Shown: one piece after another, positions 1 through 30,262 of the stretch
How positions within the stretch are numbered: position 1 is the stretch's first letter
Layout: each line of letters starts with the position of its first letter
Source of the DNA: a virus
Length of the DNA stretch: 30,262 nt
Direction: 5' to 3' (one strand)
Virus record (IMG/VR): IMGVR_UViG_3300044547_000565
Location: 1 to 30,262 of that record
Notes under the pieces: generated by a model
Told to the model about the DNA's origin: nothing
The model's input: the letters and a program-made list of their open reading frames with translations, nothing else
Databases searched by the model: none
Made by a program: the position numbers and the translations under genes

Positions 1-127
1 TGCTCCACTCTTGCCAAAAATCTCCATTGCTATTGCAGAGCGTTGCGCTGGGTTCTGGATTTCCGTAATGGCCTCCCCGATCTTCATCAACTGCTCATCA
101 GCGTTAAGCCCTTGGATGTCGGCAATC
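1..127. repeat. Terminal duplication of the contig (left copy)
   Basis: These 127 bases are identical to 30136-30262, and both copies lie in the same reading frame of the tape measure gene. The reading frame stays open across the join, so the window is a closed circle of 30,135 bp read slightly more than once around. A length of exactly 127 matches a common assembler k-mer, so this is more likely an assembly overlap than a biological direct terminal repeat. Confidence 0.95.
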
Positions 128-474
128 TCGATTCCCATCATTGCAAACTTAGCCGCAGCATCTGCGCTGCCTGATCCGGCATCAGCGATCATCCGTTGCA
201 TTTTTGAAAGCACTGGCTGCACCTGCTCGGCTTTCATGCCGTTAAGGTCAAAAGCCATTTGCAATTCCATCAATTTGTCAATGGCAACGCCAGTTTGCGC
301 GTTGAGATCCACAAGGTCATCGCCTAGCTGAATTGCTTCAGAGAAATGACGTGCGGCAACAGATAGAGCAGCAAAGATGCTTGCCCCCCCGGCGAGTTGC
401 CGCATAGACGACATCGCGCTTTGCATGCCGCGTTGAAAGTTGGACCAGTCCAGCCCGAGAGATGCAAAAATCAT
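1..474 (-). CDS. Tail tape measure protein, N-terminal part (continues at 30135)
   Basis: N-terminal 158 codons of the tape measure protein, which sets tail length and is thought to enter the host envelope with the DNA. The start is the ATG at 474, one base after the stop (476-478) of the upstream gene. The frame is open to base 1 and continues at 30135, giving about 415 aa in all. The Ala-, Met- and Gln-rich helical composition and the motif FGKSGAKLL, found just across the join, are typical of phage tape measure proteins. At roughly 0.15 nm per residue (the rule for long helical rulers) the tail would be only about 60 nm; that figure is inference. Confidence 0.85.
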   Translation of the reverse strand, partial: MIFASLGLDWSNFQRGMQSAMSSMRQLAGGASIFAALSVAARHFSEAIQLGDDLVDLNAQTGVAIDKLMELQMAFDLNGMKAEQVQPVLSKMQRMIADAGSGSADAAAKFAMMGIEIADIQGLNADEQLMKIGEAITEIQNPAQRSAIAMEIFGKSGA

Positions 475-475
475 A

Positions 476-1255
476 TCAGCGAATGCGTTGTTGGTTGATA
501 AAGTTAGCAGTGCTGCGGGCCATTGCGTTTGCCTGCATTGTCAGCGCCACGGAAAGTTTTTGCTGTATTGAAGCAGAATCTGTGTGTCCCGTGCTGTTTC
601 GCACTAGATATTTTAACTCAGTAGCAGTGTCTCGAATTTCAACTGAGCCAGGAACCCGGTTGCCGTGCCGACTAATCCAACGCGGAATGCCTCCCACATT
701 AAAACGGTTTGCGCCGGTCAGCCACCCCGAGGCGGTTAATCCCTGTTCTTCCAATAGCTTTTTGCGAACGTAAGCAATGCTAGTTGTCCATGCTGGCATT
801 CTTGGCCTTCCTTGAATCCTGCGCTTGTTGTTGCGCTTTGATTTGTACCACGCAAAAAGCTGTTCTGGTGACATCTCAAGTGCATCGCGAGTCACGCGAG
901 TTCCAAAAATGCGAGCAATCTGTTCCTCCCCACCGGGTCGTGCTGCGGTTGCCCTGTAGCGAGCAGGAATTGGCTGAAATGCTCTAGCAATGTCTGATGC
1001 AATGGCTTTTGCCCCTTGTTTTTTGCCTCCAGCAAAATCCACGCGGCCTGTTGGCTGCCCGTTTTGACCAATGCGAATTGATGCACGACGACCGCCCATT
1101 GGCGGAGTAACTGCAAACACCAAACGCAAAACTCCTTTAAAGTTTCTAAGCACAACTTCACGCATTGAACGGCGCGATGTTGCAACAACTCGCTGGAGCT
1201 CTTCAGTAAACCTTGCTTGAGCAGCAGTGTAATCCCATCTGATTCCGTCACTCAT
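476..1255 (-). CDS. Conserved tail-region protein between the chaperones and the tape measure
   Basis: Protein of 259 aa that I cannot assign to a family. It is strongly basic, rich in Arg and Gln, and begins with a likely alpha-helical segment. Two in-frame ATGs are possible, at 1261 and 1255. The purine-rich AGGAGG sits 3 bases from the first and 9 bases from the second, so 1255 is preferred. The start overlaps the end of the chaperone extension by 8 bases, and the stop is one base before the tape measure start. In lambda-like tails the chaperones directly precede the tape measure, so an extra 259-aa protein here is unusual. A minor tail or tail-completion protein is the likeliest role, by position only. 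Confidence 0.7.
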   Translation of the reverse strand: MSDGIRWDYTAAQARFTEELQRVVATSRRSMREVVLRNFKGVLRLVFAVTPPMGGRRASIRIGQNGQPTGRVDFAGGKKQGAKAIASDIARAFQPIPARYRATAARPGGEEQIARIFGTRVTRDALEMSPEQLFAWYKSKRNNKRRIQGRPRMPAWTTSIAYVRKKLLEEQGLTASGWLTGANRFNVGGIPRWISRHGNRVPGSVEIRDTATELKYLVRNSTGHTDSASIQQKLSVALTMQANAMARSTANFINQQRIR

Positions 1256-1466
1256 CGTCATCGTCCTCCTGTTGCGGCCTCACAAATAGGCTTTCCAATG
1301 CCACTTCCTGCTTTTTGGTAGTCCATGCACCATTGCCCCAGATCGCGGCGTGGTACATGCGAAGCAGCATTGCGAGCGGTGCTCTTCGTTGCAGGTAGTC
1401 CAGTGTCCATCCAGTTTCGCGCGCCAGCACCAGAATGAAGGATTCACTCCAGCCTGGCGCAACTAG
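1248..1466 (-). CDS. Tail assembly chaperone -1 frame extension (gpT-like)
   Basis: Open -1 frame of 72 codons that follows the slippery site at 1472-1466 and ends at the TGA at 1250-1248. It has no ATG near its beginning, and the only candidate internal start is a GTG at 1430 without a well-placed ribosome binding site. It is therefore best read as the C-terminal half of a G/GT-type fusion, predicted at 186 aa in total. The extension has a Leu- and Arg-rich helical core and an acidic DDDDE tail. In lambda the corresponding T domain bridges gpG on the tape measure to the tail tube protein. The order, lengths and frame match that scheme; the function is inferred. Confidence 0.8.
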   Translation of the reverse strand, partial: LVAPGWSESFILVLARETGWTLDYLQRRAPLAMLLRMYHAAIWGNGAWTTKKQEVALESLFVRPQQEDDDDE

Positions 1467-1807
1467 TTTTTTGGTGTGTCCGTGCGGCCTCCGGGTTGCG
1501 GGATAATGTCCACCCTGCCCGTTTCTACGGCTTCAGCCTGCGCTCGGCACCATTCAGCCACCGGCTTTGCCAAAGCCAGTGGAAAAGACCTTGTGAAGGC
1601 TTTAATGGCATCCAGTGCGGTCTTATCTGAGATAGCCTGTTCCACGTCCTCAGGTTCTCGGCTTTGTAGCCATGCGCACGCAATTACCTGCTTCTGATCG
1701 TTAAGCTTGGAAAGCTCAAGCTCCATGATTGCAAGCTGGGTTGTGAGAGTCCAAGGACGCAACTCCAGCGGCCCAATTACCGTATTTTTTAGAAAAAATG
1801 GGTTCAT
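1463..1807 (-). CDS. Tail assembly chaperone, zero frame (gpG-like)
   Basis: Protein of 114 aa that begins at ATG 1807, overlapping the previous stop by one base (TAATG). It ends with the codons CCA AAA AAC TAG, so the slippery heptamer abuts its own stop codon. The sequence is helical, with a PLELRPWTLTTQLAIMELE region and an EPEDVEQAI segment that resembles other phage tail chaperones only loosely. Its place after the tail tube candidates and before the tape measure, plus the -1 frameshift, identify it better than its sequence does. Known gpG proteins coat the tape measure during tail assembly and are absent from virions. Confidence 0.8.
   Translation of the reverse strand: MNPFFLKNTVIGPLELRPWTLTTQLAIMELELSKLNDQKQVIACAWLQSREPEDVEQAISDKTALDAIKAFTRSFPLALAKPVAEWCRAQAEAVETGRVDIIPQPGGRTDTPKN
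1466..1472 (-). promoter_or_regulatory. Programmed -1 ribosomal frameshift site A_AAA_AAC
   Basis: On the minus strand the zero-frame codons read CCA AAA AAC TAG, so the heptamer A AAA AAC (1472-1466) fits the X XXY YYZ rule for tandem tRNA slippage. A -1 slip avoids the TAG at 1465-1463 and enters a 72-codon open frame. A stop codon directly after the site should slow the ribosome and can favour slippage. I did not find an obvious strong stem just downstream. Confidence 0.85.
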
Positions 1808-2229
1808 TAGAAGCGTGCTTGGAACTCCTGCTTGAGCCATTCGGGGCTGTCTGGATAGACGATGCCAAAGGTGCGCCCATCTTTGCGGGAAATGCCAACC
1901 GCAGCAGACTTGGCAAACCGCTTTAGGTCCCGCGCATTGTCGCGGTAACCTCGCATCCATGAGATGTCGGAATCGGGATTTGCCTTGCACCAGTCAAGGC
2001 TTTCAAACCGTTTGCGAAACTCATCAAAGTCGATGTCTTCACCGTCAACCTTGGCAAGCACGTCGCAATTCACGATCCACCGAACGTGCGTTTTTCCAGC
2101 CTCATCCACGAAGTGTTGAAAGCCGCCACGCTCGATGAGCGCGCCGCCTGAGGTCAACCAGGCGGCGATGATGTCAGTGTTGAAACTCTTCCCAGGAGCT
2201 TCGTGGTCCTCAAGTAATCGGAGGCGCAT
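1807..2229 (-). CDS. Hypothetical tail-region protein
   Basis: Protein of 140 aa with no family I recognise. It is mixed alpha/beta in composition, with a WIVNCDVLAKVDG strand-like segment and an acidic stretch (DGEDIDFDEF) followed by a basic half. It lies between the second tail-tube candidate and the tail chaperone, and its stop shares one base with the chaperone start (TAATG). That coupling suggests co-expression at a similar level. Its position suggests a tail assembly or minor tail role. Nothing in the sequence points to an enzyme. Confidence 0.7.
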   Translation of the reverse strand: MRLRLLEDHEAPGKSFNTDIIAAWLTSGGALIERGGFQHFVDEAGKTHVRWIVNCDVLAKVDGEDIDFDEFRKRFESLDWCKANPDSDISWMRGYRDNARDLKRFAKSAAVGISRKDGRTFGIVYPDSPEWLKQEFQARF

Positions 2230-2239
2230 AATTTATGTT

Positions 2240-2554
2240 CTAGCTAGCGTTTTTGTAGACGGTGCCGGTTGCAGACCAGCCTCGGAAGTCGTCGTTTTTC
2301 GAGTCCAGCGTGACATTGGTCCAGATGCCTTTGCCTGTCACGCCCGTCACCCCTGTGATGGCTTCACCTGGATCAAACGGACATGTATCGCCTTTGCCTT
2401 TTGCGCTGATAGTGTACGAGGTGTCGTAAGTTTGCGCTTGTGAATGCTGCCCAAGCGAATTAATGAGCTGCTTAAACTCACCCTTCATTTCCACGTCAAC
2501 CGATTCAACGATGGACCCCGCAGCCGCGATTACAGAAATTCCAAAAGTTGGCAT
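2240..2554 (-). CDS. Small tail protein, paralogue of the adjacent gene (tail tube candidate 2)
   Basis: Protein of 104 aa related to the neighbour at 2557-2856. Both share a central G...ES segment, a Thr/Ser-rich strand ending in KGKGD or TKGEA, and a C-terminal NDDF..(S)AT.Y motif, alignable almost without gaps. It is rich in Gly, Thr and Val, as expected for a beta-barrel tube subunit. Its place between the connector genes and the chaperones is where lambda carries its major tail protein. Which of the two paralogues forms the tube cannot be decided here; the second could be a tube variant, a terminator or a decoration subunit. Confidence 0.65.
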   Translation of the reverse strand: MPTFGISVIAAAGSIVESVDVEMKGEFKQLINSLGQHSQAQTYDTSYTISAKGKGDTCPFDPGEAITGVTGVTGKGIWTNVTLDSKNDDFRGWSATGTVYKNAS

Positions 2555-2556
2555 GG

Positions 2557-2856
2557 CTATTCAAAGAGTGTGTAGGTTGCTTCCGAAGTGGAGAAGTCGT
2601 CGTTAGTTTGGGAAACTTTCGACCCGGTAAGTTTTGCGCCGCTGAAGGAACCTTCTGGAACACTCAGAAGGTTTGCTTCTCCTTTAGTTTTGACTGTCGT
2701 GGTGCTTGTGCTGCGCGGCTTTGCCTGCACAACAACCGTTTGACCTTCAGCGTCGCGAATTGTTGCAAGCTCAACAACAGTTTCCAGTGTCGACTCTTGC
2801 AAGTAACCACTGGGCTCGGTCACTCCAAAATCTACTGCTCCAAAAGATACAGGCAT
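2557..2856 (-). CDS. Small tail protein (tail tube candidate 1)
   Basis: Protein of 99 aa, beta-rich, with many Thr, Val and Ser residues and no catalytic motif. It is the first gene after the likely tail terminator and is followed two bases later by its paralogue. The order of terminator, tube, chaperones and tape measure matches lambda-like tails, making it the best major tail protein candidate by position. It is shorter than lambda gpV (246 aa), which has an extra Ig-like domain, and is closer in size to a minimal tube fold. The function is inferred from position and composition. Confidence 0.65.
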   Translation of the reverse strand: MPVSFGAVDFGVTEPSGYLQESTLETVVELATIRDAEGQTVVVQAKPRSTSTTTVKTKGEANLLSVPEGSFSGAKLTGSKVSQTNDDFSTSEATYTLFE

Positions 2857-2862
2857 GGTTTT

Positions 2863-3243
2863 TTATGGTTTGGGGCCAAAGCCCACGATGTAAGGAAGCG
2901 AAGTACGCCAATGGCGTTCCTCGCGGAGATTGTCGGTTGATTGAGCAACAACCCCGTAGAGTTGCACGGCATCAGAATTGAGCACCAAAGTGCGCATTGC
3001 GGCATCCACCTCGGCGGTAAACTCTACTTGGTCAGCTTTGCTGTAATCGTCAGCCTGAGATAACACGTTAAGCGTCAACGTGCCGCGCTGGAGAGGACTG
3101 CCCACCACTACATCGGTTTGCAATTCCATCAAAACAGACTTTGCCGGAATTGGCTGGTCGTCTTGAGGCTCGCCAACATAAACGCCGGGAAGCTCCAAAG
3201 ATAGCGCCTCTTGAACTGCTGCGGAGAAAACGCCGTCAATCAT
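2863..3243 (-). CDS. Putative tail terminator/completion protein (gpU-like position)
   Basis: Protein of 126 aa. The start is the ATG at 3243, which overlaps the stop of the previous gene as ATGA; an upstream extension exists but lacks this coupling. The pattern of an N-terminal helix (IDGVFSAAVQEALSLEL), a strand holding LMELQTDVV, then RGTLTLNVLSQADD and a C-terminal strand-rich part resembles the DUF3168/gpU class of tail terminators, which cap the tube before head joining. The length (lambda gpU is 131 aa) and gene order agree. I rate the assignment as likely but not proven. Confidence 0.6.
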   Translation of the reverse strand: MIDGVFSAAVQEALSLELPGVYVGEPQDDQPIPAKSVLMELQTDVVVGSPLQRGTLTLNVLSQADDYSKADQVEFTAEVDAAMRTLVLNSDAVQLYGVVAQSTDNLREERHWRTSLPYIVGFGPKP

Positions 3244-3542
3244 CGCGTCACGTCCTCCAAGTAAATCTTCCACGAAATTGGATCTTCATCCCAACTGGTG
3301 ATGCGGCGCTCTGTCCCGTTCACGGTCAGCTTTGCGCCCTTTACAGGATCTGGAAAGCCAGCCTTTAGGAGTCGCACAAAGCCCGCAAAGTGCTGTTCAA
3401 AACCGCCCATCGCCAACAGGTCAGAGGTCTTTTCACTAGCCACTGAAAACACCGTCACGCCTTGGTATGTGACGGAATCAGCCTGCATATAGTCCAGCGC
3501 CTGGCTCATTGCAGATTCAGTGATGGCGGTCCACTCAGACAT
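3240..3542 (-). CDS. Putative head-tail stopper/connector protein (FII-like)
   Basis: Protein of 100 aa. An N-terminal helical part is followed by beta segments, including GAKLTVNGTERRITSWDEDPISWKI in two parts. This resembles small connector proteins that bind below the portal adaptor and start with a helix before a barrel. It sits between the 72-aa protein and the tail terminator, the place of FII and Z in lambda. The start ATG 3542 shares a base with the preceding stop, and the gene's own stop overlaps the next start. The family assignment is an inference from position and shape. Confidence 0.55.
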   Translation of the reverse strand: MSEWTAITESAMSQALDYMQADSVTYQGVTVFSVASEKTSDLLAMGGFEQHFAGFVRLLKAGFPDPVKGAKLTVNGTERRITSWDEDPISWKIYLEDVTR

Positions 3543-3760
3543 TAAATGAGCGTTTCAGATTTGCGCCGAGAAACAGGCTTAGGAGCCTCAATAATGCCCT
3601 TGTTAAGCTTCGATCCTTCGGGAGTTGGATTGCACACCAGATAGACGCGCCCAGGACTGCTGTGCGCTTTGTAAAACTTTCGAGCCTCGTCTGGCGAGCC
3701 GGTGGAAAGGATTACCTGCGGGCCTGCGCCAATATCTTCGAGAACTAGCGAGATCTTCAT
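3542..3760 (-). CDS. Hypothetical small protein after the coat gene
   Basis: Protein of 72 aa that starts at ATG 3760. An in-frame extension to 3826 would run back through the hairpin that follows the coat gene and is rejected. The sequence is beta-alpha-beta in pattern (ISLVLEDIG, VILSTGSPDEARKFYKAH, RVYLVCN) with a basic C-terminal tail (SRRKSETLI). It occupies the FI position of lambda, a DNA-packaging accessory, but I see no sequence resemblance to FI. Its stop shares one base with the next start, so it is coupled to the connector gene. Confidence 0.65.
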   Translation of the reverse strand: MKISLVLEDIGAGPQVILSTGSPDEARKFYKAHSSPGRVYLVCNPTPEGSKLNKGIIEAPKPVSRRKSETLI

Positions 3761-3775
3761 TTTTGGGATATTCGG

Positions 3776-3811
3776 ATAAAGCAAAGGCCCCCCCTCTTGC
3801 GAGGGGGAGCC
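3776..3811 (-). terminator. Terminator-like hairpin after the major coat gene
   Basis: Stem CCCCCTC/GAGGGGG (3790-3796 with 3801-3807) with a four-base TTGC loop, extended by an outer GGC/GCC. On the minus strand it is followed by TTTGCTTTAT, a weak T-rich tail. It lies 18 bases after the coat stop and 15 bases before the next start. A strong hairpin after the most highly expressed head gene could reduce downstream transcription or protect the coat mRNA from 3' decay. Confidence 0.7.
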
Positions 3812-3829
3812 ATTGCCAACTAGCAAGCG

Positions 3830-4711
3830 TTAGGGAGTCGTGATGCGCACGCCCATGTTGGTGCCCTTAGCGACACCCCAGATGCAGGACACGTTGATGC
3901 AGGTCTGACCCAACTCGCGGTTGTAGTACTTGCGGAACGTCAAGGGTAGCCCGAGGTCGGGGACCACCACTTCGGCGATCTCGATGGAGTCAGCCAGAGC
4001 AGCTTCGGGGTTCACGCGGCGGGCTGCCATGATAAGCGCGGAGGAGTGCAACGCAAAACCAGCCAAAGCTTGGCTGTTGTTGTCGCAAAGATCCGACTCG
4101 TAGATGTCGAAGCCCGAAACACGCGGCACTGTTCCTTCAGCTTTGAAGGGAGTAATGCCGGGGATTTCCGCGCTGATGAACGTCTTGCTGATCGCGCCGT
4201 AATAAGCGGGATTCATGATAACGCTGCGCCCCATCTTTGGAGCTTTGAGCGTCTGAGTCAGCGTCACGCCGAGGTCGATAACGTCCTGCCGGTCAAAGTT
4301 GGCTGCGCTGACATCAAGAGCGGTTGTCGCAAAATTGGTAGAGGTCACCAAGTTCCAAAGCTGTCCAAACATGTCAGCACCCAATGCTTGGAGCATTGGA
4401 GCGAGAAACAGGTTTTGGAAGTTGATGGAAGACTGGAGGACTTCAATGTCAGTGAACCCAAGTGTGACGCCGCGATGCTGGTCGAGTGAAATCGTGCGTG
4501 CAGTTGTGTCACCGGCAACAGGAGCATAGCCTGCCGACGTGATGTCAACAACGGAGGGAACAGTTGCAAAGCGAGTAGTTACCGAACTTCCAGCGGATGC
4601 AACGTCCGTGGAAAAGTCGGTTGTAATGCCACGCAGGGGAGCGAAAGCATTAGTGAGGAACGGCAGCGACTGCTGCGCGATTTGTGCGAGGAAAATGCCA
4701 TTAAGGGCCAT
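3830..4711 (-). CDS. Major capsid (coat) protein
   Basis: Protein of 293 aa placed directly after a coiled-coil scaffold candidate and the head protease, as expected for the shell protein. The N-terminus (ALNGIFLAQIAQQSLPFLTNAFAPL) is followed by motifs such as SVTTRFATVPS and the P22-like sequence DQHRGVTLGFTDIEV. A long helix (FLAPMLQALGADMFGQLWNL) and RSVIMNPAYYGAIS then precede a C-terminal half rich in strands. The size and layout fit the HK97-fold coat of P22-like 'coat protein' families rather than lambda gpE. No Shine-Dalgarno sequence is visible before ATG 4711, although a TAAAAT box ends three bases upstream. Confidence 0.8.
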   Translation of the reverse strand: MALNGIFLAQIAQQSLPFLTNAFAPLRGITTDFSTDVASAGSSVTTRFATVPSVVDITSAGYAPVAGDTTARTISLDQHRGVTLGFTDIEVLQSSINFQNLFLAPMLQALGADMFGQLWNLVTSTNFATTALDVSAANFDRQDVIDLGVTLTQTLKAPKMGRSVIMNPAYYGAISKTFISAEIPGITPFKAEGTVPRVSGFDIYESDLCDNNSQALAGFALHSSALIMAARRVNPEAALADSIEIAEVVVPDLGLPLTFRKYYNRELGQTCINVSCIWGVAKGTNMGVRITTP

Positions 4712-4731
4712 ATGATTTTAGTGTGTGAGGG

Positions 4732-5133
4732 TTAGAGCTGCATTGCTTTCTTGTTCGCGGCGAAAAACTCATTTCGCTCGTTAAATCCAAGAGTCGCGTA
4801 GGTCGCCCAGAGTTGTTCTTTGGTCTTGGGCGCAGAAAGTTCTTCGGGGACAATGGCAACCGGAGCCACGCCCAGGTTAGCGACGATCGTGTTCGCCTTT
4901 GCGGAGGCTTCGGATTCGGCCAGTTTTGCGGCATCAAGTGCTTTTGCCAGCTCCAACTTTTCAGAGGAGAGTGCCTGCACTGCTGCGGCTAAATCCACGT
5001 TGGATGCCTTAAGCGCGTCGAATTGAGCCACAAGCGCGGTGTGCTCTGCGGAAAGAGCGTTAAGCGCGGCCACGTCCGCCTGGGCGGCAGAAAGCGCGGC
5101 CAGCGCGTCAGTGAGGGTCGATGGAAGCTCCAT
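4732..5133 (-). CDS. Putative head scaffolding protein
   Basis: Protein of 133 aa starting at ATG 5133; longer in-frame versions would run through the terminator hairpin at 5162-5191. From about residue 5 to 90 it is a continuous Ala/Leu heptad pattern, a long coiled coil typical of internal scaffolds. It ends in a short folded tail (TYATLGFNERNEFFAANKKA) that may bind coat protein. In lambda the scaffold Nu3 is nested within the protease gene; here it is a separate gene between protease and coat. No enzymatic motif is visible. The scaffold role rests on position and coiled-coil content. Confidence 0.75.
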   Translation of the reverse strand: MELPSTLTDALAALSAAQADVAALNALSAEHTALVAQFDALKASNVDLAAAVQALSSEKLELAKALDAAKLAESEASAKANTIVANLGVAPVAIVPEELSAPKTKEQLWATYATLGFNERNEFFAANKKAMQL

Positions 5134-5156
5134 ATACCCATCGGGGCAGGAGCAAG

Positions 5157-5191
5157 AAAAAGCCCGCTCAGGCATGCACTCCTGAGCGGGC
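5157..5191 (-). terminator. Intrinsic terminator after the head protease gene
   Basis: Perfect 11-bp stem (5162-5172 with 5181-5191, GCCCGCTCAGG and CCTGAGCGGGC) with an eight-base loop, followed on the minus strand by TTTTT at 5161-5157. It lies 20 bases after the protease stop and 23 bases before the scaffold start. The 12 bases at 5150-5161, read TTTTTCTTGCTC on the minus strand, recur exactly after the hairpin at 7814-7843. Confidence 0.9.
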
Positions 5192-5211
5192 AAAACAACA
5201 AATGAAACCAA

Positions 5212-6027
5212 CTACGCGCCAATCATAGCAAGTAATTCTGCGTATGCAAGTTCTTGATTGCCGATCCCGTCTATAAGATTCGCAGCCTTTGCCCGAGGAG
5301 CCAAATACGCGGCCCCGGTCATGTATTCGTCAGCCACGCGCCGATTACGAAGCACATTGTCACGGAACTGCGCAAAGCTGTCGTCAACAAGCTGTTGGAG
5401 ACTGGCGCGTTGAGCTGCTGTAAGGCTTGGCCCCATGCCTGCGCCTTTCAGCGGCCCAGACGTAATCGGGTCCCACTTCAGCCCCTCCTCTTCAAACATG
5501 GCAGACTGGTCCACCCACGGAATGATCGTCCCGATGGATCCCCAGGTTGATCCAATCGAGCCATAAACTTTATCGCAACTCACCGCGATGTTGTACGCAG
5601 CCGAGCACGCTGTGTCGTCGGAATAAGCCACGATCGGCACTTTAAAAAACTGAATAAGGTCAGTGATCTCCGAGCATCCCGAGCAACTGCCGCCCGGGGA
5701 ATTGATCTCCAGCAACACGCCCCGGACGTTTGCTTCCATTGCCGCTTCCAGGTCTTCAGCGACCCATTCGTAATCCCATGCGCCGCAGCACGCTTCGATC
5801 GGAGAAATGCCCTTAGCAAGCGTTCCTTCAATGCAAATGTGAGCAATTCCCTGCCCATCAATTTCCATCGGTTCCCGTTGGGACATCATACCAGCCATCC
5901 CCTCGTAATCATCCCCGCCAGCGCGCACCAAGCGGCCCTCAACGAGCTTGCGCACTGCTGCGTAACCGCCGGGCGTGATGAGCCAAGGACGGTAAAAAAC
6001 TTGTTCGATAATGCGTTGAAACTTCAT
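5212..6027 (-). CDS. Head maturation protease, S49 (SppA/gpC-like) family
   Basis: Protein of 271 aa with the serine-lysine dyad layout of S49 peptidases. The LLEINSPGGS segment (about 106-114) is the family's strand and oxyanion loop. The nucleophile Ser142 lies in TACSAAY, and Lys194 lies in SGPLKGAG. In phages of lambda type this enzyme digests the scaffold and trims the portal during head maturation. The start ATG 6027 overlaps the portal stop (ATGA), as in the lambda B-C arrangement. It is shorter than lambda gpC (439 aa) because it lacks the nested scaffold domain. The gene is followed by a strong terminator. Confidence 0.92.
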   Translation of the reverse strand: MKFQRIIEQVFYRPWLITPGGYAAVRKLVEGRLVRAGGDDYEGMAGMMSQREPMEIDGQGIAHICIEGTLAKGISPIEACCGAWDYEWVAEDLEAAMEANVRGVLLEINSPGGSCSGCSEITDLIQFFKVPIVAYSDDTACSAAYNIAVSCDKVYGSIGSTWGSIGTIIPWVDQSAMFEEEGLKWDPITSGPLKGAGMGPSLTAAQRASLQQLVDDSFAQFRDNVLRNRRVADEYMTGAAYLAPRAKAANLIDGIGNQELAYAELLAMIGA

Positions 6028-7523
6028 TCGGTCGGTACGGATGTAACGGGATTTCCGTTCGGTGTGAGTAGTCCAAACACGTCGCGAGTGAGCCCGCTGC
6101 GTTCGACACGCTTTTTGATCTCTAACTCTTCGCGCTCCACCTCGTCCAAGTGCTCTTCAAGCGTTTTAGAGCCAGATGCCAGAATGTCGGTCATGCTGCG
6201 CATCCCGGCGCGGTAAGCCTCGATAGCATCACGGGAAGCGTAGCCGGAATCGGCGGTGAGCCTAGCGGGTTCCGTGAATCGAAATTGATACGCGCCGCCA
6301 CGGTCTTTATCTGCGCCAGTGTAGGGCGGCAGCATCCCCAGCTCCACAAACTTTGCGACTGCGTAGGCGCAACGCCGCTTGCAAAACGCCGCTAGGTAGG
6401 CGTGCCGCTCGGACGTGATGCGATTGACTTGCTCCAAAACGATGCGAGCAGAAGCGCCGCCCAGTTTGCTCATGTCCCACCCGAACTCCGGCGGCCACTG
6501 AGCTGCCAACAGCGCGTTGCGGATGAGCCTTTCCTGCAAGCGGTCCTGCGCCTCTGTCGGAATCTTCGCGTCAATCTGGTTGATGCTTTCGCCAGCGTTC
6601 GCCTGTAGGTATTCAATCCGCCCGCCTGCCATCGGAGTCAAACGCAACCCCGGCCCGCACTGCGGCATGTTTGTCTCGGTCAGGGCGTTGTAAGCGTCAC
6701 TAGCGTCTGCCATGCCCTGCTGGTTGGTCACCAAAAGGCCAATCTTTGCAGCCATGCGGGAGGCGCTCTGGATGTCGTCACCCAAGTCCTTGAGGGAAAT
6801 TAGATCGCGTATGGCGGGAGCAAATGCGGAAATACCGCGCACTTGATCCACTTCGCGCGGGTCCATTGTCAGCATGCACGATTGCACCGGGATGTCGCGG
6901 TCTTCTGCTCCGCTATGGTCCTCCCCGAGCACTCGATACGCTACTGCGCGGTTCGTGCGGGAAAGAATGACCCCGTTGTAGATCCGCAACCCACGATAGC
7001 GGCCTTCGGTCAAAATGCCGTCATCTCCACGGGAGCCAATTTGATGCCAGGGCACTTGCTGCAACTGCGGGTATCCGGTTGATGCGGTCGTAAGAATGGT
7101 GAGCAGATCACCTTCACGGTCGATGGCGGTAGATTCTAGTCGCAGCCCTTCCCACCAAGATTTGCCATCAAGATAAGCAATCTGGAACCAGTCCAGCAGC
7201 ACGGCTTCGGCTTGTTTGCCCCATTCCCGATCCGCGCCGCTAAAGATCGGACGCATCGCCATCCCAACGGAAAGCATGCTTTTTTGGTCGATCGCGGCAT
7301 TCACCATGCCGTTGTTCCAGTACAATTTTCGAGCGGCACTGTTTACCGTGCGCCATTCGCCAACGGTTAGTTCGCGGGAAATGCTCTGGGTGTGGTTGCG
7401 CCACCAGGGCTCGCCCCACACACCGCCTTCAACCAACCTCTGGCGGCGGTAGGCGTCATTTGCTGCCTGCACTTTAGGCGCACCAAAGCCCGCGAGCTTT
7501 TTCAGTCGGTCAAAAAGGCTCAT
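6024..7523 (-). CDS. Portal protein (lambda gpB family)
   Basis: Protein of 499 aa, the usual length for lambda-type portals. Recognisable family segments include WRTVNSAARKLYWNNGMVNAAID near the N-terminus, the ITxxxxSxxYPQLQQV region, DPREVDQVRGISAFAPAIRDL, and the conserved PPEFGWDMSKLGGASARIVLEQ block. The portal forms the dodecameric DNA channel and docks terminase and the connector. It is coupled by ATGA overlaps to the gpW-like gene before it and to the protease after it, the lambda W-B-C order. No frameshift or truncation is visible. Confidence 0.93.
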   Translation of the reverse strand: MSLFDRLKKLAGFGAPKVQAANDAYRRQRLVEGGVWGEPWWRNHTQSISRELTVGEWRTVNSAARKLYWNNGMVNAAIDQKSMLSVGMAMRPIFSGADREWGKQAEAVLLDWFQIAYLDGKSWWEGLRLESTAIDREGDLLTILTTASTGYPQLQQVPWHQIGSRGDDGILTEGRYRGLRIYNGVILSRTNRAVAYRVLGEDHSGAEDRDIPVQSCMLTMDPREVDQVRGISAFAPAIRDLISLKDLGDDIQSASRMAAKIGLLVTNQQGMADASDAYNALTETNMPQCGPGLRLTPMAGGRIEYLQANAGESINQIDAKIPTEAQDRLQERLIRNALLAAQWPPEFGWDMSKLGGASARIVLEQVNRITSERHAYLAAFCKRRCAYAVAKFVELGMLPPYTGADKDRGGAYQFRFTEPARLTADSGYASRDAIEAYRAGMRSMTDILASGSKTLEEHLDEVEREELEIKKRVERSGLTRDVFGLLTPNGNPVTSVPTE

Positions 7524-7786
7524 ATAAAATACGCCTGAGTCCTGCGCACCGGCGCGTTAATGCCTGCCGCTTTGTAATTTAGCGCCATTTGAGCCAGCAT
7601 CATCACGTCTAGCGGGCTAAGAGTGCCGCCCACATTAAACTGGAACGCTGCCCCGTCGATTGAACTGGAAACGAGAGAGCTTTTGCCCGCAGAAACGAGG
7701 TCAAACTTTTGAGAAACGATGGCGCGAAGCTCGGCGACATCCCGCGTTAGAAACACTTGCAAAAGGAGTTTGTTGTCGGGAGCCAT
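7520..7786 (-). CDS. gpW-like head-tail joining protein
   Basis: Protein of 88 aa lying between the large terminase and the portal, exactly where lambda gpW (68 aa) lies. It has an N-terminal helix beginning a few residues in (VAELRAIVSQKFDLV), then a GKSSLVSSSIDGAAFQFN beta-hairpin-like middle and a second helix (PLDVMMLAQMALNYKAAG), the gpW alpha-beta-beta-alpha pattern. gpW closes the portal after packaging. The start follows the terminator at 7810-7843 by about 23 bases, with AGAAGGG upstream as a possible ribosome binding site. The stop overlaps the portal start. Confidence 0.8.
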   Translation of the reverse strand: MAPDNKLLLQVFLTRDVAELRAIVSQKFDLVSAGKSSLVSSSIDGAAFQFNVGGTLSPLDVMMLAQMALNYKAAGINAPVRRTQAYFI

Positions 7787-7809
7787 CTATCTAAGCCCTT
7801 CTGAGCAAG

Positions 7810-7843
7810 AAAAACCCCGGACATCCCACACGGGAGCCGGGGT
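7810..7843 (-). terminator. Intrinsic terminator between large terminase and gpW-like gene
   Basis: Outer stem ACCCCGG/CCGGGGT (7814-7820 with 7837-7843), with an inner TCCC/GGGA hairpin in the loop. On the minus strand it is followed by TTTTT (7814-7810) and then CTTGCTC. The exact 12-mer GAGCAAGAAAAA at 7803-7814 (plus strand) is shared with the terminator at 5157-5191. It should limit expression of head genes unless transcription reads through. Confidence 0.88.
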
Positions 7844-7896
7844 CATTTTTCGCCGCCCCACCAGCCGTACTCATTGTTGATGGGTTGAGCTTGCAC
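7843..7896 (-). CDS. Possible 17-codon mini-ORF between terL and the terminator
   Basis: A GTG at 7896, two bases after the terminase stop, opens a 17-codon frame with the distinctive sequence EYGWWGG near its end and a TGA at 7845-7843. The stop lies at the base of the terminator stem. Either this is a short translated leader whose translation affects hairpin folding, or it is chance, or a remnant of a longer terminase C-terminus in the +1 frame. There is no Shine-Dalgarno sequence. Confidence 0.25.
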   Translation of the reverse strand: MQAQPINNEYGWWGGEK

Positions 7897-7897
7897 A

Positions 7898-9685
7898 CTA
7901 CTCTATCGGCTGCGGGTCGTCAACCTCTGGTGCGGCAGATACCATATCAGGAAGGATGCCTAGGATCTGCGCCGCTAGGACGTTCATGGCCTCCGCATCC
8001 CACATATGGTTGGGGCGGCCTGTAGCGGTCCACCGGAGACGGGTCTTTTTGGTGCGCTTGTCCACCGTCGCCCGTTTACGCTCGCTGTTGAGGTGCCGGA
8101 CATACTCGGGCGGCGCGTCCTGAGGAAACTCCCACACCGGCGAACCCGTGTTGCGAAGATTGGCAAGAATGTCCTTGATTGGATCGGAACTCCAATAGAA
8201 GAAGGTGACAAAGACTCTTTTTCCGGCAGCGTCCCGAGTTGTTGGAGCCACAACTCGATCAGGGGCGGAATAGTAACGGCGGATGGGTTTGCCGTCCTGC
8301 CCGCGCACCGTAAAATGATCCTCGGCGCGGCCCACCAGGGCGGTCCATCCAAACTTGGCACAAGTGTCATAGATCCGGCCATGAAACGAGTTCCCAGCGT
8401 CTAGCAGCGTCCTTTTGTCTGGAACTTTGAGCTTGGTCTGTATTTCGCGGAGTTGGTCCACCGTCAGAATCTTGCCAGCCCAGAGCAATCGAGAATGCCC
8501 ATTCTTGAGCCAAACGCGCACGATTCCCCAGTAATGATCCTGTTGGCAGTCTACGGTCATAACCCTTGCGGCCTCGTCTGGCATGGGCCTTCCGTCTTGC
8601 CACTCGTTCACCCAATACTCAGAGGCTTCCAACTCCAAAGCGGGCAATTCCTCTTCCTGTTTCCATGGTTCCGCGAGTCGCTGCATTCGGAAGTCTTTTG
8701 TCGGTTGCAGCACTCCCAGATGCCGAGCATCGGAAGCCTGGCACCACTGGATCACCAAATCAGCCCACCGGATCCAGTAAACAGACTGAGCCGATACGCG
8801 CCGCGAGCGGTAGCCCTCCACGTGGTCATTGCCCTCACTGCGCCATTCGCTACGTTGGGTCAGTCCCCGGCGGGCTGCGGTAGTATCAGGAGTGATATGC
8901 CCGCAGTGCGGACATTCATGCCGGACAGTTTTGACAAGTGCGCCCCAGTTCCATTCGCCCGTCTCGCCTTTGCACTCGTCATATTTAATGTCAGTCCATG
9001 CCGGTTTGACCCACTCTTCGCACCCAAGGCACCGATGACACCACTGGAACTCTTCGCCCGATCTCCATTCCTCTGTCAGTTGGTGAGGTTCCTCGTAACT
9101 TTGAGAAGTCAGGAGTGCGTAGCCGTTCCATCGGTCATGAAGACGTTTTTTAAACTGCGTGATGAGGTCGGAGTATTGCCAGCACTCGTCAAGAAACAGA
9201 ACTTGCACCGATTTTTCTTGAGCGTTTGACGTGTTCGCGCCGCCGAGCATCAGCGGCATGTGTGGAAAGTAGATGCCATCCTTTTTGACGTGGTGCCGGT
9301 TGCTTGGCATTAGCCCCCGCAGCGGTTCGCACGCTCCCAGCACCGGCATCAGCCGCGTCGCCATCCACTCGGCCGAGGTGGCGTCGGTCTGGGTGATACT
9401 CAGCATCGGCCCAGGCTGCTGAGCCACTGCCCAGCACACCAGCGCCTCCAGTGCGGTTGATTTGCCTGCACCCGTGCACGCCTGGACGAAAGTCTGGCGG
9501 CAGGTCGGGTCAGCAAAGTCAGCAAAGACTGCGTTCCACCACGGCGCGGTTTGCCTGTCAAAATGAGTAGAGCGGGACGAGTGCGGAAAACGCACGTTGG
9601 CTTCGAGCCAGTCCAGCGGGTCGCCGGTGTAGGCGAGGCGGACAGAGCGCGCCGCTGCACTAAGGATGTGTGACGTGTCGCTCAA
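7898..9685 (-). CDS. terL: Terminase large subunit (lambda gpA family)
   Basis: Protein of 595 aa that packages DNA by ATP hydrolysis and cuts concatemers. The ATPase domain shows Walker A CTGAGKST (residues 70-77) and Walker B VLFLDE (162-167). A zinc-binding insert carries C216, C219, C222 and the pair C258/C261, typical of GpA-type enzymes. The nuclease domain begins at VDCQQDHYWG (D379) and includes DAGNSFHGRIYD and the C-terminal HMWDAEAMNVLAA block. It overlaps the small subunit by 26 bases. GpA-type terminases usually work at cos sites, so cohesive virion ends are expected. The length is close to lambda gpA (641 aa). Confidence 0.95.
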   Translation of the reverse strand: MSDTSHILSAAARSVRLAYTGDPLDWLEANVRFPHSSRSTHFDRQTAPWWNAVFADFADPTCRQTFVQACTGAGKSTALEALVCWAVAQQPGPMLSITQTDATSAEWMATRLMPVLGACEPLRGLMPSNRHHVKKDGIYFPHMPLMLGGANTSNAQEKSVQVLFLDECWQYSDLITQFKKRLHDRWNGYALLTSQSYEEPHQLTEEWRSGEEFQWCHRCLGCEEWVKPAWTDIKYDECKGETGEWNWGALVKTVRHECPHCGHITPDTTAARRGLTQRSEWRSEGNDHVEGYRSRRVSAQSVYWIRWADLVIQWCQASDARHLGVLQPTKDFRMQRLAEPWKQEEELPALELEASEYWVNEWQDGRPMPDEAARVMTVDCQQDHYWGIVRVWLKNGHSRLLWAGKILTVDQLREIQTKLKVPDKRTLLDAGNSFHGRIYDTCAKFGWTALVGRAEDHFTVRGQDGKPIRRYYSAPDRVVAPTTRDAAGKRVFVTFFYWSSDPIKDILANLRNTGSPVWEFPQDAPPEYVRHLNSERKRATVDKRTKKTRLRWTATGRPNHMWDAEAMNVLAAQILGILPDMVSAAPEVDDPQPIE

Positions 9686-10226
9686 ATGCGGTCCTGGCGT
9701 TCTGCTTTAGTAGCTCAATGCGGTTGCGCAGGCGGATAAGGATGTCTGCCTCGCCCAGCCCAGCAAGCTGCCCCGGCAGGTCATTAACCATTGCGTCCAG
9801 CTCTGCGCACCAGGTGCTGACCACCCGCACTGTCTCATCCACCACGCGATCCACCGGGATCAAGCGCCCTTCATCCTCGGCAATCTTGATGTCGAGCCGC
9901 TTTACCTCCCGTTCCAACTTTTGCTTTTTGACGCCATTGATGTCGCTAGGACTTGCTTGTTGCGCCTTAGAATCGCGCCATTTTTGGATGCCTTCAATGG
10001 TTGTCCACGGCAGCCCAGCTTTTGCCATTGCCCGTTTCCACCGCAACACGCCGGGACGACTTAACCCAAAGTGCGCGGCAACCACCTCCAGCGTGAGGTC
10101 TGGCAGCGTGCCCGCTTCGTAGGCAGCAACCATTGCCTGCTCTGCGCGGCTAATGGTTTTCCCGGCCTTCAGCTTGGCAAGGATGTTTTTGACCTGAGCT
10201 TTTGAAACTTGTTCGGTAAGGCTCAT
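9660..10226 (-). CDS. Terminase small subunit (Nu1-like)
   Basis: Protein of 188 aa directly before the large subunit. An HTH-like segment at about residues 45-75 (LTLEVVAAHFGLSRPGVLRWKRA) would bind the packaging site. The central helix (KKQKLEREVKRLDIKIAEDEGRLIPVDRVVDETVRV) matches the dimerisation and gpA-contact region common to Nu1-like proteins, where the EGRLIPVD element is characteristic. It starts with an ATGA overlap with the methyltransferase gene, so the packaging genes are coupled to the methyltransferase. No cos site could be identified beside it. Confidence 0.87.
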   Translation of the reverse strand: MSLTEQVSKAQVKNILAKLKAGKTISRAEQAMVAAYEAGTLPDLTLEVVAAHFGLSRPGVLRWKRAMAKAGLPWTTIEGIQKWRDSKAQQASPSDINGVKKQKLEREVKRLDIKIAEDEGRLIPVDRVVDETVRVVSTWCAELDAMVNDLPGQLAGLGEADILIRLRNRIELLKQNARTAFERHVTHP

Positions 10227-11431
10227 TTTGCAGCGGCCATCTGGTTAAATGTTTTGCCGGTCTCCGCGTGCGTGGCGGTCTTGCCAGTAAAATCCTGCCA
10301 ACGCTTTACAATCACGTCGCAGTATTTTGGGTCAAGTTCCATTAACCGAGCAGAGCGGTTGGTTTTCTCAGAAGCAATTAGCGTCGAGCCGGAGCCCCCG
10401 AAGAGGTCAAGGACAATTCCGCCTTTGTAATAGGTGTCTAAAATATTGGAGATCAAGTCGACAGGCTTTTCGCAAGAATGAACCGTTTTGACTACCTTTG
10501 CAGCTTCCCAAACATCAGATGGAGCCGTTTCTGGGTATTCCGGCTTTCCGTTCAAACACAAATAAAAGGGTTCATGTTGGGGCCGTGAGTAATAGCCAAT
10601 TCCAAAATTGTTCTTCACCCAAATACACATTGCTTGAATTTTGAACGCTTTCGAGATGGATCTTTCAAATGCTCCCAGCTTGGACCAACCAGTCCAAACA
10701 AAAGCAAACGTGTTTTCTTTCATTGAAGCAATGGCGCAAGAGAACACCCCGTTAAGAAACTCGTCAAACTCTTCACCGTCTAAAGCATCGTTTAGAATTT
10801 TGCCATGCGTTCCGCGCTGCGGGGCAAAGTTAATTCCATAAGGCGGGTCAGTGAAAACTATATCCGCTTTTTCACCGTCCATCAGCTTTTCTGCGGCGTC
10901 AATGCTTGTGCTGTCCCCGCACATTAGCCGGTGATTACCGAGCGTCCAAATGTCCCCAAGAACCGTTACTGGGTCTTCCGGCACCTCTGGAACTTCGTCA
11001 GGGTCGGTGTTTCCTTCAATCACCTCCACAGACATCAGTGCTTTGAGTTCGTCCTCATTAAAGCCCGTAAGCTCCAAATCAAAGCCAGCTTCGTCTAGTT
11101 CCTGTAGTTCCAACTTTAGAAACTCATCATCCCATCCAGCGTTTAGTGCCAGTTTGTTGTCTGCGATAACATACGCCCGCTTTTGCGCATCAGTTAAGTG
11201 CCCAAGTCGAATGCACGGCACTTGCTCAACTCCAAGTTTCCGAGCCGCAAGCACGCGGCCATGCCCTGCGATAATGTCGTTGTCAGCTCCAATGAGCACC
11301 GGGTTGGTGAATCCAAACTCTCGAATGCTGGCAGCAATCTGCGCAACCTGCTCGTCTGAGTGCGTGCGAGAATTGCGCGCATAAGGGATTAGCAAATTGA
11401 GGTCAACCTGCTCTAGTTTTGGTGCTGCCAT
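10223..11431 (-). CDS. ParB-domain / beta-class DNA methyltransferase fusion
   Basis: Protein of 402 aa. Residues 7-95 form a ParB/Srx-like domain (IPYARNSRTHSDEQVAQIAASI, with IIAGHGRVLAARKLG). Residues 160-380 are an amino-methyltransferase with DPPY at 195-198 before the SAM-binding FGGSGST at 344-350, the beta order seen in N6-adenine or N4-cytosine enzymes, and an HSCEKPVDL block. No restriction endonuclease lies nearby, so it is an orphan enzyme that probably protects phage DNA. The start is ATG 11431, because a longer version would read through the promoter. The -10 TATATT ends 7 bases before this ATG, so the mRNA may be leaderless. The gene is upstream of and coupled to the small terminase. 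Confidence 0.93.
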   Translation of the reverse strand: MAAPKLEQVDLNLLIPYARNSRTHSDEQVAQIAASIREFGFTNPVLIGADNDIIAGHGRVLAARKLGVEQVPCIRLGHLTDAQKRAYVIADNKLALNAGWDDEFLKLELQELDEAGFDLELTGFNEDELKALMSVEVIEGNTDPDEVPEVPEDPVTVLGDIWTLGNHRLMCGDSTSIDAAEKLMDGEKADIVFTDPPYGINFAPQRGTHGKILNDALDGEEFDEFLNGVFSCAIASMKENTFAFVWTGWSKLGAFERSISKAFKIQAMCIWVKNNFGIGYYSRPQHEPFYLCLNGKPEYPETAPSDVWEAAKVVKTVHSCEKPVDLISNILDTYYKGGIVLDLFGGSGSTLIASEKTNRSARLMELDPKYCDVIVKRWQDFTGKTATHAETGKTFNQMAAAK

Positions 11432-11438
11432 GCTAGGC

Positions 11439-11466
11439 AATATATGCCGCCTCGGCCTGTTAACAA
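11439..11466 (-). promoter_or_regulatory. Promoter for the methyltransferase-packaging operon, possibly leaderless
   Basis: Minus-strand -35 TTGTTA (11466-11461), a 16-bp spacer and -10 TATATT (11444-11439). The -10 box ends 7 bases before the ATG at 11431, so transcription would start at or within one or two bases of the start codon. There is no room for a Shine-Dalgarno sequence. The geometry matches the promoter at 20570-20597. Confidence 0.65.
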
Positions 11467-11523
11467 GGCACTTTTTGCCGATTGCACAAAAAAAGAGCAC
11501 GCGTCCATGACCTCACCCCGATC

Positions 11524-11566
11524 AAAAGCCCCTCTAGGAGACTCCTTTAGGGGGGGGAGTGGGGCT
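11524..11566 (-). terminator. Terminator-like hairpin before the late operon
   Basis: The minus strand can pair AGCCCC with GGGGCT (11561-11566 with 11527-11532), or the shorter CCCCT/AGGGG with an inner GGA/TCC arm, followed by CTTTTGAT. It lies 3 bases after the stop of the gene at 11569-11907 and just upstream of the methyltransferase promoter. It would separate early or middle transcription from the packaging operon. Confidence 0.6.
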
Positions 11567-11568
11567 GC

Positions 11569-11907
11569 CTAGCCTAGCAACGCCCGTGCAGCCTGCTTAG
11601 CCGCATCCTTCACCGCCGCGTGACTGACTCCCAGTGCAGCCGCTGCCTGGCTCATGTCCTTGTGTCCCGTGAGATGCCCCAGCCCCGTGCCAAATGCCAC
11701 GGCGTTCAGCCGCAGCCTTAGGTTTGCATCCCTGTGCCCACCCGCTAGGTAGGTCAACAACCTCACTATCGCAATCCCCCCAGCAGTCTGTGCCTGTGCC
11801 TCTGCTGTTACCCTGTGCCAGTCCCAGACGTCAGCGGCCTGCTCCTCGGTCAGTCCAAGGTCGAGCAGATCGTCTAGTGCAGCCTGGTAGTCTTCTGGGT
11901 CAGTCAT
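11569..11907 (-). CDS. Hypothetical protein with C-terminal HTH-like segment
   Basis: Protein of 112 aa from ATG 11907. A longer frame to 12027 is possible, but it would run through the direct repeats, whose spacing is not a multiple of three. The protein has an acidic N-terminus (DPEDYQAALDDLLDLGLTEEQAADVWDW). Its C-terminal segment (SQAAAALGVSHAAVKDAAKQAARALL) looks like a helix-turn-helix for DNA binding, preceded by GHKDM. It lies directly downstream of the 23-bp repeats, which makes it a candidate to bind them. It could be a late-gene regulator or an extra packaging-site protein. The function is unknown. Confidence 0.7.
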   Translation of the reverse strand: MTDPEDYQAALDDLLDLGLTEEQAADVWDWHRVTAEAQAQTAGGIAIVRLLTYLAGGHRDANLRLRLNAVAFGTGLGHLTGHKDMSQAAAALGVSHAAVKDAAKQAARALLG

Positions 11908-11916
11908 TAGCAGATA

Positions 11917-12116
11917 GCAGTCTCTCCCGCTGTCACGCCCATTGACTCTTGGCGGCGTTCCCGATTCGGCGTCCCGAAATTGTCTAGTCTCTCCCAGTGT
12001 CACACCACTGTCAGTACCATCCAGCATTGTGCCAGAGGCAGGTGTCGCAAAAACGTGCAGTCTCTCCTGCTGTCACACCACTTTTGCCCTGATACGGTCA
12101 AAGCGGCAGGTGTCGC
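11917..12116. repeat. Three 23-bp direct repeats plus a paired 12-bp repeat
   Basis: Imperfect direct repeats lie at 11917-11939, 11984-12006 and 12057-12079, sharing the core AGTCTCTCC followed by TGTCAC and CC. Their starts are 67 and 73 bases apart. A second element, GGCAGGTGTCGC, occurs at 12037-12048 and 12105-12116, 68 bases apart, so a unit of about 70 bp is partly tandem. The spacings are not multiples of three. The 227-bp gap they fill has no convincing gene. Candidate roles are operator, replication iterons, or a cosB-like terminase binding site. Confidence 0.8.
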
Positions 12117-12134
12117 CTGTGTATGTCTAGCAAT

Positions 12135-12323
12135 TCAGTGATGCACACTTGGCTCAATTTCGTCAAGGTCTGCCTCTGTCCAGCCTTCTCTGCGCATCTG
12201 CGTTTCTAGTGCGTCAACACGCCTTAGTGCGGCCCTAAGCTGTCTATGAGCTTCTGCCAGTGCAGCGCCTAACGTTTCCAGTGCCAGCGTGTTTTCTAGT
12301 CTTTCGTGTGGTTTGATGCTCAT
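12135..12323 (-). CDS. Hypothetical small helical protein
   Basis: Protein of 62 aa, almost wholly helical, with a long Ala/Leu/Arg amphipathic stretch (about residues 10-46) that could form a coiled coil, then an acidic end (EADLDEIEPSVHH). AGGA lies 8 bases before ATG 12323, one of the clearer Shine-Dalgarno sequences in this genome. It is the last gene of the replication block before the repeat-bearing spacer. No family is recognised. A small DNA-binding or protein-interaction adaptor is possible, but nothing proves it. Confidence 0.6.
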   Translation of the reverse strand: MSIKPHERLENTLALETLGAALAEAHRQLRAALRRVDALETQMRREGWTEADLDEIEPSVHH

Positions 12324-12350
12324 ACCTTTTTCCTAGCGTCAGGAACATGG

Positions 12351-12455
12351 TCAACTGTCAAGGGTTTCGCCAGGCGTTTTGCCAACGACATTGTCTTTAA
12401 TTTCAGTCCAGCCGCACGCCTTCGCGATGGCCTCGTTGATTTGTTCGTTAGTCAT
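12351..12455 (-). CDS. Tiny protein resembling the start of a phage ABA-sandwich protein
   Basis: Protein of 34 aa. The N-terminal NEQINEAIAKACGW resembles the opening of the phage ABA-sandwich small proteins (I-A-x-ACGW), but the frame stops after a further 18 codons, well short of the usual length of 80 or more. It begins with an ATGA overlap with the 58-aa gene upstream, which supports translation. It may be a truncated or decayed member of that family. I could not find the missing C-terminal part in another frame. Confidence 0.5.
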   Translation of the reverse strand: MTNEQINEAIAKACGWTEIKDNVVGKTPGETLDS

Positions 12456-12628
12456 TTTTCAAAAGTAAATCTACAGGTTGGAACCAAACTCGCTTCCAGT
12501 TCGCTCAAATCGCACCCAAGTTCCTCCGCCACAATCATTCGCGCCTCAATCTCACTTTGCGCTTGGATTACCCACCAGCGAAAAGGCGTCCAGTCGTGTG
12601 ATACTCTGTAGGTCAGATTTGCGATCAT
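12452..12628 (-). CDS. Hypothetical small protein (58 aa)
   Basis: Protein of 58 aa with an N-terminal strand-like part (ANLTYRVSHDWTPFRWWVIQAQS) and a helix (EIEARMIVAEELGCDLSEL). This beta-alpha pattern is common in small phage proteins of unknown role, and the 59-aa gene at 19776-19955 has a similar one (TVIASSAEEARKLARQHL). Its start overlaps the stop of the 62-aa gene upstream and its stop overlaps the start of the 34-aa gene downstream, both as ATGA. Three tiny genes are therefore translationally chained after ThyX. Confidence 0.65.
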   Translation of the reverse strand: MIANLTYRVSHDWTPFRWWVIQAQSEIEARMIVAEELGCDLSELEASLVPTCRFTFEK

Positions 12629-12813
12629 TTGCCTGCCTCAAGTTCGTATCTGATCTTTTGCCTAGCCCGTGCCACCTCAACCTGAAAGTGCGTCCAGCAA
12701 TCCCGTTGGATCATCTGAGCCACCGCATCCCGGTCCTGTACTGCCAAGTAATGCCGAGGGAAAGCCTCTAAAAGGCTATCCAATTTCTTCAGAAGTTCAG
12801 TTGTTGATTGCAT
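12625..12813 (-). CDS. Hypothetical small protein (62 aa) after thyX
   Basis: Protein of 62 aa starting at ATG 12813, 17 bases inside the end of thyX; an alternative in-frame ATG at 12849 would overlap thyX more. It is helical and charged (STTELLKKLDSLLEAF, AVAQMIQRDCWTHFQVEVARARQKIRYELE). No family is recognised. The tight overlap with thyX and the ATGA junction with the next gene suggest it is expressed with the nucleotide-metabolism gene. A role cannot be proposed from sequence. Confidence 0.6.
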   Translation of the reverse strand: MQSTTELLKKLDSLLEAFPRHYLAVQDRDAVAQMIQRDCWTHFQVEVARARQKIRYELEAGK

Positions 12814-13432
12814 TGGAAATGATAGGAAATTGCTGTTGAAAGATTTCAAAGATGGATCGCGCGATCTCGCGGTGTTCTTTCTGGGTGTGTTCTGAAAGCC
12901 TTTGCTGAAAGTAGTGAATCCAACTTCTCACTGAGCCAGTCATGTAAAGCGTGGTCTGCACACAAAGCGGAAGCACCATTCGTGCGCATTCGCGGGCCAC
13001 TCCTGCGTCTAACAGTTCGCGGTACAGTGCTTCAGCCCCCCCGATAAACCGCCTGATGTTGTACTCCAGATCCTGATTGCGCATCGTCTGGCAAGACGAC
13101 TGCCGATTTGTTTCGGCCTGTTTGCGCAACTCGAAAGCCTCAAAGTGCTCAACCTCGGAATAGCGTTGTGAGAACTCTTGAAACGTAAATGAGCGGTGCC
13201 TCAAAATCTGCGCCGCAATCGCCCGGCTTGTTTGTATCTCCACAGTCATGCTGGCAGTTTCAAAAACGCTCCAGTGCCCATGTTTCATGCAATACCTGAG
13301 AAGTTTTTCACCTGTCGCCATGTTGAGTTGGTTGGACGGGTTGCTAACGCGGGCTGCGTACACAATGACTCCCTCGGCGTCTGGTACGTCAGGCACCATT
13401 GATTGTGTAATGGAAATTAGCTTAGTTTTCAT
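12797..13432 (-). CDS. thyX: FAD-dependent thymidylate synthase ThyX
   Basis: Protein of 211 aa that makes dTMP from dUMP using methylene-tetrahydrofolate, FAD and NADPH. The ThyX signature RHRxxSxxxxSxR is present as RHRSFTFQEFSQR at residues 78-90, with Thr replacing one conserved hydroxyl position and Ser at 81 and 88. The C-terminal block ARECARMVLPLCVQTTLYMTGSVRSWIHYFQQR carries the substrate-binding Arg residues. The length is typical. The start ATG 13432 overlaps the stop of an 18-codon ORF as ATGA. Phage ThyX boosts thymidine supply during replication. This is the only recognisable metabolic enzyme in the genome. Confidence 0.95.
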   Translation of the reverse strand: MKTKLISITQSMVPDVPDAEGVIVYAARVSNPSNQLNMATGEKLLRYCMKHGHWSVFETASMTVEIQTSRAIAAQILRHRSFTFQEFSQRYSEVEHFEAFELRKQAETNRQSSCQTMRNQDLEYNIRRFIGGAEALYRELLDAGVARECARMVLPLCVQTTLYMTGSVRSWIHYFQQRLSEHTQKEHREIARSIFEIFQQQFPIISNAINN

Positions 13433-13485
13433 TTGTCTGCTGTGGTCATACTGGTTAAGTGTTTCAGGGCATCAGAAAGTGCCAT
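13429..13485 (-). CDS. Possible 18-codon leader ORF coupled to thyX
   Basis: An 18-codon frame from ATG 13485 ends in TGA at 13431-13429, overlapping the thyX start (ATGA). AGGA lies about 10 bases upstream of its ATG, while thyX itself has no Shine-Dalgarno sequence. It would therefore deliver ribosomes to thyX by translational coupling. It is short and Leu/Thr-rich, with no recognisable domain; chance remains possible. Confidence 0.4.
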   Translation of the reverse strand: MALSDALKHLTSMTTADK

Positions 13486-13502
13486 TCTGCGCGTTCCTGA
13501 GC

Positions 13503-13811
13503 CTATTGGTGTTTGCCGTTGATCGCGGCTAACTCGTGACTGATCTCTGCAATCTCATTTTGGACATTCGCGTTCGGCGTAACGTGAGCGGTCAGGTTCT
13601 CAATCACGTCCAAGGCGCGATAAACGAGCTGGAATGCTGCTTCGCCGTCTGCCGGGCTTAGTGCGCACATCAGGCAAGGGCGGGCTGCCTGGCTTCTCAG
13701 TTCGTCCCTGAGCGTCTCGCTGATCTGCTTTTGCCGCTCCAGCCTTTCGGCCAAGTCCTGCGCGACTGCGTACACGTCGGCTTTGGTGATGTTGCTTAAA
13801 TCGAGAGTCAT
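13503..13811 (-). CDS. Hypothetical helical protein
   Basis: Protein of 102 aa, helical throughout. A likely coiled coil covers residues 10-45 (ADVYAVAQDLAERLERQKQISETLRDELRSQA), then a CLMC pair and a second helical segment. The two Cys residues could bind metal with partners elsewhere, but no second pair exists within the protein. It lies between the initiator gene and thyX. No family is recognised. It may be a replication-complex adaptor; only its position suggests that. Confidence 0.65.
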   Translation of the reverse strand: MTLDLSNITKADVYAVAQDLAERLERQKQISETLRDELRSQAARPCLMCALSPADGEAAFQLVYRALDVIENLTAHVTPNANVQNEIAEISHELAAINGKHQ

Positions 13812-13843
13812 TTTTGTTTTATCGGTTCGGTGCGGCTTGAGCT

Positions 13844-14503
13844 TTAGTCAAAATCTTCCAAGTTTTGCGCTGCCTTTTGCTCGGCAATGATTCGGTCAGT
13901 CTCTTCGGCTTGAGCCCATACAGCGCGCAAAAAGTTTTGGCGTTCTTCGGGAAGGTGCGAAATGTCTGGATGCTGTTTTCTTGAGTCGCTGCCGCCCCTC
14001 AAGGGCGAGCAAGCGGACTCAGTTTCTTCTTTCTCTGATTTACATGCGGGGGCTTGAGGCCCCGCAGTAAATCTGTTCTCTGTTCTCTTCTTGCGCGCCT
14101 GTGGGGCGTTCACGTGCCACGCCTCAGGGGCGTTCACGAGCCGCGCCTGTGAGGCGTTGCCATGCGCCTGTGGGGCGTGGCTAATCGAGGTCAAAAAAAA
14201 GGCATTTCGGGTTGCTCGATAGCCTCCATTTGCGCCGGAAAAGATACGAATCAGACCAGCCTTTTCGAGGTCAACAAGAGCCCGGCAAACGGTCCGTTGA
14301 GAACATCCCACATGCTCGGCCAACTGCTGGTACGACGCCGAAAAACGTCTTTTGTGTTCGGTTGCTGCTGCACTTTGAAAATGTGTAAGTGCGCAGTAAA
14401 TGGCGTATGCGTTGATGCCTAGTTTGCCAGCTTCAACGGCAGCTTCGCGGGTCTGCCAAGCAAAGGGGCCTTCGTCTTTTGGGTTTTCTGAGCGTGGTTT
14501 CAT
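13844..14503 (-). CDS. Winged-helix replication initiator-like protein (lambda O-like)
   Basis: Protein of 219 aa. Residues 30-98 form a winged helix-turn-helix: NAYAIYCALTHF, then SASYQQLAEHVGCSQRTVCRALVDLEKAGLIRI and a beta wing. A low-complexity linker at about 107-138 has an eight-residue repeat (VNAPEAWH/VNAPQARK type) encoded by the DNA repeats at 14095-14180. The C-terminus is charged, as expected for a helicase-contacting tail. It is coupled by ATGA to the helicase gene. The repeated DNA inside the coding region copies the lambda arrangement, where origin iterons lie in gene O. The initiator role is inferred from the domain and this arrangement. Confidence 0.75.
   Translation of the reverse strand: MKPRSENPKDEGPFAWQTREAAVEAGKLGINAYAIYCALTHFQSAAATEHKRRFSASYQQLAEHVGCSQRTVCRALVDLEKAGLIRIFSGANGGYRATRNAFFLTSISHAPQAHGNASQARLVNAPEAWHVNAPQARKKRTENRFTAGPQAPACKSEKEETESACSPLRGGSDSRKQHPDISHLPEERQNFLRAVWAQAEETDRIIAEQKAAQNLEDFD
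14095..14180. repeat. Iteron-like tandem repeats within the initiator gene (candidate origin)
   Basis: Four tandem units start at 14095, 14119, 14143 and 14164 (24, 24, 21 and 17 bp). Each contains a small dyad, CGCC then five bases then GGCG (14096-14108, 14120-14132, 14144-14156, 14165-14177). A related but separate dyad, CGCCC/GGGCG, lies at 13993-14007. Unit lengths are multiples of three, keeping the frame. A pyrimidine-rich, easily melted stretch lies next to the array (about 14066-14092). This is how the lambda origin is built. Confidence 0.7.
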
Positions 14504-15825
14504 TTGCGTTTTTTGGGTTCTTCTGGTGGTTCTGGTTCAGGGCAAATTTGCCAAATCATGCCGTGCTTTTCTTGGTTTGGACTGTGTCGGATAAAGATTC
14601 GTGCGCTTGGGTTGCCTTCCCAGCTTTGCATACCAGCCCGCAGTCTACGCTTCGTTGCGGTCAGTGAGCAGGTCGGCGGTTCGCCGGGTTGAGTCTCTAC
14701 ACGTTGCAATGTGACGACCTCGCGTGCCCAGTTTGTCAGTGCGCTCGATCCAAACCCTGCGTAGGCCAAATCAGAGTCAGTGCGTGCAGCGCCTTCCCGA
14801 GGCTTAGGAAGGTGATGAATGAGCACCAAGAGCACGCCTGTTTTGCTGCTGATTCGATTCAACCCGTTACAAAACTCTGTAACCACTTTTTGGTCTGAAA
14901 TATCGTCGCCTAGGTAGCACATCAGAGGGTCAATCCATGCAACATCTGGTTGATGCCGGATAATGAGCGCCTCTAAAACTCGCAGAAACTCTGATCCCGA
15001 ATGCACATTGTCGCGGTAAAACACTAGCCGCTCGTTAAGTGTAGACTTTTCTTTTTCGCCGCAATGGCTGTTGCCGTATTTGCAAATAACGCTTTGCAGG
15101 ATTTCAGCTTGATCTCCAATGTCGTTCTCGGCTTGCAGAATTAAGCTTTTCAGAGCTTTGACTGGCTTAATTCCAAAGGTCAGCACATCTGAAAACGTTC
15201 CGCTGCCTAGCGCCCAGCCGATAGCAAGTTGCATCGTCAGGGAGCTTTTGCCGATGCCGCTCTGTGCGTTAATAAGCAGGCTGCCTCCTTTGCAGAGCCA
15301 GCGGTTGCCTATGAGGCTGTTTCTATCGTGCTTTGTATCATAGTTGAGCAGGTCATTAAACGCGGTCTGGACTATAGAACCCAGCCCCTGCTCGGCATTC
15401 GCCACTGTGACGGCATCGCCTAGCCCGGCAACAATGTCACCAGTCGGCAATCCATCGCCAAGTGCTTTTGCTGCGTCCCTGAGTTGCGCTAATAGCTTCC
15501 GGCGTCTTGCTGCGTCCTGCACCAGCCCGCACCAGCTCGGCAGCGGTTCAAGGCTCGGCATCCCAGTAGACAGTTCCGAAATGGTCGCAAATGGAATGCC
15601 TTGGTGCGCTAGTTGGGTAGCCAGCGAAAGCGGGTCCAAACTCTGCCCAGCATCTGCTGCGGCTTGAATGCCCGCAAAGATCGTCGCAAAGCTCGGATTG
15701 AAAAAGTCCCCAGCTGTCAGCCCAGATGCGACAACTGCGGGAAATGCGGTGTGAGGTGCAAAAAGAAGACACCCCAGCACCGCCCGCTCGGCTTGTTCAG
15801 CCTGCGGGATCGTTTGTACGCTCAT
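14500..15825 (-). CDS. Replicative helicase, DnaB N-domain plus RepA/AAA_25-type ATPase
   Basis: Protein of 441 aa. Residues 5-125 match the DnaB N-terminal domain (QAEQAERAVLGCLLF, FFNPSFATIF). The ATPase core has Walker A AQSGIGKSS (187-195), a hydrophobic PDVAWIDPL Walker B strand, and LLVLIHHLPKP near the sensor region. This core resembles RepA-like hexameric helicases more than canonical DnaB, so the protein looks like a mixed form. It unwinds DNA at the phage fork, loaded by the winged-helix protein encoded next. The C-terminus is Pro/Glu/Lys-rich. The order helicase-then-initiator is the reverse of lambda O-P. Confidence 0.87.
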   Translation of the reverse strand: MSVQTIPQAEQAERAVLGCLLFAPHTAFPAVVASGLTAGDFFNPSFATIFAGIQAAADAGQSLDPLSLATQLAHQGIPFATISELSTGMPSLEPLPSWCGLVQDAARRRKLLAQLRDAAKALGDGLPTGDIVAGLGDAVTVANAEQGLGSIVQTAFNDLLNYDTKHDRNSLIGNRWLCKGGSLLINAQSGIGKSSLTMQLAIGWALGSGTFSDVLTFGIKPVKALKSLILQAENDIGDQAEILQSVICKYGNSHCGEKEKSTLNERLVFYRDNVHSGSEFLRVLEALIIRHQPDVAWIDPLMCYLGDDISDQKVVTEFCNGLNRISSKTGVLLVLIHHLPKPREGAARTDSDLAYAGFGSSALTNWAREVVTLQRVETQPGEPPTCSLTATKRRLRAGMQSWEGNPSARIFIRHSPNQEKHGMIWQICPEPEPPEEPKKRK

Positions 15826-15828
15826 CGG

Positions 15829-16041
15829 TTAGCGAGCGTCGTGCTGTCGTTGCCTGCGGGCTAGTTCCGAGAGGATTTCCGGCTCGGCAGTGGCACTAAA
15901 AATGTGGATAGCGCGAGCCAGTTTGAAAGTCTGCATCGCGTGCGGATTGAGCCCAGGTTGTCCAGATTGCACCAGTGCATTGTGCGTTCTCATAAGTTCG
16001 TCGGCAATCCGTTCGGCTTCGTCTCGTTCTGCTTTGTTCAT
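15829..16041 (-). CDS. Hypothetical helical protein before the helicase
   Basis: Protein of 70 aa, charged and helical (KAERDEAERIADELMRTHNALVQ, then FKLARAIHIFSATAEPEILSELARRQRQ). No family is recognised. It starts at ATG 16041, 46 bases after the SSB gene, and ends 4 bases before the helicase start, so it belongs to the replication operon. It could be a helicase accessory factor, by position only. Confidence 0.6.
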   Translation of the reverse strand: MNKAERDEAERIADELMRTHNALVQSGQPGLNPHAMQTFKLARAIHIFSATAEPEILSELARRQRQHDAR

Positions 16042-16086
16042 TTGTTGTTCCCGCGTGGATCGGATGCGCGGCCCCCGAAACGGTCA

Positions 16087-16488
16087 TTAGAACGGGATTT
16101 CGTCAGACTCTAGCTCTGTGCCGCTGGATGGCGGGAGCCAACGCTTGATCTCAAGGTACGCTTTGCCGGTCTTCTCGGAAATGCGATCACCGTGCCCAAG
16201 TTCGACCTTGGCGATCTTGCCTATGCAATCCTCGGTTTCGATCACCAATGTTTTTCCTTCCACAACCTTCTTGCCGATTGCCAACGCAAAGTCTGCCACG
16301 TTGCGGGAGTTCTTGGCGGTGAAAACGACCCACGACTTAAAAGTCAGCGGGCCTACTTTGACTTCAAGTTGAAGCATCTCGTTTCCGGCTTTGGAAACTG
16401 CTTCGATGGCGTGCTCAATGCGGGCTAGATGGATTCCGGCTTCGATTTGAGATGGCTGGTCTGTGGATTCGATTTTTAGGCTGGGCAT
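16087..16488 (-). CDS. Single-stranded DNA-binding protein (DUF669-like, SSB tail)
   Basis: Protein of 133 aa. The body is strand-rich (LQLEVKVGPLTFKSWVVFT, KTLVIETEDCIGKIAKVELG), as in an OB fold. The C-terminus ends in ELESDEIPF, the acidic tip with terminal Pro-Phe that bacterial SSBs use to recruit partners. It lies between the RecT-like recombinase and the helicase, where phage SSBs occur. Protecting single strands in replication and RecT-mediated annealing is the likely job. The family name is my best match; the tail is seen directly. Confidence 0.8.
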   Translation of the reverse strand: MPSLKIESTDQPSQIEAGIHLARIEHAIEAVSKAGNEMLQLEVKVGPLTFKSWVVFTAKNSRNVADFALAIGKKVVEGKTLVIETEDCIGKIAKVELGHGDRISEKTGKAYLEIKRWLPPSSGTELESDEIPF

Positions 16489-16697
16489 ATATGGTTTGCT
16501 GTAAGGTTGCTGAGTTTATCTGCGGCTTTCATAAGTTGTTCAGCCGAAATGCGTTCGGTAAAATAAAGAGGGGACATTTGAATCACGATGGCTTCAAACA
16601 TTCGCTCATACATCTTAACTGCGAGTTTGTCGCCTTCAGTCTGGTCGTCCCAATCAGTGTTTTCTGTTGGTGAATTGTCTGTTATCATTTCTGGCAT
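16476..16697 (-). CDS. Hypothetical acidic small protein
   Basis: Protein of 73 aa with an acidic N-terminus (DNSPTENTDWDDQTEGD) and two helices (KLAVKMYERMFEAIVIQM, AEQLMKAADKLSNLTANH). Two ATGs are possible (16697 and 16688), neither with a good Shine-Dalgarno sequence. Its end overlaps the SSB start by 13 bases, which supports expression together. No family is recognised. An acidic protein beside SSB and RecT might modulate one of them, but that is speculation. Confidence 0.6.
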   Translation of the reverse strand: MPEMITDNSPTENTDWDDQTEGDKLAVKMYERMFEAIVIQMSPLYFTERISAEQLMKAADKLSNLTANHICPA

Positions 16698-16717
16698 GTT
16701 GTGTTTTTGGTTAATGG

Positions 16718-17449
16718 TTAGATACTAAACGCTGAAAAGAATCTTTCGGGAAATGCGACTGCCTGAGTCGCGATGTCGGCGGGAATGTCAAGGTAGCTTT
16801 CTCCCTCTTTAATCCAACCTCGTTTTAGTGCTCCTGCGGTGACTTTTTCACGCTGCGCACTGTTTTTGTCGGCAAGTAGCCGCTGCATCGGGTTGATGCG
16901 TTCCAACATTGGCGGGGTCGGGGTTGATGATTCTACCGTAATGACTGGTTCATCGTCTGGCTCTGTGTGTGACTGAATGGGCGCGAACTCTTGCACTTCT
17001 TCCGGCGCGTACAGCCCCGAAAGCACACCAGGGTAAATTGCCCGCACTGCTTCAGAGATGCACCGAGCCTTGAGCATTTGTCGGGGAAACTTCTTCCATG
17101 TTGGGTTTCCAGTTAGCCCGGCGCGCTCTGCGTCTTTAATTGTCCAGCTAACCTTCAAGCTTGCGCCCTGCGGATGCGTAAAGGTTCCAGAAACGGATTC
17201 GTGCGTGTAGTCGTGCCACTCAACGCGGCCTCCAGCCTGCTGGAACCGTGCAAGCATTGCTTCGGATTTTAGCGATGGCTTGCCGTTGATGATGTGATAA
17301 TCGCGGGCGGCTTCTGCGGGATGCCGTCCTTCGGCTTGGCAGAGTAAGCCCAACGCTAAAGCCTGTTCGGCGGTTTGGATCCCGAACAACTTGGATTTTG
17401 CGATGGCTTCGGCCATCAGTTTGGTCTGGTCGAATGGTATTAGTTGCAT
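16718..17449 (-). CDS. RecT-like single-strand annealing protein
   Basis: Protein of 243 aa. The RecT-family core runs from about residue 30 to 155: GLLCQAEGRHPAEAARDYHIINGKPSLKSEAMLARFQQAGG, then the VSWTIKDAERAGL segment and the conserved WKKFPRQMLKARCISEAVRAIYPGVLSGLY block. The C-terminal 85 residues are a variable tail. It pairs complementary strands during phage recombination and works with the nuclease encoded upstream. It overlaps the resolvase gene by 10 bases. Together with the nuclease, RuvC-like protein and SSB it forms a complete recombination module. Confidence 0.9.
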   Translation of the reverse strand: MQLIPFDQTKLMAEAIAKSKLFGIQTAEQALALGLLCQAEGRHPAEAARDYHIINGKPSLKSEAMLARFQQAGGRVEWHDYTHESVSGTFTHPQGASLKVSWTIKDAERAGLTGNPTWKKFPRQMLKARCISEAVRAIYPGVLSGLYAPEEVQEFAPIQSHTEPDDEPVITVESSTPTPPMLERINPMQRLLADKNSAQREKVTAGALKRGWIKEGESYLDIPADIATQAVAFPERFFSAFSI

Positions 17450-17916
17450 TTGGTTTTCATTTTTAAGCCCGCCTCAAGAATGAGAAGAGCGTCTGCTGTT
17501 TTTAGTGTGACTGACAGTTGTGGATAAAGCGCCTGAGCGCGTCCTTTAAGATGAGCCTTCCAGCGGTTCCCGTGCGTCTTCTTGTCACCAAGCCCGAGAG
17601 CCTGCTGCCATTTCTTTGGCGGCAAATACTCGATGCGGGCACCATAGGCGGCGAGGATGCCCTCGATTCTTCCGTAGTTGCGGAACATGGTAGCCATGCT
17701 GCTGCCGGACATTTTGCCAGCAAACTTTGGTAATTCCTCCAAGAAGACAGTAACAAGCGGATTTGGCACATGGCTTTTGCAGAGGATGTAAAGTTGGTCC
17801 TGCAAATCATGTAGCGTGCTAGGCATCGGCAGTGCATGGACGCTGCCGTCGGTGTCGGTGTAAGCAATCCCGCCGCCTACACCTGGGTCAATTGCAATGT
17901 AATTTTGATTGTTCAT
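17440..17916 (-). CDS. RuvC-like Holliday junction resolvase
   Basis: Protein of 158 aa with the RNase H fold layout of RuvC-type resolvases. Asp10 lies in YIAIDPGVGGGIAY, the acidic pair E60-E61 in VTVFLEELP, and Asp142 in TADALLILEAG, giving the acidic active site. A basic stretch (HGNRWKAHLKGRAQALYP) supplies DNA contacts. Phage RuvC-like enzymes resolve recombination and replication junctions before packaging. It lies between nuclease and RecT, overlapping both. The active-site residues appear complete. Confidence 0.9.
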   Translation of the reverse strand: MNNQNYIAIDPGVGGGIAYTDTDGSVHALPMPSTLHDLQDQLYILCKSHVPNPLVTVFLEELPKFAGKMSGSSMATMFRNYGRIEGILAAYGARIEYLPPKKWQQALGLGDKKTHGNRWKAHLKGRAQALYPQLSVTLKTADALLILEAGLKMKTKCN

Positions 17917-18905
17917 TTTGCAGCTACAAGTGGAGCCTGCCCAATTTTCCGCTGCACAATCTCATCCGGCAGTACAGCACCGGCTGCACTCCAAAGAGCT
18001 TGAGCTTTTTTGATGCTTATTGAGCCCTGCGCTAGGATCGCGTCACTGGCACCGATTGCACCGTTGCGCACCGCCTGCGCTATGTGTTCGGCCTCAATGT
18101 ACTCGGATGCCCTAGGCTTCTGTAGCCTCCAGCCCGGCACCTTTTGTCCCGCTTCGAGTAGTTCGCGTGCCTTTGCCTTTGCAGCGTCTCTGAAATCGTC
18201 CAGCGTCTGGCAAGCTGCCAAAAACTGCCCGAGTCGGTCGGGGTCATTTAGAAGTGCCAAAAAGCCCTCGTCCTGCACTGTGGGCGCAAGCCCCGCCACT
18301 GTCACTAGTGCGCTGTCTTTGCTGGCAACGCGAGCCGGACAAGTTAGCGATTTGCTGCACCATCCGCAGTAGTCGTTTTCGACCGGAGCGGTACCGACGT
18401 TTGCCAGCACCTTTGCGACTAGCTCGGATGCCGTCCTGTAGCTCCAGACGTGAGTGACAACCTGGCGTTGGTCGCAAAAAAGCAGATGAGTGGTCCACTC
18501 GCCCACGAAATGCTCTTGCATGAGCCCAAGCGCGTAGGCTGCCATCTGCGACTGGTAGTCGTAAATCTGCCCGCTCTTGAGGTCGATAAGCCAGCGGCCT
18601 TTGATTGCCACGCCGTCAGCGGTTCCGCGATGCTCCAGCCCCTCGGTGTGAATGCGGCATTTGTCCTCGTCAGTCGTGAGCTTGTCAGCCCCGCCGTTGA
18701 GTCGGATGCACTGGTCAATTGCCCAGCGCACTGCCTGCGCGTCTTCCTCCGGCAAGTCCCAATTGGGAAACTCTCCGTGCGTCCATGCGTGCCGGAAAGC
18801 TGCGTCTAATTTAGTGCCGCGTTCGGCTGCCGGACTGGTGCCCGGTGCGCCCTCGTACTGGCCGCAAAGTGAGAGCTTAGGGAGTGATGAGTGTCTGATC
18901 TTCAT
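17913..18905 (-). CDS. PD-(D/E)XK nuclease of the RecB/Cas4 type with likely Fe-S cluster
   Basis: Protein of 330 aa from ATG 18905 (ATGA overlap with the zinc-finger gene). Core motifs are the ERG segment (28-30), GTADGV with D97, IDLKSG with D108 and K110, and the Q-motif YQSQMAAYALG (117-127). Cys14 in the N-terminal part and C180, C183, C189 near the C-terminal side of the domain match the four-Cys [4Fe-4S] pattern of Cas4 and AddB. The C-terminal 130 residues are helical and variable. It probably resects double-strand ends to feed the RecT-like protein, replacing lambda Exo or RecE. The cluster is predicted from the Cys spacing. Confidence 0.85.
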   Translation of the reverse strand: MKIRHSSLPKLSLCGQYEGAPGTSPAAERGTKLDAAFRHAWTHGEFPNWDLPEEDAQAVRWAIDQCIRLNGGADKLTTDEDKCRIHTEGLEHRGTADGVAIKGRWLIDLKSGQIYDYQSQMAAYALGLMQEHFVGEWTTHLLFCDQRQVVTHVWSYRTASELVAKVLANVGTAPVENDYCGWCSKSLTCPARVASKDSALVTVAGLAPTVQDEGFLALLNDPDRLGQFLAACQTLDDFRDAAKAKARELLEAGQKVPGWRLQKPRASEYIEAEHIAQAVRNGAIGASDAILAQGSISIKKAQALWSAAGAVLPDEIVQRKIGQAPLVAAK

Positions 18906-19492
18906 TTGATTATTCTGGATTGTTTGTACTCCGCGCCCTTTTGCTTGCGATACACGCTGGCGCATTCCTTTGAGCATGTCTTGGCAAAGGTGCTTCCAGC
19001 CTGCCGTCTTGGCTTCATCTGGTGACAAATGATGCATTCGGCCAAGATCACCGGCTTTGTGTCAGCGCCATGGTTTGCTTGAAAGGTTGCGATCTGTCGC
19101 GCCTTAGAGCATTCCGCTGAACAGCTTTGTGCTTTGTTTTGCAGCGGCTGAAAGGTTTTGCCGCAAAAACAAATCCTAGTTCCGAGCCTACACACTGAGC
19201 ACTTGGTGATGCCAATGTTTCCGCGCACAAATAAAATGCCACACTTTTCACACCTGCAATCTCTCCAGCCTTTGCCGTACTTTTCTTTTTTAGGTATTTT
19301 TGGTGGCTTGGGAGTCTGAGCAGTTTGCACTAGCCCGGCTTCAATGCCAGCCCGTACCAACTGGGCAGCCTCTGCTAGGATCGCTTCCCGCTCATCATCT
19401 GGCTCGGCGTTTAAACCAAAATCAAATACCCGAGTCCGCGCTGCTGGGCTCCAGCACGGCTTCCCGTTCATTGAACCGTTCATCCCGCTCAT
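18902..19492 (-). CDS. Multi-zinc-finger protein of unknown function
   Basis: Protein of 196 aa starting at ATG 19492 (ATGA overlap). It has a helical part at about 30-58, a Pro/Lys linker, and then three Cys modules: C81-x2-C84 with C98-x2-C101; C108-x-C110 with C124-x3-C128; C153-x2-C156 with C173-x3-C177. This spacing suggests three zinc-binding fingers. The C-terminus is Lys/Arg-rich and could bind nucleic acid. It is coupled to the nuclease gene, so a role in DNA end processing or in recruitment to DNA is possible. No catalytic residues were found, and no HNH motif accompanies the Cys pairs. Confidence 0.75.
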   Translation of the reverse strand: MSGMNGSMNGKPCWSPAARTRVFDFGLNAEPDDEREAILAEAAQLVRAGIEAGLVQTAQTPKPPKIPKKEKYGKGWRDCRCEKCGILFVRGNIGITKCSVCRLGTRICFCGKTFQPLQNKAQSCSAECSKARQIATFQANHGADTKPVILAECIICHQMKPRRQAGSTFAKTCSKECASVYRKQKGAEYKQSRIIK

Positions 19493-19692
19493 TTTGAGTT
19501 CAAAGCCCAAAGGTTGACGATAACGAGACAAGCCAGCGCGATGGACTCGCCTAGGTTGGTGCTGCCGATAAGTGCCAGCATATCGACAACCAAAAGCGCG
19601 CCAATCGTCGCGAGTTTGGCAACGGTCCATTTGCGCGTGTTGCGCGGCGGTGTAGGGCCCTGGTAGGGGCGGGAGTAGTGTGATGTGCTCAT
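19489..19692 (-). CDS. Small membrane protein with two transmembrane helices
   Basis: Protein of 67 aa. A basic, Pro-rich N-terminus (YSRPYQGPTPPRNTRKW) is followed by two hydrophobic helices: about 27-44 (LATIGALLVVDMLALIGS) and about 49-65 (SIALACLVIVNLWAL). It lies in the early region, far from the lysis cassette, so it is not the obvious holin. Small early membrane proteins of phages sometimes act in superinfection exclusion; that is a guess here. It is coupled by ATGA to the zinc-finger gene. Confidence 0.7.
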   Translation of the reverse strand: MSTSHYSRPYQGPTPPRNTRKWTVAKLATIGALLVVDMLALIGSTNLGESIALACLVIVNLWALNSK

Positions 19693-19732
19693 TTGTTGGT
19701 TGGTTTGTTGTTTACTCTAACGGCCTCGTCAG

Positions 19733-19769
19733 CACCCGCGTTACGGGTGGACGCCCCCAGGGGAGGCGT
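19733..19769 (-). promoter_or_regulatory. Two adjacent RNA hairpins in the early operon
   Basis: Between the 59-aa and 67-aa genes the transcript can form CACCCG/CGGGTG (19733-19738 with 19744-19749) with a five-base loop and, next to it, ACGCC...GGCGT (19751-19769) with further C/G pairing inside. No T-tract follows on the minus strand, so termination is unlikely; mRNA processing, stability or a binding site is possible. Confidence 0.5.
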
Positions 19770-19775
19770 TTTGGC

Positions 19776-19955
19776 CTAGGCTTTGTGGATGCTGTATTCA
19801 ATTCCTTCTAAGCCACCGTTTTCAATAAGGTGCTGCCGAGCGAGCTTTCTTGCTTCTTCAGCGGAACTGGCAATTACAGTGAATGTCCCGCTGCAGGAAT
19901 AAGGGGAGTAGCGGCAGGAGAAGGAGCAAATGAAGGATGAAGTGTTCGTCGTCAT
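19776..19955 (-). CDS. Hypothetical small protein (59 aa)
   Basis: Protein of 59 aa from ATG 19955 to TAG 19778-19776. It is Ser/Cys-rich at the N-terminus (TTNTSSFICSFSCRYS). A strand (GTFTVIASS) then leads into a helix (AEEARKLARQHLIENG), a pattern found in many small phage proteins, and similar in layout to the 58-aa gene at 12452-12628. No family is recognised. A TATAGT box ends 7 bases before the ATG, but its -35 partner is weak. It fills most of what would otherwise be a 300-base gap. Confidence 0.65.
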   Translation of the reverse strand: MTTNTSSFICSFSCRYSPYSCSGTFTVIASSAEEARKLARQHLIENGGLEGIEYSIHKA

Positions 19956-19987
19956 GGGCCCAACTATAGCTACCCATTCGCGCTTCG

Positions 19988-20152
19988 CTAGCTTTTTTGT
20001 AAATTATTTTTTGCCCTCTTTAACTTATTGAGCTCGCGCGCTTTAGGACGCGGACGCTTGGCATTTTCCCGTGCAGCCTGAGCTTTTTTTGCGGATTTAA
20101 CTGAGCCCCCGAGTTTCGCAATTCGCTGGCAGTGTTCTTTCAGTGTGATCAT
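19988..20152 (-). CDS. Small, very basic protein
   Basis: Protein of 54 aa from ATG 20152, overlapping the DUF3310 stop (ATGA). About a third of the residues are Lys or Arg, with a short folded N-terminus (MITLKEHCQRIAKLGGSVKSAKK) and a basic tail of alternating Ala, Arg, Lys and Asn. Non-specific nucleic acid binding is likely on charge alone. The opening resembles the start of some small phage regulators, but I do not recognise a family. A longer frame to 20266 exists and is rejected, since it overlaps DUF3310 heavily. Confidence 0.6.
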   Translation of the reverse strand: MITLKEHCQRIAKLGGSVKSAKKAQAARENAKRPRPKARELNKLKRAKNNLQKS

Positions 20153-20352
20153 TTGCTTAACCTGTTGATTTCGTTGTTGATATACCAAGCCGCCTTTTTG
20201 AGGTCCTCGATTGCGTCGCCTTTTAGCCCAGCGCGCCAGAGATACTTGATTGCGTTGCCGATGCAAAAATTAAAATGCTCGGTCACTTGGATGCATTCCA
20301 CGCCCGATGGGTGCGAAGTGTAGTGCTGCGGATGGTTTACAGGATCACTCAT
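20149..20352 (-). CDS. DUF3310 family phage protein
   Basis: Protein of 67 aa that matches DUF3310 over its full length: NHPQHYTSHPSGVECIQV, then NFCIGNAIKYLWRAGLKG and EDLKKAAWYINNEINR. The family is widespread in phages, often annotated as a nucleotide kinase-like protein, but without a proven activity. The conserved His, Tyr and the W-R-x-G-x-KG region are all present. It lies in the early operon, overlapping the previous gene by 8 bases. The family assignment is firm; the function is unknown. Confidence 0.9.
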   Translation of the reverse strand: MSDPVNHPQHYTSHPSGVECIQVTEHFNFCIGNAIKYLWRAGLKGDAIEDLKKAAWYINNEINRLSK

Positions 20353-20563
20353 TGTTCTGCTTTTGAATCTTGTCCAAAAATATCTCGGCGGTCTTGGCGG
20401 CAGCGGTAAACACTAGATCGCCAGATTTTGGAGTGCCGGTGCAAAAGATGTGATCGTCAACCTCCGCAATTACCAGCACCCTGGTGGCTTTGACCTGCTC
20501 GGCCATGCTTTGCGATGCCATCCGTAGCGCCATTGTGATGCGGCTGGATTCCTTTTTTGTCAT
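20345..20563 (-). CDS. First gene of the minus-strand early operon, hypothetical
   Basis: Protein of 72 aa with a helical N-terminal third (ESSRITMALRMASQSMAEQVKATR), a strand-turn-strand (VLVIAEVDDHIFCTG, GDLVFTA) and a C-terminal helix. No family is recognised. The ATG at 20563 lies 6 bases after the -10 box of a strong promoter, so its mRNA may have no leader. An internal ATG at 20533 is possible, but its nearest purine-rich sequence is about 14 bases away. As the first early gene it could be a regulator or host-takeover factor; the sequence gives no proof. Confidence 0.65.
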   Translation of the reverse strand: MTKKESSRITMALRMASQSMAEQVKATRVLVIAEVDDHIFCTGTPKSGDLVFTAAAKTAEIFLDKIQKQNNE

Positions 20564-20569
20564 GCCGAA

Positions 20570-20597
20570 AACATACCCAAGCCCGCTTTGCTGTCAA
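20570..20597 (-). promoter_or_regulatory. Strong sigma70-type promoter of the early operon
   Basis: The minus strand reads TTGACA (20597-20592), 16 bases, then TATGTT (20575-20570). The -35 is a perfect consensus. The -10 ends 6 bases before the ATG at 20563, so transcription would begin at or next to the start codon. The large dyad at 20601-20626 lies just upstream of the -35, and a copy of its half-site (GCCGAAA at 20564-20570) lies between the -10 and the ATG. Confidence 0.8.
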
Positions 20598-20600
20598 ATA

Positions 20601-20626
20601 TGCTGCCGAAACAGTTTTCGGGAGCA
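20601..20626. promoter_or_regulatory. 26-bp imperfect palindrome, candidate operator
   Basis: Half-sites TGCTGCCGAAA (20601-20611) and TTTCGGGAGCA (20616-20626) are reverse complements apart from one position, separated by CAGT. It lies 3 bases upstream of the early -35 and between divergent genes. A third partial half-site, GCCGAAA, overlaps the region from the early -10 to the ATG (20564-20570). This spacing suits a dimeric regulator of the divergent promoters. Confidence 0.75.
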
Positions 20627-20666
20627 TAGCGCAAGTGCCTTTGTTTCATGAGGGAATCACACCCGT

Positions 20667-20683
20667 TGCAGGTTCTCCCTGCA
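20667..20683. promoter_or_regulatory. Second small dyad in the divergent region
   Basis: TGCAGG and CCTGCA (20667-20672 and 20678-20683), separated by five bases. It lies upstream of the plus-strand gene and could be a regulator site for that promoter. It is short enough to be chance. Confidence 0.35.
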
Positions 20684-20697
20684 CACCATACGGCAAA

Positions 20698-20728
20698 TTG
20701 CTATTGCGCTTTTCAGAAAAAGTATATT
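20698..20728 (+). promoter_or_regulatory. Possible promoter for the plus-strand gene
   Basis: A TATATT box at 20723-20728 lies 11 bases before the ATG at 20740. The best -35, TTGCTA at 20698-20703, leaves a 19-bp spacer, which is long. The -10 is good and the -35 weak, as expected if an activator is needed. Confidence 0.4.
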
Positions 20729-20739
20729 CTCGGCTCGCT

Positions 20740-21003
20740 ATGGAAAACCAAACACCGATCAAAACCCGTAAGCCCCGCACAGTTAAAGAAGCTGCACCGC
20801 ACGTTGCGGCACTCAAAAAGTCAGTCTCAAAAGCCCTCAAAGCCGAGCACATTTACGCGCTCGCCAGTGGCAAAGCTGCAAAACAGATTGAGCGCATTAA
20901 GGCCAGCGTGAAACTGAAACGCGCTGCCGTAAAGGCCGCCTGGTACGAGGTGCAGCACCAAGCTGGAGCCTGTGTCGGCGTGTACGATGGCGCGGAGGCT
21001 TAA
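20740..21003 (+). CDS. Lone plus-strand gene: small basic protein of unknown function
   Basis: Protein of 87 aa from ATG 20740; a longer frame to 20557 would cross the early promoter and dyad and is rejected. It is strongly basic and helical, with Lys/Ala-rich segments (KTRKPRTVKEAAPHVAALKKSVSKALK, KQIERIKASVKLKRAAVKAAWYEVQHQ). No HTH can be assigned with confidence. As the only plus-strand gene, divergent from the early operon across a palindrome, it is a natural candidate for the regulator of both promoters or a nucleoid-like protein. Its stop shares the sequence TTAA with the stop of the convergent endolysin gene. Confidence 0.65.
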   Translation: MENQTPIKTRKPRTVKEAAPHVAALKKSVSKALKAEHIYALASGKAAKQIERIKASVKLKRAAVKAAWYEVQHQAGACVGVYDGAEA

Positions 21004-21602
21004 TCGCCATTAGGGACGAGGCCGGACTCGAACAGTTCGGCCTCTTCCTCCCTGCGCCTGCGTAGTCCTTTGGAGTTTGGCCAAAGCCTGCACATGGCGC
21101 GGAACTGAGCTGGAATCTGTGCCAGTTCGTTTACTCTCAAAAGTTCTTGAATCCGCAGCATTTCGCTTCTGCGTTCGCCGGTCAAACTAGCCCCGCGATT
21201 AAACACCAAGCTCACCAGCGCCGCAGCAGAATCGCCGTGCAGCGCCTGCGCCTGTGGGTAGATTCTGAGCGTCCGCAGATACCAGCTCGGTATCGTCACC
21301 GCTTCAAAAACTGACAGTGCTGCGGCCCAGGGCACCACTAGATGCCGGACATGCGGCAGGACCGTTTGAGCGTCTGCACCTTTGCGGCCAGATACGCCAA
21401 CCAATGCAGCCAGTGTCCCAGAGTCCAAATGCGGTCCCCATGCGCGGCTTGTCTCGGTCGCTGGAGTGTGCCCCAGATCCCAGCCCACGCCGATGGTGAT
21501 CCCAGACTGCTCACCGGGCCATTCCGGGTTGCGGTCGTAATATTTTTCTCCGCCCGTTTCCCAAGTGATGATCGATTTGATGCCGCGAGGTGAGAGATTC
21601 AT
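21000..21602 (-). CDS. Endolysin, T4-lysozyme/GH24-like muramidase
   Basis: Protein of 200 aa that degrades peptidoglycan at the end of infection. The N-terminal catalytic region has Glu15 in ITWETGGEKYYD, then SGITIGVGWDLGH, the layout of GH24/pesticin-type lysozymes, where Glu, a downstream Asp or Cys and Thr form the site. LVSLVFNRGASL later matches the conserved helix with Asn-Arg-Gly, and LRRRREEEAELFE is the usual C-terminal helix. No signal peptide or SAR helix is visible, so a holin is needed. It overlaps the small membrane protein before it (ATGA) and is the last gene of the lysis cassette. Confidence 0.85.
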   Translation of the reverse strand: MNLSPRGIKSIITWETGGEKYYDRNPEWPGEQSGITIGVGWDLGHTPATETSRAWGPHLDSGTLAALVGVSGRKGADAQTVLPHVRHLVVPWAAALSVFEAVTIPSWYLRTLRIYPQAQALHGDSAAALVSLVFNRGASLTGERRSEMLRIQELLRVNELAQIPAQFRAMCRLWPNSKGLRRRREEEAELFESGLVPNGD

Positions 21603-21826
21603 TTACGAAGAGAGCGTATCGTTTCCACGATCTTAAGAGCTGTGAAGATAGCGGCCAAAAGACAGCCGGTGACTCGGATCCACTGCTCGGCCTCACTAAG
21701 TGAGAGCGCCAAGGCCCCCACGTTTGCCAGATTAACGGTTGCGAGGTCGAACAGGTGGCGACTAGACATGTGCGAGAAAGGTTGAGCCTGGTCCTGGTAC
21801 TGTTGGCAATCGTCCGGTGGCGTCAT
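21599..21826 (-). CDS. Small membrane protein of the lysis cassette
   Basis: Protein of 75 aa if started at ATG 21826, or 56 aa from ATG 21769; GTG 21835 is a third option. The C-terminal part holds one clear transmembrane helix (VTGCLLAAIFTALKIVETI) followed by RSLRK, and an earlier mildly hydrophobic stretch (ATVNLANVGALALSLS) may be a second. Its stop overlaps the endolysin start (ATGA). The position favours a second holin, an antiholin or a spanin-like protein. The 3-TM-type holin candidate lies two genes upstream, so which is the true holin is open. Confidence 0.65.
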   Translation of the reverse strand: MTPPDDCQQYQDQAQPFSHMSSRHLFDLATVNLANVGALALSLSEAEQWIRVTGCLLAAIFTALKIVETIRSLRK

Positions 21827-21995
21827 AGATCCCACTGTACGGCGAAATCTTGTCCGGGGGAAGTCCGTTGCCGTCAGTTCCTGCGGGCGGGAGCACTCTT
21901 TTTGTGGGAGCCAGTATTTGCAGCCCGGCGGGCGGCGTTGCGCCTAGATATTTTGCTTGGAACTGAGGGATTTGAGGAACTGGCAGAACGGTCAT
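21762..21995 (-). CDS. Proline-rich small protein overlapping the previous gene
   Basis: Protein of 77 aa, Pro/Gly-rich (TVLPVPQIPQFQAKYLGATPP, TKRVLPPAGTDGNGLPP), from ATG 21995 with GGAAAA 9 bases upstream. It lies in the +1 frame of the gene at 21874-22119 and shares 122 bases with it, an arrangement like Rz/Rz1. However, it has no lipobox Cys and no signal peptide, so an outer-membrane lipoprotein spanin is not supported. Its stop overlaps the next start region by 8 bases. Function unknown; it may be a structural or lysis protein. Confidence 0.5.
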   Translation of the reverse strand: MTVLPVPQIPQFQAKYLGATPPAGLQILAPTKRVLPPAGTDGNGLPPDKISPYSGIYDATGRLPTVPGPGSTFLAHV

Positions 21996-22119
21996 AGATT
22001 TGTTTTCCAAAAAACCCAACAGCCGCCCCAGCAACTCCAGCAACCAGCGCCCATGTTCCGGGAGCAATAGACGACGCAAGAGCCAGCAGGAGCGAAATGT
22101 TGGAAGGTGAAAGTGTCAT
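21874..22119 (-). CDS. Small one-helix membrane protein
   Basis: Protein of 81 aa from ATG 22119, overlapping the holin candidate stop (ATGA). The N-terminal third is hydrophobic (NISLLLALASSIAPGTWALVAGVAGAAVGFFG) and probably spans the membrane once or twice. A strongly basic C-terminus (SKISRRNAARRAANTGSHKKSAPARR) follows. It lies between the holin candidate and the endolysin. It could be an antiholin or an inner-membrane spanin-like partner, though the long periplasmic coiled coil of Rz is missing. Confidence 0.6.
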   Translation of the reverse strand: MTLSPSNISLLLALASSIAPGTWALVAGVAGAAVGFFGKQIYDRSASSSNPSVPSKISRRNAARRAANTGSHKKSAPARRN

Positions 22120-22592
22120 TTTGCAGGAGGCTTGAAACTCGCCCCGTAGTAAAAAGCGAGCACTGCGGAAAACGCCGTGCTTAGGCTGCCGATAAGTAGA
22201 GACAACGTGGTAGACTCCCAGAGCTTTAGGTCGCCCGTGAGCAGTCCGATTAGGATGCCAAAGAAGCCCCCAGTGACAACGCACGCGAGCACTGGCGGCA
22301 CCCATGAGCCCGTTGATGTCTGCATCGTGCGTGCGCTCGCCCGGTCCTCTGCTGCCAGTTTCTCGGCGTCGATTCCGAGTTCCGCCATGCGAGTCTTGAG
22401 TTGCAAGTCGGCGGCCTGCAAAGCGGCAATCTGCTCGGCGGTGAGGTTGCCCGAGGTCAGTGCTTTTTGCACCTTGTCGGTGGTCGCCTCGCTCATCCCA
22501 AGAGCCTTGCCAACGGCCTCCACGGCAGCCCCGCCAAGTGGACCACCGAGTAGACTGCCTATTGTAGGGAGGAGTTTAGCGAGAAAACTCAT
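22116..22592 (-). CDS. Putative holin of the GTA/3-TM type
   Basis: Protein of 158 aa. It begins with a glycine-rich amphipathic part (LLPTIGSLLGGPLGGAAVEAVGKALG), then a helical stretch with the family-like EDRASARTMQTSTGSWVPPVLA junction. Two clear transmembrane helices follow (about 98-118 and 128-148), with a short charged tail. This matches the GTA-type 3-TM holin family, where the first segment is the third membrane element. Holins open the membrane for the endolysin encoded downstream. The start overlaps the fibre gene stop (ATGA). Confidence 0.75.
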   Translation of the reverse strand: MSFLAKLLPTIGSLLGGPLGGAAVEAVGKALGMSEATTDKVQKALTSGNLTAEQIAALQAADLQLKTRMAELGIDAEKLAAEDRASARTMQTSTGSWVPPVLACVVTGGFFGILIGLLTGDLKLWESTTLSLLIGSLSTAFSAVLAFYYGASFKPPAK

Positions 22593-24070
22593 ACAAAATA
22601 CGGCGTGTTCGGCGTGATCCGCGAATAAATGAAATCCATGTTGGCTATCACTGCGGTCCCAGTTGCTGCCGTGCGGTTGATGTGAGCAAAGAAAATGATT
22701 CGCGACGTTGGAATGTTGGTGGTGTGCGTCGCTACGGTTGATCCGTCAATTTTTGCCGTGATCTGAGTGCCCGCTGCGTTGATCAAAATTTCCAAAGATC
22801 GAAACGTGTTTGGCGAAAAGGAAACACCTGTTGCGGTGACGGTTTCAACATTTGCGGCCTTTGTGACAAAATCAATTGCTTGACCGTTTTGCACGCGAAA
22901 ATAAATGCCGTTTGCAGATTCTCCAGTTGTTGAATCGCCCCATCCGCATCGAAGTGCGCCGGTCAACGTGGTATCAAACCAAGTGGGGCCACTTTGTCCC
23001 ACACGGAAAATAACCCTAGCGGCAGAGTTTCCAATCAGCATGCTGCTTCCAGCCTGATTGAGTCGGCTCTGCTGGTTTGCTGTTGCTGTTGCGCCTGTAG
23101 ACATTGCAATAACTCCAAACCCAGAATTGACTTGAGAGTTTCCCCCGCCTGTCACTCCAAATGCTAAGTTTCCAGAAAGCGAAACTAGCGCCATGAATTG
23201 CTCAAAAAACTCAAGGTAAGTTCCAGGCGTTGGGACGTTTGCCAGTGCATCCGTCAGCCCGTCAATCTTGCTCTGCGCAATAGCCGCGTTGGCGTCCACG
23301 TCATCATTCACCAGTAAACTCGCAGGACTTTGGACGGTCCCCGCGACATTTTTCCACAAGCCTGTGCCCGAAACTAGCCCAAGTGAAGTGTGGACATGGC
23401 TCGGCGTGTTTCCGCCAAACTCGCCAGTAACACTGTGGTTGTTTCCAGTCGCGAATGCTTCCAGCGTTACAAAAATGCGATCCGTCACCAGCATCGTCGT
23501 TTCTGGCACGAGCACCGTAAAACCAACGAGAGCGGCAGTCGTGCCAATGGTGACCTCTGCGGAGGTCGCAAGCAGCGTAGGCGCGTCAGTGCCGTTGTAC
23601 TTGTAGACTTTTACGCGCACGCTGTTTGTGTGGTTGTTGTCAGCCACGCCCAGAAGCCACACGTTAAAGTCCCAAAGGCCAGCTGGAATGTCAGTGGAGC
23701 CCGGATCTTGCGGAGTGGACTCGCTCACAAAGCCCGCAAACTGCGTCCACGTCGTCGGCGTTAGCGTGCCACTCGCTGCGGTTGTCTGGCTCGCGTCTGC
23801 ACTGCGCCCAAGCTGTTTTGGTGTGCCGGGAAGATTGGTCGTCGGAGCATCTGCGTCGGTGCCTTGGTTGAGGTAGTACGTCAAGCCGTTCGCTCCCCCG
23901 CCGCCCCCCGCACTTGGCGTTGCTGGTGTCCAAGCCGTGCCAGACCACACAAGCGTCTGCCCGTTTGTTGGTGCAGTTGCTGAGACGTTTTGGTTTTGGA
24001 TTTTTTCGACTTTTGTCGTGTGCAGTCCGCCGGACACGTCGCCGGTGATAATTGGAGAGTTAAGCGGCAT
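22589..24070 (-). CDS. Distal tail fibre / receptor-binding protein candidate
   Basis: Protein of 493 aa, rich in Thr, Gly, Ala and Ser. Residues 1-55 carry one copy of the repeat shared with upstream genes (IQNQNVSATAPTNGQTLVWSGTAW), then a poly-Gly linker. The region around 80-240 is beta-rich (IPAGLWDFNVWLLG ... VHTSLGLV). The C-terminal 180 residues, including FRSLEILINAAGTQITAKIDGSTVATHT, resemble a lectin-like beta sandwich. As the last and largest gene before lysis it is the best receptor-binding candidate. No protease or sialidase motif is visible. Confidence 0.75.
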   Translation of the reverse strand: MPLNSPIITGDVSGGLHTTKVEKIQNQNVSATAPTNGQTLVWSGTAWTPATPSAGGGGGANGLTYYLNQGTDADAPTTNLPGTPKQLGRSADASQTTAASGTLTPTTWTQFAGFVSESTPQDPGSTDIPAGLWDFNVWLLGVADNNHTNSVRVKVYKYNGTDAPTLLATSAEVTIGTTAALVGFTVLVPETTMLVTDRIFVTLEAFATGNNHSVTGEFGGNTPSHVHTSLGLVSGTGLWKNVAGTVQSPASLLVNDDVDANAAIAQSKIDGLTDALANVPTPGTYLEFFEQFMALVSLSGNLAFGVTGGGNSQVNSGFGVIAMSTGATATANQQSRLNQAGSSMLIGNSAARVIFRVGQSGPTWFDTTLTGALRCGWGDSTTGESANGIYFRVQNGQAIDFVTKAANVETVTATGVSFSPNTFRSLEILINAAGTQITAKIDGSTVATHTTNIPTSRIIFFAHINRTAATGTAVIANMDFIYSRITPNTPYFV

Positions 24071-24073
24071 AAG

Positions 24074-25021
24074 TTAGCGATATACAGGTATGTAAGACCA
24101 AGCGCCTTCAAAATTTATGCGCATCCAATAGGCAACATTTACAGGGTCCGTTGGTCCCGGAGAGCTGCTGCCTCCGCTTGCTTGATCCCAGTTTGCTGGG
24201 CTGTCGGCGGGGTTTATGGCGGAAAAAGAGCCTCTGTTAATATATATAAGCCCCTGATAATAAACTTTGTCGCCAAGATAGTAAGTTTGCGATGCGCTCC
24301 AGTTTGGAATTGCAAGTCCATCAAAAGGAGTCCAATTTGTGCCATCAAATTGAAGCAAATTACCTGTTGCTGGAGGACTAGACGAAATTGGAGTGTTTTG
24401 CAACGAGGTCGCGTTGCCAGTGCTGATTCCGCTGCCAACCCATTCCCCGTTGTTGAAGTTTAAGAAATCTCCATTTGCTGGCGTATAACTATCCGCAATT
24501 GGGTAACTTTTGATTGACGTAGCATTGCCAATGCCTCCGGCAAACCATTGCGTTCCATCGTACACAAGACCTTCACCGTTTAAAGGGGGGATGATAGAGA
24601 TTGGAACTCCTTGCAAAGATGTCGCATTCCCGCTGCTCCCTCCACCAGATCCCGCAACCATGGCTCGGATGCTGATAAGCTCGCCATTCACAGGAGCTTC
24701 CACAAACGTGATCGTGCCGCCCGCCGTGTTGCTGATCGAATATTTGCTGGGTGGTTGGTCAATGCCGCCCACGCTTACAATGTAGCCGCCGTCTGCGGTG
24801 CCGTTGTAGCCGCCAAACGTAAACGCAACAGTGATGCCGTCACCTGTGTGCTCGGTCACCGTAGTTCCGGCTGCAACTGGCCCATTAAGCAGCATCACAC
24901 CCCCATCGCCGCCGAGGTAAAGCTCACCGTCAAGCGTGTTGACGGCAAGCTCACCTAGCTCAAGCGTAGTAGGATTACCAGTAGCCCCGCTGCGCCGTTT
25001 TGGAATAATCGGAAATGCCAT
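24074..25021 (-). CDS. Tail fibre with tandem repeats and carbohydrate-binding-like module
   Basis: Protein of 315 aa. The N-terminus MAFPIIPKR...LGELAVNT (1-29) is shared with the next gene upstream and probably anchors the fibre. Residues 55-122 form a beta domain (GGIDQPPSKYSI). Residues 131-235 hold three copies of a unit of about 35 residues (GNATSLQ...PIS...G..L.Y.GT.W). Residues 240-280 (WSASQTYYLGDKVYYQGLIY) look like a CBM5/12-type chitin/carbohydrate-binding fold. The same repeat occurs singly in the genes at 25981 and 22589. It probably binds host surface glycans. Confidence 0.8.
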   Translation of the reverse strand: MAFPIIPKRRSGATGNPTTLELGELAVNTLDGELYLGGDGGVMLLNGPVAAGTTVTEHTGDGITVAFTFGGYNGTADGGYIVSVGGIDQPPSKYSISNTAGGTITFVEAPVNGELISIRAMVAGSGGGSSGNATSLQGVPISIIPPLNGEGLVYDGTQWFAGGIGNATSIKSYPIADSYTPANGDFLNFNNGEWVGSGISTGNATSLQNTPISSSPPATGNLLQFDGTNWTPFDGLAIPNWSASQTYYLGDKVYYQGLIYINRGSFSAINPADSPANWDQASGGSSSPGPTDPVNVAYWMRINFEGAWSYIPVYR

Positions 25022-25024
25022 AGT

Positions 25025-25972
25025 TTAGTAAGTGCCTGCCGATTGCACCGTTGCAGTGCCGTCCAGCGCAATGGCAATGGAGTCGGAACCTTTTACACCG
25101 CCCACCACGGTAGTTGTCCCCGGGATGATCTTTGCAGCACCGGCTGCGGAAACGAAAAACCCATTGGTGGCATCTGCGTCCACGCTAATCACGCCCTTCT
25201 GAGTCGTGCTCGCAATATTGAGCTGTTCGTCAGACACTTTGCCGTCTGAGTTGAGTTTGACGACCTTGTCAGGCGTTGCGGTTGTGACTGCGTCAGAGGT
25301 TGCAACCGCGCCGACATTTGCAGCGGTCAGAACCACATTCCCAGCGGCGGTAGGAGCCACAGAATTGACGCTGCGCACTTCAGACTTGGCCCCGTCAATA
25401 AAGTCCCAGCTTCCAGCACCGTTGTAGGCGATCATATCGCCCGCCTGCACATACGTCTGGCCGTCAATGGCGGGGTCGAGCGCCGCGCTGTTGGCCGCGA
25501 TGTAGTAATCGCCCTTGGCCGCAGTGCCAGTGCCAACCACGCCGCCCGATGCAATAACCGGGTCAGTGTTGACCGTCCACGCGCCTTTGTATGTCAATGC
25601 GCCAACCGATGAAGCTGGAAGAAATCCGCTTGGGATTTTGCCAGTTGAATCGGTTAGCGGGATTTTGTTTTCCCCGTTGGGCGTCTGAGTTGCAGATGCA
25701 ATTTGGTCAAACAAAAGCCCAGTGATTTGAGCCTTTGAAATAACTCCTGAGCTGTTGAGCTTTACGACTTTTTCAGGCGTTGCAGTCTCAACAGCATCAG
25801 TGGACAGGATGCGGTCCCAGCCCACTTCGACAACCTCAGAGCCGTTGGCTTTGAGAAAGGTCTTTTTCGTCTGCGTGTTGACCGCCAATTCGCCGAGCAG
25901 CAAATCTCCAGAGGCTGGAGGAGTTGCACTATCTGCGGTTGCGTTGCGCTTGGGTTGGATTGGAAATGCCAT
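25025..25972 (-). CDS. Tail fibre protein, paralogue of the next gene at its N-terminus
   Basis: Protein of 315 aa from ATG 25972, chosen because MAFPIQPKR matches MAFPIIPKR of its neighbour; a longer frame to 26017 would overlap the previous gene. Residues 1-35 are the shared anchor. Two copies of a DAV.TATP.KVVKLNS.G segment occur at 59-76 and 228-245. SVNSVAPTAAGNVVLTAANVGA (201-222) is the sequence typical of lambda Stf/P2 H-like fibres, where it repeats along the shaft. It ends in AGTY, as does the collagen-like protein just upstream. Role: trimeric fibre. Confidence 0.82.
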   Translation of the reverse strand: MAFPIQPKRNATADSATPPASGDLLLGELAVNTQTKKTFLKANGSEVVEVGWDRILSTDAVETATPEKVVKLNSSGVISKAQITGLLFDQIASATQTPNGENKIPLTDSTGKIPSGFLPASSVGALTYKGAWTVNTDPVIASGGVVGTGTAAKGDYYIAANSAALDPAIDGQTYVQAGDMIAYNGAGSWDFIDGAKSEVRSVNSVAPTAAGNVVLTAANVGAVATSDAVTTATPDKVVKLNSDGKVSDEQLNIASTTQKGVISVDADATNGFFVSAAGAAKIIPGTTTVVGGVKGSDSIAIALDGTATVQSAGTY

Positions 25973-25980
25973 GGCGTGGA

Positions 25981-26262
25981 TTAGTAAGTGCCTGCGGTGT
26001 AGTTTACTGGCACCCATGCGGTGCCGTTAAATTGGAAAAGCTGATTGTTGGTTGGATCTGTGTCCGAAACTGGCTGGCCTTGAATGCCGGTAACAGTTGC
26101 CACGGTACTACTTGGCCCTGTGGTCAATAAAATGTCGCCCGTGATGCTGGTAAGCGATCCAGGCGGGCCTTGTGGACCTTGTGGACCTGCTGGCCCTTGC
26201 AAGCCCGGCGCGCCGGTAAGTAGTGTGACGACCAAAGGGCCGCAGGAAGATTCGCAGCTCAT
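25981..26262 (-). CDS. Small collagen-like tail protein
   Basis: Protein of 93 aa. Residues 17-35 are six Gly-X-Y triplets (GAPGLQGPAGPQGPQGPPG), which form a trimeric collagen-like helix in phage fibres. Two Cys residues (C3, C7) precede it. One copy of the fibre repeat follows (IQGQPVSDTDPTNNQLFQFNGTAW), then the C-terminal YTAGTY that resembles the end of the next fibre. It probably is a short fibre element or adaptor trimerised by the collagen stretch. Confidence 0.8.
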   Translation of the reverse strand: MSCESSCGPLVVTLLTGAPGLQGPAGPQGPQGPPGSLTSITGDILLTTGPSSTVATVTGIQGQPVSDTDPTNNQLFQFNGTAWVPVNYTAGTY

Positions 26263-26263
26263 G

Positions 26264-26584
26264 TTAGGAAATTGTTACGCGGGCCTCGATTAGCCTGTAG
26301 TCAAAGCCATCTGGCCTTTGGACGTTGATGGTTAGCTGTGCTCCAAACTGCACCGCAAGAGCTGTTGTCTGCGTATTGGTGAGCCTAAGTGACACAACGT
26401 CAACATGCGGACGCTCAACGCTCGGAGTGGTCAGCGATGCCCCAGCAGCAGTCTTGAGAGTCGGCGTCACCACCCAATCCGTTAGATCCGCGTATTGGCT
26501 GCACGCGCCGTCTTCCTGGAGCTTGAAACTAAAATCCCAGTCCGCCCCTCTCTGTATCGTGGATGAAGTTTGGACGGCGACCAT
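26264..26584 (-). CDS. Hypothetical tail protein, beta-sandwich-like
   Basis: Protein of 106 aa rich in Thr, Val and Ala. Alternating strands (WVVTPTLKTA, VVSLRLTNTQTTALAV, LTINVQRPDGFDYRLIEARVTI) suggest an Ig- or BppU-like N-terminal fold seen in baseplate or tail-tip proteins of phages. The start shares a base with the previous stop (TAATG), and the next gene follows one base after the stop. It is probably a tail-tip adaptor for fibres; the fold is inferred from the pattern, not proven. Confidence 0.65.
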   Translation of the reverse strand: MVAVQTSSTIQRGADWDFSFKLQEDGACSQYADLTDWVVTPTLKTAAGASLTTPSVERPHVDVVSLRLTNTQTTALAVQFGAQLTINVQRPDGFDYRLIEARVTIS

Positions 26585-26817
26585 TATATTCTGTGGCCTT
26601 GGGGCAAGTAATTAAGAGCCGAGTCGCAGCACCCGCTTACAGGCTGCGCGCCATCCGGCCATGCTCTAGCCGCGATCTCGTCCGCGACGCTTGGCAGTTT
26701 GCCAAGTGGACACTTTGGAGCGTCCGCTAGGATGTCCCATCGCCCAGGGCAGCCTGCGTACTGATCGCAGTTTAAGCACACTCCTGAGCGTTTGTCAGCA
26801 AGCCATTGCGGTATCAT
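26584..26817 (-). CDS. Cysteine-rich small protein in the tail-tip operon
   Basis: Protein of 77 aa with Cys at 14, 17, 23, 36, 63 and 64. The spacing C-x2-C-x5-C-x12-C plus an adjacent Cys pair suggests metal (zinc or Fe-S) binding. It is unusual among the structural genes around it. The start overlaps the previous stop (ATGA) and the stop overlaps the next start (TAATG), so it is truly part of this operon. Lambda gpL of the tail tip also carries a metal centre, but I see no sequence match to gpL. Function unknown. Confidence 0.65.
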   Translation of the reverse strand: MIPQWLADKRSGVCLNCDQYAGCPGRWDILADAPKCPLGKLPSVADEIAARAWPDGAQPVSGCCDSALNYLPQGHRI

Positions 26818-27416
26818 GCCGTGGTCAACGTATAGTTCATTGTTCCTGTGCCAATTGCGGGGTCAAAAGCAAAATCTCTGTAGTAAGTGATTTCGCCACC
26901 CGGCTCAATTTTTGGATAAAGCCCAATTGCAAGCTGTTCCCCGTCTTCTGCGATAATAAAAACAAGTCCCTCTGTCACTTTATTGGATTTGCTCCAAACA
27001 CCAAAGCCGCACGAATAAAATGGATCGGACGTGTCTTCTGGCTTGTACAAACCAGAGACAAAAAACGGAACATTGCTGGCAGCGGAACCAAAAATGCCAG
27101 CCATTCTGGGCAGACCTCCATCGGAACTTGTAACCTCAAGAGGGTAAGATATATTGGCCTGCACTTCTGCGGTAATAAAAAAGCGGTCTAAATTGTTCCA
27201 ACCGCTTCGTTTAGCATATTGCTTATCGTACCCTGAGCCGCATCGCATTCCCCTGCGGCTGTAAGGAGGGGCAACATCCGGCCATGTAGCCTCGCCGGAA
27301 ATTGTGATCGTAATTGGAGTGTTAGGATCGTTTGGGTTTTCGACTTCATATGAGCAGTTTGCCGAAATGCTCATGCCGGAGAGACTAATTTTATGTTGCC
27401 ACTCGTAACAGTTCAT
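26814..27416 (-). CDS. Hypothetical tail protein
   Basis: Protein of 200 aa, strand-rich, with a Cys- and Trp-containing N-terminus (NCYEWQHKISLSGMSISANCSYE) and an Asp/Asn/Pro/Thr-rich early part (VENPNDPNTPITITISGEATWPD). Aromatic residues are frequent. No family is recognised. It follows the repeat protein at 27417 without a gap and precedes the Cys-rich gene with an ATGA overlap. Both its position and its beta-rich sequence suggest a tail-tip or baseplate component. Confidence 0.7.
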   Translation of the reverse strand: MNCYEWQHKISLSGMSISANCSYEVENPNDPNTPITITISGEATWPDVAPPYSRRGMRCGSGYDKQYAKRSGWNNLDRFFITAEVQANISYPLEVTSSDGGLPRMAGIFGSAASNVPFFVSGLYKPEDTSDPFYSCGFGVWSKSNKVTEGLVFIIAEDGEQLAIGLYPKIEPGGEITYYRDFAFDPAIGTGTMNYTLTTA

Positions 27417-28745
27417 TTAGCTGCTCCAATCTAGCAAACAAGGATTTGGCTGCGGTTGGGAGCACACGTTTGCAATGCTGGTGATGGCTTCGGGAGATCC
27501 CCCAACCGTTACAGTTGCGATAAGGATGTACTGCATTGTGCCAGTGTTTTGCAGTAAGTCGTTACTCTGCAAAATAGTAATTGCGCTTGAATCTGAGCCG
27601 ATTGTCAGCGTTGAAATGTCCCAGTAAATTGCTGCGTAAATGTAGCAACTTTGAGAGATTTGCAAAATAAACGGCGGAAACCCATTTCCCATTCCGTCAG
27701 GGTAACGGCCTGCGATTAGGTTTTGGGCGACCTGTACCTTTAGGTCAGTTCCTTCGGTCGCATCGGTCACCGCAAAGTAATCGCAAGCCGATCCGCCTCC
27801 AGCCACAAAAGGCACTGCACAAGTGTTGAGGATGTACGATGCATACCAGTCCCCGTTTGCTCGCTGAGACAAATTAAGCTGCGCTAATTTGAAATAAACG
27901 TAAGTGGACGTGTTGTCTTGGTAAGAGTCTGATGCAAAAATTGTGATGTTGCCGGGTCCGGTTTGGATCACCCCGTTGTTCACGACCATCCCGCAATAGA
28001 TCACCCAAAAGCTTTGAGTGGTTGCCAGTGTGATGGTAAACGTGTCATTTAACGTCATGTTGTCTGGCAGCGCGTTGGCAACCAAGCCACTGCGGACCGT
28101 CACGCGTGCAACTCCGTCCCTGCTGTCATCCTCAACTAAAAACGGGCAAAAAGGAGCTGGGTGAGCAAATACAACCGGGCAAAGATTTTGAATCTCCGAG
28201 ATGTACGCGTTACCAGCGTCGTCTAGTTTCTTTTCGACAATTGCAACTAGGTATTTTTGATAGGTCGAACTGCCCTGCGTAAACTCTTTATCTACGCTGA
28301 TTGTGATGGCTGTGGTTGCTGGCAAAATCTCAGCCAACTGATCGACAAGAACATTGACATAAACGTAAACAAACTCAGGATCGTCACTTAGCGTAATTTT
28401 GTAGGCTGGAGCGTTAGGGTCGCCACTCATGCCATCTGGGTAACGGCCATCAGGGTAGTCGTCGCTAATTGTACCCAAAATTGGGTCTTGAGAAATTTGG
28501 ATTTTTACAATTAAGCCGCCATTTGGTTTTGGCTCCGAAACGTCTGTAACCTTAAACGGACAAGGCAAAGATGGCGATCCTCCTCCCCGCACTTGCTGAT
28601 CTACCACAATCGTAGTTCCACCAGGAGTGCGGTTAAATGTTCCACCAATCACTGATGTCACAGATGCAGACCGAACTGCATTACTGAGCTTGTTAAGGTC
28701 AGCACTGACTAATTCTAATCCCCGTCTGAATGCTGGAAGATCCAT
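27417..28745 (-). CDS. Tail protein with three related beta domains
   Basis: Protein of 442 aa from ATG 28745, one base after the previous stop. A short helix (MDLPAFRRGLELVSADLNKLSNAV) precedes three related units that open with CPFKVTDVS, CPFLVEDDS and CDYFAVTDA. They contain the loops RYPDGMSGDP, NALPDNMTL and RYPDGMGNG, and end in a strand with YLVAIV or YILIATV. The Cys residues recur at the same places and may be structural. It probably forms a tail-tip or fibre-hub part. No enzymatic motif is visible. Confidence 0.72.
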   Translation of the reverse strand: MDLPAFRRGLELVSADLNKLSNAVRSASVTSVIGGTFNRTPGGTTIVVDQQVRGGGSPSLPCPFKVTDVSEPKPNGGLIVKIQISQDPILGTISDDYPDGRYPDGMSGDPNAPAYKITLSDDPEFVYVYVNVLVDQLAEILPATTAITISVDKEFTQGSSTYQKYLVAIVEKKLDDAGNAYISEIQNLCPVVFAHPAPFCPFLVEDDSRDGVARVTVRSGLVANALPDNMTLNDTFTITLATTQSFWVIYCGMVVNNGVIQTGPGNITIFASDSYQDNTSTYVYFKLAQLNLSQRANGDWYASYILNTCAVPFVAGGGSACDYFAVTDATEGTDLKVQVAQNLIAGRYPDGMGNGFPPFILQISQSCYIYAAIYWDISTLTIGSDSSAITILQSNDLLQNTGTMQYILIATVTVGGSPEAITSIANVCSQPQPNPCLLDWSS

Positions 28746-28746
28746 T

Positions 28747-29358
28747 TTAGGTGTAAAGAACCGCTTCCCAATTACTGCCACGCGCACTACCTAAAAACTC
28801 TCGAGTAACGCGCCATTTTAAGCCTTCTTGTTGTCCAGAAAGCCCTGTCAAAATAAAGTTTACAGGTCCAACGTTACCACCGTATCCCGGATCTGAAATA
28901 ATTCCAACCTCAGACGCATTCGGTTCTGTGTCTTCTAATGTTGTGACTTTAATAACAATGCGCGGAGCAAAATAATTTGTAATTCCTTTTGTCCAAAGAG
29001 CATACAATGTGGAAAACTCAGTTCCAGTTTCGTCAGCAGGAGTCCATCCATTCAAATCTGGATTGTTTGGATTTTGCTTCCAGATTGCCCAGTCTTGTCT
29101 GTTTTTTTGACTTAATGGAGCAAAATAAGGATGGGACTCAACAGGTTCTTGTGTTGTTGAAACGTCCAACGCATAAACTGCAGGCATGTCATCAAAGTTT
29201 TCTTCGACAACTGTTACCACTCCATCAGTTTGCGTAACTCGATACGACCGGCAATCAGGAGAAGGATCTTCCCACTGAAATGCTTGTTTCGTAGTTGTTC
29301 GGGTAATTAACCCAGTTGGGTCTTTACTAACCTCAACTTGCGTTTCTGTAAGTGGCAT
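28747..29358 (-). CDS. Hypothetical tail protein after the tape measure
   Basis: Protein of 203 aa. It opens with LTETQVEVSKDPTGLITRTTTKQAFQWED, contains DWAIWKQNPNNPDLNGWTPADET in the middle, and has a C-terminal strand region (PVNFILTGLSGQQEGLKWRVTREFLG). It is the first gene after the tape measure, where distal tail or baseplate-hub proteins lie in lambda-like phages. No family is recognised. Three bases separate it from the tape measure stop, and its stop is one base before the next start. Confidence 0.7.
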   Translation of the reverse strand: MPLTETQVEVSKDPTGLITRTTTKQAFQWEDPSPDCRSYRVTQTDGVVTVVEENFDDMPAVYALDVSTTQEPVESHPYFAPLSQKNRQDWAIWKQNPNNPDLNGWTPADETGTEFSTLYALWTKGITNYFAPRIVIKVTTLEDTEPNASEVGIISDPGYGGNVGPVNFILTGLSGQQEGLKWRVTREFLGSARGSNWEAVLYT

Positions 29359-29361
29359 AAA

Positions 29362-30262
29362 TTAAGCAGTAAGCACCATGCTTCCAGATTGAGCCGGTGC
29401 GATTTGGTAGTCTTGTCCGCCCTGTTTTACTACGTCAATAAGCTGCTTAATGTAAGTACGAATGTCCTCCTGAATCCGAACAGACTGGTATGCCGGGGAG
29501 TTGTCTTGGCCTCCAGAAAGCAGAGCAGAACCGCCGCCAACTTTCTGCAAACTGGAAACGTCTGGCATGCCAATTGCAGCGCCAGTCATTGCTTTACGAA
29601 GAATGTCCATTCCAGTAGGCGATGCACCTGGTGTTGGATTGTTTTTGCGGGCCTCTTCATTTGCCTTTTCAATCTCAGCCATTCCCCGAGTTATGTAGGT
29701 GTCCTGAGTTGCTAGAGCACCTTCTTGGTAACCGCTTGGGCCTCGGTCGCCACCCAGTAGTTTTCCAAGATACATGGCAGGCGCAAAAAGTATCTCTGCC
29801 GCCTTGCTGAATGCTCGCACAACTAGGCTTGCAATATCAGCCATGTAAATGGTGATTTGTTTTCCAGCCAACGCAAACATGCTCAGCTCTTTGCCTGCCG
29901 TTACGCCAGCTTTGCTAAAGTCTAGCTTTTCTGACTTTTCCAGCACGTCCATCAGTTGCGGCAAAATCTCGGATGCAATCCCTACAAAAAATCCGCGAAT
30001 CTTGTTTCCCGTAAGCCCTAGAATGTCGCTTGCCTTTCCAAACACTCCAGCGTTTTGCAGCAACAGTTCTGCCTGATTGCCTAGCACTTTGCGAACTTCA
30101 TCCATGCCGCCAGCGGCAAAAACTGAAAGCAGTTTTGCTCCACTCTTGCCAAAAATCTCCATTGCTATTGCAGAGCGTTGCGCTGGGTTCTGGATTTCCG
30201 TAATGGCCTCCCCGATCTTCATCAACTGCTCATCAGCGTTAAGCCCTTGGATGTCGGCAATC
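29362..30262 (-). CDS. Tail tape measure protein, C-terminal part
   Basis: Continuation of the gene that starts at 474. From 30135 down to 29362 it adds 258 codons including the TAA stop, and 30136-30262 is the duplicated end. Visible features are the FGKSGAKLL motif, common in tape measure proteins of this class, long amphipathic helices, and one hydrophobic stretch (around ITIYMADIASLVV) that could be the membrane-interacting segment. The gene stops three bases before the next tail gene. At about 415 aa the protein is short for a siphovirus tape measure. I see no peptidase or lysozyme domain in it, although such domains are common in larger homologues. Confidence 0.85.
   Translation of the reverse strand, partial: IADIQGLNADEQLMKIGEAITEIQNPAQRSAIAMEIFGKSGAKLLSVFAAGGMDEVRKVLGNQAELLLQNAGVFGKASDILGLTGNKIRGFFVGIASEILPQLMDVLEKSEKLDFSKAGVTAGKELSMFALAGKQITIYMADIASLVVRAFSKAAEILFAPAMYLGKLLGGDRGPSGYQEGALATQDTYITRGMAEIEKANEEARKNNPTPGASPTGMDILRKAMTGAAIGMPDVSSLQKVGGGSALLSGGQDNSPAYQSVRIQEDIRTYIKQLIDVVKQGGQDYQIAPAQSGSMVLTA
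30136..30262. repeat. Terminal duplication of the contig (right copy)
   Basis: Exact copy of bases 1-127. Removing one copy and joining the ends restores one uninterrupted tape measure gene. A lambda-type (GpA) terminase normally cuts at cos sites, so the true virion ends probably lie elsewhere and this junction is an arbitrary assembly break. Confidence 0.95.

Follow-up and report, generated by a model that had tools for sequence, protein, structure and literature searches.

Whether the dyad-bearing repeats found within a putative replication initiator gene form a replication origin, read by the product of the very gene that carries them, is the question raised by this locus of a 30,262-base stretch of viral DNA (hereafter the window). 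A lambda-type intragenic origin had been proposed here in the initial annotation. Our analysis favours a lambda/P22-style intragenic origin that is probably read by the winged-helix product of its own gene and carries an exchangeable specificity cassette, a reading to which we assign a probability of about 0.86. The features of the locus, in window positions, are the following:

14500-15825, minus strand: helicase gene, encoding a DnaB N-terminal domain and a RepA/AAA_25 core (profiles)
13844-14503, minus strand: initiator gene, 219 aa (open reading frame, PHROG profiles, AlphaFold2)
14273-14299, minus strand: predicted recognition helix, codons 69-77 (AlphaFold2 helix 69-81; class-exclusive residues 69, 70, 73 and 77)
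14193-14200, plus strand: A8 run (T8 on the coding strand) just before the array, kept in nearly all relatives (alignment columns 15-22)
14165-14177, no strand assigned: iteron 1 dyad, CGCCTGTGGGGCG
14144-14156, no strand assigned: iteron 2 dyad, CGCCTGTGAGGCG
14120-14132, no strand assigned: iteron 3 dyad, CGCCTCAGGGGCG
14096-14108, no strand assigned: iteron 4 dyad, CGCCTGTGGGGCG
14074-14093, minus (coding) strand: purine-rich spacer, candidate unwinding element
14037-14073, minus strand: hairpin 1, a 15 bp stem with a 5-base loop and two one-base bulges on the 3' arm
13987-14015, minus strand: hairpin 2, core 13993-14007, with compensatory changes (e.g. CG to GC, GC to AT)

According to profiles and AlphaFold2, the initiator is organised into N-terminal helices, a winged helix-turn-helix, a disordered linker bearing the putative origin and a C-terminal helix; the winged-helix domain was modelled confidently and the linker (residues 105-177) with pLDDT <50. 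Its best profiles were phage replication initiators and O-like PHROG families (E 1e-10 to 8e-8), with E values of 2e-9 and 8e-8 for lambda O-like families. The end of the helicase gene and the start of the initiator gene share four bases (ATGA), and the order exo-hjr-recT-ssb-helicase-initiator was retained in 26/26 initiator relatives as far as their contigs reach, one extra gene being sometimes inserted ahead of the initiator in these 26 neighbourhoods. No lambda-P-like loader was recognised, the conserved neighbour of the initiator being the helicase, as in P22, and a search for a phage-encoded bacterial-type primase zinc ribbon found none. The phage had been called unrelated, a description that holds at the nucleotide level, as a search of the phage collection with the window returned no match to any phage record, although the initiator matches PHROG O-like families. 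A protein search of the same collection gave a single weak match, and genome-contig scans with the initiator and with the helicase recovered no cellular relative. The PDB sequence search with the initiator returned nothing informative (lambda O itself was likewise without an informative match), and a literature search, with most subscription papers outside its reach, retrieved no description of this phage initiator/origin family.

Within the minus-strand reading frame, direct repeats begin at 14094, 14118, 14142 and 14163 (spacing 24, 24 and 21) and encode NAPQARxV-like units of 7-8 residues between the winged-helix domain and the tail. The window contains exactly four copies of the motif CGCC-N5-GGCG, every one within the initiator linker, and the iteron centres (14171, 14150, 14126 and 14102) lie 21/24/24 nt apart. 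When the protein was kept fixed and codons were resampled from the phage's own usage, none of 2000 synonymous draws reached the four dyads of the window (18/24 arm pairs; null mean 11.5), and this null was rejected in all 25 sequences tested, with 0-2 of 2000 draws matching each. The test is conservative, because the repeats themselves shape the peptide. The four tandem dyad-bearing repeats described for the linker of the winged-helix protein are real. Furthermore, iteron 3 is present as an inverted copy in L005 and L007 (class A), L018-L021, L023 and L029 (class B) and L016 (class C; classes as defined below), where the peptide is altered (e.g. NACEAR for NAPQAR) and the DNA site is unchanged, indicating that selection acts on DNA. 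Together with the synonymous null, this supports the proposal that frame-preserving unit lengths reflect selection on both DNA and protein.

Viral contigs were scanned twice with the initiator and once with the helicase, which yielded 46 distinct initiators, the window included. An iteron array was present in 46/46, usually with four copies (three in L088; five in L027, L063, L068 and L101) and with conserved dyad centres, these being the canonical centres from the alignment, since the automated dyad picker sometimes took an overlapping dyad. Free loss of repeats among relatives had been named as an outcome that would speak against an origin; no loss was encountered among the 46 distinct initiators. 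The repeat peptide differs by class (NAPQAR, STPHGR, KPSQGH, RSPQDL), and spacing and dyads stay. In L027 (2577-3239), the five iterons are accounted for by an in-frame gain of 21 nt, and additional sequence is found ahead of the hairpin. Among helicase loci without a detectable initiator, L067, L082 and L108 stop soon after the helicase, L074 holds a gene start only, and the distant L107, a partial match, has no initiator within ~3 kb.

To compare sites between relatives, we defined the half-site as positions -6 to -3 from the dyad centre, which gave seven half-site classes in the main family and three more, likewise each with a recognition helix of its own, in the distant relatives L098, L101 and L102. 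The seven classes correspond one-to-one to seven helix types: CGCC to QRTVC, T(A/C)CA to RGTVK, ACCC to KNTV(A/S), TGAC to ERTVA, GGAC to TKT(I/V)Q, GTCA to RGTVR and TATC to RATVA. Two members deviate, namely one of the T(A/C)CA class with RGTVN and one of the ACCC class with the consensus half-site CCCC. Outside the iteron codons, the only columns fully separating classes A-C in the first 26 sequences were 69, 70, 73 and 77; these columns were chosen on classes A-C, and classes D-G, found afterwards, fit as well. Such a set of positions is what one would expect if they line the outward-facing side of a recognition helix. Distances between helices and distances between half-sites were correlated at 0.84, and at 0.81 once N-terminal distance was removed, with 0/2000 permutations as high. 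At the sequence level, the iterons thus change in step with the predicted recognition helix. The central pentamer, mostly shared across classes, reads YCACA or its complement in 114/174 iterons, so that the arms vary and the core is largely kept. As a side observation, such a class-independent core hints at a second contact or a bending requirement.

On the helicase tree, the three commonest classes account for at least 10 class changes. Sister phages of different class include the window (A) with L011 and L013 (B), L010 (B) with L015 (C), L026 (C) with L029 (B), and L022 (A) with L025 (C). In several of these cross-class pairs, identity falls over codons ~60-140, a span that begins near the recognition helix and ends with the last iteron (the drop begins at ~codon 20 for L008 or L010 compared with L015), and in the closest pairs it returns to ~90-100% on at least one side of the drop. 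In same-class pairs, identity stays without this dip across helix and iterons. The restriction of the cross-class drop to the helix-iteron block indicates that the recognition helix and its sites move as one cassette. Within that block, L022 (A) and L026 (C) have the intervening segment in common and differ in both helix and iterons.

Since helix and iterons lie close together, linkage could be part of their association, and one may ask whether the match reflects mere neighbourhood, i.e. joint travel by recombination or descent with no reading of the sites by the protein. The single continuous block exchanged between cross-class sisters (codons ~60-140) is what such joint travel would produce. 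The partial test argues against it, however: codons 88-107, between helix and array, retain no residual association (-0.01), the class-exclusive residues fall exactly on the predicted recognition helix, and L022 and L026 combine the same intervening segment with different helices and iterons. We therefore regard linkage without reading as quite improbable. Even less credible, to the point of being nearly dismissible, is that the repeats represent an eight-residue protein-level feature of the linker, with the dyads arising incidentally from repeated codons; unit lengths in multiples of three and the similar peptides they encode would suit this idea, but the peptide varies by class at constant spacing and dyads, inverted iteron 3 alters the peptide, and the synonymous null is rejected.

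The winged-helix domain is similar, in profile and structure comparison, to MarR/Crp/Rrf2 regulators, so that the repeats could also be viewed as intragenic operators of a transcription regulator, with replication starting elsewhere, and helix-site matching is predicted equally by this explanation. Against it stand the lack of any copy near a promoter or elsewhere in the window, the replication initiators among the best profiles, the fixed helicase neighbour, and a purine tract and hairpin that repeat the layout of the lambda origin; we consider an operator function improbable. An intragenic origin read by the winged-helix protein accordingly remains our preferred reading.

Beyond the array, the pyrimidine-rich stretch reported to adjoin it is indeed present (plus strand, 14074-14093). 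On the coding strand, the 23-nt spacer of the window is 87% purine and 57% A+T, compared with means of 77% purine and 66% A+T over 43 relatives, values above the gene average. Hairpin 1, absent from the earlier reading, follows the spacer and is the strongest inverted repeat. Of its 15 pairs, 11 vary, all 11 with double compensatory changes; pairing holds in 98.7% of cells versus 33-49% when shifted by 1-3 columns, G-U occurs in 2/314 cells, and the 3' arm retains both of its single-base bulges. Similar bulged stems of different sequence are found in the distant L101 and L102. A covariance model detected a single full copy per contig, always downstream of the array, and an Rfam search with the hairpin gave no family at gathering score; a repeated or known RNA element was therefore discarded as an explanation. 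The CGCCC/GGGCG dyad at 13993, previously taken for a further iteron, is real (13993-14007) but forms the core of hairpin 2 (13987-14015), which has its own compensatory changes, and we rejected it as a fifth iteron.

Hairpin types I and II each occur with iteron classes A, B and C, in all six combinations, which makes it unlikely that the winged helix would read hairpin 1. The same free combination, as well as the conserved bulges, typical of single-strand structures, would also suit RNA elements that control pausing, decay or translation of an early transcript and lie beside the origin by chance. Such a role for hairpins 1 and 2 would be compatible with the origin, but we hold it to be rather doubtful, as two G-U cells in 314 are few for an RNA helix, the one full copy per contig is found at the origin only, Rfam holds no match at gathering score, and a hairpin after an A+T tract is also found in P22, ES18 and lambda.

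Like lambda, the window has four dyad iterons about two helical turns apart, located in the initiator gene downstream of the codons for the DNA-binding domain and ahead of those for the C-terminus (codons 117-145 in lambda, ~109-137 in the window; spacing 20/24/23 and 21/24/24, respectively). They are followed by a purine-rich tract, in the window a candidate unwinding element, and by a palindrome. In lambda, the iterons within O begin at 39034, 39054, 39078 and 39101, and the A+T tract and palindrome come after them; the unwinding tract comprises 38-39 bp with 76% A+T, as opposed to ~23 nt with 57% A+T in the window. Two O proteins bind to each 18-bp lambda iteron (PMC6022878), and that paper cites type specificity between O and origin in hybrids with phi80 and 82. 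The two systems differ, however, in several respects: the iteron sequences are unlike, the window has a helicase gene upstream and no recognised P-type loader, its bulged hairpin varies by compensatory change, and its short initiator C-terminus is without detectable relation to O. Direct profile comparison of the initiator with lambda O and with a lambda/P22/ES18/GF-2 set was not significant. We propose that the locus works like a lambda/P22 origin and do not claim membership in the lambda O family proper, homology to O being no more than suggestive. Phage Turner has the lambda O C-terminus and the post-tract sequence in common with lambda but different iterons and a different DNA-binding domain, and therefore cassette exchange exists in lambdoids too.

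P22 is similar in that its O-like initiator gene 18 contains an internal origin and adjoins a DnaB-like helicase gene of its own (gene 12), with a hairpin after the AT tract; the gene order is reversed, the helicase lying downstream of the initiator in P22 and upstream here. Post-tract hairpins better than shuffled sequences were found in P22 (L054, ~560-590; 1/300) and ES18 (L050, ~765-790; 2/300); that of lambda is weaker, and Turner, GF-2 and ST16 lack a significant one. This suggests that hairpins at such origins are more widespread, common to lambda, P22 and ES18 in position and not in sequence.

The clearest experimental precedent for a co-varying initiator and origin is provided by the PLE satellites of Vibrio cholerae, in which the RepA DNA-binding domain and the origin covary and only cognate pairs replicate; modules have been swapped more than once, a process connected with evasion of a nuclease that cuts the origin (PMC8263062). 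As in our family, DNA-binding domain and iterons vary together and the remainder is constant. The PLE system differs in its noncoding origin, its RepA_N domain, its two replicon groups and the origin-cutting nuclease as proposed driver.

GC skew is a weak sign of an origin here. Its minimum in the window lies at 13,318 and the flanks have the expected skew sign in 10/10 contigs, but the raw global minimum falls at the locus in the window only; we rejected GC skew as proof of an origin, as it is too weak outside the window. Retention of the array in 46/46 initiators, lambda-like spacing and helix/iteron covariation strongly support the proposed lambda-type intragenic origin. From anatomy and covariation, we infer initiator-iteron binding, origin activity and helicase recruitment as follows. 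Dimers of the initiator would recognise the four dyad iterons by means of residues 69-77, the recognition helix, and accumulate along the array. The purine/A+T-rich spacer beside it would then melt, and the neighbouring helicase would be delivered to the strand thus exposed, with the initiator as its probable recruiter. The bulged hairpin would represent an allele-independent second module with a probable function on the melted strand, e.g. as an entry structure for helicase or primase. As helix and iterons lie within one stretch of ~240 bp, recombination between relatives would exchange both together and yield a working origin of new specificity.

More tentatively, and at somewhat less than even odds, the origin may be a fast-exchanging specificity locus with at least seven matched helix/iteron alleles that circulate in one phage group as swappable cassettes, their diversity being maintained by conflicts among co-infecting relatives, satellites or origin decoys. 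The hairpin may then be a module of its own, the same for all alleles, that a conserved factor recognises in single-stranded form. In lambda, replication is blocked by ectopic copies of the lambda origin (PMC4488673). By analogy, such a block may give rare specificities an advantage, and might have driven diversity here.

The family amounts to a natural experiment, with at least seven initiator alleles, each with its own site, and some pairs near-identical outside one block. With it, the code by which winged-helix phage initiators recognise their sites can be tested directly, and its origin/initiator pairs are candidates for orthogonal use. Where an origin lies within the gene of its own initiator, the two can be transferred jointly, and the hairpin is a possible third origin module, common in position with lambda, P22 and ES18.

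Additional variation was noted around the locus. The helicase/initiator junction is an insertion spot in L012, L013, L014, L007, L016, L019-L021 and L023: a C5-type DNA methylase is inserted in L012 (with a similar C-terminal end in L013), an acetyltransferase-like reading frame in L014, and a reading frame of ~190-205 aa without known function in L007, L016, L019-L021 and L023. Between terminase and replication genes, the window encodes a ParB-like domain fused to a DNA methyltransferase (10223-11500; phrog_498, E 2e-138). The flavin-dependent thymidylate synthase ThyX is encoded downstream of the initiator in the window (12797-13432), and the ThyX match in L023 is located ~7 kb upstream instead.
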